Of a DNA stretch of 64,000 nt, positions 1-64,000 are shown one piece after another. Position numbers and translations under genes: made by a program. The DNA is from Metabacillus flavus (GTDB lineage Bacteria; Bacillota; Bacilli; Bacillales; Bacillaceae): positions 1,364,001 to 1,428,000 of the forward strand of contig NZ_JAGVRK010000001.1 in assembly GCF_018283675.1 (NCBI RefSeq). Direction: 5' to 3'. Below the pieces are notes generated by a model. It was not told where the DNA came from and did not search any database. It saw only the letters and a program-made list of their open reading frames with translations. Position 1 is the stretch's first letter, and each line of letters begins with the position of its first letter.

Positions 1-2
1 TC

Positions 3-131
3 GAGCATGGGGCAGCGAGGGGCTTGCCTAAGCATATGGAATGGTACGCAGGCTTTGCTCTCCTTGTTACGCTAGTCTGGCTTTATCTTGAAATCCTCCG
101 GCTGCTTTCTAAAATCAGCTCCAGAAATTAA
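3..131 (+). CDS. C-terminal end of an integral membrane protein (partial)
   Basis: The open frame runs in from the left edge and stops at TAA 129-131, giving about 42 residues. The visible part has a charged or turn-forming start, one hydrophobic helix rich in Leu, Val and Trp (motif EWYAGFALLVTLVWLY), and a basic tail ending in SSRN. This looks like the last membrane helix and short cytoplasmic tail of a multi-pass protein. A Bax inhibitor-1/YccA-type protein is one possibility, but the fragment is too short to decide. A rho-independent terminator follows directly, so this is the end of its transcription unit. Confidence 0.5.
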   Translation, partial: EHGAARGLPKHMEWYAGFALLVTLVWLYLEILRLLSKISSRN

Positions 132-140
132 TGATTGGAA

Positions 141-168
141 ACCTCTCTTATATAAGAGGGGTTTTTTT
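141..168 (+). terminator. Rho-independent terminator
   Basis: A self-complementary stretch centred on CTCTTATATAAGAG is followed by seven T residues. It lies ten bases after the stop codon of the left-edge gene. Confidence 0.8.
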
Positions 169-214
169 GATGAGGAATGGAATACTAAGGTAAACGGAAA
201 GGGGGGAAGAGTAT

Positions 215-373
215 ATGGATCATAAAGAGGATGAAAAACAATATTTGAACATTGATCACGCACAATTTGTACAGCATCCCAAAAACAAAGATGGTGTAGC
301 CTTGTTTTTGAAGGAGTCTTATCACCTGCTGTCTTCGGAGGATTTGGAAAAGTTATCAAGTGAAGAAGAGTAA
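215..373 (+). CDS. Small hypothetical protein, 52 aa
   Basis: ATG 215 lies behind a G-rich ribosome binding site (GGGGGGAAGAG, 201-211), and the frame stops at TAA 371-373. The product is acidic and hydrophilic (ends LSSEEE). It has no signal peptide, membrane segment or cysteines. It sits alone between two terminators, so it is probably monocistronic. I do not recognise the family. The strong ribosome binding site and the terminator right after the stop are the reasons to call it a gene. Confidence 0.6.
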   Translation: MDHKEDEKQYLNIDHAQFVQHPKNKDGVALFLKESYHLLSSEDLEKLSSEEE

Positions 374-402
374 AACAGCAGCTCATTCGGGCTGCTGTTT
401 TA
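374..402. terminator. Terminator between convergent genes
   Basis: The stem AACAGCAGC / GCTGCTGTT has an eight-base loop. It lies between the small gene ending at 373 and the minus-strand MOSC gene ending at 407. A-rich and T-rich flanks allow it to work in both directions. Confidence 0.75.
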
Positions 403-406
403 CCTC

Positions 407-1045
407 TTAAGTCCGCTCTAATAAATTTTCGAATTTCTTTTTCCAGTCGTCAGCCAGAGTTTGGATTTGCAAAATACTCTGGATTGCATCCGTATCTTTA
501 CGGTTGTGGAAGAAAGTGTGGTGGATATCCGCCACCGTGATAGACGTCACTCGATTCACGAGCTCGATTTTATCTGTCTTTCGAATCGTTCCGGGTTTAA
601 GAATCCTAAAGAAATACCCAGTATATCCAGTGTTAATGATCTTCGCTAACAGCTGATCAATACCAGTGTGCCGATTTATCGTTGCACAAGGATAACGACC
701 TTGAGAAACCTCGGCCAGAACTGATCCAATCTGAATTTGATCACCTATGCAGATTTCGTTCTCCTGCATTCCGGTTACAGTTAAATTTTCACCGAAAGCC
801 GATTGCTTTAGCGGTTTTCCAAATTCTGATTGCCATCTTTGATAATGCTCAAATGGATATACGCAAAGAACACGATCCGGACCTCCGTGATAATCATGAT
901 TCGCTACATCATCCCCTGCTACGGTTCCTGCTGAAACCTCAAGCTCATTAACCGTTTCTTTATTTATTCCTGATTGAAAATGCTTCCCCTTATGGTCTTT
1001 CATCTGCTTTGGCATTCCTTTGCTCAAATATTCAATTTTCATCAT
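407..1045 (-). CDS. MOSC domain-containing protein (YiiM type)
   Basis: The protein has 212 residues. It carries the MOSC pattern: a conserved HGGPDRVLCVYP segment near residue 55, the GENLTV element near 85, and the conserved cysteine in GRYPCATI near 118. That cysteine is the residue proposed to bind sulfur or molybdenum cofactor in this family (MOSC = molybdenum cofactor sulfurase C-terminal domain). The C-terminal tail has the helical extension seen in YiiM-like proteins, which are linked to detoxification of N-hydroxylated compounds. Two ATG codons are adjacent (1045 and 1042), with AAAGGAAG upstream. No molybdopterin genes are nearby, so the substrate is unknown. Confidence 0.9.
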   Translation of the reverse strand: MMKIEYLSKGMPKQMKDHKGKHFQSGINKETVNELEVSAGTVAGDDVANHDYHGGPDRVLCVYPFEHYQRWQSEFGKPLKQSAFGENLTVTGMQENEICIGDQIQIGSVLAEVSQGRYPCATINRHTGIDQLLAKIINTGYTGYFFRILKPGTIRKTDKIELVNRVTSITVADIHHTFFHNRKDTDAIQSILQIQTLADDWKKKFENLLERT

Positions 1046-1146
1046 TTATGCTTCCTTTCGTTAGAGAAAAAATAGGCGATTCCAAGCAGGCCGCAAATCG
1101 TTTATGGAGCATATACTGGCAAGGAATCAATTGTTTTCGAATTTGA

Positions 1147-1175
1147 TTGACAGGTTTCAGGAATTTCTGTAATCT
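1147..1175 (+). promoter_or_regulatory. SigA-type promoter of the mgtE leader
   Basis: TTGACA (1147-1152), a 17-base spacer and TAATCT (1170-1175) precede the M-box aptamer. Transcription would start near 1182, about 16 bases before the aptamer. Confidence 0.75.
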
Positions 1176-1197
1176 CAATGTGTGAACTGAATAAGTT

Positions 1198-1397
1198 CTT
1201 CGTTAGGTGAGGCTCCTGTGTGGAGATAAGCTGCTGCCCAAAAATGTCCAAAGACGCCAATGGGTCAACAGGAATCATCGACTTAAGGTGATTTTTAACG
1301 CAGCTGGACATCGTCCTATGCTGCACAGTGCTAAAGCTCTACGATGGAAGAATGGAATGCTTGTTTTCGCACGCCTTCATTCTTGGTGTGTTTTTTT
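1198..1397 (+). promoter_or_regulatory. M-box (ykoK leader) Mg2+ riboswitch with terminator
   Basis: The segment 1198-1350 carries the conserved M-box blocks CGTTAGGTGAGGCTCCTGT, GCTGCTGCCCAAAAATGTCC, AAAGACGCCAATGGGTCAAC and GTGCTAAAGCTCTACGATG, in the usual order. The expression platform is the hairpin CACGCC (1370-1375) / GGTGTG (1385-1390) followed by T7 (1391-1397), an intrinsic terminator. By analogy with the known class, Mg2+ binding favours termination and shuts off the downstream mgtE gene. The minus-strand reading frame across this region is only the complement of the RNA. Confidence 0.96.
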
Positions 1398-1442
1398 AAT
1401 TCCTATAATAGCATGATGATAGAAAAATTGGGAGGTGCTGGC

Positions 1443-1553
1443 ATGGAGATTCCCCGATCGGGAGAGACGCAGGTAAAAGATTCAGAAAGTCATAGTATAC
1501 ACTCCGCGGATGGAAACCAGCCGGCGCTTCCAGTGATGGCCTCCGCGGATTAA
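1443..1553 (+). CDS. Possible leader peptide of mgtE, 36 aa
   Basis: ATG 1443 sits eight bases after a near-consensus GGGAGGTG (1431-1438), and the frame stops at TAA 1551-1553, 15 bases before the mgtE start. The peptide starts MEIPRSGETQ and is hydrophilic, with no membrane segment. It lies after the riboswitch terminator, so it would be made only on read-through transcripts. I do not recognise it. It may be a regulatory upstream ORF coupled to mgtE translation, or an independent small protein. Confidence 0.4.
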   Translation: MEIPRSGETQVKDSESHSIHSADGNQPALPVMASAD

Positions 1554-1568
1554 TGAGGAGGACCATCC

Positions 1569-2927
1569 ATGGTAAAAAACATGACGTACGACGAGATTCT
1601 TCTTCGGATTATTCTCCTGCTTCGGGACGGGAAACGGAAAGATTTTCGTGACTTAATAGAAGAACTGCAGCCATATGATATGGCGAGTATATTCAAAGAA
1701 ATGCCTGAAAAACATTACGCCCGTTTCCTGTCTTTCATGAATGTTGACAATATTACAGCACTTATGCAAGAGCTTGAGCGTCCATATCAGTTAGCCCTTT
1801 TCAATAAGATAGGGAAAATGAAGGGCGTCCAGGTAATGAATAAAATGGATAACGATGACTTGGCACAGCTTTTGGAGGAGCTTGATCCTGAGCTGAAGAA
1901 TCAGCTTCTTTCAAGCATGGAACAGGAAGAGTCAGAAGCGGTTCAAGCCTTGATGAACTATCCTTCTGAAACTGCGGGACGGATCATGACGAACCGGTTT
2001 GTATGGATTCCGCACCACTTTACGGTTTGGGATGCTGTGGTTAAACTCAAAGCCTTCGCAGAAATTGCTGAAACAATCAACTACTTGTATGTTATCAACG
2101 AGGAAAAGCAGCTGGTCGGGGTTATCTCGTACAGGGATTTGATACTAGGCGAACGTGAAGAGCGTATAGAAGACATTATGTACACAAGGGTAATTTCCAT
2201 TAAAGCAGATGCCGATCAGGAAGAGGTGGCACGGTTAATTGAACGCTATGACTTCCTTGCTTTGCCTGTGGTTGAGGAAAACAACGTATTAGTTGGAATC
2301 GTAACAGTCGATGACGTAATTGATATCGTGATTCAAGAAGCAAATGAAGATTATGAAAAATTTGCTGCTTCCGGTAAATCCATCGATTTTGAAACAAAGG
2401 CGCTTATAGCTGCTTACCGAAGGCTGCCTTGGCTGATTTTACTCTTATTTATCGGACTTGTCTCAGGAAGTATCATCAGTTTTTTTGAAGGAACACTGAA
2501 CGAGGTAGTCGCACTGGCCTTTTTTATGCCGATGATTGCAGGAATGACCGGGAACACGGGAACCCAGTCATTGGCTGTAGTAGTCCGCGGACTGGGACAA
2601 AATGATCTTGATTCCAAAATGATTGTCCGGCTTATTTTCAGGGAGCTCAGGGTAGGATTAATGATTGGGGTTGTGTGCGGGATACTGATCACTGGAATTG
2701 CTGTGGTATGGCAGGGAAATCCTCTTCTTGGTCTGGTAGTTGGATCATCTCTATTCTTTACTCTCATAATAGGTACAATGGCTGGTACGATGATTCCGAT
2801 CTTGCTTCACAAGCTGAACGTTGATCCTGCTATTGCCTCCGGACCGCTTATTACTACTTTGAATGACATTTTGTCGCTGCTTATTTATTTTGGAATTGCG
2901 ACATCCTTTATACAGCACTTGCAGTAA
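1569..2927 (+). CDS. mgtE: Magnesium transporter MgtE
   Basis: This is a Mg2+ channel/transporter of the cytoplasmic membrane (B. subtilis YkoK/MgtE). Its 452 residues match the usual size. The order is: an MgtE N superhelical domain (about 1-130), two CBS domains that sense cytosolic Mg2+ (about 135-255, ending near VDDVIDIVIQEA), a linker, then five membrane helices (about 285-450) with the conserved TGNTGTQSLAVVVRGL segment of the MgtE pore. The ATG is preceded by GAGGAGGACC. Expression is under the M-box riboswitch. A strong terminator follows the stop. Confidence 0.97.
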   Translation: MVKNMTYDEILLRIILLLRDGKRKDFRDLIEELQPYDMASIFKEMPEKHYARFLSFMNVDNITALMQELERPYQLALFNKIGKMKGVQVMNKMDNDDLAQLLEELDPELKNQLLSSMEQEESEAVQALMNYPSETAGRIMTNRFVWIPHHFTVWDAVVKLKAFAEIAETINYLYVINEEKQLVGVISYRDLILGEREERIEDIMYTRVISIKADADQEEVARLIERYDFLALPVVEENNVLVGIVTVDDVIDIVIQEANEDYEKFAASGKSIDFETKALIAAYRRLPWLILLLFIGLVSGSIISFFEGTLNEVVALAFFMPMIAGMTGNTGTQSLAVVVRGLGQNDLDSKMIVRLIFRELRVGLMIGVVCGILITGIAVVWQGNPLLGLVVGSSLFFTLIIGTMAGTMIPILLHKLNVDPAIASGPLITTLNDILSLLIYFGIATSFIQHLQ

Positions 2928-2932
2928 AAGAA

Positions 2933-2970
2933 ATAGCTGATTCAGCAGAAAGCTGAATCAGCTATTTTTA
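2933..2970. terminator. Terminator after mgtE
   Basis: The 14-bp stem ATAGCTGATTCAGC / GCTGAATCAGCTAT is followed by TTTTTATTA. The minus-strand Spo0E-like gene ends inside it, so it may serve both strands. Confidence 0.85.
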
Positions 2971-3158
2971 TTAGGAGAATATTTTATTTCATCATGAGAC
3001 CGGATCATGCCCTGTCTGGCCGGATGTGTGCTCATATTGAGCAGCTTGTCTAAGTGCTGGCTTACTTTCACCGTTTCCTCTGCAGTATACCCATGTTTAC
3101 CGGCTACTTCTACCATTCTCTGACGATATTTTTCCACAACCGATTCATATATATTCAA
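2958..3158 (-). CDS. Spo0E-like aspartyl-phosphate phosphatase
   Basis: The small, mostly helical protein carries the family signature SQHLDKLLN near the middle, preceded by the helix EKYRQRMVEVAGKHG and the TAEE turn. Spo0E-family proteins remove the phosphoryl group from Spo0A~P and so delay sporulation. I chose TTG 3158 (66 aa) because AAAGAGGGGTG lies at proper distance upstream. A GTG at 3167 is in frame but overlaps that ribosome binding site. A second family member lies at 44885, and a KinE-type kinase at 31356, so positive and negative phosphorelay inputs occur in the same window. Confidence 0.85.
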   Translation of the reverse strand: MNIYESVVEKYRQRMVEVAGKHGYTAEETVKVSQHLDKLLNMSTHPARQGMIRSHDEIKYSPNKNS

Positions 3159-3371
3159 GGCACTCACCCCTCTTTAGTAATTTAGAGTTCTTCTATTCAT
3201 TATATCGAAAGAGTAATAGAAAGCGTAATAGATAAACGGGAAAAAAGTTAGACAAAAAAGTACAAATTTTGACAAACCTTTCGAAAATTTGCAGAAAATA
3301 CACAAAAATTATTCCTTTTTGAACTTTCTAATAGTAATATGGGAGGAGGCATATTGTAACGGGGGGCAATT

Positions 3372-5072
3372 ATGAAAAAAATACAGAAGAAAGTAAGAAG
3401 TGTTCGTTTCATTTTAGTAAAAGGCTTTGGAATTCTTATTGGTTTAAGCGTATTGCTGGCCGTATTGAACTTTGCCAGCATTTATAAAACAAAATTAGAT
3501 ACAGAGCGAATTGTAAAAACAGAAACAGCAGCACTCATTCTTGACGAAAAGCTTTCATATAATCTTGCGCAGCAGGCATCGGCCATCCGCGCCTATTTCC
3601 TGTATGACAATACTTCCTATAAAGATGAATATGAAAACCTGAAGAAAGATGGAGCTGCCATTCAAAAGGATTTGCTTGCAATAAGTGATTCACCAAAGAT
3701 AAGAGAGCTTATTAAGAAAACAGAAAATTGGCAAGGAATGATTGAAAAAGAAGTCATCACACCTTATGAAGGCGGTTATCGAATTCAGGCCGTTCAGAAT
3801 TTATCCAAAGAACCGCAGGAGATTTCCAAACAGCTCATAAAAGACTATCAGTCAATCGCAGAGGAACGTGAAAAGCAAATTATGAATTCAGGGGTTCAAA
3901 TTATCCGCAGCGGAGAAATAACGGCTGCGCTGATCCTCGTTTTCTCTCTGCTTATGGCTGCAGGGGGACTATTAATTGCCTTTAGAACATCTCGTATGAT
4001 TGCGAAGCCTATATCTCAGCTAACGAAAAAAATGAATGAGATTGCTTCGGGAATCCTAAAAAAGGAAACCCTCTCATCCAATAGCAAAAATGAACTTGGA
4101 ACATTGATCGACTCAGCAAATGCCATGAATATGACCCTGCTGAATCTTGTCGGGGAAATCAAATCAGCGGCTGGTGATATTGCAGATCAGAGTGAAAAAC
4201 TTCAAATTTCATCCATCCAGGTGAAGGAAGGAAACGAACAAATCGCATCAACCATGCAAGAGCTGACACTTGGAGCTGAGAGCCAGGCAAGTACTGCAGC
4301 TGATATGGCGGAAAATATGGGGCACTTCCTGGAAAAAATTAATGAAGCGGCTGCATCGGGAGAACTTTCTTCTAAATCTGCAGAAGAAGTGATGTCGGAA
4401 ACAAGTGAAGGCAGCCGGTTAATGGAACGATCAATCGATGAAATGAATCGAATACATGATATTATGAAGGGTTCTGTAACGAAAGTAGCGGGGCTTGATG
4501 AGCAATCCAAGAAAATTTCAAAATTAATGGAAGTAATCCAATCTGTTGCGGATCAAACAAATTTACTTGCGTTAAATGCTGCGATTGAAGCTGCGCGTGC
4601 AGGTGAACATGGCAGAGGATTTGCTGTTGTAGCAGACGAAGTAAGAAAGCTCGCTGAACAAGTATCCTTTTCAGTTGGGGATATAGATGTGATTGTAAGC
4701 AGTGTCAGATCGGAAACAGGTGCTGTGGCAGGAGACTTAGAAGCTGGTTATGAACAGGCACTTAAAGGCAAGGATGCGATTGAAAAGACAGGTCGTACCT
4801 TTGAAACCATCCGTTCCAAGGTTGAGGAAGTATCGTCCGGTATAACCCTTATCTCCGACCGACTTGATGATTTGCTTGATAGAGGTAAAAACATGGATGA
4901 TGCCATTTCGAACATAGCCAGTGTCTCGCAAGAAGCCGCCGCAGGAGTAGAACAAACTGCCGCTGCAGCAGAGCAGGCAAATGGAACAATGGAAATGGTC
5001 AGAGAAAATTCCATTCATTTGACAGGACTATCAGAAAAACTGGCTTTGTCAGTAAATCAATTTAAGAGCTGA
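3372..5072 (+). CDS. Methyl-accepting chemotaxis protein
   Basis: This membrane chemoreceptor has 566 residues. It has an N-terminal basic stretch and TM1 (about 17-40), an extracytoplasmic four-helix-type sensor domain (about 41-178), TM2 (about 179-203), a HAMP linker (about 205-260), and a long coiled-coil signalling domain. The highly conserved hairpin tip [20 protein letters not shown] lies near residue 394-413. It would couple to CheA/CheW. The ligand cannot be read from the sequence. ATG 3372 follows a run of G residues (GGGGGG). It stands alone, with a terminator behind it. Confidence 0.95.
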
Positions 5073-5077
5073 GAAAG

Positions 5078-5108
5078 AGGGCTGTTCCCATGAGGAACAG
5101 CCCTTCTT
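5078..5108 (+). terminator. Terminator after the chemoreceptor gene
   Basis: The stem AGGGCTGTTCC / GGAACAGCCCT has a short loop. It is followed by TCTTACTG, a weak T tract. Confidence 0.75.
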
Positions 5109-5128
5109 ACTGTTCATGAACACAAAAC

Positions 5129-5656
5129 GCCGCGCTCTTAGCAGAACATCCTTACTAGAAGCGCCCCTCGGTCAGAAGCTTCATCAGCTTTCAGAGGCCC
5201 GCACGAGGCGGGTCAGTTCTGCGTTGCGGCAGGACGCCGCGCCCTTAGCAGAACATCCTTACTGGAATCCGCTTCCGCTTTTCGTGGTGTCTAGCTCCAG
5301 CGGCTAGTCCTTCGGCTGCTTCGCTGGCCCTGTCAAAGTCAAAGAGCGACTTTGTCAGTTCCAGCTCCACCATCTCTCAGAGGCCCGCACGAGGCGGGTC
5401 AGTTCTGCGTTGCGGCAGGACGCCGCGCCCTTAGCAGAACATCCTTGCTGGAATCCGCTTCCGCTTTTCATGGTGTCTAGCTCCAGCGGCTAGTCCTTCG
5501 GCTGCTTCACTGGCTCTGTCAAAGTCAAAGGGCGACTTTGTCAGTTCCAGTTCCACCAGCTCTCAGAGGCCCGCACGAGGCGGGTCAGTTCTGCGTTGCG
5601 GCAGGACGCCGCGCCCTTAGCAGAACATCCTTACTGGAATCCGCTTCCGCTTTTCG
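5129..5656. repeat. Tandem 186-bp repeat block (about 2.5 copies)
   Basis: Near-identical units start at TCAGAGGCCCGCACGAGGCG at 5191, 5377 and 5563. The spacing is exactly 186 bp, and the third unit is cut off near 5656. A partial, diverged unit (CGCCGCGCTCTTAGCAGAAC) precedes them at about 5129. Each unit contains GTGTCTAGCTCCAGCGGCTAG and a short inverted repeat TGTCAAAGTC...GACTTTGTCA. The block is richer in G+C than its neighbours. Reading frames through it are repeat artefacts. Similar intergenic repeats are common in Bacillaceae genomes, in my recollection. Confidence 0.9.
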
Positions 5657-5658
5657 GG

Positions 5659-5991
5659 TTACCCATCATGTTTATATTGAAAATGGGCGTTTAGTTGGCC
5701 TTGGAGCATTTTTTTGCGGAGCTGGGAGGGGTTTTTGAGTTTTTCTTCTTTTTTCCTTATATCCTTTAATATTTCCGTTGTTTGGACGCCCTCTTCACGC
5801 AGGTCGGCTATATTCATAAGCCTTTCTACGTCGGAGAAGGAGTATTTTCTTGTTCCTTTTGAGCTTCGCTCAGGAGCAATCAGCTGGCGTTCTTCATAAT
5901 ACCGTATCTGTCTTACAGATAGGCCTGTAAGCTCGCTTACTGTCCCGATTGAGATGACTTTTTTATCTTTGTAAGACCGCTCTTCTTGCAA
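5659..5991 (-). CDS. tnrA: Nitrogen regulator TnrA (MerR family)
   Basis: This is the global nitrogen-limitation regulator, closely matching B. subtilis TnrA. The N-terminal MerR winged helix contains [14 protein letters not shown] and [14 protein letters not shown]. The C-terminus is short ([14 protein letters not shown]), as in TnrA and unlike the longer GlnR tail. That C-terminal peptide is where feedback-inhibited glutamine synthetase binds in the family. I chose TTG 5991 (110 aa, the length of B. subtilis TnrA) because AAGGAG lies eight bases upstream. GTG 6000 and TTG 6015 are in-frame alternatives. A consensus TnrA box lies upstream at 6062-6078, which suggests autoregulation. Confidence 0.96.
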
Positions 5992-6061
5992 TGGACTCAC
6001 TCCTTGAGGAAACAACTCTTTCCTACACTATACTCAACATTGGAAAGAATTTCTCTGATTA

Positions 6062-6078
6062 TGTGAGATTATATAACA
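6062..6078. promoter_or_regulatory. TnrA box
   Basis: TGTGA-GATTATA-TAACA matches the TGTNA-N7-TNACA consensus at every fixed position. It lies between the divergent tnrA and the small gene at 6188, so one site could control both. This mirrors the TnrA-controlled divergent tnrA/ykzB-ykoL arrangement in B. subtilis. Confidence 0.85.
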
Positions 6079-6187
6079 TTCACTGCAGCTGAAGCGAATT
6101 ATATGTCAGATTTCATATCAAAAAGGAGGTATGGAACTTAAACCCACGATAATATAAGGATACCAGCAATTAAAAGGAGGAAGAATA

Positions 6188-6355
6188 ATGGAACCTGGCA
6201 AAGCGCTTAAGCTTGCCCATAAACTGATTGAACTGGATTTGAAAAGGGATCAGCTGCTTGAGGAATTATTGAGAACAGCTGGAAAGGACACTTACGAATT
6301 ATTGCGCTTCGTCCAGAATGGTCAAATTAAGAAGATTAGAAGACAAACACCTTAA
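6188..6355 (+). CDS. Small hypothetical protein, 55 aa (divergent from tnrA)
   Basis: ATG 6188 follows a strong AAAAGGAGGAAGAATA ribosome binding site. The product is helical and basic-acidic mixed (LAHKLIELDLKRDQLLEELL, then LLRFVQNGQIKKIRRQTP). It has no membrane segment or cysteine. It lies just downstream of the TnrA box and divergent from tnrA, the position held by the TnrA-controlled small genes ykzB/ykoL in B. subtilis. I cannot confirm which, if either, it matches. Its 3' end overlaps the convergent gene at 6299 by 57 bases. Confidence 0.65.
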   Translation: MEPGKALKLAHKLIELDLKRDQLLEELLRTAGKDTYELLRFVQNGQIKKIRRQTP

Positions 6356-6568
6356 CCGGACAATTTCCTGGAATGCCGCCAACCATTCCTTCAAGAGGGA
6401 TGGATTAAATAAGATGGTCACTTCCTGAAATTCCGTCTCATGATGAACATATAATGAAAGCCCTGCTGATTCAGCAGATAGCATCATAAGCTGTGTCTCG
6501 TCAGGTTCATTTTCAATAATAAAATAGAATTTTTTCAGCTGATCAAAAGCAATTAGCTGTGTCTGCAT
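6299..6568 (-). CDS. Hypothetical protein, 89 aa
   Basis: ATG 6568 follows a good AAGGAAGGATC ribosome binding site. The product is acidic, with alternating hydrophobic stretches that suggest a small mixed alpha/beta fold (FDQLKKFYFIIENE, LSLYVHHETEF, VTILFNPSLLKEW). There is no signal peptide and no membrane segment. The last 57 bases overlap the 3' end of the plus-strand gene at 6188. I do not recognise the family. Confidence 0.6.
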   Translation of the reverse strand: MQTQLIAFDQLKKFYFIIENEPDETQLMMLSAESAGLSLYVHHETEFQEVTILFNPSLLKEWLAAFQEIVRLRCLSSNLLNLTILDEAQ

Positions 6569-6746
6569 AGTTGATCCTTCCTTCTGAATAGGATAGGACC
6601 ATTGTTGACGGCTTTCATAAATCCCATACTTTTAAACAATCTTAATATCCAGTGATGCAATTTTTACAATGGATTAACCGTCTGCTTACAATCATTGGGT
6701 AATGTAGGAGTAAGATAAAAGAAAAAGATGGAGAGGGGAAAGTGTG

Positions 6747-6929
6747 ATGAGCAACCTATTAAAATTCGCTCTTGAGGAACAAAGGAATTATTACTCCCAA
6801 AAGCTGCTTGCAATAGGGGTTTACAACAACGATGTACTTCAGAAGATGACTATTTCGGAGCTGAAAAACGAATATGTGTACTTTTATCACAGCATTCCGG
6901 CAATCAAGCGAAAGCCTGCGACACCATAA
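6747..6929 (+). CDS. Small protein resembling the Fur-regulated basic protein (FbpA) domain, 60 aa
   Basis: The sequence LLKFALEEQRNYYSQKLL followed by AIGVYN and a later MTISELKNEYVYFY matches the pattern I know for the small Fbp_A domain (helix, G-x-Y, then TLSELExEY). Proteins of this domain act with the sRNA FsrA in iron sparing in B. subtilis, but I see no Fur box here, so iron control is not shown. ATG 6747 is preferred (GAGAGGGGAAAG upstream). GTG 6744 is an alternative. A terminator follows immediately. Confidence 0.6.
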   Translation: MSNLLKFALEEQRNYYSQKLLAIGVYNNDVLQKMTISELKNEYVYFYHSIPAIKRKPATP

Positions 6930-6964
6930 GGAATTTGCCCTGAACAGGCAGGTTCCTTTTTTGT
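6928..6964 (+). terminator. Rho-independent terminator
   Basis: An AAGGAA...TTGCC arm pairs with GGCA...GGTTCCTT around the loop CTGAACA. It is followed by T7. It begins at the stop codon of the preceding small gene. Confidence 0.8.
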
Positions 6965-7294
6965 TCTTCGGAAACAAATAGGTTGGTAGGTAATGCTGCA
7001 CCGTTTCAAAACCATTTGCTCAATCTGAGTCCTGAAAATCATTAGCTTCTTAATTAGGTCCTCAATGATAATTAATCAATCCCTCCATTCTTACTCCATT
7101 ATGCGAGAGGATTTTCTCTTCAATTGCAGTGTTTCAGCGAACGTATTTTTAATCCCTGCAAATTCCCTATACAAACCGAGCATATAGTCTTAAAAGAATT
7201 TTTTGAAAAATCGTTCTTTAATTATTGCTTTCTTCATAGTAAAATAAAGATAAAATTTGAGAATTTTGAGAATATTTAAGAGGGCGATGAATCT
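6965..7294. other. Intergenic region without a recognised gene
   Basis: This A+T-rich sequence separates the FbpA-like gene from the MarR-family gene. I see no conserved RNA or convincing ORF. The stretch just before the MarR gene (about 7245-7275) contains the direct repeat TTGAGAATTTTGAGAAT. That could be an operator, but no known consensus applies. Confidence 0.4.
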
Positions 7295-7756
7295 ATGAGA
7301 TTTTCCTACACTCAAGAAGAGACTGATCGTGCATTGGCCCTTTTCAGGGTTTTTGCTAAAGCGTTTAAGAGTATTTCGGAGCATTCGATTAGAGATAGCA
7401 AGGAACATGGGTTTAATCCAACGGAGTTTGCAGTTCTGGAATTACTGTATACGAAAGGCCCGCAGAAGCTTCAGCAGATTGGGTCGAGACTGCTTCTTGT
7501 GAGCGGAAATGTTACGTATGTAATTGATAAACTTGAGAAGAATGAGTACATTGTCAGACAGCAGGATCCGCGCGATAAACGTTCTATTTACGCGAAGCTG
7601 ACGGACAAAGGAGAGGCCTACCTTGATGAGATCTACCCGATTCATGCTTTAAGAATTACTCGGGCTTTTTCGGGATTATCAAGTGAGGAGCAGGAGCAGC
7701 TGAATCAGCTCCTGAAAAAAGCGGGACTGCACAGCCAGCACCTGCTTTTCAGGTAA
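7295..7756 (+). CDS. MarR-family transcriptional regulator (YkoM/MhqR-like)
   Basis: The protein has 153 residues with a winged helix-turn-helix. The core NPTEFAVLELLYTKGPQKLQ, then GSRLLLVSGNVTYVIDKLE and the wing DPRDKRSIYAKLT, closely parallel the MhqR-type regulator at 48214. MarR dimers usually repress their own or adjacent genes and release DNA on binding phenolics or quinones. By position (after tnrA, before the ligD/ku region) it corresponds to B. subtilis ykoM. No adjacent target operon is obvious. It is followed by a terminator. Confidence 0.88.
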   Translation: MRFSYTQEETDRALALFRVFAKAFKSISEHSIRDSKEHGFNPTEFAVLELLYTKGPQKLQQIGSRLLLVSGNVTYVIDKLEKNEYIVRQQDPRDKRSIYAKLTDKGEAYLDEIYPIHALRITRAFSGLSSEEQEQLNQLLKKAGLHSQHLLFR

Positions 7757-8079
7757 GAGATTTTTAAGGGGCTGTCTAAAAAGCCCTGATGAAAGGGTAT
7801 GTCCAAGTTGAAACGTCAAGAACACTCGCTGTAAGAGTGTTCTTGAGGTTTTTATTTTTGGCTCATTTATGATTTTTAACTGTGTGTATTGAATAACAAT
7901 GGGTTAGGATTATTGGAACGAAGGAATCCTGCCGCAGCAGCGGGACATGCAATACCCCCGGAGGCGCTGCTGCTCGAGGAGCTGGCCACACTCTAAGACT
8001 AAGCCGAGCATGCTGAACAGAAATCAGCCATATTCCCACCCTTTTCTTACAGCAGAGTTCATGAAAACAGATATAAAAA
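7757..8079. other. Intergenic region with terminator and degenerate dispersed repeat
   Basis: The first part holds GGGCTGTCTAAAAAGCCC and a strong terminator (separate entry). The rest, from about 7890, includes AATGGGTTAGGATTATTGGAACG and a G+C-rich stretch ending GAAATCAGCC. These blocks recur in similar order at 16925-16985. It appears to be a decayed copy of the local dispersed repeat. No gene is seen. Confidence 0.55.
7817..7859 (+). terminator. Terminator downstream of the MarR gene
   Basis: The 11-bp perfect stem CAAGAACACTC / GAGTGTTCTTG is followed by AGGTTTTTATTTTT. Confidence 0.85.
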
Positions 8080-8922
8080 CTACTTTCTTAGCAATTCCTC
8101 ATTGAAATTCGGGAAAAAAACTCTTTTCAGCAAGCTGCTGCAGCTTATGAAAAACAAATGGATGGCCGCAAGGGATATTGCTTCAATAGAGTTGTGGATA
8201 ATCAGAAGATGTAGGGTGAAGAGTATACTGTCAGCCAGTAAAATAATAAAAAAGTACAGGATCTTCCAAATGAATTTGCGGGAGAAGGCAGCGGCCGTAT
8301 ACAGTACCGATATGCCAATACTATAAATTGCGTTTGCGAAGGTATGATCCCTGCTGCTTTCGGCAAAAAGACCTGTCTGAAAAATAACAGTTGGCTGCAA
8401 GGCGTACAGAAGCCAAGTGACTGTGATGGAAATTGTGATCATACATATGTATTTGGTGAAGATGATGACGATCCGATCCTCTTTTTTTAAGAGACTGTAC
8501 CATGCTTTAGAGATATAAAATAAGACTGGAATAAATAAAAATGTATAGGATGTCCTCCACCAATTAAGCTCATAAACATCCAATTTGAGAAATAGGACCT
8601 CCACCAATGAAAAAGAAAGAGCGAACACAATCACATATCGGGCCTTGATTTTATATATGGAACCAAAAGCGGCTGCTATTGGTACGGAAAGTCCCTGGCT
8701 GAAGATTGACCCAAATGTGCTGTCGATAAAAGAATCATGGAAAACATTTGGTTTGTAAAGATAACAGTTATATACAACATAAACGATGAGTTCAAATAAA
8801 TAGGCAAGACCAGAATTAAAGAGCCATAGGGGAAGAAAACTTCTTTTGTCTTTGATCAAGCAAACGGCAAATAATCCAATTGAAAAGACCAAAAGGAGAA
8901 GATACCAGAACATATTAGGCAT
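8080..8922 (-). CDS. Multi-pass membrane protein (CBO0543-like)
   Basis: About eight hydrophobic helices span most of the 280 residues, beginning with FWYLLLLVFSIGLFAVCLI at the N-terminus. The aromatic-rich, small multi-pass layout, with an Asn- and Trp-containing segment near YELNWWRTSYTF, resembles the CBO0543 family of Bacillus membrane proteins with unknown function. I am not certain of that assignment. I chose ATG 8922 because GGGAG lies nine bases upstream. A TTG at 8985 would add 21 polar residues. The gene is divergent from the GGDEF-EAL gene. Confidence 0.75.
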   Translation of the reverse strand: MPNMFWYLLLLVFSIGLFAVCLIKDKRSFLPLWLFNSGLAYLFELIVYVVYNCYLYKPNVFHDSFIDSTFGSIFSQGLSVPIAAAFGSIYKIKARYVIVFALSFSLVEVLFLKLDVYELNWWRTSYTFLFIPVLFYISKAWYSLLKKEDRIVIIFTKYICMITISITVTWLLYALQPTVIFQTGLFAESSRDHTFANAIYSIGISVLYTAAAFSRKFIWKILYFFIILLADSILFTLHLLIIHNSIEAISLAAIHLFFISCSSLLKRVFFPNFNEELLRK

Positions 8923-9088
8923 ATCGCAAGTCTCCCGATAAAAGACGTTACTATTAGTGTGAGCAATAAATGCTATTTTAAACAAAATACTCCCTTTAAG
9001 GAAGAATAAGACTTTTTACCCTTCATACCTGCAGGATTTTGACGATAAAGAGAATATAATCTGTTTTTTAGAAAGGAGGGAGAGCCTT

Positions 9089-10780
9089 GTGAATCCAAAG
9101 TCTCCTGAGTTCGAAGCAGAAGCCGGCAATCCTGTTCAGGAACGGGATCATTCCTTGGAATCTCTATATAAATATCATCCGGATGCAATTTTGCGAATCG
9201 ATTGCACCGGCAGGATTTTATTTGCCAATGATTCTGCATCGGAATTGTTTAAACGGCCGCAAGATGGATTTTCAGGCAGCCATTACTCCTCCATTCTGAC
9301 TGAGAGCGAATGGGAGAAGGAAGAAATGATCCTTTCCCGCCCGGATGAAGTCAATCTTCCCTGTACAAGGGAAATCATTCTGCAGGGGGAAAGAGTCTGT
9401 AAAATAACATCTGTCCCTATTCTATTGGACGGAACCCTTGAAGGCTTCTTCCTTAACTTCCGTGATGTTACCGATATGAAACGGGCGGAAGAGAAGATTG
9501 CCCATTCTTCCTATTACGATGAATTGACGATGCTTCCGAATGACCGGATGGTAATGGAGAAGCTGGAATATATCACTTCGGAGAAAATTGAGCGCACCGC
9601 AATCATTAAGGTCAATATTGACCGGTTTAAATACATCAATGAAATGTTTGGCAAGAAAACAGGCGATACCATTATTCGTGAAATTGGCCGGGAGCTGCGG
9701 AAGCTTGTGCCGAAGCAATTTTTTGTTGGCCGGTTTTTCAATGATGAATTTGTGGTGATTGCAGATCGTCTTCAAGATACGGACTTCTTTTATACAGTCG
9801 CTGGTGAGATGGCAAAGGGTTTTAAGAAGCGGTATATCGTTGATGAACAGGAATACCGTGTCCAGGTTAGCTTTGGTGTGGCCATTTATCCTGATCACGG
9901 CACAAACCCGGATATGCTTTTGAAAAAAAGTGACCTTGCTTTAAAAATCAGCAAAGAATCAGCACTCGGCAGATATAGTGAAGAGAAGAGCCAGGAAATT
10001 GAAAGGCGCTATTTTTTGCAGAAAGAGCTCATGCATGCTCTAAAACGGAATGAGTTCCTTCTATATTATCAGCCTCAGTTTGATACAAGAACGAACCAGA
10101 TTACGGGAATGGAGGTTCTTCTAAGGTGGAATCATCCAACACTCGGAATCATTTCGCCGGCAGAGTTCATCCCGATTGCGGAAGAAACAGGTCTGATCAT
10201 TGAAATTGGGAAATGGAGCATGCAGGAGGCCTGCCGTCAGCTGCGGCATTGGCAGGAAACCAAGTCTCCAGGCTTACGGCTGAGTATGAATTTATCCGTC
10301 AAACAATTCTATCAGCCTGATTTGGTGCCGATGGTTACCAATGTCCTTCGTGATAACAGCATTATTCCGGACCATTTTGAGCTTGAGTTTACAGAAAGCC
10401 TTTCTATGCATAATAGTGAGACCTTTATACGGACCATCCGTGATCTGAAAAACATTAAAATCCATTTGAGTATTGATGATTTTGGCACCGGCTATAGTTC
10501 GCTAAGCTACTTAACACAGCTTCCTCTGGACAAAATTAAAATTGACCGCAGCTTTGTCCATAATATGCTGAGCAGCAAGCAGGATGAAATCGTAATTAAG
10601 GCGATTATCGGTTTGGCTGAAAATTTGGGATTACAAATGATTGCGGAAGGGGTCGAGTCAGAAATGCAGGCTGCCTTTTTAGAAGCCCATGGCTGCCACC
10701 ATATGCAGGGGTTTCTGTTCAGCAGACCGCTGCCTCACGACCAAATTACTGAAATGCTGAGCAAACAATATATTTCCTAA
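9089..10780 (+). CDS. PAS-GGDEF-EAL protein (c-di-GMP phosphodiesterase, YkoW-like)
   Basis: The 563 residues contain a PAS domain (about 25-130), a GGDEF domain (about 140-300) and an EAL domain (about 310-563). The cyclase signature is degenerate: FFNDEF replaces the GGDEF loop, so diguanylate cyclase activity is unlikely. The EAL domain keeps EVLLRW (variant of EALLRW), NLSVKQF, ELEFTES, DDFGTGYSSLSYL and KIDRSFV, so c-di-GMP hydrolysis is plausible. It lies where B. subtilis has ykoW but lacks that protein's N-terminal MHYT membrane module. GTG 9089 follows AAAGGAGGG. No membrane segment is visible, so it is probably cytosolic. Confidence 0.92.
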   Translation: MNPKSPEFEAEAGNPVQERDHSLESLYKYHPDAILRIDCTGRILFANDSASELFKRPQDGFSGSHYSSILTESEWEKEEMILSRPDEVNLPCTREIILQGERVCKITSVPILLDGTLEGFFLNFRDVTDMKRAEEKIAHSSYYDELTMLPNDRMVMEKLEYITSEKIERTAIIKVNIDRFKYINEMFGKKTGDTIIREIGRELRKLVPKQFFVGRFFNDEFVVIADRLQDTDFFYTVAGEMAKGFKKRYIVDEQEYRVQVSFGVAIYPDHGTNPDMLLKKSDLALKISKESALGRYSEEKSQEIERRYFLQKELMHALKRNEFLLYYQPQFDTRTNQITGMEVLLRWNHPTLGIISPAEFIPIAEETGLIIEIGKWSMQEACRQLRHWQETKSPGLRLSMNLSVKQFYQPDLVPMVTNVLRDNSIIPDHFELEFTESLSMHNSETFIRTIRDLKNIKIHLSIDDFGTGYSSLSYLTQLPLDKIKIDRSFVHNMLSSKQDEIVIKAIIGLAENLGLQMIAEGVESEMQAAFLEAHGCHHMQGFLFSRPLPHDQITEMLSKQYIS

Positions 10781-12608
10781 CTGTTTTTATTAATAAAAGC
10801 GATGATTTTAGAGACTGTTTCGTCTTGAGGGCTATGCAAATAGTGCTCAAACGGACAGCCTCTTTTTTTTAGATGGTCAAAAATGGTTGAAATGGTGTAA
10901 TTCATTGGCGAAAGACCTTCTGTTACTTCCCTCCATAAGAGCGGAGCGGCTATGCACGCCCCTTCAGGACCTCTTGGAGAATATGGGGCGATGATGGTTT
11001 TCCCCTCTGCGTGCTGAAGGTAATCCACGTACAGCTTGCCCCCCGGTTCTTTTTCAGGCGTTCAGTCGTGAATTTTTCCGGGAACTGCTTTATTAAGAAA
11101 TCCGCGAAAAATTCTGTAAACACTCTTGTATCGCTGTAACTCAAATTTTTTCCGGATAGAGGGATATGAATTTGAATGCCTTTTCCTCCGGAGAGTTTTG
11201 GGAAGGAAACGAGATTAAATTTCTTAAATAGCTTTTCTAGCTGCTTTGCAGCAAAAATAGCCAGCTCAAATTCGGCCCTGGAAGGCGGATCAAGGTCAAA
11301 AACAATTTCCATAGGATTGGTATCAGAAATTCTCTGAAACGGCAAATGAAATTCCAGGGCAAGCTGGTTGCCAAGCCAAATTAAGTCGGATAGAAACTCA
11401 CACCGCATATAGTCAATTCCATCGGCTTCGACAGATTGAATAAAATCGGGAGCGTAATCGGGTTTGTTCTTCTGATAAAATTGTTCTCCGCCAGAACCAT
11501 GGGGATAACGGATTAGCGTGAGTGTCCGATTTCTCAAAAGTGGAAGCATGTAAGGGGCAATATTCAATAGGTACAAAACATATTGAAGCTTATTAATTCC
11601 AGGTTCATTCCAAATTGGCTTGTCCGGGTGTGTGAGCTGAACCTCATGATGAATGGGTGCTGCATCGAACTGAAATTGTTCCCACGTACATTGCTCCGGG
11701 TCTCCCTTGAAATTGAATGATGCAAAGGATGGTTCTCTAAGCTGCTCCTTGTAAAAAGAGAGGAATTTAACGTTTACACAAATTCCCGGGGCAACCTTAT
11801 ATGTTTGGCTGCTATAGGAAACAGCGTTCTGTTTAATCGTTTGGATAAGAGCCTCTCTTTCCTCTCCAGTTATTCCATGCGAAAATGAGCCAGGTGAGAA
11901 CACCTGTCCATCCTTGAACAGCCCTGTTTCAAAATATCCGTTTTTTTCATCGTAGCCAGTAATAAATAATGTTGACCATTTATAGTTTTTTACCTTTTTC
12001 CATGTTTCCGTTCTTTTTCCAGCTGTCCATTTCCCTTTTCTGTGCTTGGCTACAATTCCTTCTGCTCCATGCAGTTCAATACGTTCCCATAGCGGACGGG
12101 GTTCCTTATAGGAAGGGACCATCTGGATAAGTTCGGTTGCTTCCTCGGATGGATGGAGGGGTAACCGCAGTTCTTTGAAAAATGCTTCGAGCTGTCCTTT
12201 CCTTTGTGAATAGGTATCGTACATAAGAGGCTTTCCGTTGTGGAGCAGCAAATCAAAAACAAGCAGTTTACAAGGTTTACCAGCAGAGGCTTGCTGAATT
12301 CGATCAGCTGATTTCAAACGTCCTCTCATTTGAATATCCTGAAAATCAGCTCTGAGAGACGAACGGAGTGAAACGAGTTCTCCGTCAAAAGTCATCGGGA
12401 GGAACGGCTGAATAGAAGGCATGATCTGCTGGACAAACTCAATAATTTCCGGGAAAAGAATCCTCAGATCCTTTCCGTTCCGGCTTATGAGAGAGATAAA
12501 ATCCCTCTCTATGTATAAAATGGCTCGAAAGCCATCATACTTCACTTCGTAAAGCCAATCCGGTCCGGCCGGAAGTTCGGACGCGAGGACAGGGAGCATC
12601 GGTTTCAA
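10777..12608 (-). pseudogene. ligD: Bifunctional NHEJ ligase/polymerase LigD, frameshifted
   Basis: LigD repairs double-strand breaks together with Ku. The gene starts at TTG 12608 (AGAGGTGAT upstream). The N-terminal ATP-dependent ligase has the adenylated lysine in YEVKYDGFR (Lys23). The C-terminal primase/polymerase has YPHGSGGEQF, QKNKPDYAPDF and the catalytic pair DLDPPS. The frame breaks at a run of six C (plus strand, 11039-11044). Read through, it gives CTWITFST and stops. With one extra base it continues as KLYVDYLQHAEGKTI to the end at 10777. The joined length, about 610 residues, equals B. subtilis LigD (611). This may be a real mutation or a homopolymer sequencing error. The frame shift removes only the last 80 or so residues. 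Confidence 0.93.
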
Positions 12609-12696
12609 TCAAATCACCTCTAAGAAAGAGAATGTAGGAGTAATAAGGCAGAGTTGCAATTCCGTTACTAAAGGACATAAGAAAGGAGCCAATCCG

Positions 12697-13218
12697 ATGA
12701 AAAAAGCTGTATTCCTTGATCGGGACGGGGTCATAAATGAAGTGCTGACTCACAGAGTTAAATTTGTGAACCGGCCAGATCAGTTTTATCTCTTAGACCG
12801 TGCAGGTGAGGCAGTGAAACTGCTCAATGATCACGGCTACCTCGTATTTGTTGTGACCAATCAGGGCGGGATTGGTCTTGGGCACATGACAGAAGAGCAG
12901 CTGAATCTGGTGCACAAAGAGATGATCCGCCAGATTGGAGAAAAAGGAGGAGTCATCCAGGATACAGCTTGCTGCATGCATGTTCCCAATAGCGGCTGTC
13001 TTTGCCGTAAACCAGAGCCGGGAATGATCCTTTCCCTCGCAGAGCGCTATGGAATTGACCTTTCCCGCTCCTACATGGTCGGCGATCGGGAGCCGGATGT
13101 CTTAGCCGGAAAAAGAGCTGGTACCTGTGTTCTATTTATCGGCGATCAGGCAGGCCTCGGGGATACTCAATTCCCGAACCTTTGGGAGGCGGCGCAATGG
13201 ATTATTTTAAAAGATTAA
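12697..13218 (+). CDS. HAD-IIIA phosphatase, HisB/GmhB type
   Basis: The 173 residues carry HAD motif I as FLDRDGVINE (residues 6-15), motif II VTNQGGIG, and motif III-IV at CRKPEPGM and MVGDREPDVLAGKRAG. A Cys/His cluster (CCMHVPNSGCLC) matches the zinc loop of D-glycero-D-manno-heptose 1,7-bisphosphate phosphatase and histidinol-phosphatase. The exact substrate is not shown; no heptose or his genes are near. ATG 12697 follows AAAGGAGCC. It is divergent from ligD, and its 3' end overlaps the convergent ku gene by four bases. Confidence 0.88.
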   Translation: MKKAVFLDRDGVINEVLTHRVKFVNRPDQFYLLDRAGEAVKLLNDHGYLVFVVTNQGGIGLGHMTEEQLNLVHKEMIRQIGEKGGVIQDTACCMHVPNSGCLCRKPEPGMILSLAERYGIDLSRSYMVGDREPDVLAGKRAGTCVLFIGDQAGLGDTQFPNLWEAAQWIILKD

Positions 13219-14081
13219 GCCTTTTTCCTGGCAGTCCGCTTCTTTTTCCCTGCTGAGGCAGGTTCTTTTTTGGTTTCTGCTGCAGGTTCCTTCGGTTTTT
13301 TGGAAGCCGTTTTAGATTTTTCGATGCTTGCCTGCAGCTGGCTCATCAGATCGACTACATTTTCCCTAGGGGCATCTTCAGGAACGGCGGTGCCCTCGTT
13401 TTGTTCGATTTTGGTTTGGATTAAGCGGAGCAGAGCCTCCCTGTAATCATCCTTGTATTGTTCCGGATCAAACTCAGCAGTGAGCTGATCAATCAGCATC
13501 ATCGCGGTGTCGAGTTCTTTTTTCTGTATATCGGTTTGCTCAGGAACAGATGGCACCTCATCTGCAGAACGTACTTCATCCGGATAATGGATAGTTTCCA
13601 TCACAAGACAATTTTTATAAACCCTGACGACAGCCATTTGCTGTTTGGAGCGAATTGTCATTTCAGCGATCCCGATTCTTCCTGATTGCTTTAGTGCCTC
13701 CCTTAATAAAGCATAAGCCTTCGAACCATTATCTCCTGGTCCTAAGAAATAGCTCCGGTTAAAGTAGATAGGGTCAATATCTTCGAGCTTTACAAAATCT
13801 ACAATCTCAACAGCCTTGTCTGCATGCTCCTCCTTCAAATCTTTTAAATCTTCTTCTGATAAAATGACAAATTTTCCTTTCACATATTCATATCCTTTGA
13901 CGATGTCATCTGCTTCAAGTTCACGGTCGCAATTCGGGCATTTTTTTTCATATTTGATTGGTGTATGGCATTCTTTATGAAGACTTCTTAATTTTATGTC
14001 CTTATCCTCCGTTGCTGCATAAAGCTTCACTGGAATGTTAACTAAGCCAAACCGAATGGAACCCTTCCACATCGTGTGCAT
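13215..14081 (-). CDS. ku: DNA end-binding protein Ku
   Basis: This is the bacterial Ku homodimer subunit (B. subtilis YkoV). It threads onto DNA ends and recruits LigD for non-homologous end joining. The 288 residues start MWKGSIRFGLVNIPVKLY, the family hallmark. A Zn-type CPNCDRE element lies near 48, and the Ku core beta-barrel runs to about residue 230. The tail is Lys/Ala-rich (KKKRTARKKA), which contacts DNA in related proteins. ATG 14081 follows GAGGAGGATAAAATGT. It is on the same strand as ligD but separated by the HAD gene, so they are probably separate units. Confidence 0.97.
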   Translation of the reverse strand: MHTMWKGSIRFGLVNIPVKLYAATEDKDIKLRSLHKECHTPIKYEKKCPNCDRELEADDIVKGYEYVKGKFVILSEEDLKDLKEEHADKAVEIVDFVKLEDIDPIYFNRSYFLGPGDNGSKAYALLREALKQSGRIGIAEMTIRSKQQMAVVRVYKNCLVMETIHYPDEVRSADEVPSVPEQTDIQKKELDTAMMLIDQLTAEFDPEQYKDDYREALLRLIQTKIEQNEGTAVPEDAPRENVVDLMSQLQASIEKSKTASKKPKEPAAETKKEPASAGKKKRTARKKA

Positions 14082-14231
14082 ACATTTTATCCTCCTCGTT
14101 CATTTATTCCTGAATACATCATCTAAGTGAATCCTTCTGATTGAGGTTTCATTTTATAGTTCTAGTTTGTATACGTTTACATGGTATGATGAATAAAAAA
14201 ATATGCAAAATCAGGAAGAGGTGGGAACAAC

Positions 14232-15299
14232 ATGAAAAAATGTTTCATTACAGGTTTCCCGGGCTTCATATCCAGGGAATTAATTAAAGAAGCCGTTCAG
14301 CAAAATCTTTTCGATTATTATTATGTGCTGGTGCTGCCGGAATTTGCGGAGCGCGCAGACAAAGAACTAAATCTCCTTGCAGCAGGTAAGGCAGAGGCTG
14401 TAACCGGAGATATAACAAAAGAGGGATTGAATATAAACCCAGCCATTTTAAAGGGTCTTGAGCAGGAAGTAACTCATGTTTTTCATCTGGCAGCTATATA
14501 TGACCTGGGCGTAGATGAGGAATTTGCAAAAAAGGTAAATGTAACAGGGACAGAGAATGTTATAGAATGGGCGCTTACACTCAACTTGGAATGCTTTACA
14601 TACTTCAGTACCGCTTATGTGTCCGGCAAGAGGACAGGAGAAGTTTTTGAAGGGGACTTAGAGGATGGGCATAGCTTCAAAAACCATTATGAATCTACGA
14701 AGTATATGGCCGAAAAACTCGTCAGGACACGAATGAATAAACTGCCGGCTGTTATTATCAGACCGGGTATTGTCACCGGGAATTCGAAAACAGGTGAAAC
14801 GAGTAAGTTTGATGGCCCCTATTATATGCTCAATATGTTCAGTAAGCTTAAGTTCCTTCCTGCTACACCAAGAATAGGAAAGGGGAATGTGTTGTTTAAT
14901 ACGGTGCCTGTCGACTTTCTGGTGAACGCTGTCCTCTATTTATCTTTAAGGAAAGAGGCTGCAGGCCATACGTTTCATGTAACAGATCCAAATCCCGGAA
15001 CAATTGGGGAACTGTATGATCTCTTTTTAAAAGAGCTGCTGAATAGGAAAACCAGGGGGAGCATTCCTCCCGGTGCTGCAAAATTAGGCCTGTCTTCAAA
15101 GGCTGTATGCAATTGGCTCGGCACTCGCAAAGAAGCCCTCGATTATTTTCAATATGATGTGCGCTATGACTGCACCAATTTACTGCACCATTTGGAAGGG
15201 TCAGGGATTGCTTGTCCGAATATAAGGGAATACGGACATAAACTAGTTCATTACTATAAAGAAAAACAATTTGCCAAGGAGGAGAAAATTCATGCTTAA
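14232..15299 (+). CDS. NAD(P)-binding SDR, male-sterility/thioester reductase type
   Basis: The 355-residue extended SDR has the nucleotide-binding loop TGFPGFISREL (residues 8-18), the VFHLAAIYDL strand near 90, the FSTAYVSG serine region and the YESTKYMAEKLV catalytic Tyr-x3-Lys. The NAD-binding-4 layout resembles fatty acyl-CoA and thioester reductases that make aldehydes. It overlaps the start of the downstream aldehyde dehydrogenase gene by eight bases, which suggests translational coupling and a shared pathway, perhaps fatty aldehyde turnover. The substrate is inferred only. GAGGTGGG precedes ATG 14232. Confidence 0.85.
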   Translation: MKKCFITGFPGFISRELIKEAVQQNLFDYYYVLVLPEFAERADKELNLLAAGKAEAVTGDITKEGLNINPAILKGLEQEVTHVFHLAAIYDLGVDEEFAKKVNVTGTENVIEWALTLNLECFTYFSTAYVSGKRTGEVFEGDLEDGHSFKNHYESTKYMAEKLVRTRMNKLPAVIIRPGIVTGNSKTGETSKFDGPYYMLNMFSKLKFLPATPRIGKGNVLFNTVPVDFLVNAVLYLSLRKEAAGHTFHVTDPNPGTIGELYDLFLKELLNRKTRGSIPPGAAKLGLSSKAVCNWLGTRKEALDYFQYDVRYDCTNLLHHLEGSGIACPNIREYGHKLVHYYKEKQFAKEEKIHA

Positions 15300-16818
15300 A
15301 GCGATTAATCCTGCAACAGGTTCTGAGATTAAAGAAATTGAGGAAGTTCAGCTGAGTGAAGCTGGACGGATTTTCCAGCAGGCAGAGCACGCCCAAAAAG
15401 AGTGGCAGAATAAATCATTGAAAGAAAGGCTTGTTTACTATAAAACGCTTCGCTTACTTATGGCTTTAAAACTGGATCAAATCACGACAATTATTCATGC
15501 AGATACGGGGAAACCGAAAGCGGAGGCGCTGGCTACTGATATTATGCCGGTTATTGACTCAATCCAGCACCTGGAGAAAACAGCCGAAACCGTATTGGGG
15601 AGGCAAAACCAGACTACTCCCGTCCTTTTTTGGGGCAAAAAAAGCTATATTGAGTATATGGCAAGAGGTACGGTTCTGATCATTTCTCCTTGGAATTATC
15701 CGCTTCAGCTGGCGATGGTACCGGTATTGAGCGCGCTCGCGGGGGGGAACTCGGTCATTTTAAAGCCATCAGAAGTAACTCCGCTGACAGGTAAACTGAT
15801 CGAACTGCTGTTTAAAGAAGCTGGCTTCCCGGAAGGTATTGTGCAGGTAGCGCAAGGCGGCAAGGAACTAGGAGAAGCGCTTGTGAAGGAAAAACCGGAT
15901 TATATCTTTTTTACCGGGTCTGTTAAAACCGGAAAAATAATTCAGGAGCAGGCAGCAAAGGATCTTATACCGACAACGCTTGAACTCGGCGGAAAAGATC
16001 CCCTGATTGTATTTGATGACGCTAATCTTGACAGGGCAGCAAAAGCGGCAGTGTGGGGAGCATTTACAAATAGCGGCCAAGTATGCATGAGTACGGAGAG
16101 AGTTTACGTGCAGCGTGCAGTTTATCAGACATTTGTGAGGAAAGTACAGGAGCTGACCATGAATTTGAAGCAGGGATCCTCTTTAAATGATGATATTGGA
16201 TCCATGACTTTCCCGCATCAGGTTGACGTTGTCAAGAAGCAGGTCGCTGATGCAGTGAACAATGGAGCTAAACTTGCAGCGGGCAGCATCCCGGCGGAAT
16301 GGGATGAGGACAGCATGTTTATAAAACCTATGGTTCTGATTGACGTCGATCAGGATATGGATATTATGCAGGAGGAAACATTCGGCCCGGTCATGCCGAT
16401 TATGCCTTTTGATACGGAAGAAGAAGCCATAGAGCTTGCAAATGGCACGATTTATGGCTTGAATGCGAGCGTTTGGTCGTCAGATATTGAGAGGGCGGAA
16501 CGGATAGTATCGAAACTTGTTACGGGAAATGCGGTTGTAAATGATGTTATGCTAACCGTCATGAATCCCAATCTCCCATTCGGCGGGGCAAAGCAAAGCG
16601 GAATTGGCCGGTACCACGGAGAAGGCGGCCTGCGAATCTTCTGCCACGAGAAATCCGTTATGACGGACACAGGGAAGAGAAGCAGCGAAATTCAATGGTA
16701 TCCTTACCGTGGAAAATACAAACCGTTTAAAGCTCTTTTTCAAACTGTGTTCGGTTCCGATAAAAACTGGAAAGCTGCAGCGAAAGCATATCGGGACATT
16801 ATGAAGCAATCCAAATAA
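15292..16818 (+). CDS. Aldehyde dehydrogenase family protein
   Basis: The 508-residue NAD(P)-dependent enzyme has ISPWNYPLQLAMVP and LKPSEVTPLTG in the cofactor domain, FFTGSVKTGK, the catalytic Glu in TLELGGKDPL, the catalytic Cys in NSGQVCMSTERVYV, and ETFGPVMP. ATG 15292 follows AAGGAGGAGAAAATT and lies inside the end of the SDR gene, forming an operon with it. The C-terminal extension after the catalytic fold has a hydrophobic/aromatic stretch (KPFKALFQTVFG), reminiscent of membrane-associated fatty aldehyde dehydrogenases. That association is inference. Confidence 0.94.
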   Translation: MLKAINPATGSEIKEIEEVQLSEAGRIFQQAEHAQKEWQNKSLKERLVYYKTLRLLMALKLDQITTIIHADTGKPKAEALATDIMPVIDSIQHLEKTAETVLGRQNQTTPVLFWGKKSYIEYMARGTVLIISPWNYPLQLAMVPVLSALAGGNSVILKPSEVTPLTGKLIELLFKEAGFPEGIVQVAQGGKELGEALVKEKPDYIFFTGSVKTGKIIQEQAAKDLIPTTLELGGKDPLIVFDDANLDRAAKAAVWGAFTNSGQVCMSTERVYVQRAVYQTFVRKVQELTMNLKQGSSLNDDIGSMTFPHQVDVVKKQVADAVNNGAKLAAGSIPAEWDEDSMFIKPMVLIDVDQDMDIMQEETFGPVMPIMPFDTEEEAIELANGTIYGLNASVWSSDIERAERIVSKLVTGNAVVNDVMLTVMNPNLPFGGAKQSGIGRYHGEGGLRIFCHEKSVMTDTGKRSSEIQWYPYRGKYKPFKALFQTVFGSDKNWKAAAKAYRDIMKQSK

Positions 16819-16861
16819 TCAGGAAGGGGCTATTTAAAAAGCCCTGTTGAGAATAATATAG

Positions 16862-16900
16862 AAACCCGGGAACGCTGGCAGAGCATTTCAGGGTTTTTTG
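16862..16900 (+). terminator. Probable terminator of the SDR-ALDH operon
   Basis: AAACCC (16862-16867) pairs with GGGTTT (16891-16896), with a shorter internal helix (GCTGGCAGAGC region), and is followed by T residues. A second small hairpin GGGGCT/AGCCC lies just upstream at about 16827-16843. Confidence 0.5.
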
Positions 16901-16924
16901 ATTATTAAAGGGGTTTAACTGTGT

Positions 16925-16985
16925 TTTTTAACCATAATGGGTTAGGGGGATTGGAGCGAGCATCCTGCAGCGGAAATCAGCCAAT
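16925..16985. repeat. Short dispersed repeat fragment
   Basis: AATGGGTTAGGGGGATTGGAGCGAG and CTGCAGCGGAAATCAGCC match blocks at 7890-8030 and 40376-40410, and the edges of the larger repeats at 35033 and 52196. It lies just downstream of the minus-strand uppP gene. Confidence 0.5.
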
Positions 16986-16997
16986 AGTTTAGACATC

Positions 16998-17777
16998 TTA
17001 GAAGATTTTCATTCCCTGAAGAAGCAAAATCCCCGCGCCTAAAACCAAAACATATAGCGCGAACCATTTTAAAGAATGATTCTTAACAAAATTAATCATA
17101 AAAGCAACAGCTAAATAGCCGAAAATCGCAGAAGCTATGGTAGCAATGAGCATAGCAGGGAATCCGATGGAAGGTCCAGTATACTCTGCCAGATCCTTTA
17201 GCTGGAAAAGCAATGCGCCGAAAACAGCTGGAATAGAGAGCAGGAAGGAAAAATAGGCAGCTGTTTCTTTATCAATTCCTCTCATAAGAGCCCCGGCAAT
17301 AGTCAGACCGGAACGGGAAACGGCTGGAAAAATAGCAAGTGCCTGAAAAGAACCAATCCATAGAGCATCCGAAAAGGTGAGATCGTCCAGCTTGCGGGCA
17401 CCTTTTTTTACGCGGTCGGCAAAGAGGAGACATAGGGCTGTGAATATAAACTCCCAGCCGATTGTCATTCCGGTTTTGGAAATGCCATCGAAAAAATCCT
17501 TAAATAAAAGACCTGCGATAACGGCAGGGATGGTTCCTGCCGCTAAAAGGAAGACGAGTTTGCTGAATGGCCGCTTTGCCAATTTCCACAAAATATCTTT
17601 ATAAAAGACAATCAGAGCAATGAATGTTCCGATATGAAGCATGGTGTCCAGAAATAGTCCTGCGTCTTGAAGTCCGAATATTTTCCTGCCGAGATATAAG
17701 TGCCCGGTACTGCTGATAGGCAAAAATTCAGTCAGACCCTGGATAAATCCAAGTATGGCAGCTTCGAGCCAATTCAT
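16998..17777 (-). CDS. uppP: Undecaprenyl-diphosphatase (BacA family)
   Basis: This membrane enzyme recycles undecaprenyl diphosphate to the monophosphate carrier for peptidoglycan synthesis, and over-supply gives bacitracin resistance. The 259 residues have about eight helices. The two signature loops are present: GFIQGLTEFLPISSTGHL (about 10-27, catalytic Glu and Ser) and PAVSRSGLTIAGALMRG (about 150). The first motif reads IQG where many members have LEG. ATG 17777 is the start. It is a single gene facing the ykoY leader. Confidence 0.95.
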   Translation of the reverse strand: MNWLEAAILGFIQGLTEFLPISSTGHLYLGRKIFGLQDAGLFLDTMLHIGTFIALIVFYKDILWKLAKRPFSKLVFLLAAGTIPAVIAGLLFKDFFDGISKTGMTIGWEFIFTALCLLFADRVKKGARKLDDLTFSDALWIGSFQALAIFPAVSRSGLTIAGALMRGIDKETAAYFSFLLSIPAVFGALLFQLKDLAEYTGPSIGFPAMLIATIASAIFGYLAVAFMINFVKNHSLKWFALYVLVLGAGILLLQGMKIF

Positions 17778-17862
17778 ATCCTATGCACCCTTTCGATCAC
17801 TTTTGCGTCATTAGAAATTGTATGTACGAGTCTTCCTTGTTTAGAACTGACAATGTTATGGA

Positions 17863-17891
17863 TTGACAAGTTTACCAGTATAGGATAGTAT
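17863..17891 (+). promoter_or_regulatory. SigA-type promoter of the ykoY leader
   Basis: TTGACA (17863-17868), a 17-base spacer and TAGTAT (17886-17891). Transcription would start near 17898, about 20 bases before the aptamer. Confidence 0.8.
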
Positions 17892-17914
17892 GAACTTAAC
17901 AAAATAGTATTCTC

Positions 17915-18102
17915 TCTCAGTCAAAGGGGAGTAGCCGGTCAGGTGCATGCACCTGTAAACAAAGTCGTCAATTCATGGATCTTAATCCATCGGCTTTGTT
18001 GACATGATTTATCAACCATGTTCAGCAAGACCTTTGCCCATTAGCGGCAAAGGTCTATTTTTATGTCCGCTAATGGGTCGCCGAGAGGGAAAAACCCATT
18101 AG
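17915..18102 (+). promoter_or_regulatory. yybP-ykoY (Mn2+) riboswitch with terminator
   Basis: The aptamer blocks CTCAGTCAAAGGGGAGTAGC (from about 17917) and CGGCTTTGTTGACATG through TTCAGCAAGACCTTTGCC are typical of the yybP-ykoY class, a Mn2+ sensor that usually switches expression on. The terminator stem AGACCTTTGCC / GGCAAAGGTCT (18029-18056) is followed by ATTTTTA. Its loop-side strand CCCATTAGCGG (18037-18047) is also the exact complement of CCGCTAATGGG (18067-18077). That in turn can pair with CCCATTAG (18095-18102) next to the Shine-Dalgarno. Several mutually exclusive helices are therefore possible. Confidence 0.95.
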
Positions 18103-18116
18103 GAGGATGAAAAAAT

Positions 18117-18914
18117 ATGGATGCATCATTGTTTCTAGAGTATGGCTGGGTCCTGCTGATTCTGATTGTTCTTGAAGGAATCCTGGCAGCAGACAATGCT
18201 CTGGTAATGGCTGTAATGGTTAAGCATTTGCCTGAAGATCAGCGCAAAAAGGCACTGTTTTATGGATTGGCTGGAGCTGTTGTTTTAAGATTTGGCGCTT
18301 TATTCGCGATTTCTTTCCTCGTCAACGTCTGGCAGGTACAAGCTATTGGAGCTCTATACTTACTGTATATTTCGATTAATCACTTAGTTAAAAAACATGT
18401 TTTAAAGAAAGACGATCATGAAATAAGCAACCCGAAAAAGCAATCAGGTTTCTGGGGAACCGTTTTGAAGGTTGAATTGGCAGACCTGGCATTTGCCGTA
18501 GATTCCATTCTTGCTGCGGTTGCATTGGCCGTCACCCTCTCGCCAACGACTCTTCCTGAAATCGGCGGTTTGGACGGAGGACAGTTCTTAATTATTCTGG
18601 CCGGTGGATTAATCGGGGTAGTAATCATGAGATTTGCCGCAAATGCGTTTGTTAAATTGCTTAAAAAGAAGCCCAACCTGGAATCTGCAGCCTTTTTAAT
18701 CGTCGGCTGGGTAGGGGTTAAGCTTGCTTTATATACATTGGCGCATCCTGAAATTGATGTCATTTCAAAGCATTTTATCGAATCGCCGCTTTGGAAGGGA
18801 ATTTTCTGGACCGTATTAGCAGGAATTGCCATAGGAGGATGGTTCCTCTCCAAGGAAGAAGAACCTCAAACTGAAGAGGAATCAGAACCTCTGAAAAAAG
18901 CTGAAAATGAATAA
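18117..18914 (+). CDS. ykoY: TerC-family membrane protein YkoY
   Basis: This integral membrane protein of the TerC family is linked to Mn2+ export or metalation of secreted proteins. The 265 residues have about seven helices. The family acidic motifs are present: EGILAADNALVMAVM (near residue 20-34) and the paired KVELADLAFAVDSILAAVAL (near 120-139). The C-terminus is short and acidic. AGGAGGATG precedes ATG 18117. Expression is controlled by the yybP-ykoY riboswitch, which fits a manganese role. Confidence 0.95.
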   Translation: MDASLFLEYGWVLLILIVLEGILAADNALVMAVMVKHLPEDQRKKALFYGLAGAVVLRFGALFAISFLVNVWQVQAIGALYLLYISINHLVKKHVLKKDDHEISNPKKQSGFWGTVLKVELADLAFAVDSILAAVALAVTLSPTTLPEIGGLDGGQFLIILAGGLIGVVIMRFAANAFVKLLKKKPNLESAAFLIVGWVGVKLALYTLAHPEIDVISKHFIESPLWKGIFWTVLAGIAIGGWFLSKEEEPQTEEESEPLKKAENE

Positions 18915-18920
18915 AAAGTC

Positions 18921-18953
18921 AGAGCCTGCTGAAGTTCAGCAGGCTCTTTTTTG
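18921..18953 (+). terminator. Terminator after ykoY
   Basis: The 13-bp stem AGAGCCTGCTGAA / TTCAGCAGGCTCT is followed by T6. Confidence 0.92.
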
Positions 18954-19457
18954 TTACAAGTCTATTACGGTATACGGAAACACACCTGGCTGAGGAGAGC
19001 TGAAGAGTTTCTCTTGAACTGCAGCGAGAGGGTATTTAGACTCAAAAGAAAAGTTTTTCTAAAGACTCCCCCTTAAACAGTCTATATTAGGCGAAACGTT
19101 TAGTGGGAGGTGAAAACATCAATTAAGGGATTATCATATATCAACCATTAGTCGTGGGACATTTGTACTTTTTTGTGTTTTATCTGGACTGTTTCGAATA
19201 TCCTTTTCCAAAAGAGAATTATTTCATTAAGGTTACATTATAGTAACAAAACCTGACATAAACCCTAATCCAGCAGGGTTTTGAGTGAAAAACGGATCAA
19301 ATTATGTAAAGATGTCTTTGAAATCCATGTTTTTTTACTGTGAAAAAGGGCTGTATTCAGCTTTGGTGCGGGTTATATAGATAATTCCAAATTTCTTCCT
19401 TTGCGCTCTAATCATAATTTAGCTATGATTAACGCAGTATGATCGGGAGAAACTGAG
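18954..19457. other. Long upstream region of sigI
   Basis: This 504-base stretch has no convincing gene. It holds a SigI-like promoter at 19068-19095 (separate entry). It also holds a good ribosome binding site GGGAGGTG near 19105 that leads only to a 13-codon frame, and the inverted repeat GTTACATTATAGTAAC at about 19232. The length suggests more than one promoter for sigI, as in B. subtilis. Confidence 0.5.
19068..19095 (+). promoter_or_regulatory. Possible SigI-dependent promoter
   Basis: CCCCC (19068-19072), a 19-base gap and CGAA (19092-19095) resemble the ACCCCC / CGAA elements reported for B. subtilis SigI promoters. The gap is near the upper end of what I recall. It would make sigI autoregulated, as known for the heat-inducible sigI-rsgI operon, with a long leader of about 360 bases. 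Confidence 0.45.
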
Positions 19458-20214
19458 GTGAAACCGTTGCTCAGCCTTTTATTCAAATTTGGCAGGAAAA
19501 AACATACATTAGAAGACAGCGTGTTTAAAATCCAAAATGGAGATTTGGATTTGCAAAATAAATTAATCGATCAATATAAACCGTTTATCGCAAAAACCGT
19601 TTCATCTGTTTGCAAAAGATACATAGACGAAACAGATGATGAATTTAGCATAGGATTAATTGCATTTAATGAAGCCATCGAAAAGTATTCAACAGAGCGG
19701 GGAAATTCACTCCTTGCTTTTGCAGAACTGATTATTAAGAGAAAAGTGATTGATTATATCCGAAAAGAAGCCCGGAATGCACAAACCATCAATATGGACC
19801 TGCAGGAGCATGAAGAGGGAGAAGCATCTCAAAGTAAAATTGAAGCGGATTTATCCATTGATGAATATCAAAAGATGGTAGAACAGGAACATAGGAAAGA
19901 AGAGATCCTTCATTTTCAGGGAGTCCTTAAAGAGTTCAGCTTGACCATTGCGGATTTGATTGATCATTCGCCAAAGCATATCGATGCAAGGCAGAATGCC
20001 ATTCAAGTTGCCCAAATACTTGTTGAGCATGATGAGTTAGTAAAAATTCTTTTTCAAAAAAAAACAGCTCCCGGTCAAGCAGCTGGAAAAACTTGTTTCC
20101 GTTAGCCGGAAAACCGTGGAACGGAACAGAAAGTACATTATCGCCATGGCCGTTATTATGACTGGGGACTATCTTTATCTTAAGGATTACATTAAAGGAG
20201 TGCTTGAAGCATGA
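19458..20214 (+). pseudogene. sigI: RNA polymerase sigma factor SigI, frameshifted near the 3' end
   Basis: This is a heat- and envelope-stress sigma factor of the SigI family. GTG 19458 gives MKPLLSLLFKFG, as in B. subtilis. The region-2 core YKPFIAKTVSSVCKRYIDE and ALLIAFNEAIEKYS-like segments are conserved (GLIAFNEAIEKYS here). After FQKK the frame meets nine A residues (20056-20064) and runs to a false stop at 20105. With eight A it continues QLPVKQLEKLVSVSRKTVER, the region-4 DNA-binding part, to TGA 20212-20214, giving 251 residues, the family length. The stop overlaps the rsgI start (ATGA). This could be a sequencing error or a real slippage site. Confidence 0.93.
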
Positions 20215-21635
20215 AACAAGGGGTCATCATCGATCTGAAGGATAATTTTGCAATTGTCCTTACAGCAGACGGGCACTTTGTCAAAACCCGGGATGTGAAA
20301 AGCCACTATCAGCTAGGAGAAGAGATAACGTTTTACGCTGCCGAAGCGTCCAGAGCCTCTTCTCCAAAACACCGTGGCTTATTGGGGCTGCAGCAATTAA
20401 GAATTGGATTCGTTACAGCTATCGCTATTATTTTAATTTTCTTCAGCTTATATCCAGTTTTTAATTCAGACAAAGTTTATGCCTACATGACGATCGATAT
20501 CAATCCCAGCTTTGAGCTAGCGATCAACGGAAACATGGAAGTGGTTAAATTAGAGCCTCTGAATGAAGACGGCGAGAAACTTCTTTCATCTTTCCCTAAC
20601 TGGAACAAGCAAGGTTTCCAGTCAGTGGTCAATAGCATCATCACCCAAAGCAGAACAATGGGATATACGAAAAGCGGCAAAGAAATATTAATTACCACCG
20701 TAGTCGACCGGAAGAATGATAAAAAATTCGAAGCAAATCTGCTGAATCATGTCCAAATGATGAAAAGCACTTATAAATCAGATCCGTTAATAATTGAAAC
20801 CGTTCAATCAGACATGGAAACACGAAAAAAAGCTAAATCTGAAGGAGTATCAACGGGTACTTATATTCGAAATCATAAGCCGTCTGAGAAGAGCAGCAGG
20901 CCTGTTTCTGATGAGAAAGAGGAAAAGCCTGAACCGGCAGAAAAGCCTGGCACTTCAAAAACTCCAGCTCCAAAGGAAAACGGCAATAAAAATACACCTG
21001 AACCAACTGATAAAACGTGCAGGGAACCTTCCTGCAGCGGTACAGACCGAAAACCTGCCAGCGGCAAACATGAGCCTGATCCGAAAGCTTTAAAGGAAAT
21101 GGAAAAGAAGGGAAAACAGCCTCCAGCTGTCCCGCCCAAACGTGATGAGTCTTCTCAGATTCCTGCTCCCAAACAGGAAAACAATAAGAAGAATGCTGAG
21201 CAAAAGGGTTTTAGCCGTGATGATGACGATGAGGTTTATGCAGAGGATGGCGAGGAAGAATGGGAAAAAAATCACTATGATGATTCTCATTCAGAGGGCT
21301 TTGATGACAATGATGACAATCATAAAAAAAAAGATAAGTACGTAAAAGACCGTTCGAAGGATAAGAAAAAGGATGGGCTAAAAGCTAACAAACAAATAAA
21401 AAAGTCAAAAGAACCTGATCAAGAAGAAGATTTCTATCCTTCAAAACCGAAGCAGCGTGTAAACAGCCAGCCGAATGAAAATTATGCTGCTCGTGAAGAT
21501 GAAAAAACCGAACAAAATCCAAAGCAAAAGACCGTGCAAAAATCTGAACAAAAGCAGCCCGAACTGAATCCGGAAACAGATAGCAAAACACTGCCTGAGA
21601 CAAATAAACAAACAGAAAACCAGAATCAGCAGTAA
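20211..21635 (+). CDS. rsgI: Anti-sigma-I factor RsgI
   Basis: This membrane anti-sigma factor holds SigI inactive. The N-terminal RsgI cytosolic domain (about 1-55, KQGVIIDLKDNFAIVLTADG) binds SigI. One membrane helix lies at about 63-85. The extracytoplasmic part begins with the conserved YAYMTIDINPSFELAING (periplasmic RsgI core) and continues into a long low-complexity tail rich in Lys, Glu, Pro and Asp. At 474 residues it is longer than the B. subtilis protein (381 by my recollection), all of it in the disordered tail. ATG 20211 overlaps the sigI stop, so the two are translationally coupled. Confidence 0.93.
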   Translation: MKQGVIIDLKDNFAIVLTADGHFVKTRDVKSHYQLGEEITFYAAEASRASSPKHRGLLGLQQLRIGFVTAIAIILIFFSLYPVFNSDKVYAYMTIDINPSFELAINGNMEVVKLEPLNEDGEKLLSSFPNWNKQGFQSVVNSIITQSRTMGYTKSGKEILITTVVDRKNDKKFEANLLNHVQMMKSTYKSDPLIIETVQSDMETRKKAKSEGVSTGTYIRNHKPSEKSSRPVSDEKEEKPEPAEKPGTSKTPAPKENGNKNTPEPTDKTCREPSCSGTDRKPASGKHEPDPKALKEMEKKGKQPPAVPPKRDESSQIPAPKQENNKKNAEQKGFSRDDDDEVYAEDGEEEWEKNHYDDSHSEGFDDNDDNHKKKDKYVKDRSKDKKKDGLKANKQIKKSKEPDQEEDFYPSKPKQRVNSQPNENYAAREDEKTEQNPKQKTVQKSEQKQPELNPETDSKTLPETNKQTENQNQQ

Positions 21636-21672
21636 ACTTTGATTCCAATCTGTAACCGCTGTACATAAAATA

Positions 21673-21697
21673 ATCGCCGTGCAGTAAACACGGCGAT
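21673..21697 (-). terminator. Terminator between rsgI and sspD
   Basis: ATCGCCGTG / CACGGCGAT has a seven-base loop. On the minus strand it is followed by TATTTTATG, so it mainly suits sspD. It may also block rsgI read-through. Confidence 0.65.
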
Positions 21698-21707
21698 CCA
21701 TCCATTA

Positions 21708-21902
21708 TTATTCAGTTTTGCCATGCTGGCTTTGCTGTGCTTGAGCAATAAGACGCTTTGTCATTTCACCGCCTACAGATCCATTTGACCGGGAAGTGGT
21801 GTCTTTTCCAAGTGAAACTCCGAACTCTTGTGCTACTTCCATTTTAAACTGGTTAAGGGCTTGTTCTGCTCCGGGTACGAGCAGTTTATTTGTTCTTGCC
21901 AT
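21708..21902 (-). CDS. sspD: Small acid-soluble spore protein, alpha/beta type (SspD)
   Basis: This DNA-coating spore core protein has 64 residues, identical in length to B. subtilis SspD. It has the germination-protease site region [11 protein letters not shown] and the DNA-binding signature [17 protein letters not shown] 21902 follows AAGGAGGGGAC. Upstream in-frame codons (to 21932) are before that ribosome binding site and are not used. Expression is expected in the forespore under SigG, as for the whole family. It shows that the organism forms spores. Confidence 0.97.
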
Positions 21903-22101
21903 ATTGTCCCCTCCTTCCTCTTTCACAATCAATCACAGCCTCAAAGGCTGTACCTCTATTTTTATTCTTAAGTGCTAATCTATTCATGGAAAACCAAGGG
22001 ACAAAATTCATGATCCGGGTAATATCTGAAGGTACTCTGGTGAAAGCTAGAAAAGCGGGAGACCGTATTGATTTAAGCAGGCATCGGGATCGCTTCCTCA
22101 G

Positions 22102-22794
22102 TTAGGAAGGATCCAGATGATTTTCCTGATATGCTTGAGCTCTGCTCAGCAGGTGAGAGTATAGGACTGAAAAGACGGTCAGAACGAGCACTGGTTTGAT
22201 CAGTGTCCAGTTATGGTCCGTAATGGATGGGAAAGCTGTCCGGATGATTTCAGCTTCCAGCTCTATTTTCTCTTCAATATCGCTTGCTGGCGGAAAGTGA
22301 AAGGCTTCATTAATCAGTTTATCCAGAACCACAGCATAAGCCTCATAATAGTCGACAGGGCTGATCAGGTCGTCTGTCCTATCCGAAATTGTGTTGAAAA
22401 GCCTGTTCAGCATTTTTCGGATTGTTTCGAAATCATAGGTGGATTTCAGATCTCTGACAATCAGCAATATGACAGCTTGGTCAATGGAATATTTTTTTCC
22501 AAGCTCGGGGTGCCCAATCAAGCCTTTAATGTCGCGCTTTATCCAGTTTTGAATGGATGTGGACTTAAAGGTTGTCAGCTCGCAAAGGTTTCCAAGTGCT
22601 ACAATATCATTGGTGGAAAGTCCAGTAACGGCTCCGCTGCTGCGTTTAAAGCGTTTAACGAAATCAGGCAAAATTGCGCTTGCATGCTGATTCCACTTGC
22701 CAAGAAAATTCTCAAGCTCTAACCCATTCTGAAGATCAAGCGCGTGAAGCAGTCCTGACATTTCCAGCCGGGTAAGTTTAGGTTCTTTCATCAT
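22102..22794 (-). CDS. ykrK: DUF1836 regulator YkrK
   Basis: The 230-residue protein has a DUF1836 domain, including the conserved TSIQNWIKRDIKGLIGHP and YSIDQAVILLIVRDL segments of a MerR-like winged helix. A C-terminal hydrophobic helix (LIKPVLVLTVFSVLYSHLL) suggests membrane association. In B. subtilis YkrK represses the adjacent divergent htpX gene, and the arrangement is identical here. The intergenic region contains a perfect palindrome at 22885-22900 that is a candidate binding site. Two ATG codons are adjacent at 22794 and 22791. Confidence 0.9.
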   Translation of the reverse strand: MMKEPKLTRLEMSGLLHALDLQNGLELENFLGKWNQHASAILPDFVKRFKRSSGAVTGLSTNDIVALGNLCELTTFKSTSIQNWIKRDIKGLIGHPELGKKYSIDQAVILLIVRDLKSTYDFETIRKMLNRLFNTISDRTDDLISPVDYYEAYAVVLDKLINEAFHFPPASDIEEKIELEAEIIRTAFPSITDHNWTLIKPVLVLTVFSVLYSHLLSRAQAYQENHLDPS

Positions 22795-22844
22795 GCACCT
22801 CTTTTATCAATCCTTTTTCTTTGCTTCTTCTTAAACCATAATAC

Positions 22845-22873
22845 TTGTCATACAATGAGGATGGAATTATAAT
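22845..22873 (+). promoter_or_regulatory. SigA-type promoter of htpX
   Basis: TTGTCA (22845-22850), a 17-base spacer and TATAAT (22868-22873). Transcription would begin near 22880, placing the palindrome at 22885-22900 at the very start of the transcript. Confidence 0.75.
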
Positions 22874-22884
22874 TATTGTATAAT

Positions 22885-22900
22885 AAGTTCATATGAACTT
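22885..22900. promoter_or_regulatory. Perfect 16-bp palindrome, probable YkrK operator
   Basis: AAGTTCATATGAACTT reads the same on both strands. It lies between the htpX -10 element and the htpX ribosome binding site. Placement just after the transcription start is typical of a repressor site. Assignment to YkrK is inferred from the neighbour. Confidence 0.6.
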
Positions 22901-22918
22901 GAAACTATGAGGTGAAAA

Positions 22919-23797
22919 ATGTTTAAACGAATTGGATTATTCATATTAACCAACATCCTGGTCATTACGACAATTGGAATCGTCTTATCCGTTTTAGGCG
23001 TTGGTAATTATATGACGGCTAATGGTGGAATCGATCTCGTTACCCTGCTTGCCTTCAGTGCGGTTGTAGGTTTTACAGGTTCTTTGTTCTCCCTGGCCAT
23101 TTCCAGATGGATGGCGAAAATGATGATGGGGGTTCAGGTTTTAAAGCCTGAAGACAATCTTTCCCCTATAGAGAGAGATCTGGTTGAACGCGTTCACAGA
23201 CTTGCGCGGACTGCTGGTATGAGGGTAATGCCTGAGGTGGGGATTTACCGCTCACCTGAGGTTAATGCTTTTGCAACTGGTCCATCCAAGAACCGTTCGC
23301 TCGTAGCTGTATCAACCGGTCTGCTTGAAGAAATGGATGAAGACGCTATTGATGGTGTTCTTGCTCATGAAATTGCCCATATAGTTAATGGAGACATGGT
23401 GACAATGACTCTTCTTCAAGGAATTGTCAATACATTTGTCGTGTTTCTGGCAAGAATCGCTGCATGGGCCGTATCAAGATTTGTCCGCGAAGAGCTTGCA
23501 GGAGTCGTCCATTTCATTGCGATTTTGGTATTCCAGATTCTCTTCTCTATTTTGGGAAGCCTTGTCGTTTTCGCCTTCTCGCGCTATCGTGAATACCATG
23601 CTGACCGCGGCGGAGCGGACTTCGCCGGGAAAGATAAAATGATTCATGCACTAAGAAGCCTGCAGAACTATACGCAGCGCACAAGAGATGATGATACGTC
23701 CCTTGCTACTTTAAAAATAAACAGCAAACGAAAACGTTCCATTTTTTCCACTCACCCTGACCTTCAAGATCGGATTGCGAGATTGGAACAGCGCTAA
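22919..23797 (+). CDS. htpX: Membrane zinc metalloprotease HtpX
   Basis: This M48 family protease of the cytoplasmic membrane degrades damaged membrane proteins. The 292 residues have two N-terminal helices, the zinc motif HEIAH (His150, Glu151, His154), two further helices (about 160-215), and EYHADRGG, which supplies the third ligand Glu. The length equals the usual HtpX of about 290. GAGGTGAAAA precedes ATG 22919. It is transcribed divergently from its likely repressor ykrK. Confidence 0.96.
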
Positions 23798-23822
23798 ACA
23801 GCACCAGCGCAATTAGCACTAA

Positions 23823-23858
23823 GAAAAGCTGGCCTCAAACTACGAGGCCAGCTTTTCA
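23823..23858. terminator. Bidirectional terminator, htpX / chemoreceptor
   Basis: The perfect 14-bp stem GAAAAGCTGGCCTC / GAGGCCAGCTTTTC lies between convergent genes. Confidence 0.9.
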
Positions 23859-25577
23859 TATTTTATAGGCTGAGAAAGAAGCACGGAATTTCTTTGAAAG
23901 AGATGATAAAACCTCTGAGGAATCGAGCATTTCCTGCATGACCGCATTTTGTTCCTCTGTAGCGGCGGCAATATGTTCGATGTTTTCGTTAGTCAATCTG
24001 CTGACCTTCTCAATGTGGTCTGTAGCCGCATTCAGCACATCCATCTGCTGTTTTACGCTTAAAACTGCCTTTTCAGTTTCCTGGCTTTTATTCTCAAGCT
24101 GCTTAATGTGAGCAGAGATGATTTTAAACGATTCATCCACGCCCAAAACAAGCTGGTTTCCCTTAGCAACAGCTTCAGAGCTCTCTTTCATTAGCTTAGA
24201 AGCAGCTGCTGATTCAAGCTGTGTTGTTTGAATGATTTCCTGTATGCTCCCAGCAGCGCCTGCTGTTTGTTCAGCTAATTTTCTTACTTCTGATGCAACA
24301 ACGCCGAACCCTTTCCCATGCTCGCCTGCTCTGGCCGCTTCAATGGCAGCATTCAATGCAAGCAAATTGGTCTGCTCAGAAATATTGGTGATCATGGAGG
24401 CAATGGCTGTAATCGTTTTTGATTTTTGTTCAAGATTCTGGATGGTTTTCTCAAGGCGTTCTACATGACTCAAGATGGTCTCCATCTGAACCATCACATC
24501 ATTAGCCTGGATTTTTCCTTGCTTTATCTTAATTGCTGAATCCCCGCTTAAGAGGGTCGCTTCATTTGATTCTGCTGCTGCGATATTAAGCTGTGCGGCA
24601 ATCATGTTAACAGATGAAGCTGCCTGCTGAATGGATTGCACCTGCTGTTCAGAGCCCGAAGCAACCTGGAGGATAGACTGTGTGATTTGATCGGTGCCCT
24701 CAGAGGTTGATTCAGCATTTTCCTTCAAATGCTCTGACATGCCCCTGACTTTTTCTGAAAGGGAAAAGATGTCCTGGATGGAACGTTTGAGTTCAGCTTT
24801 AAGGCTGTTCATCGCAATTGCGATATCTTCCGTTTCGTCTTTCGATTGAAAATGCAAATCCTCTATCATGAGATTGCCTGCTGCAAGCTCCTTGCACATG
24901 CTGACAGCCTGTGACAGCTGCTTGCGGATTCTCCGGCTTACGACCGATAGCAGGATAATGGATAGCAGGATGGAGGCAGCAATAAAACCTGATGAAAGAA
25001 AGATTTGGTTTTTGGAATTTTTTTCAGTTTGATTAATCATCTTCGCTCTGTCATCTGAAATAAGTTTTTCCAGTGACGTCAGTTTCTCATTGCTGACGTC
25101 CCTTATGACAGCAGCCCGGTTTTGAAGCTCTATCTGTTTAAGAGGGTCCAAAACACTGCCATTGCTAACTACCGCTTTAAGCTCAGCTTTAATGCGGTTT
25201 TCAAACAATTTATCCAGCTCTCCATTCATTGTTTTTGCGGCACTAAGGAGGAGCAGCTGCTCTTTATTTGACATGCTGTCTGTCAGCTGGTCAAATGTTA
25301 GGTTCATTTCTTTTACCTGCTGCATGTAGGCGCTCTCATTTTCAGGTGCAGCCTTTGTCAGGTAATCTGTGATGACGATGTACTTCTGTTTGAATATAGC
25401 GGAGGCTCCAGCGACTTTTAAAGCATCATTGGATTTCCGCTCTGCTGTATTGATAGTGTGAAGGGTGGAGGATAAGGAAAATAAGATAAAGATAAAGGCA
25501 ATAATAATGAGAGTAAGACACGTATAAAAAACTAGTCCATATTTCCGGCCAATTGATGATTTTTTGCGCAAAAGCAT
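23856..25577 (-). CDS. Methyl-accepting chemotaxis protein
   Basis: This is the second chemoreceptor in the window, about 573 residues. TM1 lies near the N-terminus ([20 protein letters not shown]). It is followed by an extracytoplasmic helical sensor (about 35-190), TM2 ([20 protein letters not shown]), a HAMP domain, and the methylation/signalling coiled coil with tip [21 protein letters not shown] prefer ATG 25577. GTG 25592 is in frame, with a weaker upstream site. It has no che genes beside it. The sensor domain differs from that of the receptor at 3372, so the ligands probably differ. Confidence 0.93.
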
Positions 25578-25779
25578 TAGTTTTAACCCCACTCACTCGA
25601 ATTTTGTTGAAAAAAATAGGAAAATTGGTATAAATTTAATATCCATATTTTAATTCAAAGCCTCCGCCTTGTAAACGCTTTATACGAAAAGTTTTTATAA
25701 ATGAAAAGAGATGGCTTTTTTTTGAGGTGAATTTTCTTTAAGATAGAACAAGCTGATCAAACAAGAAGGACGGTTACAT

Positions 25780-27126
25780 ATGCGAATTGATGTCAGGCTC
25801 AGAAAGCATAAGCTTTCACCGGCCAAAATTATTGTAACGTATTATTTTATTGCAGTGACGGTTTCAATCCTCCTGTTAAGCCTTCCCCTTGCCAGAAGAC
25901 CGGAAGCGGAATGGACATTTATTGATGCTTTATTTACTTCGGTTAGCGCTGTTAGTGTGACCGGACTTTCTACTATATCCATTAAAGACACATTTACAAC
26001 ACCTGGGTACTTTATCTTGGCCTTTATCCTTCAGTTCGGCGGAATCGGGATAATGACGCTGAGCACCTTTGTTTGGCTGGTTTTAAGACGCCGGATTGGA
26101 CTGAAGGAAAGAAGGCTGATCATGACTGATCAGAATCAGTCGAACCTGTCGGGTCTGGTGAATCTCCTGAAGCAAATTTTGATTTTGATTATAGCTATAG
26201 AAATTGCCGGCGGACTGATCCTGGGCACATATATGCTCAAATATTTTCCTGACTGGCAGGAAGCATATCTTCATGGCTTTTTTGCTTCCGTAAGTGCAAC
26301 GACAAATGGAGGGTTTGATATCACCGGGCAATCGCTTATTCCATTTGCGAAGGATTATTTTATACAGTTCATTAATATTTTGCTTTTGACCTTAGGGGCA
26401 ATTGGGTTTCCTGTTCTGATTGAGCTGAAAACATATCTCTTTCATGAAAAAAGACACCGGTTTACGCTGTTTGCCAAAGTGACATCCATTACATTTCTGG
26501 GATTGCTCGCTTTTGGAACCATCGGGATCCTGCTCCTGGATTCTCAGCATTTTTTTAAAGATAAACCTTGGCATGAGTCCTTTTTTTACGCGCTTTTTCA
26601 GTCATCAACAACGAGAAGCGGAGGCCTTTCGACTATGGATGTGGCACAGTTCAGCGACTCCACTCTGCTGTTTATGTGCCTGCTCATGTTTATTGGGGCT
26701 TCTCCTAGTTCTGTAGGAGGAGGGATCAGGACGACTACATTTGCGCTTAATCTTCTCTTTATTTATCACTTTGCCAGAGGAGCAAAGTCCTTAAAGCTCT
26801 TTAAAAGAGAAGTCCATGAAGCCGATATTATAAAGTCCCTTGTTGTAACCATTGTTGCTGTGATGATTTGCTTTGTTTCCACCATCATCCTGGCAGCAAC
26901 AGAGCCCTTTACTCTGATTGAGATTTTATTTGAGGTCTCATCTGCATTCGGTACAACGGGCCTGTCACTTGGAATAACGGCAGATTTGAGCACCCTTGGA
27001 AAGTGCATCATCATTTTATTAATGTTCATCGGCAGAATCGGGATTGTTACTTTCCTGCTGATGATGGGAAAGAAGGAAATCGAAGCCAATTACAAGTACC
27101 CTACCGAAAGAATCATCATTGGATAA
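25780..27126 (+). CDS. ktrD: Potassium uptake channel subunit KtrD
   Basis: This TrkH/KtrB-type K+ translocating subunit of the cytoplasmic membrane has 448 residues. The four pore loops with selectivity glycines are visible: SAVSVTGLSTIS, SATTNGGFDITG, STTRSGGLSTMD and SAFGTTGLSLGI. By position (after htpX) it is B. subtilis KtrD (YkrM), which works with the cytosolic gating subunit KtrC encoded elsewhere. AGAAGGACGG precedes ATG 25780. I see no c-di-AMP riboswitch in the upstream 180 bases. Confidence 0.95.
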   Translation: MRIDVRLRKHKLSPAKIIVTYYFIAVTVSILLLSLPLARRPEAEWTFIDALFTSVSAVSVTGLSTISIKDTFTTPGYFILAFILQFGGIGIMTLSTFVWLVLRRRIGLKERRLIMTDQNQSNLSGLVNLLKQILILIIAIEIAGGLILGTYMLKYFPDWQEAYLHGFFASVSATTNGGFDITGQSLIPFAKDYFIQFINILLLTLGAIGFPVLIELKTYLFHEKRHRFTLFAKVTSITFLGLLAFGTIGILLLDSQHFFKDKPWHESFFYALFQSSTTRSGGLSTMDVAQFSDSTLLFMCLLMFIGASPSSVGGGIRTTTFALNLLFIYHFARGAKSLKLFKREVHEADIIKSLVVTIVAVMICFVSTIILAATEPFTLIEILFEVSSAFGTTGLSLGITADLSTLGKCIIILLMFIGRIGIVTFLLMMGKKEIEANYKYPTERIIIG

Positions 27127-27235
27127 TCCTCCCGGTTAACATGCAGGGGGAAAAAGGAGTCCCGCCATTAAATTCCTTATCATTCATAAGAAATCAGGTG
27201 AAGGAAACAATGAAAAGTGAAGGGAGTGATACGGG

Positions 27236-27376
27236 ATGAATTCAAAGAAAGAATTTCCAGTTGCACAACTGAGTTTAGAAGAGCTTAGTCAGCTGCAGCA
27301 ATTTGAAGAAGACTTCCGCAGCCGTACAGGCGAAGAAATTGTGCTGATCGCTTATGGCCAGCAGGAAAAGAACTGA
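27236..27376 (+). CDS. Small hypothetical protein, 46 aa
   Basis: ATG 27236 follows GAAGGGAGTGATACGGG. The acidic product contains VAQLSLEELSQLQQFEEDF and ends VLIAYGQQEKN. There is no membrane segment. The Leu/Glu/Gln spacing suggests one amphipathic helix. It lies about 110 bases after ktrD and heads a run of three small same-strand genes. By position these may correspond to the ykzD/ykzE group in B. subtilis, which I cannot confirm from sequence. Confidence 0.6.
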   Translation: MNSKKEFPVAQLSLEELSQLQQFEEDFRSRTGEEIVLIAYGQQEKN

Positions 27377-27467
27377 AAAAACTGGCAGGATGGAAGAACG
27401 TAAACCGGCTTAAACTATCCTTGCGGGTGATTCCGCCGGATGTAAACCAATTTTGAGGGGGATGTTT

Positions 27468-27635
27468 ATGAAACGAAAAGCTGCAAACCATCAGGCTCTG
27501 AAGAACAACAATACTCCGTCCGAAAGCATGGCAAAGACAGAGTTTGCTGCGGAATTTAATCATGAGAACCCTCAAAAATACGCGAACCGCAATTCCAAAA
27601 AAGGAATGCAGGGCAAGTCGGAGCAAAGCCGATGA
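27468..27635 (+). CDS. Small hypothetical protein, 55 aa
   Basis: ATG 27468 follows GAGGGGGATGTTT. The product is basic and Asn/Lys/Gln-rich, with the segment AKTEFAAEFNHENPQKYANR. The xEFAxEF pattern recurs in the next gene (EQEFGSEF) and loosely resembles gamma-type small acid-soluble spore proteins, a guess from composition only. Its TGA overlaps the next ATG (ATGA), so the pair is translationally coupled. The upstream in-frame TTG at 27453 lies before the ribosome binding site. Confidence 0.65.
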   Translation: MKRKAANHQALKNNNTPSESMAKTEFAAEFNHENPQKYANRNSKKGMQGKSEQSR

Positions 27636-27805
27636 GCAAAAAGCATGTTAAAAGTAAAAACCTGCAAAATCATAAAAAGCCGATGAATCCCGATTTGCTG
27701 GAGCAGGAGTTTGGCAGCGAGTTCTGCGATGCGAATTCCGGCAAAATTTATGAATTGAAGGAAGAGCTTAAACGCAAGTCAGCATCAGATAAAAAGAAAA
27801 AGTGA
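27632..27805 (+). CDS. Small hypothetical protein, 57 aa
   Basis: This starts inside the stop of the preceding gene (ATGA at 27632). The product is very basic at both ends (MSKKHVKSKNLQNHKK and KRKSASDKKKK), with a central acidic LLEQEFGSEFCDANSGK that shares the EFxxEF pattern with its neighbour. One cysteine is present. It has no membrane segment. The paired small genes may be a duplicated spore or nucleic-acid-associated protein. Function is unknown. Confidence 0.65.
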   Translation: MSKKHVKSKNLQNHKKPMNPDLLEQEFGSEFCDANSGKIYELKEELKRKSASDKKKK

Positions 27806-27826
27806 GAGCAAAGCTCTCACTTTCAG
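27799..27826. terminator. Bidirectional terminator
   Basis: AAGTGAGAGC / GCTCTCACTT has a three-base loop between convergent genes. T-rich on the minus-strand side (AAAAAGAAAA on the plus strand). Confidence 0.8.
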
Positions 27827-29592
27827 ACGGCCCGGGTATGATCCGGGCTTTCGTTTGTTGTATAGATATGTGTTCTGTTTTCTGAAGGATCGTAATGGAC
27901 GAGAATCCATGTTGGATTCATTACGACCGTACCATTTTGTTTGTATTCGGCCAAGTCGAATGGAAGATGTTCAACGATTGTATGCTTGTACAAATCTTTC
28001 TCAGAAAGCGGATTCTGCTGATAAGCTGATCCAAGAAGGGCTGGCTGATCCATGAGCTGCTTGTAGAATAAATCGCGATCTTCTTTAGCGAGCATTGCAT
28101 CATCCCACAATGCTTTTCTAGGCTTGTAGCGCTGATTTTTCAAATAGTCATAGGTCATGAACGCTGTGGCTGCCTCAAGGTGGCCAGGTGCCGCTGCTTC
28201 AATAAAATCACGAAGCCTTTTGAACAAGTCCTCCAGCTGATGGCCAATCCGGCTCCATCCCTGATCATCCCAGAAGGTTCCGAACTCCTGGAAGAAATCG
28301 AATGGGGAAGGGAATATGTGCTGAACAAGGTACTCAACTGTTTCGTCCATCCGATGGTCATTCCAATATTTCTCCAGAACATCCTCTACCTGTTTAATCC
28401 GTGAAATATCATCAAAGGTTAAGACATTGTTTTTTAAAATTTCGTAAGGCGAGTGGTCCATGTAGACATAATCATGCTGAGCTGCTCTTAAACGGAGTCC
28501 TGTGCCGCGAAGCATTTTGAGGAAGCCGAGCTGAAGCTCTTCTGGACGCATCGCAAATACGTCATTGAAAGTCTTTTTAAATGATTGGTAGTCCTCTTCA
28601 GGAAGACCGGCAATGAGATCTAAATGCTGCTCGATTTTTTGCCCTTCCTTTACCATCATGACCGTTCTTGTTAATTTGCTGAAGTTCTGTCTCCGCATGA
28701 CAAGATCATTTGTTTCATCATTCGTAGACTGAACACCTATTTCAAAACGGAATAGGCCTTTCGGAGCGTTATCATTTAAAAATTGAATAACCTCAGGCCT
28801 CATGATGTCCGCTGTAATTTCGAATTGAAAAACCGTTCCCGGACGGTGCTCATCAATAAGAAATTGAAACATTTCCATTGCATAGCTCCGGCTGATGTTA
28901 AACGTCCGGTCCACAAATTTTATTGTTTTAGCGCCGTGATCCATCAGGAATCGTATGTCCTCTTTTACTTTCTCCCGATCGAAGTAGCGGACACCGACTT
29001 CAATCGAAGAAAGACAGAATTGGCAGCTAAACGGACAGCCCCGGCTCGTTTCTACATAAGTCACCCGTTTTGAAAGGCTCGATAAATCCTCTTCAAAGCG
29101 GAAGGGGGATGGGAGCTCTTTTAAATCAAGCTTGTTAGCCTGCGGCTGAATCCGGACTTTTCCATCCTCACGGTAAGCAATTCCTTTCACCGTTTCTATA
29201 GGAAGGTCCTGATCAATAGCTTGAAGGAGCTGTTTAAACGTCTGTTCCCCTTCGCCGATTACGATATAATCAGCTTGTGGAATCCGTTCCATCCAATCAA
29301 GAACATCATACGTAACTTCCGGACCGCCGAGAACAATGACCAGCTCCGGTTTAATTTTTTTCAGCATATTGATTACTTTAATCGTTTCTTCAATATTCCA
29401 AATATAGCAGCTGAATCCAATTGCATCAGGATTGCGTTTGAACAGGTCGCTGACGATATTAATAGATGGATCTTTAATCGTATATTCGGCAAGCTCCGGC
29501 TCATATTCCGGCTGAGCATATGCTTTTAGATAGCGGATCGACAGACTAGTATGAATGTATTTCGCGTTTAATGTGCTGAGCACTATATTCAT
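27823..29592 (-). CDS. B12-binding domain radical SAM protein (DUF4080)
   Basis: The 589 residues contain an N-terminal cobalamin-binding Rossmann domain (about 1-130, with IGFSCYIWN and LVIVLGGPEVTYD), a radical SAM barrel with the 4Fe-4S motif Cys186-x3-Cys190-x2-Cys193 (SRGCPFSCQFC), and a C-terminal DUF4080-type region. These enzymes use SAM and usually methylcobalamin for methylation or rearrangement at unactivated carbons. The DxHxxG cobalamin-ligating motif is not evident, so base-off binding is likely. Monocistronic, so there is no substrate hint. ATG 29592 has only a weak ribosome binding site. Confidence 0.9.
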   Translation of the reverse strand: MNIVLSTLNAKYIHTSLSIRYLKAYAQPEYEPELAEYTIKDPSINIVSDLFKRNPDAIGFSCYIWNIEETIKVINMLKKIKPELVIVLGGPEVTYDVLDWMERIPQADYIVIGEGEQTFKQLLQAIDQDLPIETVKGIAYREDGKVRIQPQANKLDLKELPSPFRFEEDLSSLSKRVTYVETSRGCPFSCQFCLSSIEVGVRYFDREKVKEDIRFLMDHGAKTIKFVDRTFNISRSYAMEMFQFLIDEHRPGTVFQFEITADIMRPEVIQFLNDNAPKGLFRFEIGVQSTNDETNDLVMRRQNFSKLTRTVMMVKEGQKIEQHLDLIAGLPEEDYQSFKKTFNDVFAMRPEELQLGFLKMLRGTGLRLRAAQHDYVYMDHSPYEILKNNVLTFDDISRIKQVEDVLEKYWNDHRMDETVEYLVQHIFPSPFDFFQEFGTFWDDQGWSRIGHQLEDLFKRLRDFIEAAAPGHLEAATAFMTYDYLKNQRYKPRKALWDDAMLAKEDRDLFYKQLMDQPALLGSAYQQNPLSEKDLYKHTIVEHLPFDLAEYKQNGTVVMNPTWILVHYDPSENRTHIYTTNESPDHTRAV

Positions 29593-29823
29593 CTTTTTAA
29601 CACCACTTTTAATAAGAATAGTTGTTTCTTTAAAACATTACCCATTTTAACACATAACGGCGCTGGGGAAACATTTTTCATTTAAAAAGGCTGTTTCGTA
29701 TGCTCGCCAATCCTGGGGCTAGTCTTGTCCTCGCGCTTCGCCTGCGCGTAAGGCTTGCTTACCCGTCCTGCTGCTCAAAGCAGGCTCCTGTCCAATCGGC
29801 AAGAACAGATTGGGCTGCAAGAA

Positions 29824-29853
29824 CCTTTACACCAATAATTATTGGTGTAAAGG
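29824..29853. repeat. 30-bp perfect palindrome
   Basis: The half-site CCTTTACACCAATAA is followed immediately by its exact complement. As RNA it would form a loopless hairpin. As DNA it resembles a large operator. No T tract follows, so it is not a standard terminator. Confidence 0.7.
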
Positions 29854-29891
29854 GCCGTCCAGAAAGTCAGTTTTAAAGCGTATTTTTAAAT

Positions 29892-30015
29892 TGGATTGGT
29901 TTTGGCTGATTTCCGCTCCAACCAGCCATTATTCAAATTGCTTATAAAAAAACAACCCCCCGGGATGCTCATACAGCGTCCCGGGGGGTAATCACAACCA
30001 TTTCCTCTCAGCAGG
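29892..30015 (-). repeat. Dispersed repeat, short copy A (with terminator)
   Basis: It matches copies at 35033 and 52196 in GATTGGTTTTGGCTGATTTCCGCT, ATTATTCAAATTGCTTAT, the terminator core CCCCCCGGGATGCTCATAC and TATTTCCTCTCAGC-like flanks. The G+C-rich middle is missing. The minus strand reads through the gene end into this terminator (CCCCCCGGGAC...GTCCCGGGGGG, 29956-29988, then TTGTTTTTTT on that strand). Confidence 0.7.
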
Positions 30016-30041
30016 AATTTTTAGACCGTCCGGCCTTTTTG

Positions 30042-31049
30042 CTACGTTTGCTGCAGGGATTTCCATTTTCTTTTTAAACTGGTTGCCCTTAGCTCAATCA
30101 TCGGCTCTGTCCAGGTTTTTACGAAGTTTGATGACAGAAGGAAGGTGACAATGATTGCTGCCGCCGCGTATATGGCAATGCTTTGGTAATCATCGAGCCA
30201 CTCAACGGCCGGACTGCTGCGGATTCCATTAATAATGAAGCCGTGCAGGAGGTAAACATAAAAGGTTCTTGTTCCCCACGATGTGAAAAATGCCTCCCGC
30301 TGAGGGACAATAGCCAGAAAGCTTAAAGTAGATGCCACGGTCATCACGTAAAAACTTGATCGGATCAGGGCACTTGCTGCAATCTCCTGGCCAAATGCTG
30401 AATAAGGCTTGGAGCCGAAAAGCCATTCAAAATCAAACTGCAAAAAGAAATACATGCTGAAAGTAAAGGTGAGGAAAAGAATAGAAATGGTCCTTCCTTT
30501 AACAGATGTCAGTTTGTAAAAATGATCTCTCTTCATATAATATCCAATCAGGAAGAGCGGGAAAAATACAAATGTCCGGCCGATACTTAAAAAGTTATTC
30601 GCAAAATCAACATATCCGATTCCGATCCCAAGCAAAAAAGAAAAAGCCAATGCCGTTTTCAAATTTGTCTTCGTGAATAGGAATAGCATCAGATTCCAGA
30701 AGAACAGGCTAAGCAGAAACCATAGCGACCATTGCGGATCAAGCGGATTGAGCTCGATTTTATCCTGCTTTTGAATCAGGTAGTAATAAACGGAATAGAT
30801 GCCCTGAAATATCAGATAGGGGACAATCAGTTTTTTTGCTATCTTCCCTACATAGCCTTTTTTTCTGAATCCCTTCGCAAAATAGCCAGAAACGAGGATA
30901 AAGGCTGGCATATGAAACGTGTAAATAAATTTATAAATGTGAAGCATCACTTCATTATTGTCAATAAAAGAACGGATGAGATGGCCAAACACGACAAGGA
31001 TAATCAATAGAAATTTCGCATTATCAAAGTAGCTGTCTCTCGTTTTCAA
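30042..31049 (-). CDS. Acyltransferase 3 family membrane protein (YkrP-like)
   Basis: The 335-residue multi-pass protein has ten or so helices. The family start DSYFDNAKFLLIILVVFGHLI carries the conserved Asn/Lys and catalytic His region, followed by FIYTFHMPAFILVSGYFAKG. Acyltransferase-3 proteins O-acylate surface polysaccharides or membrane-bound substrates. By position between ktrD and kinE it corresponds to B. subtilis ykrP. TTG 31049 is the start (AGGTGATATGAG upstream). The substrate is unknown. It ends in a repeat-borne terminator. Confidence 0.9.
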   Translation of the reverse strand: MKTRDSYFDNAKFLLIILVVFGHLIRSFIDNNEVMLHIYKFIYTFHMPAFILVSGYFAKGFRKKGYVGKIAKKLIVPYLIFQGIYSVYYYLIQKQDKIELNPLDPQWSLWFLLSLFFWNLMLFLFTKTNLKTALAFSFLLGIGIGYVDFANNFLSIGRTFVFFPLFLIGYYMKRDHFYKLTSVKGRTISILFLTFTFSMYFFLQFDFEWLFGSKPYSAFGQEIAASALIRSSFYVMTVASTLSFLAIVPQREAFFTSWGTRTFYVYLLHGFIINGIRSSPAVEWLDDYQSIAIYAAAAIIVTFLLSSNFVKTWTEPMIELRATSLKRKWKSLQQT

Positions 31050-31355
31050 CTCATATCACCTGCCTGAACATGCTTTTAATCGGTAATTCCTGTAAACATA
31101 ATTTACCCATGCCAGAACAGTGTAAAACAAAAAAAGAAGGGTTTCCTGCCTTTAACGTCTTTTGTGAGATGGATTTAATCGTCTTGTTACCTAATTGTGA
31201 AATATGTATCAGTCATGATAAACCAGCCATATTTTCCGGAAGAACAGCCCTTTTTTTCCAAAACGCGACTTAATACGGGAAGAGCGGAAGGACAATAGAA
31301 TTTAATGTAGAAATTAAAGATAAATGATATGGGGAAAAAAGGGAGTGTTCGGGGG
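31050..31355. other. Divergent intergenic region, acyltransferase / kinE
   Basis: I found no gene or known RNA. The region supplies promoters for two divergent genes, but I could not identify a clear -35/-10 pair or a Spo0A box (TGTCGAA). Confidence 0.4.
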
Positions 31356-33560
31356 ATGAGTCAGCTAATAGAAGAGGCGCATATTGCTCAGCTTAATAGC
31401 GAACTGGACCGTCTTAAAAAGAAAAATCAGCATTTACAAGCGGAGCTTAACAAACACCAGGTTATTTTTGACCAAGCTTTGGATGCCATTATTATTTTTG
31501 ACCAAAATATGAATTTCATAGATGTTAATGAAGCAGCGTGCAGCATGTTTAATGAACGGAAAGAAGTGCTGATGAAAAAATCACTGTATGATTATCTCGC
31601 CATGTTCCCTAATGAGGAGATTAAAAGGCAGCGGGAGCAGCTCTCAGAAACAGGTTCACTCAGTGAGGAGATTATTATTAAGCTTAAGAACGGGCAGCTG
31701 AAATTTATCGAGTTTTCCGCAAAAAGAAAAGCAATAGGGGATTTTGATTTATCCATCATGAGGGACGTTTCATCAAAAAAAATGCTGGAAAGAGAACGGT
31801 CTATTAACGAAAAAATGTTTCAGGATCTTTTTCACCGCGCTTTGGATGGAATTGTTATATATGATCACCATGGCCGGCTTGTGGATGCCAATACGTCTTT
31901 TTGCCAAAGCTTCGAGCTTCAAAAAAACCAGCTCTCTTCTTATAAACTTAAAGATTTTATTGACAAAGAGAGCCATGAAAAAATTGAAGATACGTGGTCC
32001 CTTCTTTCTAAAGCAGGAAAAGCAAAAGGGGATTTGCCAGTAAGGCTTAAGAGCGGCACCCGGAAAATCTTTGAATTTACAGCAACTTCTAATGTACTGA
32101 ATGGATACTATATGTCAATTATGAGGGACATCACTGAAAAAAGAAGCATGGAGGCCAAGCTCCATAAAAGCGAGGTTCGCTTCCGTGAAATTTTTGAAAA
32201 TGCAATGGATGCCATCATTATTTGGGACAAAAAAGGGAGAATTTTAAAGGCAAACCGGTGGGCAACACGTATTTTCGAACTGCCGATGGAAGGACTTCTC
32301 AAAAGCTTCATCACAGATTTTCTGGATTTAACCGATCCGCGCTATCAGTCTGCCTTTCAGCTATACATGACTACAGGTTCTATTCGTCAGGAACTTCATT
32401 TTAATATGCCAAATGGGCAATGCAAGCATTTGGAATTCACCTCCAAGGCGAATGTGTTTGAAGGACAGCACCTGACCATCCTTCGAAATGTTAGCGACCG
32501 GAACCGGATGGAAAAGGAATTAAGGCAGAGCGAGGAGAAATTCCGGAAAATTTTTAATGGAGCGATGGAGGGGATTATCCTGTTTGACACTCATTACGAT
32601 ATTATGGCTGCAAATCCTGTTTCGGCAAAAATTTTCGGAATGTCGCATGAAGAGATTGAACAGTGCAATCTTTATGCCCTGCTATTCTCCGGTGAAAGCA
32701 GGCAGCCTTCCGACTTTTTGGCAGAATATGAAAAGGGAGAAGAAGGTACAGAAGAGATCCTTCTTAAGTCTAAGCACGGTCAAACAAGAATATTGGATAT
32801 CTCCTTAAAAATGAATTTAAATGAGAACATGCATCTGGCTATATTACGGGATATAACAGAAAGGAAAGAGCTAGAAGACCGTTTGCGGAAATCAGATACA
32901 TTGAATGTGGTCGGTGAGCTTGCCGCAGGCATTGCCCATGAAATACGAAACCCGATGACAGCACTGAAAGGCTTTATCCAGCTTCTTGAAGGAAGCGTTA
33001 AAGATGACTTCAGCATGTATTTTAATGTCATTAAATCAGAACTAAACCGGATTGAATCCATCATTACAGAATTTCTCGTTCTTGCAAAACCTCAGGCCAT
33101 TCATTTTGAACAAAACAGCATCGTTAAAATTATGAAGGATACCATGGAACTTCTAAATGCGCAGGCTATTTTTTCCAATGTCCAGATGGAGCTCATCACG
33201 GAAGGTGAGATTCCTTCAATCTATTGTGAGCCGAACCAAATCAAACAGGTGTTTATCAATATCTTAAAAAATGCTATTGAAGTGATGCCGGGCGGAGGGA
33301 AAGTATTGGCGGTACTCAAAATGAATGGACCGGACCAACTGTGTATTTCCATTAGGGACGAAGGAAACGGAATACCTGAAGATAAGCTTAAAAGGCTTGG
33401 AGAGCCTTTCTATACAACGAAGGACCGAGGTACCGGCCTGGGACTTATGGTAAGCTATAAAATAATAGAAGAACACCGCGGGAAAGTAAAAGTGGAAAGT
33501 CAGGTAGGGAAAGGGACGACCTTCTGCATTACGCTGCCCGCTGGAAATAATGAGGTGTAA
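31356..33560 (+). CDS. kinE: Multi-PAS sporulation histidine kinase KinE
   Basis: The 734 residues (B. subtilis KinE 738) have four consecutive PAS domains, each opening with a similar line such as RFREIFENAMDAIIIWD. They are followed by a HisKA dimerisation domain with the phosphorylated His near residue 528 (GELAAGIAHEIRNPM) and a HATPase domain with N box KNAIEVMPGGG, G1 DEGNGIPE and TKDRGTGLGLMVSY. No membrane segment is present, so it is cytosolic. It feeds phosphate into the Spo0F-Spo0B-Spo0A relay. I chose ATG 31356 (AAAGGGAG upstream). ATG 31329 lacks a ribosome binding site. Confidence 0.93.
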   Translation: MSQLIEEAHIAQLNSELDRLKKKNQHLQAELNKHQVIFDQALDAIIIFDQNMNFIDVNEAACSMFNERKEVLMKKSLYDYLAMFPNEEIKRQREQLSETGSLSEEIIIKLKNGQLKFIEFSAKRKAIGDFDLSIMRDVSSKKMLERERSINEKMFQDLFHRALDGIVIYDHHGRLVDANTSFCQSFELQKNQLSSYKLKDFIDKESHEKIEDTWSLLSKAGKAKGDLPVRLKSGTRKIFEFTATSNVLNGYYMSIMRDITEKRSMEAKLHKSEVRFREIFENAMDAIIIWDKKGRILKANRWATRIFELPMEGLLKSFITDFLDLTDPRYQSAFQLYMTTGSIRQELHFNMPNGQCKHLEFTSKANVFEGQHLTILRNVSDRNRMEKELRQSEEKFRKIFNGAMEGIILFDTHYDIMAANPVSAKIFGMSHEEIEQCNLYALLFSGESRQPSDFLAEYEKGEEGTEEILLKSKHGQTRILDISLKMNLNENMHLAILRDITERKELEDRLRKSDTLNVVGELAAGIAHEIRNPMTALKGFIQLLEGSVKDDFSMYFNVIKSELNRIESIITEFLVLAKPQAIHFEQNSIVKIMKDTMELLNAQAIFSNVQMELITEGEIPSIYCEPNQIKQVFINILKNAIEVMPGGGKVLAVLKMNGPDQLCISIRDEGNGIPEDKLKRLGEPFYTTKDRGTGLGLMVSYKIIEEHRGKVKVESQVGKGTTFCITLPAGNNEV

Positions 33561-33563
33561 AAA

Positions 33564-34040
33564 TTGAAAGGATTTATTCAATATGATTCCCCGATTGGCA
33601 TTCTGACAATTGTTTCAGATGGGGAGTCCATTACAGAGGTTCTGCTTCCGGAAACGGAACTTTCTGCATTGGATGCAGAGCCTGCAGAATATTGTGTCTT
33701 AATTGAAGCCAGTAAACAGCTGCAGGAATATTTCAACGGAACTCGGACCCATTTTCAGCTTCCCTTATTTACAGAGGGAACACCTTTTCAAATGAGAGTT
33801 TGGGATGCGCTTCGGACGATTCCGTTTGGCGAATCGCTGAGCTATGCAGAAATTGCAGAAAAAGCCGGCAGCCCTAAAGCCGTCCGCGCTGTAGGCCAAG
33901 CCAACAAGGCCAATAAACTGCCGATTCTGGTTCCTTGTCACCGAGTTATTGGAAAAAATAAATCACTGACCGGCTATGCAGGAACGAAAACGGATTTAAA
34001 AGCCGTTCTGCTGGAATTGGAAAAGGTAGATTTCAGATAA
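33564..34040 (+). CDS. ogt: Methylated-DNA-protein-cysteine methyltransferase
   Basis: This suicide enzyme removes methyl groups from O6-methylguanine. The 158 residues have the helix-turn-helix QMRVWDALRTIPFGESLSYAEIA, the arginine finger region AVRAVGQANKAN, and the active-site ILVPCHRV with Cys125. TTG 33564 follows TGAGGTGTAAAAA, only four bases after the kinE stop. It is therefore probably cotranscribed with kinE, as in the B. subtilis neighbourhood. Confidence 0.95.
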   Translation: MKGFIQYDSPIGILTIVSDGESITEVLLPETELSALDAEPAEYCVLIEASKQLQEYFNGTRTHFQLPLFTEGTPFQMRVWDALRTIPFGESLSYAEIAEKAGSPKAVRAVGQANKANKLPILVPCHRVIGKNKSLTGYAGTKTDLKAVLLELEKVDFR

Positions 34041-34206
34041 GCGGTTGAAATTGAACGGAGACCGGATGCTATAGGGCATTCGGTTTTTTGTTTTGCTTAA
34101 TTCTAAAGGATTGTTGATCTTAAATGCCGCTTGTCACAAATATGAGGAACCGACATATTATTTAGTGAAGTTAAAAAAGTTGCCTTTAGGCAAAAGGAGG
34201 CGGAAA

Positions 34207-34317
34207 ATGTTTAAACCTGGGAGAACCGCAAAAGTTGCAGCATATGCCGTTCTATTTCATAAGATGAATCTGCTTTCCAAAGAGCAAACGGATGCCATTG
34301 TTAAGCTGCAAAAGTAA
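34207..34317 (+). CDS. Small basic hypothetical protein, 36 aa
   Basis: ATG 34207 lies seven bases after a strong AAAGGAGGCGG site. The product starts MFKPGRTAKVAAYAVLFHKM and ends in an amphipathic LLSKEQTDAIVKLQK. It is basic with a short hydrophobic helix. The longer in-frame ORF from 34093 has no ribosome binding site and is not supported. The promoter of the downstream ArsR-type gene overlaps the end of this gene. Function unknown. Confidence 0.6.
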   Translation: MFKPGRTAKVAAYAVLFHKMNLLSKEQTDAIVKLQK

Positions 34318-34356
34318 TTGACAAAAAAATCCGATAAGATTATTATCTAATTAGAT
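34318..34356 (+). promoter_or_regulatory. Promoter and probable operator of the ArsR-DUF2087 gene
   Basis: TTGACA (34318-34323), 17 bases, TATTAT (34341-34346). The palindrome ATCTAATTAGAT (34345-34356) overlaps the -10 and the predicted start site. A related half TCTAAT follows at about 34362, which is a typical layout for a self-repressing ArsR protein. Confidence 0.75.
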
Positions 34357-34381
34357 ATTCGTCTAATAAGGAGATGTACGT

Positions 34382-34966
34382 GTGCAGCTGAATCGATTAG
34401 TACAATTTCATAAAGCGATGGGCGACCCAACCAGGCTGAGGATCATTGCGATACTTTCCGATGGTCCTAAGCACGGTCAGGCACTGGCGGGCATACTCGG
34501 ACTCACTCCTCCAACCATTACCCATCATCTGACCAAATTAAAAGAGATGAATCTTGTCCATCAAAAACGTGAAAAGAACACCATCTATTACTTCCTGCAG
34601 GATAAAGTTATTGAAAAGCATGCGAGCGATATCGTTCAGCTTATGCAGCCGAAAGAGGGGAATGGAATGAAGGAATTGACAGGGGAACACATGAAAGTCG
34701 TTCATAATTACTTAACGAAAGATGGAAAACTTAAAACCATTCCGTCCCAGCGCAAACGCAAACTAATGGTGCTCTTCTACATAGCAAAAGAATTCGAACC
34801 CGGCAGAAAGTACACAGAAAAGGAAATAAATGAAGCGATAAAAGTGTATCACGAAGACTTTGCTACCATCAGGAGGGAATTTATTGTGAATGGAATCATG
34901 TACCGCGACAACAGCATCTACGAATTAAACCCGAAGGAATTGTGGGCAGGAATAGAGGGGAATTGA
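34382..34966 (+). CDS. ArsR-family regulator with C-terminal DUF2087
   Basis: In the 194-residue protein, residues 1-80 are an ArsR-type winged helix (FHKAMGDPTRLRIIAIL, LGLTPPTITHHLTKLKEMNL). Residues about 105-185 form a DUF2087 domain (LTKDGKLKTIPSQRKRKLMV, KYTEKEINEAIKVYHEDF, TIRREFIVNGIMYRDNS). No cysteine metal site (ELCVCDL type) is present, so metal sensing is unlikely. GTG 34382 follows AAGGAGATGTAC. It has its own promoter with an overlapping palindrome. No obvious regulated neighbour follows; it ends before a repeat. Confidence 0.87.
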   Translation: MQLNRLVQFHKAMGDPTRLRIIAILSDGPKHGQALAGILGLTPPTITHHLTKLKEMNLVHQKREKNTIYYFLQDKVIEKHASDIVQLMQPKEGNGMKELTGEHMKVVHNYLTKDGKLKTIPSQRKRKLMVLFYIAKEFEPGRKYTEKEINEAIKVYHEDFATIRREFIVNGIMYRDNSIYELNPKELWAGIEGN

Positions 34967-35032
34967 TTTTGCAGATGTTGCCATGAAGTGTCCGGAAAGT
35001 CTGTTTTCAAAGCTCCTTTCGCATTATTACAT

Positions 35033-35265
35033 TGGATTGGTTTTGGCGGATTTTCGCTGCAGGTTACTCCCTTTCCGCTGGGCGGGAGGTGAGCCTCCTT
35101 GCGGCCGGGCACCTGCGGGATCTCACCTGTCCCGCTGCTCCTGCAGGAGTCGCGCACCCTCCGCTCCAATCAGCCTAACCCGTAATTGTTCAAATTACTA
35201 AAAAATAACCCCCGGGATGCTCATACGGGGGGTTCAATTTCAATTATTTCCTCTCGGCCGGACTT
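35033..35265 (-). repeat. Dispersed repeat, copy B (full length, with terminator)
   Basis: The order is GGATTGGTTTTGGCGGATTT, a G+C-rich part with GGGCGGGAGGTGAGCCTCC and CTGTCCCGCTGCTCCTGCAG (inverted-repeat character), CGCTCCAATCAGCCTAACCC, GTAATTGTTCAAATTACT, and the terminator AACCCCCGGGATGCTCATACGGGG (35207-35234). On the minus strand this terminator has a T tract and lies downstream of mtnA. It is highly similar to 52196-52400. Confidence 0.8.
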
Positions 35266-35363
35266 ATTAGACAACCCCATGGCGATGAAAAGATGTCTTT
35301 CCAATTTCCCGGTCCCTACTATGCTGGCGACTATTAAATAGCCCTCAAAGGAGTTCCTCCATT

Positions 35364-36428
35364 TCAACGGACTTTATCCGCAAACAGCTCCTCAATTCCA
35401 GCCTTTAAATCACCGGTAAGTACACCTTTTTCTGTAACAATACCTGATATAAGATTCGCAGAGGTAACATCAAATGCAGGGTTAAAAACCTGGATTCCTT
35501 CAGGTGCAATTAGTGTGCCGGCAATCTCAGTGATTTCTCTAGAATCTCGTTCTTCAATCGGAATATCTGCTCCTGAATCGATGCTAAAGTCGAATGTGGA
35601 GAGAGGGGCTGCAATGTAGAATGGAATATGAAAAGCCTTTGCTAAAATAGCCAGGTTATATGTGCCGATTTTATTGGCTGTATCTCCATTGCGGGCGATG
35701 CGGTCGGCCCCTGTAATAATGGCGGAAATGTTCTTCTTCTGAATCGTGAAGGCAGCCATATTGTCAGTAATGAGTGTTACATCGATTCCCGCCTGCATCA
35801 ATTCCCATGCTGTCAGCCGTGCACCCTGAAGGACTGGGCGGGTTTCACAAGCATATACCTGAAGAGGAAAATCCTGTTCCTGCGCTAAATAAAATGGCGC
35901 AAGAGCGGTCCCGTAACGGGCTGTTGCAATGGATCCAGCGTTGCAGATGGTCATAATGCGGTCGTTTTTATTAAAGAGCTTCAGAGCATGCTGGCCGATT
36001 TGCCTGCACGTTTCCTCATCCTCCACCTGTATTTGGATGGCTTCGTGGATCAGATTGGTTTTGGCTTCATTGACCGATTTTACTTGGCTGCAGGCGGCAG
36101 TTAAACGGTTGAGTGCCCAGGCAAGGTTCACAGCCGTTGGCCGGGAGCCAGCCAGATAGTTTTTTTCCTCATTGAGTTTGGAGAGAAAGGATTCAATTTC
36201 CGTTTCCTCGTAGCGGGATGCAGACAGGGCAAGACCGAATGCAGCAGTAATGCCGATTGCCGGTGCCCCTCTGACCTTTAAAGTTTGGATCGCATGCCAT
36301 ACCTCTTGAATCGTATTTAATTCAATATATTCGGTAACGGCAGGCAGCTTTTGCTGATCAAGCAATGAAATATAGGTTTCCTTCCATTCAACAGAACGGG
36401 GGATTGTGAAAGAATGCTGTTGTGTCAT
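35364..36428 (-). CDS. mtnA: S-methyl-5-thioribose-1-phosphate isomerase
   Basis: This second step of the methionine salvage pathway converts 5-methylthioribose-1-phosphate to the ribulose form. The 354 residues contain the eIF2B-like fold, with [15 protein letters not shown], the catalytic Cys162 in [16 protein letters not shown] and the catalytic Asp242 in [23 protein letters not shown] 36428 follows GGAGGATTTTACGAAC. It is the second gene of the mtnK-mtnA operon, 18 bases after mtnK, and is controlled by the SAM riboswitch upstream of mtnK. Confidence 0.97.
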
Positions 36429-36446
36429 GTTCGTAAAATCCTCCTA

Positions 36447-37899
<1,453 letters not shown>

Positions 37900-37976
37900 T
37901 ATGTTTTAATTTTTCGAATGTTTTAATTGTTTCGTAATCACTTGATGAAAATGTTACCAGCTAAGGAATGGGGCTG

Positions 37977-38783
37977 TCAATCCCTTTTTACAAAAGATTG
38001 ATAAAATTCCGGACGCCGGTCCTCAAAAACGGGAATTTGTTTTCGAATCGCCGCAATTTCACTGAGATCCAGTTCCGCCCTTAACACTTCTTCACCTTCC
38101 CCAGCTTCAGCAATTACATTCCCCCATGGGTCAATGACGAGTGAATGACCGGCAAACTGATTGTGAGGATCAGATCCAGAGCGGTTGCAGGCAACAATAA
38201 ATGCCTGATTTTCAATGGCTCTCGCTATAAGAAGGGATCTCCAGTGCTGAAGGCGGGGAAGTGGCCACTCTGCAGCAACAAAGAGCACCTCTGCACCATT
38301 TGAGGCATGTTCGCGCATCCATTCCGGAAAACGGATGTCATAGCAGATAAACCCTGCACAGTTTAAGCCGTCTAACGTAAATAGTCCGCTTTCTTTTCCG
38401 GCTGTCAGGTAATGATGTTCATTCATCAGCTTAAATAAGTGCAGCTTGCTGTACTCGTGAACCAGGGTTCCTTCACGATCAAAGATGAGCATGGTATTGG
38501 TGACCTTATGGCCGGATTTTTTTGCGATAGATCCAGCAATCAAATTGACGCTGTTTTTCTTTGCAAGCTCGGAAAGGAAAACTTTTGAATCTTTGCCTTC
38601 TTCATCTGCAATTGTTTCAAGTCTTGTCAGATCGTAGCCGGTGTTCCATAATTCCGGCAGGATGAGAAAGTCCGGCGCCTCTTTTTTGATCGCTTCTTCC
38701 ATTGCATGAGACACGCGCCTTTTATTTTCTGCAGGATCGCCAAATGCGATATCAATTTGAATGCAGCAGATTGTATGTTTCAT
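37977..38783 (-). CDS. mtnU: Carbon-nitrogen hydrolase MtnU (omega-amidase type)
   Basis: This is a nitrilase-superfamily hydrolase of 268 residues. The Glu-Lys-Cys triad is visible: LILPELWNTGYDL, EYSKLHLFKLMNE and GFICYDIRFPEW. In methionine salvage, MtnU-type omega-amidases hydrolyse the 2-oxoglutaramate formed when the aminotransferase MtnE uses glutamine. That fits its position divergent from mtnE. GAAGGAAGC precedes ATG 38783. It ends just before the S-box leader of mtnK and has no S-box of its own. Confidence 0.92.
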   Translation of the reverse strand: MKHTICCIQIDIAFGDPAENKRRVSHAMEEAIKKEAPDFLILPELWNTGYDLTRLETIADEEGKDSKVFLSELAKKNSVNLIAGSIAKKSGHKVTNTMLIFDREGTLVHEYSKLHLFKLMNEHHYLTAGKESGLFTLDGLNCAGFICYDIRFPEWMREHASNGAEVLFVAAEWPLPRLQHWRSLLIARAIENQAFIVACNRSGSDPHNQFAGHSLVIDPWGNVIAEAGEGEEVLRAELDLSEIAAIRKQIPVFEDRRPEFYQSFVKRD

Positions 38784-38886
38784 TTCAGACCAGCTTCCTT
38801 CAGATGAATTTTAGCTTTACTTTTTGTTATTAACACTATATGATTTTGGACTAGAATTTCAAGAATTTTTTGAGAAGGTGGAATAA

Positions 38887-40071
38887 ATGAATTTTTTTGA
38901 GCCATCCCGCTTGCTAAAACGCTTGCCTGAGCAGTTCTTTGCTGCGTTAGCAATGAAGGCGGCCGCCAAAGTGAAAGCTGGATATGACGTGATAAACCTC
39001 GGCCAGGGGAATCCCGATCGGCCGACGCCTGAGCATATTGTAATGGCGCTTCAAAAGGCTTCAGGCGATCCGGCCAATCACAAGTATTCTCCCTTCAGAG
39101 GGAAACATTCGCTGAAGGAAGCTGCAGCAAAGTTTTACGAAAGAGAATATGGGGTTCTATTGGATCCCGAAACTGAAATTGCCGTCCTCTTTGGGGGAAA
39201 AGCGGGTCTTGTTGAGCTTCCACAATGCCTTATGAATTCAGGAGACATTGCTCTCGTACCAGATCCGGGCTATCCGGATTACTGGTCTGGGGTAGAAATG
39301 GCAGAAGCGGAGATGTACACAATGCCTTTGCTTGAAGAAAACCAGTTTTTCCCCGATTATACAAAAATTCCGCCTGGTATTCTGGACTCCGCAAAGCTAA
39401 TGTTCCTGAACTATCCGAACAACCCGACAGGAGCTGCAGCCAGCAAAGAGTTTTTCGAAAAGACAGTCGAACTGGCGAAAAAACATCATATCTGCATGGT
39501 GCATGATTTTGCATACGGAGCGATCGGTTTTGATGGTGAAAAGCCCCTCAGTTTCCTTCAGACACCCGGCGCAAAGGAAACTGGAATCGAAATCTATACA
39601 CTTTCCAAGACGTTCAATATGGCCGGATGGAGAGTGGCATTTGCAGCAGGCAATCCGTCGGTTATTGATGCGATCAATTTATATCAGGACCACATGTATG
39701 TAAGTGTGTTTGGTGCCATTCAGGATGCAGCAGAGGCAGCACTGCTCGATGAGAGCGAAAGCACAAAAGAACTTGTCCAAATGTATGAAAACCGCAGAAA
39801 TACACTTGTAAAAGCTTTTCGCGGCATCGGCTGGGATATTCAGGCGCCCAAGGGAAGTTTTTTCGCCTGGCTTAAAGTGCCTGAGGGATACACATCACAG
39901 GAGTTTTCCGATATTCTTTTAGAAAAAGCACATGTAGTCACTGCGCCTGGCAATGGCTTCGGGCAGTTTGGAGAAGGCTACCTCCGCGCAGGTCTGCTGA
40001 CAGACGAAAGCCGGATTGAGGAAGCAGCCGCCCGCATATCAAAGCTTGGTTTATTTGCAATGGCAGATTAA
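38887..40071 (+). CDS. mtnE: Methionine salvage aminotransferase MtnE
   Basis: This PLP-dependent class I aminotransferase has 394 residues. It converts 2-oxo-4-methylthiobutyrate to methionine, the final salvage step. The INLGQGNPDRPTPEHI substrate loop, FLNYPNNPTGAAAS and the PLP lysine Lys241 in TLSKTFNMAGWRVAF are visible. The start is ATG 38887 with GAAGGTGGAATAA upstream. It is divergent from mtnU and followed by the S-box-controlled mtnWXBD operon. Confidence 0.95.
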   Translation: MNFFEPSRLLKRLPEQFFAALAMKAAAKVKAGYDVINLGQGNPDRPTPEHIVMALQKASGDPANHKYSPFRGKHSLKEAAAKFYEREYGVLLDPETEIAVLFGGKAGLVELPQCLMNSGDIALVPDPGYPDYWSGVEMAEAEMYTMPLLEENQFFPDYTKIPPGILDSAKLMFLNYPNNPTGAAASKEFFEKTVELAKKHHICMVHDFAYGAIGFDGEKPLSFLQTPGAKETGIEIYTLSKTFNMAGWRVAFAAGNPSVIDAINLYQDHMYVSVFGAIQDAAEAALLDESESTKELVQMYENRRNTLVKAFRGIGWDIQAPKGSFFAWLKVPEGYTSQEFSDILLEKAHVVTAPGNGFGQFGEGYLRAGLLTDESRIEEAAARISKLGLFAMAD

Positions 40072-40086
40072 ACAATGTAAAAAAGG

Positions 40087-40115
40087 TTGACAGAGCATTC
40101 AATTCCTGTAATAAT
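40087..40115 (+). promoter_or_regulatory. Probable promoter of the mtnWXBD leader
   Basis: TTGACA (40087-40092), a 16- to 17-base spacer and TAATAAT (40109-40115), 16 bases after the mtnE stop and about 50 bases before the S-box. Confidence 0.55.
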
Positions 40116-40163
40116 CCAAATTAATTGAAAATTTAACCTGCGGATATCTAGCAGGTCCATATT

Positions 40164-40279
40164 GTACTTATCAAGAGCAGGTGGAGGGACTAGCCCTATG
40201 AAGCCCGGCAACCGACCAGGACATTTACGTTCGGGCACGGTGCTAATTCTTGCAGCAGACATGCTGAGGGATAAGGTAC
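40164..40279 (+). promoter_or_regulatory. SAM-I riboswitch (S-box) before mtnW
   Basis: The blocks are CTTATCAAGAGCAGGTGGAGGGACTAG (split over the P1 and P2 strands), CCCTATGAAGCCCGGCAACC, CGGGCACGGTGCTAATTC and a closing GAGGGATAAG. P1 pairs GTACTTATC with GATAAGGTAC. The aptamer is followed by the terminator at 40296-40334. Confidence 0.97.
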
Positions 40280-40295
40280 TGCAGTATTATCATGC

Positions 40296-40334
40296 AAAGC
40301 CTCTTCTCTCGCGATGAAGAGGCTTTTTATTTTT
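40296..40334 (+). terminator. Terminator of the mtnW SAM riboswitch
   Basis: AAAGCCTCTTC pairs with GAAGAGGCTTT, followed by TTATTTTTA. Confidence 0.9.
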
Positions 40335-40375
40335 AGGCTATGTTAAGGCATTAAGTTGATTTTTTTTACACCTGT

Positions 40376-40410
40376 TGATTGGAGCGAACGCTTGCAGCGG
40401 AAATCAGCAG
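40376..40410. repeat. Short dispersed repeat fragment in the mtnW leader
   Basis: TTGATTGGAGCGAACGCTTGCAGCGGAAATCAGCAG matches the fragment at 16949-16983 and the edges of the larger repeat copies. It lies between the riboswitch terminator and mtnW. An inverted arrangement (TTGATT / AATCAG) could form a weak hairpin in the leader. Confidence 0.5.
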
Positions 40411-40460
40411 CTAAGACTAGCAGAGCTTATTTTTTAAAAGCAAAAAAGCGAGGGACAAAA

Positions 40461-41702
40461 ATGAGTGAAATCATCGCAACCTATCTTGTTCATGACCGGA
40501 AGGGAAACTTAGAGAAAAAGGCAGAAGGCATAGCGCTCGGACTAACAATCGGTTCTTGGACTGATCTGCCGGAGCTTGAAAAAGAACAGCTGAAAAAGCA
40601 TAAGGGAACAGTCATTACCGCTGCAGAGCTGGAGGAGGACAGGGACGCAAGCACGTACCTTGGAGGTAAACACACAAAGGGGCTTATTAAAATTGCTTAT
40701 CCGGCGGTTAATTTCAGTCCGGATCTGCCGGCCATTTTAACGACAGTATTCGGGAAGCTTTCATTGGACGGTGAAGTGAAGCTGGTGGACTTAGAGTTCT
40801 CAGACTCTCTGGCAAAGCATTTCCCTGGTCCTAAATTTGGAATCGACGGAATCAGAGAAAAAATTAATGTTTACAACCGGCCGCTGCTGATGAGTATTTT
40901 CAAAGGAGTAATCGGCAAGGATTTAGGTTATTTGGAGGAGCAGCTGTATGATCAGCTTGCAGGCGGGATGGATTTGGTTAAGGATGACGAAATTTTGTTT
41001 GAAAATCCCATGACACCATTCTTTGATAGGGTCAAGCGAGGCAGACAAATAATAAATCTTTTGAAGGAAGAGACAGGAAAAAATTCTTTATATGCTGTCA
41101 ATCTGACCGGACGGACATCCGAACTCCGAGATAAAGCGAGATTGGCTGCTGAGGCTGGAGCAACGGCACTGCTGTTCAATGTTCATGCTTACGGGCTGGA
41201 TGTTCTGCAATCCCTGGCAGAGGATGATGAAGTGCCGGTTCCTATCATGGCTCATCCTGCTGTGAGCGGGGCGTTCGCAGCATCAGAGTTTTACGGATTC
41301 TCCTATTCTTTAATTCTGGGAAAACTAACCCGCCTAGCCGGAGCTGATTTCTCTTTATTTCCGTCCCCTTACGGCAGCGTAGCGCTAAAGAGAAAAGAAG
41401 CACTTGGAATAGCTGAGGAGTGTACAGTCTCCTCTGTGTACAAAAAAGTATTTCCAGTACCCTCAGCCGGAATACATCCCGGGCTGGTGCCTGTCATCAT
41501 GAAAGATTTTGGGAATGACAGCATCATTAATGCAGGGGGAGGGATTCATGGCCATCCGAACGGAGCTAAAGGAGGAGCAGCAGCATTTCGTTCAGCAGTT
41601 GATGCGGTTCTTGAAGGCAGAACCCTCGAAGAAAAAGCAAGGTCGGATGAGCATCTGGAAAAGGCCCTGAAACTCTGGGGCCAGTACGAGGCTGCAAAAT
41701 GA
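40461..41702 (+). CDS. mtnW: 2,3-diketo-5-methylthiopentyl-1-phosphate enolase (RuBisCO-like)
   Basis: This RuBisCO-like protein, which acts as a tautomerase/enolase in methionine salvage, has 413 residues (B. subtilis 414). The carbamylated lysine region [20 protein letters not shown] holds the metal ligands. Other landmarks are [10 protein letters not shown] and [18 protein letters not shown] 40461 follows GCGAGGGAC. The 35-codon upstream extension has no ribosome binding site and crosses the leader. First gene of mtnWXBD, with overlapping downstream starts. Confidence 0.96.
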
Positions 41703-42361
41703 AGCCAGTAATATTTTGCGACTTCGATGGAACCATCACAATAAATGACAACATTATCGAAATCATGAAGCAGTTTGCCCCTCCTGAATGGGAGGAGCTA
41801 AAGAATCAGGTCCTGAATAGAACCATTTCAGTAAAAGAAGGGGTCGGTAAAATGTTTTCCCTGCTGCCCTCTTCTAAAAGGGAGGAAATCACCAGCTACC
41901 TATTGGATCAAGCCGAAATTAGGGAAGGATTTACTGAATTTGCAGCCTATGCAAAAGAGCAGAATATCGAATTGTACATTGTTAGCGGAGGAATTGATTT
42001 TTTCGTTCATCCTCTCCTTAATGGTCAGATTGAGCAGCAAAAAATCTTTTGCAATGAGGCGGACTTTCAAGGAGAACAAATCCTTATTCATTGGCCGCAT
42101 CCATGTGATGCAGACAGCGGGTGTGAAATGGAGTGCGGCTGCTGCAAGCCCTCCATCATTCGCGGCATAGCAAGCACTGATCAGGAAATCATTGTAATTG
42201 GAGATTCTGTTACCGACCTGGAAGCAGCAAAAATGGCTGACTTTGTCATTGCACGGGACTATTTGCTTGATAAGGTTAAAGAGCAGCATTTATCATTCGA
42301 ACCGTTTGAAACATTCCATGATGTAGTGAGCATTTTAGAGAAGAGGAGGGTGAGTGTATGA
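41699..42361 (+). CDS. mtnX: 2-hydroxy-3-keto-5-methylthiopentenyl-1-phosphate phosphatase
   Basis: This HAD-superfamily phosphatase removes the phosphate to give the acireductone. The 220 residues have motif [11 protein letters not shown] (residues 5-14), motif [11 protein letters not shown] and motif [18 protein letters not shown]. The Cys-rich MECGCCKP loop near the middle may bind a metal. ATG 41699 overlaps the mtnW stop (ATGA), and its own stop overlaps mtnB. Confidence 0.95.
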
Positions 42362-42987
42362 GGACGATTATGGAACAGCGCTGGCGTGAGCTGGCTGAAG
42401 TAAAACGGGAGCTTGCGGGAAGAGATTGGTTTCCTGCTACAAGCGGCAATCTGGCAATCAAAACGGGCAGTGAGCCATTAACCTTTTATGTTACAGCGAG
42501 CGGCAAGGATAAGCGGAAGGAAAGCTCGGAGGATTTTTTGCTTGTTGACGGCAGCGGGCAGCCGGCAGAAGAAACGACCCTGAAGCCGTCTGCTGAGACC
42601 CTCCTTCATATTGAGGTTTATACAAGAACGAATGCTGGATGCAGTTTGCATGTTCATACGGTGGACAATAATGTGATTTCTGAGCTGTATGCTCATGAAG
42701 GGTCAATTACCTTCACTGGGCAGGAAATTATTAAAGCCTTTGGCCTGTGGGAGGAAGATGCTTCCTTCACCATTCCCATCATTCCGAATCATGCCGACAT
42801 CCCTCAGCTCGCCCGGGTATTCGGACAGCATGTCCATGAAGATGCCGGTGCCGTTCTGATCAGGAATCATGGAATTACTGTATGGGGAAGAGATGCCTTT
42901 GAAGCAAAAAAATATTTAGAAGCTTGCGAATTTCTATTCTCTTATCATCTTAAACTCAAGCAATTCAGCGCGATAACAATCAACTAA
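42358..42987 (+). CDS. mtnB: Methylthioribulose-1-phosphate dehydratase
   Basis: This class II aldolase-fold dehydratase dehydrates methylthioribulose-1-phosphate. The 209 residues carry GNLAIKT, the zinc-binding [15 protein letters not shown] histidines, and a second site ...[16 protein letters not shown] 42358 overlaps the mtnX stop. It acts between MtnA and MtnW, although it is encoded after them. Confidence 0.95.
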
Positions 42988-43001
42988 TAGGGGGAAAAGC
43001 A

Positions 43002-43538
43002 ATGGCATCGATTTATTTTCAAGGTACAGGCGAAAGAATTAGCGATCAGGACCAAGTCGCAGCATTTTTAGAAAAGCAAGAAGTCATTTACGAAAACTGG
43101 GATATTCAAAAGCTTCCAGGACATTTAGAGGAAAAGTATGATTTGTCTGATGAAGAAAAAGAAGAAATCCTGCAAGTATTCAAAACAGAAATAGAGGATA
43201 TCTCCAAAAGACGCGGCTATCAGGCACAGGATATCATTTCACTCTCTGACAAAACCCCTAATCTTGATGAGCTGCTGAAAAACTTCCAGCAGGAACACCA
43301 TCATACAGATGATGAAGTTAGATTTATTGTCAGCGGGCATGGGGTATTTATCATACAGGCAAAAGACGGCTCATTCTTCAATGTTGAGCTAGTTCCCGGT
43401 GATTTGATTTCCGTCCCTGAAAATATCCGACACTATTTTACACTTCAGGAAGACCGTAAAGTTGTAGCGGTAAGAATTTTCGTTACAAAAGAGGGCTGGG
43501 TGCCGATTTACGATAAAGAGGAATTGGGAGCAAAATAA
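43002..43538 (+). CDS. mtnD: Acireductone dioxygenase
   Basis: This cupin metalloenzyme oxidises the acireductone to 2-oxo-4-methylthiobutyrate (Fe form) or to methylthiopropionate plus CO (Ni form). The 178 residues have the metal ligands His99, His101 and Glu105 in EHHHTDDEVRFIVSG, and His144 in ENIRHYF. GGGGGAAAAGCA precedes ATG 43002. It is the last gene of mtnWXBD and is followed by a terminator. Confidence 0.96.
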   Translation: MASIYFQGTGERISDQDQVAAFLEKQEVIYENWDIQKLPGHLEEKYDLSDEEKEEILQVFKTEIEDISKRRGYQAQDIISLSDKTPNLDELLKNFQQEHHHTDDEVRFIVSGHGVFIIQAKDGSFFNVELVPGDLISVPENIRHYFTLQEDRKVVAVRIFVTKEGWVPIYDKEELGAK

Positions 43539-43541
43539 GAG

Positions 43542-43574
43542 AGAAACGGGGGAGTGCCTCCGTTTCTTTTTTTG
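43542..43574 (+). terminator. Terminator of the mtnWXBD operon
   Basis: GAAACGG pairs with CCGTTTC, extended by the GGGAG / CTC arm, and is followed by T8. Confidence 0.85.
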
Positions 43575-43963
43575 GTTAGCAAGGTTAAACCTGGCTGTTG
43601 ATTTCCATGGGGGGCCAAAGTGCCTAGTGGTTTACTTTACATAGTGGTACCTGCCCTTACTCAGCTGGTAGAGACCGGAATTTGTAAGTCCCATTTTTTC
43701 TGTCCAATGGGGCATGGAATTAAGCCGTTCACGCATTAATTTACCCCTACGCCCGTCTAAGAATCTGGCTATCCATCTTTTCACCAAGCCGCATACATAA
43801 AATAATTCAAGATTGTATTTAACAAACAGCGTTTTACGGGATTAGATTCATAAACTTAAAGGTAAAAAGATAATGACTGAAAAATCATAATTTTCTTTAC
43901 TTATTACCCCCTTAAGTGTAAAATTCTCTAAAATCCTTATCAGTCTACTTTACTAGGAGGGCT
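43575..43963. other. Intergenic region, 389 bp, without a recognised gene
   Basis: This region lies between mtnD and the CbpA-like gene. I see no tRNA, known riboswitch or ORF with a ribosome binding site. It is A+T-rich to the right and mixed in the middle (CCATGGGGGGCC near 43608 and TCTGTCCAATGGGGCATGG near 43700). It could hold a small RNA, but nothing in it is diagnostic. Confidence 0.4.
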
Positions 43964-43966
43964 ATG

Positions 43967-44623
43967 ATGAAAATTCGTTATAATTATGTGGAAAAAGAAA
44001 AGGTAAAATATTGCGAGGCTTCAAGTACTGTAAAAGAAGCATATGATCAATTGAAGAAAACCGGATACAGAAGCATTCCGGTTCTAGATGAAAGCGGGAA
44101 AAAATTTGCCGGTTTGATCTACAAGGTTACCCTCCTTGAATATTATCATGAACAGGATGGAAAAGATGAAGATTCAATCACGTCACTCATTAAAGATCAG
44201 GATGCTTTTATTTCTGAGGAAGAATCATTTATCAAAGCGTTTTTAACGATAAAAAGGCTGCCATTTCTTGCGGTTATTAATGATGAACAGGAATTTGCAG
44301 GAATCATGACCCATGCAAATATTATGAATGTACTGGAGGACTCTTTCGGTATGAAGACAGGCGGATATTTAATGACTGTCGCAACGAAGGAGCACAAGGG
44401 AGCCATCAAGGAATTGGTAAGCACAGTAAAGGACGTTAATATAGAGGGAATGCTAACCTTGGATAATGGGGATTATTTGCGCAGAATTGTCTTAAATCTA
44501 TCGCATGAATTGACGGAGAAGAAGCTGAATAAGATTATCAGCAAGCTGGAAGAAAAGGATTTCCGCGTCACCTTTATTGATGATGTTCATAAAGAAAAGG
44601 CTGCCGCAGGTAAAGGAAAGTAA
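43967..44623 (+). CDS. cbpA: CBS-domain protein, probable c-di-AMP-binding CbpA
   Basis: The 218-residue protein has two CBS domains (about 15-130, with GYRSIPVLDESGKKFAGLIY and LPFLAVINDEQEFAGIMTHAN) followed by a C-terminal ACT-like region (about 140-205). This layout is that of the CbpA class of c-di-AMP receptors described in Listeria, and differs from the shorter DarB/YkuL type. c-di-AMP binding is inferred from family resemblance. I prefer ATG 43967 because AGGAGG is six bases upstream. ATG 43964 is three bases closer. Confidence 0.75.
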   Translation: MKIRYNYVEKEKVKYCEASSTVKEAYDQLKKTGYRSIPVLDESGKKFAGLIYKVTLLEYYHEQDGKDEDSITSLIKDQDAFISEEESFIKAFLTIKRLPFLAVINDEQEFAGIMTHANIMNVLEDSFGMKTGGYLMTVATKEHKGAIKELVSTVKDVNIEGMLTLDNGDYLRRIVLNLSHELTEKKLNKIISKLEEKDFRVTFIDDVHKEKAAAGKGK

Positions 44624-44640
44624 GTTTTATAGGAAATATC

Positions 44641-44676
44641 GGGCTTGAGGATGCGGTTCCTCAAGCTCTTTTATTT
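44641..44676 (+). terminator. Terminator after the CBS-domain gene
   Basis: GCTTGAGG pairs with CCTCAAGC around the loop ATGCGGTT, followed by TCTTTTATTTT. Confidence 0.85.
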
Positions 44677-44734
44677 TGGCTGTTTTTTCTGTTTCTGCAA
44701 TTATATATTTTTTTATAAAAAAATGGTTTAAGCT

Positions 44735-44751
44735 GTTCCCAAAATGGGAAC
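44735..44751. promoter_or_regulatory. Palindrome upstream of the Spo0E-like gene
   Basis: GTTCCC-AAAAT-GGGAAC is an interrupted perfect inverted repeat about 130 bases before the Spo0E-like start codon. No T tract follows it, so an operator is more likely than a terminator. The binding protein is unknown. Confidence 0.4.
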
Positions 44752-44884
44752 AAAATAATAAAATCTAAATATTAACAATTATGTAACATATTTATATATG
44801 ATTCGGCAAATTTTTCTCTAGGAATTTACAAAATTAGGTTTTTAAAATACCCAGCTTTTTTAAATCCTATGAGGAGGAGAAAAT

Positions 44885-45145
44885 GTGATTGAACAAGTGC
44901 AAAAAGAAGAATTAATTACTAAAATAAATGCTAAAAGAGAGGAAATGATTTCTGCTGCTGAATCCAAAAGCTACACGAGCAGCGAAGTCGTTAAATACAG
45001 TCAGGAATTGGACGAGCTATTGAATCAATTTCAGCAGCTTGAGTGGGAGGAACACAGGACCGCCACACCCTTTTCGAAGCTGGTCACCCGAGTGGCCAAG
45101 TGGGGATTTGCATCAGAGTCGCAGCAGGCTGCTGCAGAGCATTAA
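44885..45145 (+). CDS. Spo0E-like aspartyl-phosphate phosphatase
   Basis: The 86-residue protein carries the signature SQELDELLNQFQQ preceded by ITKINAKREEMISAAESKSY, a two-helix Spo0E fold. It would dephosphorylate Spo0A~P. The C-terminal 25 residues after the signature (FSKLVTRVAKWGFASES) are longer than in the smallest family members. GTG 44885 follows GAGGAGGAGAAAAT. It is probably expressed on its own, with an upstream palindrome at 44735. Confidence 0.88.
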   Translation: MIEQVQKEELITKINAKREEMISAAESKSYTSSEVVKYSQELDELLNQFQQLEWEEHRTATPFSKLVTRVAKWGFASESQQAAAEH

Positions 45146-45146
45146 A

Positions 45147-45184
45147 AAACAAGACTGGAGACAATAAGTTTCCAGTCTTGTTTG
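45147..45184. terminator. Bidirectional terminator, Spo0E-like / ZIP
   Basis: AAACAAGACTGGA pairs with TCCAGTCTTGTTT between convergent genes. Confidence 0.9.
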
Positions 45185-45188
45185 CATT

Positions 45189-45920
45189 TTAGAAGGCCTC
45201 AATCAGCATAAGCATCATGACAATTCCGGTAATAAAGGCGTAGGTTGCTGTCCGTTCATTTCCGTCTCCATGGCTTTCCGGAATCAGCTCTTTATAGATG
45301 ATGAACAGCATAGCACCTGCTGCGAATGAAAGCCCGTATGGTACGAGTGTATTTACATAATTGGTTAAATAATAGCCAAGCATTGAAGTTACAATTTCGA
45401 CTGCCCCGGTGGCTGTTGCAATAAGAAATGCTTTCATTCTGCCGATATTCTGACTGATCAGAAATAAGGCGACTAAAAAACCTTCCGGTGCATTTTGAAA
45501 ACCAATTGCAAAAGCGATCAGATTCCCCGTATCGCTTGCATCAGCCGCATAGCTCACACCAACGGATAAGCCTTCAGGAAGATTGTGCAGAGTAATGGCT
45601 GCGATGATCAGGAGTGCTTTCTCATCAAATTGTATCCCGCTTCTCGAGTGCTCAAGATCAATATGAGGAATCTGTTTCTCCAATATTGTAAGAATTAATA
45701 CCCCTAACAATAATCCCGCCACGACCGGCAGCATTCCCCCGATTTTTAATGCTTCAGGAATGAGGCTGACCATGGAAGCGGTCATCATGATCCCGGCTGA
45801 GAACGCCAGCAGGATATCTCGCCATTTATGCGTCAATGTATTTTTTAAAAATAATATAGGTACGGCGCCCAATCCAGTTGATAGGGCAGATAGAATGCTA
45901 CCGGTATAGACGTCGTTCAT
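45189..45920 (-). CDS. ZIP-family metal transporter
   Basis: This divalent metal permease has 243 residues and about eight helices. The conserved metal-pathway helices are present: ITLHNLPEGLSVGVSYAA (about 110-127) and GFQNAPEGFLVALFL (about 140-154), with the paired His-Asn-x-x-Glu and Asn-x-x-Glu. Such proteins import zinc or other divalent metals. The specificity is not readable. No Zur box was identified in the short upstream region. ATG 45920 begins MNDVYTGSILSALSTG. Confidence 0.9.
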   Translation of the reverse strand: MNDVYTGSILSALSTGLGAVPILFLKNTLTHKWRDILLAFSAGIMMTASMVSLIPEALKIGGMLPVVAGLLLGVLILTILEKQIPHIDLEHSRSGIQFDEKALLIIAAITLHNLPEGLSVGVSYAADASDTGNLIAFAIGFQNAPEGFLVALFLISQNIGRMKAFLIATATGAVEIVTSMLGYYLTNYVNTLVPYGLSFAAGAMLFIIYKELIPESHGDGNERTATYAFITGIVMMLMLIEAF

Positions 45921-46171
45921 GCGGCACCTCGAATTTCTTTCTCTTTTTATTAAAGCTCATTCAAATGTACCACAAACTGCCTGAAAATTGAAAAGTCGGA
46001 GCGCTATTACGACAATTTTCCTTAACTGTGCTGAATATGTCGCCATTCGTAAAATGGTTTTCCTCTAAAACTGCTTTACGATGTTGGAAATTTCTGATAA
46101 GTTTAGAGTGATTTTAAAGAATTCTGTCAAATACTCTACAAACGTAGATGATTACACACGGGGGGATTGGG

Positions 46172-47119
46172 ATGAATTATAGAAGATTAGGGAGATCCGG
46201 GCTGAAGGTATCGGAAATCAGTCTTGGAAGCTGGCTTACATTCGGGCAGACGATTGACGAAAAGTCGGCGGAATTGATTATACATAGAGCATATGAAGCG
46301 GGCATTAACTTTTTTGACTGTGCTAATGTTTACGCAAAAGGTATGGCTGAACAGGTTATGGGAAAAGCCCTGAAATCATTTGAAAGAGAATCCTATGTCG
46401 TTACAACCAAGGCGTTTTGGCCAGTAGGAGAAGGTCCTAATGACAGGGGCCTTTCAAGAAAGCATATTATGGAGCAAGTGCATTCTTCCCTGAAAAGAAT
46501 GGACTTGGATTACATCGATGTCTTTTATTGCCACCGGTATGATGCAGAAACCCCTCTTGAAGAAACACTTAGAGCCATTGATGATTTAATCAGACAGGGG
46601 AAAATCCTTTATGCTGGTGTAAGTGAATGGTCGGCTGCCCAGCTTCAGGAAGCGGTTCATGTGGCAGACCGTTATTTACTGGAAAGAATTATTGTAAATC
46701 AGCCTCAATACAATATGCTCCATCGTGATATTGAAGAAGAAATTATGCCAATCAGCGAAAAGAATGGAATTTCCCAAGTCGTTTGGTCTCCGCTTGCCCA
46801 GGGGGTGCTGACAGGAAAGTACATGGAAGGCAAAATTCCAAAGGGCAGCCGCGCCTCCAATGAAGAGGTTAATACGTGGGTTAAGGAAATCTTAAATGAC
46901 ATCATGAACCGGAAAGTATCTATGCTTTCTGAGCTGGCATCAAGTCTGGATATCAGTCTGGCGCAGCTGGCTCTTGCGTGGACTTTAAGGAACCCAAATG
47001 TTGCGAGTACGCTTGTTGGAGCTTCTACTCCAGAGCAGATTGAAGAAAATGCCAAAGCATCTGAAGTCATACTCTCGTATGAAATTCTGAATGAAATTGA
47101 AAGTATCCTTGCTATTTAA
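46172..47119 (+). CDS. Aldo/keto reductase
   Basis: The NADPH-dependent (alpha/beta)8 reductase has 315 residues. The start MNYRRLGRSGLKVSEISLGS is typical of the Kv-beta/YajO subgroup. The tetrad is visible as Asp and Tyr in FFDCANVYAKG, Lys in VVTTKAFW and His in VFYCHRYD. I chose ATG 46172, behind GGGGGGATTGGG. GenBank-style longer starts lack a site. It is followed after nine to fifteen bases by the phosphotransferase-like gene, probably in one operon. Confidence 0.92.
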   Translation: MNYRRLGRSGLKVSEISLGSWLTFGQTIDEKSAELIIHRAYEAGINFFDCANVYAKGMAEQVMGKALKSFERESYVVTTKAFWPVGEGPNDRGLSRKHIMEQVHSSLKRMDLDYIDVFYCHRYDAETPLEETLRAIDDLIRQGKILYAGVSEWSAAQLQEAVHVADRYLLERIIVNQPQYNMLHRDIEEEIMPISEKNGISQVVWSPLAQGVLTGKYMEGKIPKGSRASNEEVNTWVKEILNDIMNRKVSMLSELASSLDISLAQLALAWTLRNPNVASTLVGASTPEQIEENAKASEVILSYEILNEIESILAI

Positions 47120-47133
47120 AGAGGGGAATGAAG

Positions 47134-48117
47134 ATGGAACCGTCCGTTCGGAAACAATTTAATGAAGAAATCATTAAGAAGTCTGCTCATTTTTTTGGCG
47201 CAGAGAGCGTAAACGCAGCAAAACTGGGGGATGCAGAAAATTTTGTGTATGAAGTACAGTTAAATGGATCCCCCGTTATTCTCAGGATTACCCATTCAAG
47301 CCATAGAAGCCTGGAACAGCTTCAGGCTGAAATGGACTGGATCGAATTTTTACATACAAAAAACATTCATGTTTGCCGGCCGATTAGCTCAAATGGGACC
47401 AGCATCCATGTCATACCGATCGAATCTGGAACAGAATTTTACTGCTGTTTATTTGAAAAAGCCATTGGCGATCGAATTGCAGCAGACGGTCCCAAATGGA
47501 ATGAACCGCTGTTTTTCGAATGGGGCAGAACGATCGGTAAAATGCACAACGCTTCTAGTGAATATGAGCCCGCTTCAGGTAAACCCCGCAGACCGCAATG
47601 GCACGAAGAAGAACTGCTTGATATCCAGCGATTTGTACCGGATGTATCAGATGAAATTCTTCAGCAGAAGAATAATCTGCTCCAGCAGCTGAGTGTACTT
47701 AAGAAAGATCATTTTGGCCTTATCCATTCTGACCTGCATACAGGGAATTTTCATGTTGATAGGGAAGAGCTTTACTTGTTCGACTTTGATGACAGTTCCT
47801 ATCACTGGTTTGCAAGTGATGTAGCTATTCCCCTTTATTATTATGCCTGGACTATGGAAAGAAATGGGGAACAAAATCCTGAGGAAAAATGCATCCGCTT
47901 TTTCAAGGGGTTTATAAAGGGGTATAAAGAGGAAAGGTGCTTTACTGAAGAAATGGCAAAAAGCATTTCTCTCTTCCTAAAATTGAGGGATTTTGTCCTC
48001 TACGCTTTTTTTATGAAAAAATTTGGAGCGGGAGAGATTGAAGAGACTTATCAAAATTGGATAGTGCCAATTAAGCACAGGATAGAAGACGATCGCGAAA
48101 TCATTTCAATAAAGTGA
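47134..48117 (+). CDS. Aminoglycoside phosphotransferase-like (APH) protein
   Basis: The 327-residue protein-kinase-like fold has a nucleotide-binding region VILRITHSSHRS, the catalytic loop FGLIHSDLHTGNFHVD with Asp and Asn, and LYLFDFDDSSYHW for metal binding. Members phosphorylate small molecules (aminoglycosides, homoserine, sugars), and resistance cannot be claimed. ATG 47134 is preferred because GAGGGGA lies seven bases before it. ATG 47128 is too close to it. Probably cotranscribed with the aldo/keto reductase. Confidence 0.87.
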   Translation: MEPSVRKQFNEEIIKKSAHFFGAESVNAAKLGDAENFVYEVQLNGSPVILRITHSSHRSLEQLQAEMDWIEFLHTKNIHVCRPISSNGTSIHVIPIESGTEFYCCLFEKAIGDRIAADGPKWNEPLFFEWGRTIGKMHNASSEYEPASGKPRRPQWHEEELLDIQRFVPDVSDEILQQKNNLLQQLSVLKKDHFGLIHSDLHTGNFHVDREELYLFDFDDSSYHWFASDVAIPLYYYAWTMERNGEQNPEEKCIRFFKGFIKGYKEERCFTEEMAKSISLFLKLRDFVLYAFFMKKFGAGEIEETYQNWIVPIKHRIEDDREIISIK

Positions 48118-48139
48118 GACGGTTATTAAGTCCGTTCTA

Positions 48140-48168
48140 TTGACTTCACATGAATATTTTACTATGAT
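48140..48168 (+). promoter_or_regulatory. SigA-type promoter of mhqR
   Basis: TTGACT (48140-48145), 17 bases, TATGAT (48163-48168), 45 bases before the mhqR start. Confidence 0.75.
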
Positions 48169-48213
48169 TTAGTTGGAATTCAAGATTTTCTAACTTTGAA
48201 GGATTGATATAAC

Positions 48214-48651
48214 ATGAATGAATCAGAACAATCATTAAAGCTCTTTGTTGTTTTATCCCGGGCTTACCGCGCGATTAATGACAGAATGAACAAGCATATT
48301 ACTTCTTTTGGACTGAACCCGACCGAATTTGGTGTATTGGAGCTGCTTTATCATAAAGGTGACCAGCCCCTTCAGCAAATCGGAGGAAAGATTTTATTAG
48401 CCAGCGGAAGTATTACCTATGTAGTGGACAAGCTGGAGCAGAAAGGCTTCCTTGCCCGCAAAGCATGTGATAAAGATCGCAGGGTTACCTACGCCCATAT
48501 AACCGCTGAGGGAAAAGCTCTCATCGAAGACATATTTCCATCCCACCAGCAGAAAATCGATGATATTATCGGAATTCTTTCAGAAGAAGAAAAAGCACAA
48601 GCTATTGAAATGATGAAACGGATCGGTTTTCATGCAAAGGAACAAAAATAA
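48214..48651 (+). CDS. mhqR: MarR-family quinone-responsive repressor MhqR
   Basis: The 145-residue MarR protein is close to B. subtilis MhqR (YkvE). It has LFVVLSRAYRAINDRMNKHI, NPTEFGVLELLYHKGDQPLQ, ILLASGSITYVVDKLEQKGF and the wing KDRRVTYAHIT. MhqR represses azoreductase and dioxygenase genes that detoxify quinones. Its position next to motAB matches B. subtilis. A second, similar regulator lies at 7295. Confidence 0.93.
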   Translation: MNESEQSLKLFVVLSRAYRAINDRMNKHITSFGLNPTEFGVLELLYHKGDQPLQQIGGKILLASGSITYVVDKLEQKGFLARKACDKDRRVTYAHITAEGKALIEDIFPSHQQKIDDIIGILSEEEKAQAIEMMKRIGFHAKEQK

Positions 48652-48681
48652 GACTCTCCATTTTTGGAGGGTCTTATTTTT
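48649..48681. terminator. Bidirectional terminator, mhqR / motB
   Basis: AAGACTCTCCA pairs with TGGAGGGTCTT around TTTT, followed by ATTTTTG. Confidence 0.88.
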
Positions 48682-48691
48682 GTGTTTGCCT

Positions 48692-49453
48692 TTATTTGGC
48701 CGGTTCTTTCGAAGCAAGCGGAAGGATAAGTATTTCAACACGCCGGTTTTTCTGTCTTCCATCTGCTGTTTTATTATCCGAGATCGGTTTGAATTCTCCA
48801 TATCCCTTTGCACTGAACAATTCTGGAGATAGCTCAGGGTTTGTAAGAAGGAGCTTCATAAACTCGACGGCTCTCATTACGCTCAGTTCCCAGTTGGAGT
48901 CGAACACAGCATTTTTAATCGGAATATTGTCTGTATGACCGCTGACAATAATACTCCTCGGCGGCTCCATAACAAGGAGCTGGGAAATTTCTTTTGCCAA
49001 ATCCTCATCTCGTTTCCGCACATAAATGCTGCCTGATTCAAAGAGGATATCATTATTGATGGTAATGAGAAGACCTTCATCGGTCAGCGAGGTCTTCAGT
49101 TTAGCATTCAGACCTTTATTGGTGATATACTCATTTATTTTCTTCTCGGCTTCTTTAAGCCTCTCGAGTTCTTGCTTCTGTTCCTGCTGTTCCTTTGGCT
49201 CGGCTTTGGTCACATCCAGCTGCTCCATTTCTCCATCCGGCAGCGGACTTGGATATTCCATAATTCCAGTACCGCCTTCAAAGGTGCTGTTGAAAGCCCT
49301 GGCCATCATCTGAAATTTGTTCGCATCAATGGAACTCATCGCAAAAAGCACAATGAATAGGGCGAGAAGAAGAGTTAAAAGATCGGCGTATGGAATGAGC
49401 CAGGACTCATCCATATGCTCCTCATGCTTTTCTTTTCTCTTCCGCTTAGCCAT
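48692..49453 (-). CDS. motB: Flagellar motor stator protein MotB
   Basis: This stator subunit anchors the motor to peptidoglycan. The 253 residues have a single N-terminal helix with the proton-binding Asp in ESWLIPYADLLTLLLALFIV, a plug and linker, and a C-terminal OmpA-like peptidoglycan-binding domain (SGHTDNIPIKN, LSVMRAVEFMKLL, GYGEFKPI, NRRVEILIL). The lysine-rich start MAKRKRKEKHE matches the family. ATG 49453 lies inside the end of motA (eight-base overlap), so translation is coupled. Confidence 0.96.
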   Translation of the reverse strand: MAKRKRKEKHEEHMDESWLIPYADLLTLLLALFIVLFAMSSIDANKFQMMARAFNSTFEGGTGIMEYPSPLPDGEMEQLDVTKAEPKEQQEQKQELERLKEAEKKINEYITNKGLNAKLKTSLTDEGLLITINNDILFESGSIYVRKRDEDLAKEISQLLVMEPPRSIIVSGHTDNIPIKNAVFDSNWELSVMRAVEFMKLLLTNPELSPELFSAKGYGEFKPISDNKTADGRQKNRRVEILILPLASKEPAK

Positions 49454-50237
49454 CTGAATTTTCACCATCCATCTTCAGCTTTACTCTCTCACCAGCAGGA
49501 AGATACGTAGCAAGCTTCTGTTCAATAGCTTTTGGTGCCTGTCCTTCCAATACTGACAGAACCCCTTCAATCATGACTTCTCTGATTTTAACTTCCTGGC
49601 GGGATTTTCTTTTTAGTTTGTTCGCAAAAGGATGCCATAGCACATACCCGGTATAAATTCCGAGGAGGGTGGCGATGAAAGCTCCTCCAATCGCGTGTCC
49701 GAGTTCATCTGTTTTGTCCATATGGGAAAGAGCAGCAATCAGTCCGACTACAGCCCCAAGAACTCCAAGAGTAGGAGCGTATGTACCGGCCTGGGTGAAA
49801 ATAGCTGCTCCTGAAGCATGCCGGTCTTCCATCGCTTCTATTTCCTCGCTCATCACATCACGAATAAAATCCGCATTCTGTCCGTCAACAGCCATGCTCA
49901 ATCCGTTTTTAAGAAACATATCATCTACGTCTGAAAGCTTTGCTTCAAGGGCTAGGAGTCCTTCTTTCCTGGCAACTTGTGCCCATTCGGAAAACATGGG
50001 AATCAGCTCTTGAATGGATGGTATTTTTCTCTCTTTAAATAAGACCCCGAATAGCTTTGGAACTCTTTTTACTTCGTCAGCCGGAAAAGCTGTTACAACA
50101 GCGGCTGCAGTACCGACGATGATGATTAGGATCGCAGCTGGGTTAATCAGTACAGAAAGGTTGACTCCTTTCAGGACCATTCCCACGCCGACTCCGGCAA
50201 TTCCTAATATGAGACCTATAAGTGTTGTTTTATCCAT
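49446..50237 (-). CDS. motA: Flagellar motor stator protein MotA
   Basis: This partner of MotB is a proton-conducting stator subunit. The 263 residues have four helices, starting TTLIGLILGIAGVGVGMVL. The conserved motor segments include GLLALEAKLSDVDD in the cytoplasmic loop, TYAPTLGVLGAVVGLIAAL (TM3) and GAFIATLLGIYTGYVLWHPF (TM4). The gene starts at ATG 50237 (GGTGAAATC upstream) and precedes motB. A SigD-like promoter lies at 50319-50344. Confidence 0.97.
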   Translation of the reverse strand: MDKTTLIGLILGIAGVGVGMVLKGVNLSVLINPAAILIIIVGTAAAVVTAFPADEVKRVPKLFGVLFKERKIPSIQELIPMFSEWAQVARKEGLLALEAKLSDVDDMFLKNGLSMAVDGQNADFIRDVMSEEIEAMEDRHASGAAIFTQAGTYAPTLGVLGAVVGLIAALSHMDKTDELGHAIGGAFIATLLGIYTGYVLWHPFANKLKRKSRQEVKIREVMIEGVLSVLEGQAPKAIEQKLATYLPAGERVKLKMDGENSDG

Positions 50238-50318
50238 GATTTCACCAAACCTTTGTACATTCTGTATTCCGGTTTTCTTATAGCACCGGTGCGGGCATGA
50301 GCCCTTTGTCTACTTCCT

Positions 50319-50344
50319 ATATCGGATAAATCATGCCAATCTTA
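50319..50344 (-). promoter_or_regulatory. SigD-type promoter of motAB
   Basis: On the minus strand TAAG, a 14-base spacer and TCCGATAT match the motility sigma consensus TAAA-N14-16-GCCGATAT with one mismatch in each element. The start would be about 75 bases before motA. Confidence 0.75.
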
Positions 50345-50437
50345 ATAGGAAAAAGGAAATCATCCTGAGAAGGGATTTTACGTCCGGATGAAGAATAACT
50401 GTAAAGCAGGTTATTTCAAAGGAAAGGCAGTGTTACA

Positions 50438-52132
50438 ATGCGTTTTGAACAATACATATACAAAAGACCCGATCTGAATCAAATTCAGACTGAATTTAAG
50501 GAAGCCCTCTCTTTATTTAGAGAAGCTGGCAGTTTTGAAGATCAGGATCAGGCAATGAAGAAAATTTATAAAATCAGGAATGCAGCAGATACGATGTCGA
50601 ACATTTGCTATATCCGCCATTCTATTGATACAAATGATGAATTTTATAAAGCAGAGCAGGATTTCATGGATGAACTTCAGCCGCATATCCAGGCGCTTGT
50701 GACTGAGTTTTATGAGGAGCTTGTCCGGTCTAAATACCGTGAAAAATTAGAAGCGCAATGGGGACAGCAGCTTTTTGATCTTGCTGAAACGCAGCTGAAG
50801 ACCTTTAAGGAAGATGTGCTTGCAGATCTTCAGGAAGAAAACAAGCTGTCCAGTGAGTATACGAAGCTTGTAGCATCAGCGAAAATTGAATTTGACGGAA
50901 AAGAATATACCCTTGTGCAGCTTCAGCCCCTGGCAGAATCAACAGACCGCAATTTGCGCAAACGGGCAAGTGAAGCAAAATTTGAATTCTTTTCGAGCCA
51001 GGCGGATAAGTTCGACGAAATTTATGACAAGCTTGTGAAAATCCGTACCCGAATTGCTAAGAAGCTTGGCTTCCGTACATTTACTGAGCTGGGATATGCA
51101 AGAATGAACCGGATTGATTATAACGCTGAGATGGTCAGTAAATTCAGGAAACAGGTTGAAGAGCATATCGTTCCAATCGCGACAAGCCTTTATGATCGCC
51201 AAAAAGAGCGTCTTGGCATGGATGAAATGGTTTATTATGATGAGCCTGTTGAATACACGTCCGGAAATGCGGTTCCGAAAGGAGATCCAGACTGGATTGT
51301 GGATAATGGGAAAGAAATGTATAAGGAGCTTTCTCCTGAAACCGATGAATTCTTCCGGTTTATGGCGGATAAAAATCTTCTTGATTTGCTTGCTAAAAAA
51401 GGCAAAGCAGGGGGAGGCTACTGTACGTATATTGCCGATTATGAGTCACCATATATTTTCGCTAATTTTAACGGTACATCAGGGGATATTGATGTGCTGA
51501 CACATGAAGCTGGGCACGCATTCCAGGTGTACATGAGCCGCGGATTTGATGTTGCGGAGTATCAGTGGCCGACACATGAAGCCTGTGAAATCCACTCAAT
51601 GAGCATGGAGTTTTTTACATGGCCATGGATGGAGCTCTTCTTTAAAGAGGACACAGAAAAATATAAATTTTCTCATTTGAGCGGCGCGCTTAAGTTCATT
51701 CCTTATGGAGTTGCAGTCGATGAATTTCAGCATTTCATCTATGAAAATCCAAATGCTTCACCAGCCGAGAGAAACCTTGCGTGGAGAGAGCTGGAAAAGA
51801 AATATCTTCCGCACCGGGAATATGAAGACAGCTATTATCTCGAGCAGGGAGGTTTTTGGCAAAAGCAAAGCCATATCTATAATTCTCCCTTCTATTATAT
51901 TGATTACACCCTTGCCCAAATTTGCGCACTTCAGTATTGGAAACAGCTTCATGAAGACAGAGAGGCGGCTTGGAGCAGTTATTTGAACCTTTGCAGGCAG
52001 GGAGGAAGCAAAGCATTCCTCGGTCTTGTAGAAGAAGCTGGCCTGAAATCACCATTTGATGAAGGCACCGTAGAATCAGTAGTCGGAGAAATTACCAAGT
52101 GGCTGAACCAAGTGGATGACAAAGCATTATAA
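50438..52132 (+). CDS. M3 family oligoendopeptidase
   Basis: This zinc metallopeptidase cuts short peptides in the cytosol. The 564 residues contain the catalytic LTHEAGHAFQ, with His356, Glu357 and His360, and the downstream Glu region EACEIHSMSMEFF. The N-terminal half is helical, and the protein matches the M3 family size class of about 565. It has no signal peptide. GAAAGGCAGTGTTACA precedes ATG 50438. A terminator follows. Confidence 0.94.
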   Translation: MRFEQYIYKRPDLNQIQTEFKEALSLFREAGSFEDQDQAMKKIYKIRNAADTMSNICYIRHSIDTNDEFYKAEQDFMDELQPHIQALVTEFYEELVRSKYREKLEAQWGQQLFDLAETQLKTFKEDVLADLQEENKLSSEYTKLVASAKIEFDGKEYTLVQLQPLAESTDRNLRKRASEAKFEFFSSQADKFDEIYDKLVKIRTRIAKKLGFRTFTELGYARMNRIDYNAEMVSKFRKQVEEHIVPIATSLYDRQKERLGMDEMVYYDEPVEYTSGNAVPKGDPDWIVDNGKEMYKELSPETDEFFRFMADKNLLDLLAKKGKAGGGYCTYIADYESPYIFANFNGTSGDIDVLTHEAGHAFQVYMSRGFDVAEYQWPTHEACEIHSMSMEFFTWPWMELFFKEDTEKYKFSHLSGALKFIPYGVAVDEFQHFIYENPNASPAERNLAWRELEKKYLPHREYEDSYYLEQGGFWQKQSHIYNSPFYYIDYTLAQICALQYWKQLHEDREAAWSSYLNLCRQGGSKAFLGLVEEAGLKSPFDEGTVESVVGEITKWLNQVDDKAL

Positions 52133-52147
52133 TAATAAAGGAAAAAG

Positions 52148-52180
52148 AACAGCCCTCTGAATTGGAGGGCTGTTTGATTT
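52148..52180 (+). terminator. Terminator after the oligoendopeptidase gene
   Basis: AACAGCCCTC pairs with GAGGGCTGTT, followed by TGATTT. Confidence 0.85.
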
Positions 52181-52195
52181 GGCCATGTGAGCTGC

Positions 52196-52400
52196 TTGCT
52201 TTCATCGGGGCGGGCGGTGAGCCTATGCGGCGCAAGCGCCTGCGGGGTCTCAGCTCTCCCGCTGCTCTAAGCTGGAGCCGCGCACCTTCCGCTTCAATCA
52301 GCGTAACCCGTAATTATTCAAATTACTTAATAAAAAATGAACCCCCCGGGATGCTCATACGGGGGGTTCATTTTCAATTATTTCCTCTCAGCCGAACTTT
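52196..52400 (-). repeat. Dispersed repeat, copy C (full length, with terminator)
   Basis: It parallels the copy at 35033: GGGGCGGGCGGTGAGCCTATG, CTGCGGGGTCTCAGCTCTCCC, GCGCACCTTCCGCTTCAATC, CGTAATTATTCAAATTACTT, then TGAACCCCCCGGGATGCTCA to GGGGGGTTCA (52338-52370). On the minus strand the hairpin is followed by TTTTTTA, providing the clpE terminator. Confidence 0.8.
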
Positions 52401-52418
52401 TCAAACAGACCTCTATAA

Positions 52419-54557
52419 TTATTTAGATCTTGAAACAGTGATGATCCCGTTTTCAACATTTGCCTGTACGTGGTCCAGTTCATTGTAATCAATGAGCAGG
52501 TCTGTAATTTGGTCTTCCAGCTGTTCCTGGATAACCCGGCGAAGCGGACGGGCACCGAATGCAGGGTGATAGCCCAGTTCTGCCAGCCTGTTTTTGGCTT
52601 CATCTGAAACGGTCAGCTTCATATTTTTTTCATGCAAGGTTTCTTGAAGCTCTTCAAGCATGAGTTCGACTATTGAAAGCATATGCTTTCTTTCAAGCGA
52701 TTGAAACTCAATGATTGCATCAAAGCGATTCAGGAATTCTGGCTTAAAGAATGTTCCGAGTGAATCAAGCAGTGTGCTCTCTTTTATAGCTGATGTTGCT
52801 TCCGTATCAAATCCTACAGTCATTCGTTTTTCGGAAGTTCCTGCGTTACTGGTCATGATGATGACTGTATCCTTAAAGTTGACCGTGCGCCCATGACTGT
52901 CAGTTAAACGCCCGTCTTCCAGGATTTGAAGAAACATGTGCTGGACATCAGGATGGGCTTTTTCAATTTCATCGAGAAGCAGAATGCTGTATGGGTTTCT
53001 GCGTACTTTCTCTGTGAGCTGGCCCCCATCATCATGTCCGACATATCCTGGAGGGGAACCGATGATTTTGGATACGGCATGTTTCTCCATATATTCACTC
53101 ATATCAAGACGAATCATGGAGTCCTTCGTTCCAAACAGTTCTTCTGCCAGGGTTTTGGTCAGCTCAGTTTTCCCTACACCTGTTGGTCCTGCGAAGAGGA
53201 AGGAACCGATTGGACGATTTTTGCGTTTCAAGCCGGCCCTGCTTCTGCGTACTGCTTTTGCTACCTTTTGGACCGCTTCTTCCTGGCCGATCACTTTTTT
53301 AGCAAGGCTTTCTTCAAGGTTTTTCATTTTGGCCTGTTCGTCTTCCTGAATCTTTCCTACTGGGATACCGGTTTTTTGTTCAATGATCGCCTGGATTTCA
53401 CTAAGTCCAACATTCATTTTTTCCTGATGATCCTGTTTCTCAAGCTGTTTTTCAAGCAAAATTTCTTCATGGCGGAGCTTTGCCGCAAGTTCATAATTCT
53501 CTTCAGCAGCCGCTTTTTCTTTATCTTTTGCAAGCTTGCTGAGCTGATCATGAATATCGGCTTCCTCCACCCGGTCTGCTTTTAAATTCGCTTTTGAACC
53601 GGCTTCATCAAGCAAATCAATCGCTTTATCAGGCAGAAAACGATCCTGAATATAGCGGTGTGAAAGGTTTACACAAGCCCGGATGGCTTCATCACTGAAT
53701 GTAACGCCATGATAGTCTTCATATTTTGATTGAATGCCCTGTAGAATTTCGATTGCTTTATCCAGGGATGGTTCGTGAACCATGACAGGCTGGAAGCGGC
53801 GTTCTAAGGCAGCATCTTTTTCAATCTGGCGGTATTCCTTCAATGTCGTCGCACCAATCAGCTGCATTTCACCCCGTGCGAGTGCAGGCTTCAAGATGTT
53901 TCCGGCGTCCATAGAGCCTTCCGCAGATCCTGCTCCGACTACTAGGTGAATTTCATCAATAAATAAAATAACGTTTTTACGTAATTGAAGCTCGGCAATG
54001 AGTTTTTTCATCCGGTCTTCGAATTGGCCGCGCATGCTCGTATTTGCAACGAGGGATGCTACGTCGAGCAGATATACTTCTTTTTTCAATAGCTTAGAAG
54101 GAACTTTCCCTTCAGAAATTTTCAATGCGAGACCTTCAGCTACAGCTGTTTTACCAACCCCAGGTTCACCAATAAGAACCGGATTGTTTTTGTTGCGCCG
54201 GTTAAGAATTTCAATAACCCGGTTTACTTCTTCTTCCCGGCCGATGACTGGATCGATTAGCCCTGCTTTTGCAGCATGGGTAAGATTGCGGCCCATTTGA
54301 TCAAGAAGCCCTCCGCCATTGCGGCCGGATTTTTGATTCTCTGCACCAGGTGTACCTTCATCCTGACTGCCTGCGTTTTTAAAGAACTGATCGAAAGGGA
54401 AGGAAGAGAATCCTCCGCCGCTGAAACCGCCGGAAGGAATTTGACTTTCATAATGTGAAAAGCATGTATTGCAGAGCTGTAATTGTTTACGGGCTCCGTT
54501 AATTTGAACATTTAGCTGAACGGTTGCCTGATTTTGCTTACAGTTTTGACATTGCAT
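52419..54557 (-). CDS. clpE: ATP-dependent Clp protease ATPase subunit ClpE
   Basis: This HSP100 unfoldase pairs with ClpP and helps recover from heat and disulfide stress. The 712 residues have an N-terminal zinc finger (CQNCKQNQ and [10 protein letters not shown]), AAA+ module 1 with GEPGVGKTA, a UVR-like linker ([16 protein letters not shown]), and AAA+ module 2 with [16 protein letters not shown] and [21 protein letters not shown] 54557 follows AAGGAGGTTG. The promoter carries two CtsR sites. The repeat-borne hairpin at 52338-52370 ends it. Confidence 0.96.
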
Positions 54558-54588
54558 AAAAAAACAACCTCCTTAAAATTTTACTGAC

Positions 54589-54605
54589 TTTGACTATCTT
54601 TGACT
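54589..54605 (-). promoter_or_regulatory. CtsR operator 1 upstream of clpE
   Basis: On the minus strand AGTCAAA-GAT-AGTCAAA fits the CtsR heptad repeat (A/G)GTCAAA-N3-(A/G)GTCAAA. It lies just downstream of the -10 element. Confidence 0.9.
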
Positions 54606-54608
54606 ATT

Positions 54609-54637
54609 ATTATAATTTGACCTTTTTTGACTTTCAA
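54609..54637 (-). promoter_or_regulatory. SigA-type promoter of clpE
   Basis: On the minus strand TTGAAA (54637-54632), 17 bases, TATAAT (54614-54609). The -35 to -10 spacer is CtsR operator 2. Confidence 0.9.
54616..54632 (-). promoter_or_regulatory. CtsR operator 2 upstream of clpE
   Basis: The minus strand reads AGTCAAA-AAA-GGTCAAA, a second exact CtsR heptad repeat, inside the promoter spacer. Confidence 0.9.
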
Positions 54638-54750
54638 GTATTTTGTTTGAAAAATTTTTTTAGGTTTGCCAATGACTTTAATCCATCTTTCACCTTCTTT
54701 TCAAGGAACTTGTCTCATACCTTTAAAAAGAAGGGGAGGGATGGACCGTC

Positions 54751-55788
54751 ATGCTAAATAAAAGCTTTATAGTCGTGCAGATCGCTTTTGTGTATGTAGG
54801 AACAGTAGTCGGGGCAGGCTTTGCCACCGGAAAAGAAATTGTTGAATTCTTTACCCGTTTTGGTGCGGCGGGAACCATCGGGATTCTCCTTGCAGGAAGT
54901 TTATTTATTCATCTTGGAACAAAGCTGATGGTGATCGCCTCAAGAATCCAAGCTCCCTCCTTTAAAGAAATGAATATCTATTTATTAGGGAGGCATGCAG
55001 GGCAAGCAGTAAATGCAGTCATGCTGCTCCTTTTATTTGGGGTAACCTCTGTAATGGTTTCCGGAGCCGGAGCTATATTTGAGGAACGGTTAGGCCTTCC
55101 TGCTTCAATTGGGGTGCTGATTAGTATTGTTTTGACACTAATGATTATGGCGAAAGGGCTGCATGGAGTGGTCGGCGTCAATATGCTGGTTGTGCCGATG
55201 CTGCTTCTGCTCAGTCTGGTCGTGTTGACCAGCGCTATTACCGAGGGCGGCGCGAATGCTGTTTTTACCGGTATGAGGCTGTTCGATCATGGGTGGGCCG
55301 TCTCCTCTGTCTGCTATGCAGCCTATAATCTTGGACTTGCTCAGGCTGTGCTCGTTCCGCTTGCAGCTGAGATCAAAGATGAGGAAGTGTTAAAAAAAGG
55401 CGGCAGACTCGGCGGACTGATATTAATGATCATAATGCTCGGAAGCCACTTGGCCCTCCTTTTTGTGCCGGGTGCTGTGAAGTTTGAAGTTCCGATGGCT
55501 GAGGTAATGAATACAGTCTTTTCGGCTGCATATTATTTGTACGTTTTAGTTATTTTTGGAGAGGTCCTCACCTCCATTATTGGGAACTTATATGGGATGG
55601 AACGCCTGCTTTCTCAATTTATCCGTGTTCCCAGAATGGGTATGATTGCTATCATTCTGGCCGTTTGTTTTTTCTTGAGTTTTATAGGCTATGGTAAATT
55701 AATTTCTGCCATCTATCCTGTCATTGGCTACATAAGCCTTTTATTTCTGGGGGCACTGCTTCTGAAAAAGAAACCAGGGAGAGGATGA
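54751..55788 (+). CDS. ykvI: YkvI family membrane protein
   Basis: The 345-residue protein has about ten helices. The N-terminal FVYVGTVVGAGFATGKEIVEFF contains an unwound Gly-Ala-Gly motif like that of APC/LeuT-fold transporters, which supports a secondary transporter. Its substrate is unknown. It occupies the B. subtilis position next to clpE and before the que genes. ATG 54751 follows GGGGAGGGATGGACCGTC. Confidence 0.87.
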   Translation: MLNKSFIVVQIAFVYVGTVVGAGFATGKEIVEFFTRFGAAGTIGILLAGSLFIHLGTKLMVIASRIQAPSFKEMNIYLLGRHAGQAVNAVMLLLLFGVTSVMVSGAGAIFEERLGLPASIGVLISIVLTLMIMAKGLHGVVGVNMLVVPMLLLLSLVVLTSAITEGGANAVFTGMRLFDHGWAVSSVCYAAYNLGLAQAVLVPLAAEIKDEEVLKKGGRLGGLILMIIMLGSHLALLFVPGAVKFEVPMAEVMNTVFSAAYYLYVLVIFGEVLTSIIGNLYGMERLLSQFIRVPRMGMIAIILAVCFFLSFIGYGKLISAIYPVIGYISLLFLGALLLKKKPGRG

Positions 55789-55833
55789 TTTTATGTTAAA
55801 ATGGAACCTGTCTGGAAGAAGGAGTGACGTCAA

Positions 55834-56565
55834 TTGAACCGAATAGCTGTAATTTCGGATATACATGGGAATGTCCCGGCGCTTGAAGCCGTTCTGGACG
55901 ATATTCAATTTAGAAGAATCGAAAAAATTATTTGCCTCGGTGACCTGGCAGGGAAAGGCCCGCAATCCCATGATGCGATTGCCATGGTCAGAGAGCATTG
56001 TGAAATAACGGTAAAAGGAAACTGGGATGATTTTATAACGAAAGAAACGGAATTTGAAACGCTGAAATGGCATCAGGATCAGCTGACAGATGAGGACCGC
56101 CGTTATTTAACACTGCTTCCCTTTTCAGCTGAACTAACCATGAGCGGCCGATTAATCCGGTTATTTCATGCTTCGCCATTTAGCATTTATACAAGGATCC
56201 AGCCTTGGGATTCAATTGAACGGAGAATGAGCATGTTTGAGAATACAGAAATGACTGGAGAATCTCTTATGCAGCCTGATATAGCAGGCTATGGAGATGT
56301 GCATCAGGCATTTGTGCATCAATATAAAGATAAAATGCTGTTTAATGCAGGAAGTGTGGGAAATCCGCTGGATATGAATCAGGCTTCCTATGCTGTTCTT
56401 GAAGGGCTGGAAGGTGAAGAGGCAGAAGGACCGTTCTCCATTCAGCTTATACGGGTTCCTTATGATATTGAACGGTCGATCCGGATTGCCCGGGAGGCGG
56501 ATATGCCTGACTTGAAGGAATATATTCAGGAACTCACAACGGCTAAGTACAGAGGACTTAGCTGA
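55834..56565 (+). CDS. Metallophosphoesterase family protein
   Basis: This calcineurin-like phosphoesterase has 243 residues. The metal-binding blocks are present: VISDIHGNVPALEAVL (residues 5-20), CLGDLAGKGPQSHD, KGNWDDF and GYGDVHQAF with AGSVGNPLDM. This is the MPP YfcE/DR1281-like layout. The substrate could be a phosphomonoester or diester. TTG 55834 lies nine bases after GGAG. Ten bases later the next gene begins, so the pair is probably cotranscribed. Confidence 0.92.
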   Translation: MNRIAVISDIHGNVPALEAVLDDIQFRRIEKIICLGDLAGKGPQSHDAIAMVREHCEITVKGNWDDFITKETEFETLKWHQDQLTDEDRRYLTLLPFSAELTMSGRLIRLFHASPFSIYTRIQPWDSIERRMSMFENTEMTGESLMQPDIAGYGDVHQAFVHQYKDKMLFNAGSVGNPLDMNQASYAVLEGLEGEEAEGPFSIQLIRVPYDIERSIRIAREADMPDLKEYIQELTTAKYRGLS

Positions 56566-56586
56566 AAAATAAGGGTGATAGTTGAG

Positions 56587-57159
56587 ATGCATATTTTATG
56601 GGATTTTGACGGGACACTATTTAATACGTACCCGGCGTTTACCGAAACGATGTACAAGCTTTTAAAGCCAGACGTGAAAAAAGAGCATATTTTTGAACAG
56701 CTGAAGGTGTCTTTTTCGCATGCTGCACAAACCTTTGGAATGACAAAAGAGGACATTGCCGAATTTAAACAGAAGGAAAAGGCTCTTTCTCCTGTATTGA
56801 AGCCGCCCTTTCCATACGTAGAAAAGGTGCTGCAATACGCTTCAAAAAACGTCATCATGACGCATAAACCAAGGAATGAAGTGGAAGCTATTTTAAGTCA
56901 CTACGGGTGGGAGCATTACTTCGATGAAATTGTTGCCGGTGACGATGGATTTCCGAGAAAACCCGATTCGGCATCTTATCAATACCTTCATCAAAAGCAC
57001 CATATTGATCTTGCAATAGGTGATCGGGAACTGGATATCCTTCCTGCAAAAAAGCTCGGAATCAAAACTTGTCTCTTTCAGAATGATTCAGAGGGAGCAG
57101 ATTTTTACTTGATTGATTACCGTCAATTTGCAGATAAAGTTGCACCTTCATTCCAATAG
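56587..57159 (+). CDS. HAD-family hydrolase, phosphoglycolate phosphatase-like
   Basis: The 190-residue HAD-IA protein has motif I LWDFDGTLFNTYPAF, motif II VIMTHKPRNEV and motifs III/IV KPDSASYQ and AIGDRELDILPAKKLG. A cap insertion of helices follows motif I. ATG 56587 is preferred (AAGGGTGATAG upstream); GTG 56575 is in frame. It likely shares a transcript with the upstream phosphoesterase. A terminator follows. Substrate unknown. Confidence 0.9.
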   Translation: MHILWDFDGTLFNTYPAFTETMYKLLKPDVKKEHIFEQLKVSFSHAAQTFGMTKEDIAEFKQKEKALSPVLKPPFPYVEKVLQYASKNVIMTHKPRNEVEAILSHYGWEHYFDEIVAGDDGFPRKPDSASYQYLHQKHHIDLAIGDRELDILPAKKLGIKTCLFQNDSEGADFYLIDYRQFADKVAPSFQ

Positions 57160-57173
57160 GTGTAAACAAGAAC

Positions 57174-57198
57174 AAAAAAAGCGCTTGCGCTTTTTTTT
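57174..57198. terminator. Terminator after the HAD gene
   Basis: AAAAAAAGCGC / GCGCTTTTTTTT with a TT loop, and T8 on both strands. Confidence 0.9.
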
Positions 57199-57740
57199 GT
57201 TATCCAGCCCCGGCGGTATAAAGAATGAAAAACCTTCCAAACGACTGAAAAAATGAGATATAGGATGGTAACCAAGTATTTTTCTAGAATTATCGTCATA
57301 TTTATAAGGAAATTGGGAAACTGTTATGTTTGACTGTATACTTTTCTTTCGTATATGATTCTAGTAACTATATAAAGATTGGGGTGATAAGATGGGGCAG
57401 TGAACATGTTGAAGTTTTTAGGGATACAGCCGATCAATCGGTTTTCCCATATCGGGCTGCTTCATGCTTATCGGCCACAATTAACGGCCGGAAGAATCCG
57501 ATGAACCCTTCGGATGAGTAATGGATTTTGAGAAAAAGGCAGTTTGTCAGTTTTTTCATACAATAGCAATAATATATGAAAACGTGAGCTCGCTGCCGGC
57601 TCAAAGCCTGGTTTTCAGAACCTTGGAACGGTTTTACTTTTTGCCGGTTAACCGGCACTGCCATCATACGCTGATGGTCATTTTATAATCAACCCAGGAG
57701 GTGACTTCCTTTTCCGTAAATTACGGAACAAGGAACATAT
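57199..57740 (+). other. Long leader region of the CNNM gene, 542 bp
   Basis: A plausible promoter is TTGACT (57331-57336) with TATGAT at 57355-57360. Transcription from there would leave about 370 bases before the start at 57741. The leader holds several inverted repeats, including GCCGGTTAACCGGC (57643-57656) followed by CCATCATACGCTGATGG and TCATTTTA. It also has short frames: MGQ-stop at 57391 behind GGGGTGATAAG, and a 32-codon frame from ATG 57405. I recognise no known riboswitch class. Confidence 0.5.
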
Positions 57741-59093
57741 TTGGACATAGTAAATTTATTGCTCATTGCAATATTGATTGGATTAACCGCGTTTTTCGTG
57801 GCATCTGAATTCGCTATTGTAAAGGTAAGAAGTTCTCGTATTGACCAGCTGATCGCGGAAGGCAATAAAAACGCGGGAGCAGCAAAGCGCGTTATTTCTA
57901 ATCTTGATGGCTACCTTTCAGCCTGTCAGCTTGGAATAACTGTGACAGCGCTTGGGATTGGGTGGCTTGGGGAACCGACATTTGAACATTTGCTGAAACC
58001 GCTATTCGTTCAGATTGGTTTGCCAGACGCTCTGACACCGGTTATCTCTATTGCTTTTGCATTCGCCATCATGACTTTTTTGCATGTTGTTATTGGTGAA
58101 TTGGCTCCTAAAACATTGGCCATCCAAAAAGCAGAAGAAATTACCTTGCTGCTCGCACGTCCGCTCATTCTGTTCAACACTATCATGTACCCTTTTATAT
58201 GGGCCCTTAACGGCTCTGCCAGATACATTACTGGTTTATTCGGACTTAAACCTGTGTCTGAGCACGAATTGGCACATAGTGAAGAAGAACTTCGCATCAT
58301 TCTTTCAGACAGCTATAAAAGCGGGGAAATTAATCAATCAGAATTTAAATTTGTCAACAAAATCTTTGAATTCGATAATCGGATCGCAAAGGAAATCATG
58401 GTTCCCAGAACGGAAATCGTCTCCTTGTCTATTGATTCATTAATGAAAGAAAATATTGAAATTATGCAAAATGAGAAATATACAAGGTATCCGGTTACAG
58501 ACGGCGATAAGGACCATATTATCGGAATGGTCAACATTAAAGAAGTGTTCACGAATTTAATTCAGAAGAACAGCAAGGATTCGTTTTCTCTAAAAGAATA
58601 TGTCCGTCCGATTATCCAAGTGATTGAATCCATACCGATTCAGGACCTGCTTGTTAAAATGCAAAAAGAACGCATCCACATGGCCATCCTGATCGATGAG
58701 TACGGAGGAACCGCCGGTCTTGTTACGGTAGAGGATATTTTAGAAGAAATCGTTGGAGAAATCCGGGATGAATTTGATACAGACGAAGTCCCTAATATTC
58801 AAAAAATCAACGACAATCGCTACATTCTTGACGGTAAAGTTCTGGTAAGTGAAATCAATGATTTGTTCGGTCTTGAAATTGATGATAAAGATGTTGATAC
58901 AATCGGAGGCTGGGTGCTTACTGAAAAGTTTGACATCCAAAAAGGCGATATTGTTCAATTCGGTTCTTTTACATTTAAGGTTCGGGATATGGAGAATCAT
59001 CATATTAAGTATTTGGAGCTGACAAGGCAAGTTCAGGAAAGTCCGAGTGCCGTTCTTGAACAAGTAGATCAAAGCATAGCAAGTACAACTTGA
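57741..59093 (+). CDS. CNNM/CorC-family transporter (hemolysin-related)
   Basis: The 450-residue membrane protein has an N-terminal DUF21 transmembrane domain (about 1-180, [23 protein letters not shown]), two CBS domains (about 200-335, [14 protein letters not shown] and [20 protein letters not shown]) and a C-terminal CorC-HlyC domain (about 350-430). Family members export Mg2+ or other cations (MpfA/YhdP type). The historic hemolysin label is misleading. TTG 57741 follows AACAAGGAACATAT. It lies behind a long structured leader, which suggests RNA-level control. Confidence 0.93.
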
Positions 59094-59104
59094 AAGAACC
59101 GTTA

Positions 59105-59135
59105 GACGCCTGCTTTTAAAGCAGGTGTTTTTTTG
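59105..59135 (+). terminator. Terminator after the CNNM gene
   Basis: ACGCCTGCTT pairs with AAGCAGGTGT, followed by T7. Confidence 0.85.
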
Positions 59136-59368
59136 TATACTCTTTTCCAAGAACGCTATGCATAAACTATAGAGCAGTGCAGATAGGAGGAGAGAAGGCG
59201 GGTGGAAACCATAAGAGGCTGTTTGTACTATTCCTAATTATATTTGGTCTTTTTTACTTTGAGAAATCATTTATTTTGTATTAACAAAAAATCACCCTGA
59301 AAAACCGGAAGAATAAATCCTCTCTTCTTAAAGAAACTAATAGTAATCAAGAGGAAAGGATGAAAAAG

Positions 59369-59497
59369 ATGAGCCAATCCAAAAAACAGGAAGAACGGCA
59401 GTGGAAGGATCATAAGCAAGCCCAGCACCCTCATGGTGAAGTGAAATCGCTTAAAGAGCTTTCTGAAGAAACAGATAAGGAATCAAATAGGTCATAA
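59369..59497 (+). CDS. Small hydrophilic hypothetical protein, 42 aa
   Basis: The gene begins at ATG 59369 behind GAGGAAAGG (ATG 59360 is a possible longer start, too close to that site). The product is Lys/Glu/Gln-rich (MSQSKKQEERQWKDHKQAQH...SLKELSEETDKESN) and has no membrane segment. It is bounded by an A+T-rich upstream region and its own terminator. The composition resembles small spore-associated proteins, but I cannot assign it. Confidence 0.55.
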   Translation: MSQSKKQEERQWKDHKQAQHPHGEVKSLKELSEETDKESNRS

Positions 59498-59526
59498 AAG
59501 CTGCCCTTTAAAAGGCAGCTTTTTTC
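59497..59526 (+). terminator. Terminator after the small gene at 59369
   Basis: AAAGCTGCC pairs with GGCAGCTTT, followed by TTTC. It begins at the stop codon. Confidence 0.88.
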
Positions 59527-59620
59527 ATTCTCTCTAAGGATCAACAGAATGCATCAGAAAGAATAGCATAATTGCTATTGGATAAAATACTATGGATTCC
59601 TTTAGAAAAGAGGGAGCCTG

Positions 59621-60388
59621 GTGCCTGTAAATACTTCTCAACGCCGGAGGCTGATCGCCTCAGTCAATCCGTATATGACGAACCTGTTTCATCTTAGAAA
59701 TCCATTTATTGTTGCCTGGTGGTCTGCGTCCTTTCCTGGATTTGGGCACGTCCTTTTAGGAAAATACATAACAGGCTTTTTACTGATGGCCTGGGAAGTT
59801 TTTGCAAATAATATGGCTCATTTAAATGAGGGGATTTTCTACAGTATGACAGGCAGAACGGAATTGGCGGTTAAGGTAATGCATGGAGAATGGCTGTGGC
59901 TCTATGTTACATTTTATGTATTTATCATATGGGACAGCTACAGACAGTCGATTGAATACAATAAATATTTTATTTTATCCGTCAGGGAAGGCTCGCCCAT
60001 TCAAATGAAAAATATCAATCCTCTTGAAATCAACATACTTGAAAAAAGGAATCCGGTTTATGCTTTGTTTTGGTCTTTACTTACGCCAGGTCTTGGACAC
60101 TTTTATGTAAATCGCCTTCCCTCCATTGTTTTCGGAGTATTCTTTTGGATCATTACCGCCTATTATTCTGGACTTTATAAATGTGTGCTATATACGGTAA
60201 GTGGCGAGTTTGATCTGATCTCACAAACGGCTAATCCGCAATGGTTCCTTTTTTTGCCATCTTTATATGTCTTTCTTGCTTATGACAGTTATGTAAGTAC
60301 AGTTGAATACAATAAGCTTTTTGACAGGGAGCTGGAAAAGCATCTGAAAGCCCGCTATCAGCATCCGGATTTCAAAATGCCGCTGTAG
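59621..60388 (+). CDS. Membrane protein with internal duplication, 255 aa
   Basis: The protein has two similar halves. The first has WWSASFPGFGHVLLGKYITG and later FIIWDSYRQSIEYNKYF. The second has WSLLTPGLGHFYVNRLPSIV and later FLAYDSYVSTVEYNKLF. Each half has about two to three helices, a P-G-x-G-H turn and a D-S-Y-x4-E-Y-N-K end. The P-G-x-G-H turn is reminiscent of small TM2-type or DUF5683-type membrane proteins. Function unknown. GTG 59621 follows AGGGAGCCTG. It is eight bases ahead of the next gene, so likely an operon. Confidence 0.8.
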   Translation: MPVNTSQRRRLIASVNPYMTNLFHLRNPFIVAWWSASFPGFGHVLLGKYITGFLLMAWEVFANNMAHLNEGIFYSMTGRTELAVKVMHGEWLWLYVTFYVFIIWDSYRQSIEYNKYFILSVREGSPIQMKNINPLEINILEKRNPVYALFWSLLTPGLGHFYVNRLPSIVFGVFFWIITAYYSGLYKCVLYTVSGEFDLISQTANPQWFLFLPSLYVFLAYDSYVSTVEYNKLFDRELEKHLKARYQHPDFKMPL

Positions 60389-60396
60389 ATAAGGAC

Positions 60397-60864
60397 GTGG
60401 TGAAGCTGAATTACCTAATCTCAACTTTCACATACTCTACTTCGCTGGAATTGCTTTTAACAGAAATTGAGAAAGCAGGAGTCCATAAAACACAAATACT
60501 GGCTATTCCCATGGACCGATTAGGCGAATTCCAAACGCTGATGGATACAGATTTCTCTGATGATCAGAAGAGTTTACTGGATTTAGCGGGCGTTTTTGGT
60601 GCCGTGTTTATGCTTTTGGGAGTCATTTATGGTCTCGCCCTATACTGGGGACCGGTCATATGGGGCTCAATCGGGTTAGTTTTGGGCATTATATCAGGGT
60701 TCGCCATCGAATATTTATACAAAAAGAAAAGAAAAGGGCTTACCTTGAAAAAGTCTGAAAAAGAAGTGATTGTTATCGTACATATACAGGATTCATTGAC
60801 AGAATCGGTAAAAAAAATCATCCTCAGCCACGGAGCAAAGGGAATTGGAACAGTAAAAAAATAA
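60397..60864 (+). CDS. Hypothetical membrane protein, 155 aa
   Basis: The protein has an N-terminal ~60-residue soluble alpha/beta part (YLISTFTYSTSLELLLTEIE), two membrane helices (about 63-105, LDLAGVFGAVFMLLGVIYGL and IWGSIGLVLGIISGFAIEYL), a basic KKKRKG loop and a C-terminal ~40-residue part resembling a small regulatory domain (VIVIVHIQDSLTESVKKI). The flanking soluble parts could form an ACT- or ferredoxin-like fold. GTG 60397 with AAGGAC upstream. Operon with 59621. Confidence 0.75.
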   Translation: MVKLNYLISTFTYSTSLELLLTEIEKAGVHKTQILAIPMDRLGEFQTLMDTDFSDDQKSLLDLAGVFGAVFMLLGVIYGLALYWGPVIWGSIGLVLGIISGFAIEYLYKKKRKGLTLKKSEKEVIVIVHIQDSLTESVKKIILSHGAKGIGTVKK

Positions 60865-60934
60865 GGCTGCTGCCGGTAAAGCGTTTCAAATCAAGTTACC
60901 TGCATACAATGGATAATAAAAGCGGCAAAAAATA

Positions 60935-60960
60935 AAAACGCGGATATCCCGCGTTTTTTT
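60935..60960. terminator. Terminator between convergent genes
   Basis: AACGCGG pairs with CCGCGTT around ATATC, with T7 on the plus strand and an A-rich flank for the minus strand. Confidence 0.85.
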
Positions 60961-62272
60961 AAATTCCCATAAATTTCTCTTCTCTGCAGCAGGCATCAGC
61001 AAGCCTTTGAAACTGTTGATTAAGATATGTTTTATCAAGGCTGATCCAATCTGTTTCCTGAAGTCCTTCCAATATATAGCACGAGAAGTTCCAGATGATT
61101 TCCTTTACTTCTTTATCATTGTTGTCCGCCACTATAGATAGGGCAGATATAATGGAATGCATAACGGCTGTATCTTCTTTTCCATGGTGTCTGATAAGAT
61201 AAAAACTCTTATAAAGTAAATCTTCAAAGGATGGTTTATGAAAAATGACACGGAGTTTTTTCTCTTCATCCGTATAAAAAGGTTTTGGAATGTAGCTCTT
61301 TCCAAGACGGGTTAGAATTCTCGCAATATGCTCAACCGCATTCGCTGTCGTATACGGATCATTAAATGCCGGGGAGATGGAACGAATGGCGATTTCGGAA
61401 AGCTTTTGTATGCCAAAACCGACATCCCTTATAGGCTCCTGCTCGGGAATAATCAGAATCTGATTAAGCAGGCTGTCTGCATCGCTGAGGTCCTCCGTCC
61501 CCCAATAGGTAAGCAGAGGTGTTCCTTCATCTACGTAGCTTCCCAGGGCTTTTTCTACTTTTACTGTTATTTTTAATTTTTTTGCTGTTTGTATCATATC
61601 TCTTATTTGCACGTGCTGTATGTATCCTGCTTTTTTGCTCTTCAGCTGTCTGCCTTTGCCTGAAGTAATTTCTTCAGCTTCGCCGCATTCAGACAGTGCG
61701 TTCAGGGATTGGTCATCTTCATAGTTTTCTTTCCAGGCCTTCATTGTTTTGCTTGTGATTTGAAAGATCAGGTTGCTGACCTTAATTGACGCCACCGAGT
61801 GATGGATGAAGAAGACAAACGCTGCAAGGCATGCAAAAGCAACAACAATGGCAAGGGCAGGAACAATAAACAAGTCGCCGCCCTTATCTTTTGCTAAAAG
61901 CAAAAGAACAATGGTATAAACAAAGCCCCCTGTGAACATCCCAAGAACGCGCTGAGAGCTGCGGTCCGAGGTGAAGTTCTGCAAAGCCCTTGGAGAAAAC
62001 TGTGCTGCATAAGTAGTCAAGACGACAAGAATGGATGAAAACGTGATGGTCGTCATAGTTAGCAAAGAGGTGGCAATCGAGCTTAAAATTGTTTGAGCAA
62101 GCTGCATGTCAGATAGAAAAAGGTCAGGTATGTAATCATATAATTCTGTATGCTTTGAAGCATATCGGTCGAGGGCCATACTTCCATATGCCAGGAACAG
62201 GGCAATAATTCCATAAAGCAAAGGGATAAACCAGAAGCTGGCTCTCACTTGCAAAAAGCGGTTCTTTTCCAT
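60959..62272 (-). CDS. DUF2254 family membrane protein
   Basis: The 437-residue protein has four N-terminal helices (within about 10-180, e.g. FWFIPLLYGIIALFLAYGSM and LFIVPALAIVVAFACLAAFV) and a large cytoplasmic C-terminal domain. The segments FSSILVVLTTYAAQFSPRAL and AIRSISPAFNDPYTTANAVE match the DUF2254 pattern I recall. The family's function is unknown. I chose ATG 62272 (GGAGGAGTTTTA upstream) over 62338. It is divergent from the que leader. Confidence 0.85.
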   Translation of the reverse strand: MEKNRFLQVRASFWFIPLLYGIIALFLAYGSMALDRYASKHTELYDYIPDLFLSDMQLAQTILSSIATSLLTMTTITFSSILVVLTTYAAQFSPRALQNFTSDRSSQRVLGMFTGGFVYTIVLLLLAKDKGGDLFIVPALAIVVAFACLAAFVFFIHHSVASIKVSNLIFQITSKTMKAWKENYEDDQSLNALSECGEAEEITSGKGRQLKSKKAGYIQHVQIRDMIQTAKKLKITVKVEKALGSYVDEGTPLLTYWGTEDLSDADSLLNQILIIPEQEPIRDVGFGIQKLSEIAIRSISPAFNDPYTTANAVEHIARILTRLGKSYIPKPFYTDEEKKLRVIFHKPSFEDLLYKSFYLIRHHGKEDTAVMHSIISALSIVADNNDKEVKEIIWNFSCYILEGLQETDWISLDKTYLNQQFQRLADACCREEKFMGI

Positions 62273-62288
62273 TAAAACTCCTCCGGTA

Positions 62289-62317
62289 TTGGCAGATGGC
62301 CATTTTTCATGTATAGT
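62289..62317 (+). promoter_or_regulatory. SigA-type promoter of the que operon
   Basis: TTGGCA (62289-62294), 17 bases, TATAGT (62312-62317) with an extended TG. It starts the preQ1 leader near 62324. Confidence 0.8.
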
Positions 62318-62355
62318 GAACAGGTCAGCTAAATACAAATCCGTTTTTCAAAACG

Positions 62356-62438
62356 GGAGAGGTTCTAGCACAACCCTCTATAAAAAACTAAGGACAGCAA
62401 TATCAGAGGCGTTCCTTGGATATTGTTTTTTGTTTTTT
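62356..62438 (+). promoter_or_regulatory. preQ1-I riboswitch with terminator
   Basis: AGAGGTTCTAGC-ACA-ACCCTCTATAAAAAACTAAGG (from 62358 to 62393) is the class I preQ1 aptamer, a hairpin with an A-rich pseudoknot tail. The terminator CAATATC / GATATTG (62398-62425) is followed by TTTTTTGTTTTTTT. Binding of preQ1 lowers expression of queuosine precursor genes. Confidence 0.96.
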
Positions 62439-62450
62439 TATAGATCATTC

Positions 62451-62487
62451 GCTAAGGCACCTCTCTGGGGGTGCCTTTATTATTTCA
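62451..62487 (+). terminator. Second hairpin/terminator in the que leader
   Basis: AAGGCACC pairs with GGGTGCCTT, followed by TATTATTT. It lies between the preQ1 terminator and queC, and its T tract is weaker. Confidence 0.65.
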
Positions 62488-62550
62488 CCGAATTGAATCA
62501 TGATAAACATGGTTGTGACTGGAAGCTCCGTCTACAGGAGGAGATTCAAC

Positions 62551-63210
62551 ATGAAAAATGAAAAAGCACTGGTTGTTTTCAGCGGAGGCCAGGACAGCAC
62601 CACCTGTCTATTCTGGGCATTAAAAAATTATAAAGAAGTAGAAGCGGTCACGTTTAACTATAATCAGCGGCATAAGCTTGAAATTGAAATCGCCGAAGCC
62701 ATTGCAAAAGAGCAGGGAATCCGGCATCACGTCTTGGATATGTCCCTTTTGAATCAGCTTGCACCGAATGCGCTGACAAGGAATGATATAGAAATTGAAC
62801 AAAAAGAAGGGGAGCTGCCATCGACTTTTGTTCCAGGCAGAAACCTGCTCTTTCTATCCTTCGCTTCAGTGCTTGCGAATCAGATTGGAGCAAGGCATAT
62901 CGTTACAGGGGTTTGCGAAACAGATTTCAGCGGCTATCCGGATTGCCGGGACCAGTTCATAAAATCATGCAACGTGACCGTCAACCTGGCTATGGATGAG
63001 CAGCTTGTCTTCCACACACCGCTTATGTGGCTGAATAAAGAAGAAACATGGGAGCTCGCAGATGAATTGGGAGCACTTGATTATGTCCGGACGAAAACCC
63101 TCACTTGCTACAACGGAATTCCGGCAGATGGCTGCGGAGAATGCCCGGCATGTCTGTTACGAAAAAATGGCCTTGACGCCTATTTGAACAAAAAGGAGGC
63201 GGCACAATGA
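62551..63210 (+). CDS. queC: 7-cyano-7-deazaguanine (preQ0) synthase
   Basis: This ATP-dependent enzyme converts 7-carboxy-7-deazaguanine to preQ0. The 219 residues equal B. subtilis QueC. The P-loop of the PP-ATPase fold [15 protein letters not shown] (residues 8-22) and the zinc cysteines in [19 protein letters not shown] are present. ATG 62551 follows CAGGAGGAGATTCAAC. The 17-codon longer frame starts without a ribosome binding site. It is the first gene of queCDE and its stop overlaps queD (ATGA). Confidence 0.97.
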
Positions 63211-63647
63211 TTCAGCAGATTTACCCTCAAGTGAACCATGACTTTCAATATGAGCTCAATAAAGACATGCATCTTTCTGCTGCCCATTTTGTTCCGCATG
63301 AGAGTGCAGGTCCGTGCCGGAATGTTCATGGCCATACGTATTTTGTGAATGTTACGATTGCCGGAGACACGCTTGATGAGTCAGGGTTTCTTGTAAACTT
63401 TAAAACGCTGAAAAATCTTGTGCACGGACAATTTGATCATACCATTTTAAATGAGCATGCCCTTTTTCAGTCCGGGAGTCCAGAGGATTTCCCGACTACA
63501 GAAGTGGTTGCCCGAAAAATAAGTGAAGTTATCCAGGCAGAATTGGATCAGCTTCCCGGCAAGCCTGTCTGTGTCCAGGTATTTGTCAGAGAAACACCGA
63601 CCAGTTATGTGGTTTTTCGTCCGAAGAAGGTGAAAAGCAATGGCTGA
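63207..63647 (+). CDS. queD: 6-carboxy-5,6,7,8-tetrahydropterin synthase
   Basis: This pterin synthase makes the second intermediate from dihydroneopterin triphosphate. The 146 residues have the zinc histidines [11 protein letters not shown] (residue about 23) and [11 protein letters not shown] (about 40), the [11 protein letters not shown] region, and the catalytic Glu in [14 protein letters not shown] 63207 overlaps the queC stop, and its stop overlaps queE by eight bases. Confidence 0.96.
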
Positions 63648-64000
63648 AACGATTCCGGTTCTTGAAATATTCGGCCCGACGATACAGGGGGAAGGGATGG
63701 TCATCGGCCAAAAAACGATGTTCATCCGGACGGCAGGCTGCGACTATTCCTGTGCCTGGTGCGACTCATCATTTACTTGGGACGGTTCCGCGAAAAATGA
63801 AATCATCCAGATGGATGCCGGGCAGTTATGGACAGAGCTTACGCGCATCGGCGGAAACCGGTTTTCACATGTGACCGTATCCGGAGGAAATCCGGCACTA
63901 TTAAAAAATTTGCAGCCAGTCATTGCGCTGCTGAAAGAAAAGGGCATGGAGATTGCTCTGGAGACACAGGGAAGCAGATACCAGGAATGGTTCACCGAGA
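63640..64000 (+). CDS. queE: 7-carboxy-7-deazaguanine synthase, partial at the right edge
   Basis: This radical SAM enzyme forms the 7-deazapurine ring from 6-carboxytetrahydropterin. About 120 residues are visible. The first 30 include FGPTIQGEG, then the SAM motif Cys-x3-Cys-x2-Cys in AGCDYSCAWCDSSFTWDG. It later shows the typical VTVSGGNPALL. The reading frame is open at the window end. ATG 63640 overlaps the queD stop. Confidence 0.95.
   Translation, partial: MAETIPVLEIFGPTIQGEGMVIGQKTMFIRTAGCDYSCAWCDSSFTWDGSAKNEIIQMDAGQLWTELTRIGGNRFSHVTVSGGNPALLKNLQPVIALLKEKGMEIALETQGSRYQEWFTE

Follow-up and report, generated by a model that had tools for sequence, protein, structure and literature searches.

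Among the sampled Bacilli, merR-family genes that directly precede genes of CNNM-type transporters carry their best-served start codon out of the MerR reading frame, and a programmed -1 slip at codon 2 is probably what joins this start to the rest of the regulator. This family-wide feature is the unexpected part of the analysis and was reached by way of the leader of a CNNM gene in a stretch of 64,000 nucleotides of Metabacillus flavus (the window). For the leader, the likeliest reading is an evolutionary remnant in which one translation element is conserved; it is probably the scar of a merR gene, the gene that opens a merR-CNNM operon in other Bacillales. Taken together, the merR scar, the codon-2 slip in the intact merR genes and the looping-out of a hairpin before the CNNM start codon form a whole that is considered likely to be right.

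The preliminary description of this region had reported a promoter-like pair at 57331-57360, about 370 untranslated bases with several inverted repeats, tiny open frames and a CNNM/CorC transporter behind them. As an observation it was confirmed as a whole, while its interpretation was partly supported. The promoter pair is real (Table 1) and matches the consensus in 10 of 12 positions; the consensus match by itself does not set it clearly apart from chance, as nine promoter-like sites were found in the 2.2-kb region against 5.5 expected (sd 2.4), and the segment around it, 57300-57402, is conserved in related genomes. The transcript would start near 57366, which leaves about 375 nt before the TTG. 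At the operator-like dyad, merR operons read roughly AAACCGTAACGTTTGACTGTACAGTTT in a by-eye comparison with the window. Both inverted repeats named at that time were located, GCCGGTTAACCGGC with its arms in 57642-57657 and CCATCATACGCTGATGG at 57661-57677; a third, TTCCGTAA/TTACGGAA at 57712-57728, had not been listed and is the conserved one. The leader folds better than its shuffled versions (-123.3 against a mean of -97.3 kcal/mol, z -4.55, 100 shuffles) and holds a weak terminator-like site at 57660-57678. Both tiny frames exist, and the MGQ-stop frame would correspond to the former start of merR. No tRNA was found.

Table 1. Features of the CNNM leader and gene, in window coordinates
Feature	Position	Strand	Basis
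Operator-like dyad overlapping the -35 element, AAACTGTTATGTTTGACTGTATACTTTT	57318..57345	+	By-eye comparison, inference
Promoter TTGACT-18-TATGAT	57330..57359	+	Consensus scan, conservation in related genomes
Shine-Dalgarno (SD) sequence GGGGTGAT of the former merR start	57381..57388	+	Sequence comparison
Mini-ORF ATG GGG CAG TGA (MGQ-stop) behind GGGGTGAT	57392..57403	+	Same start in merR genes
ATGGGG, counterpart of the slip site proposed for intact merR genes	57392-57397	+	Proposal
-1 frame AVNMLKFLGIQPINRFSHIGLLHAYRPQLTAGRIR-stop, possible merR remnant	57397..57504	+	Weak alone (17/300 shuffles as good)
Variable leader middle, site of the probably lost merR gene	57404..57690	+	Comparison with relatives
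32-codon frame	57406-57504	+	-1 frame relative to ATG-GGG
Strong SD sequence AGGAGGTG	57696..57703	+	Comparison of CNNM starts
Hairpin TTCCTTTTCCGTAAATTACGGAACAAGGAA between SD and start codon, 13 pairs, one bulge	57706..57735	+	Predicted fold
CNNM/CorC-type transporter, TTG start, 450 aa	57741..59093	+	CNNM, CBS and CorC_HlyC domains above Pfam cut-offs

When related genomes were searched with the DNA of 57300-57760, 25 of 60 gave a match. It extended over the full segment in G001 and G005, and in the other matching genomes it was confined to the ends (about 57300-57402 and 57695-57760), with one short middle piece in G002. Alignment with relatives thus found both ends conserved and the middle not. 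The nearest named relatives are 'Bacillus sp. SJS' and Metabacillus species. Within the genus the distance from TTTGAC to the CNNM SD is 368, 360, 329, 260 and 83 nt in L001, L031, L004, L032 and L155 respectively, and the last of these has its promoter 83 nt from the final SD, with the middle and ATGGGG missing. The repeats GCCGGTTAACCGGC and CCATCATACGCTGATGG are altered in G001 and G005 and absent from G002, G003 and G004 of the same genus.

A merR-family gene stands directly upstream in 44 of 80 named CNNM loci and is absent there in 36, among them all 16 loci of the Metabacillus type (L031-L043, L045, L050, L056). In L024 and L025 the same kind of promoter and SD is followed by ATGGGGCA, then by a MerR-family gene of 136-137 codons and then by CNNM. 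Directly upstream of the CNNM gene of the window there is no intact merR; its leader matches the merR-CNNM loci at both ends, in the promoter, SD and ATGGGG on one side and in the SD, hairpin and TTG on the other. Because the ends are homologous and merR fills the gap between them in L024 and L025, the leader is read as a merR scar. Loss of merR in the lineage of the window would have left its promoter with the operator-like dyad, its SD, the ATGGGG start (now MGQ-stop) and a decayed middle, together with the CNNM gene's own translation element, i.e. AGGAGGTG, the hairpin and TTG.

Remains of graded extent were seen among the 21 of the 36 merR-less loci that were examined. The merR start and the codons following it are kept in four loci of other lineages, L064 (ATGGGGCA ATC TAT CGT ATC), L067, L093 and L108, and the remaining ones retain a mini-ORF, the SD alone or nothing. 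In the window the -1 frame reads INRFSHIGLLHAYR against IDYYTNLGLLHAQR of MerR, in the right frame and order, with a score of 40 which is weak on its own; a merR fossil sought in four other scars was not detected. CNNM leaders of many sizes would then be merR scars, the gene having probably been lost several times. The genome of the window possesses an intact merR-CNNM pair elsewhere (L141/L168/L249, G000:C1:826.6 kb) with an out-of-frame TTGGGG, and its MerR could act in trans on the promoter of the window.

Two islands in the otherwise variable leaders deserve mention. One, resembling AACCTTGGAACGGTTTT and lying near 57617-57635 in the window, is kept with small changes in L001, L002, L004 and L032, four species of the window's genus which differ in the rest of the leader middle. 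The other, close to GCATCCCTTATTGTWCTCCAAGCGGAYGC in sequence, is nearly invariant in the merR-less leaders L033-L040, L042, L043, L056, L013 and L017; it can fold into a hairpin, and no stop codon interrupts its -1 frame (ASLIVLQADA). The leader was also considered as a small protein gene, and this was rejected, the island shared in group g1 lying in three different frames in L001, L031 and L004.

The preliminary description had proposed that the leader could be a riboswitch, yet one that no known class fits. The second part holds, since a covariance-model scan (Rfam 15) of 57150-57800 gave nothing at gathering score, its ten matches with E up to 10 all being far below. That the leader forms a new class of ion-sensing RNA, a riboswitch or another kind, could be argued from the position before an ion transporter gene, from the good fold and from the islands common to G000, G001, G005 and in part G002; this reading is nevertheless regarded as very improbable, as besides the lack of an Rfam match the same-genus G003 and G004 and the related groups g3 and g4 have a different middle or none, and graded scars are seen in other lineages. 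With the leader middle not conserved, no conserved structured aptamer was found across the relatives, and most of the leader's length lacks conservation and is not required. What stands of that proposal is a long structured leader with a conserved cis-element; the part in which structure is conserved is a plain SD-hairpin-start element (57696-57743) with nothing aptamer-like about it. Somewhat less remote, though still improbable, is a leader-peptide attenuator in which the -1 frame or MGQ-stop is translated to control CNNM. The SD and ATGGGG with an early stop do survive where merR is missing in groups g1, g3 and g4, the g4 loci have MGAxLKxN..ASLIVLQADA in common in the -1 frame, and the weak terminator-like site would suit such a device; however, L155, L069, L074, L085, L088, L096, L103 and L104 do without ATGGGG, the three different frames of the g1 island speak against a translated peptide, and the terminator-like repeat is absent from G002-G004. 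Recognised RNA elements do occur elsewhere in the window: an M-box Mg2+ riboswitch at 1192-1356 (149 bits), which makes a classical Mg2+ leader elsewhere in this genome, three tandem Bacillaceae-1 RNAs 186 nt apart on the minus strand (5198-5636), and two SAM and one preQ1 riboswitches (37737-37899, 40165-40277 and 62353-62397).

In the intact merR genes, alignment of the starts revealed that the ATG or TTG behind a good SD does not share the reading frame of MerR. All 105 non-identical sampled merR genes located directly before CNNM have NTG-GG(G/A) in the -1 frame relative to MerR, always 17, 20 or 23 nt before a conserved Ile codon; the types are ATGGGG (70), TTGGGA (27), ATGGGA (5) and TTGGGG (3), and an SD match of at least 4 nt accompanies 102 of them. 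Back to the preceding stop, no ATG, GTG or TTG in the MerR frame is available in 54 of the 105, and 44 are devoid even of CTG, ATT, ATC and ATA. Downstream of NTGGGR such a codon (ATG, GTG or TTG) is absent in 75 genes and present in 30, and the codon three before Ile is GTC, TTA, GTT, TAC, AAA and so on. From codon -3 on, the codons vary synonymously in the MerR frame, which indicates translation of that frame from there onwards; the frame change must therefore fall within 8-14 nt after the start. A first survey had given the same result, with NTGGGR in the -1 phase in 82 of 82 non-identical merR genes with a CNNM hit in the locus and no ATG, GTG or TTG in the MerR frame back to the stop in 52. 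These genes were drawn by similarity to known members, which is no census, and deduplicated by identical 120-nt windows; the remaining rows are related, so that p-values are overstated.

A caller based on the SD and blind to the motif placed the start in the -1 frame in 102 of the 105 directly linked genes (the three exceptions, L160, L176 and L203, on direct look have NTGGG in the -1 phase too), in all 11 merR genes with CNNM elsewhere in the locus and, where the stretch covered has no CNNM hit, in 12 of 21 genes. The control comprised 33 MerR-domain hits in G000, G014 and G016, of which 30 had loci, and all 30 were examined by coordinates. Five of them have a CNNM hit, directly linked in L245, L249, L258 and L256 and after a gap of about 0.7 kb in L242, and four of these five (L245, L249, L258, L242) were called -1. 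Among the other 25 loci, 24 were in frame and L233 was a tie, having an in-frame ATG with an equal SD score. The fifth CNNM-associated gene, L256 (G014:C1:469.2 kb), is directly before CNNM and outside the 105; it was called in frame. Its TTGGGA lies in the -1 phase 20 nt ahead of the Ile codon, as in the other genes, and an in-frame ATG that lacks an SD is present as well; L256 is either an exception or an intermediate.

The link of the -1 start to CNNM is strong and not exclusive. Unlinked merR genes with a -1 start occur beside a Zn_peptidase_2 gene (L149 and, by resemblance, L121, L169 and L179), a Peptidase_M48 gene (L196) and Spo0M (L177, L228); a longer stretch around L177 (L230) also contains a CNNM. 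The merR gene of L190, beside a Zn_peptidase_2-like ORF, is in frame, and viral contigs gave one weak MerR relative. CueR/YhdQ of B. subtilis, beside MpfA, may belong to the merR-CNNM group. Annotation can hide such starts: for merR of L159 (2501-2911) RefSeq gives a TTG which lies 8 nt after the SD-served TTGGGA and has no SD at normal distance.

Read in its own frame, the out-of-frame start leads to a stop after no more than 12 codons in 120 of the 128 -1 genes. This early stop is mostly TAG produced by Leu NTA followed by GCN or by Ile ATA followed by GGN (104 of 128, against one of nine in-frame genes). Where the residue at the stop site is Leu, its codon is NTA in 76 of 101 cases and CTA in 27 of 101, against 35% and 9% elsewhere in the same genes, and this excess suggests selection for ending the unshifted frame.

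These observations led us to infer a programmed -1 slip at codon 2 of the intact merR genes. The ribosome would initiate at the SD-served NTG, in the wrong frame relative to MerR, and the glycine tRNA in the P site would slip on the run of G (NTG_GGR), from GGR back to GGG one base upstream, with the initiating SD still paired; ribosomes which do not slip would end at the early stop codon. An out-of-frame start overlapping a product with no in-frame start of its own is found in 54 of the 105 genes, the other 51 having an ATG, GTG or TTG in the MerR frame, and the site has the slippery Z_ZZN form (G_GGG or G_GGA within NTG_GGR). No downstream stimulatory structure, which bacterial frameshift sites do not always have, was detected in the 53 of 105 genes tested (mean z -0.25), and transcriptional slippage on a run of three to four G would be unlikely. 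According to PMC4066793, G_GGG and G_GGA caused little or no slippage when assayed during elongation in E. coli, where GGGG may also work as an SD. The latter may be counted in favour of an arrangement without frameshifting, in which merR is expressed via an overlapping upstream mini-ORF with reinitiation or from a non-canonical start codon. A normal start is possible in the 30 linked genes that have an in-frame ATG, GTG or TTG after NTGGGR, and in L256 too, while L191, L192 and L229 have ATG or TTG followed by GGG ATA TGA with an overlapping ATG. For the family this arrangement is rather doubtful: 75 of 105 genes offer no such codon after NTGGGR, 54 none back to the stop, 44 lack even the rarer start codons named above, and the codon three before Ile is varied. 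Reinitiation or odd start codons are possible for part of the merR genes, and for the group the codon-2 slip is preferred.

The second translation element belongs to CNNM itself. In the window the strong SD is 39 nt from the start codon in line and 9 nt once the hairpin between them is removed. The collection comprised 178 distinct CNNM starts bearing an SD-like motif, including a few misparsed entries (the second rows of L167 and L127 as well as L151), and 10 entries without such a motif. The hairpin folds in 159 of 165 analysed SD-bearing starts, with a mean z of -3.9 against mononucleotide shuffles and 95% below -2. In 25 picked sequences of 55 nt, a set that left out L109, L115, L124 and L138 of the same length, 88.0% of cells are paired and six pairs (12 cells) are changed on both sides; in all 29 sequences of 55 nt the figure is 81.5%, and pairing drops to 35-64% when the partner is slid. 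The hairpin between the strong SD and the start is thus kept through compensatory changes. RNAalifold on a 96-row alignment of CNNM starts did not return it, since hairpins that differ in length fall out of register in a plain alignment. A model of the hairpin run against the window's own genome (150 of 1647 first-look candidates scored) gave two matches, both at CNNM starts: 57696-57749 in the window (E 1.9e-8) and L262 (G000:C1:3205 kb), beside whose CNNM no merR was found in the stretch covered. The CNNM of L141, whose hairpin differs, was not reported by the model.

It is most likely that this hairpin loops out, so that the distant strong SD would serve the start codon. Against this stands the reading that CNNM is in truth served by the proximal AAGGA and that the hairpin hides this SD as an off switch, an alternative to which we give a minor but real chance. 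An SD-like 5-mer lies 4-14 nt before the start in 107 of the 159 hairpin-bearing starts, and in the window AAGGAA is the 3' arm of the hairpin; the distal SD, however, is very strong, with GGAGGTG in 96 of 96 alignment rows (rows picked for an SD-like motif), and L148, L150, L168, L206 and L207 keep the distal SD and the hairpin with no proximal SD. With the hairpin removed the SD spacing scatters between 0 and 16 nt and is most often 9-13. As a control, ORFs of the window served by a far SD only were sought and none was found among 55; CNNM was not flagged, its proximal AAGGA passing as an SD, so that this control tells little. An alternative hairpin AGGAG-GTGA-CTCCT that would hide the SD was rejected, being possible in one group only and impossible where GTGTAAT, GTGTTAC or GTGCCGG follows the SD.

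A gene scar can take the form of a long and unusual leader, and the out-of-frame merR start resembles recoding at codon 2 that extends over a whole family of regulator genes. If this is confirmed, frameshifting just as translation initiates would have a regulatory use in cellular genes, and the looped hairpin together with its SD and start would be a second conserved translation element, this one for CNNM transporters. Control by the transported ion may be suspected. Much more tentative is the idea that the slip, before CNNM and some membrane peptidases and Spo0M, is obligatory for the regulator, that the ribosome acts as a sensor of cytosolic Mg2+ (or Mn2+) through slip rate and hairpin folding, and that merR-less lineages such as that of the window keep only the hairpin half. 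In the titles and abstracts of the open-access literature, outside which many subscription journals lie, no report of a frameshifted merR before CNNM or of the CNNM hairpin was found.

Several known systems resemble parts of this arrangement. The M-box (ykoK leader) is known for the control of Mg2+ transport genes and is alike in this respect; in contrast, the leader of the window has no M-box match at 57150-57800. In the T4 gene 38-type starts a hairpin closes the distance between a remote SD and the start codon, in the same SD-hairpin-start order, whereas the CNNM element belongs to a chromosomal transporter family and has changing hairpin sequences. The autoregulatory frameshift of prfB (RF2) also takes place near the gene start with an SD, but it is +1 and at a stop codon some 25 codons in, while that of merR would be -1 and at codon 2. 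The -1 frameshifting at Z_ZZN tetramers in bacterial IS elements (PMC4066793) has in common with merR the G_GGG or G_GGA tetramer, the upstream SD, and a 0 frame which soon stops while the product continues in the -1 frame; merR differs in that the shift site would be codon 2 including the G of the start codon, the stimulating SD would be the initiating one, no downstream structure was found, and its tetramers showed little or no shifting in E. coli. The double use of one SD, for initiation and for frameshifting as proposed for merR, also occurs in an IS element mentioned in a review (PMC5009743), with the difference that merR is a cellular regulator gene across the sampled Bacilli and not a mobile element.
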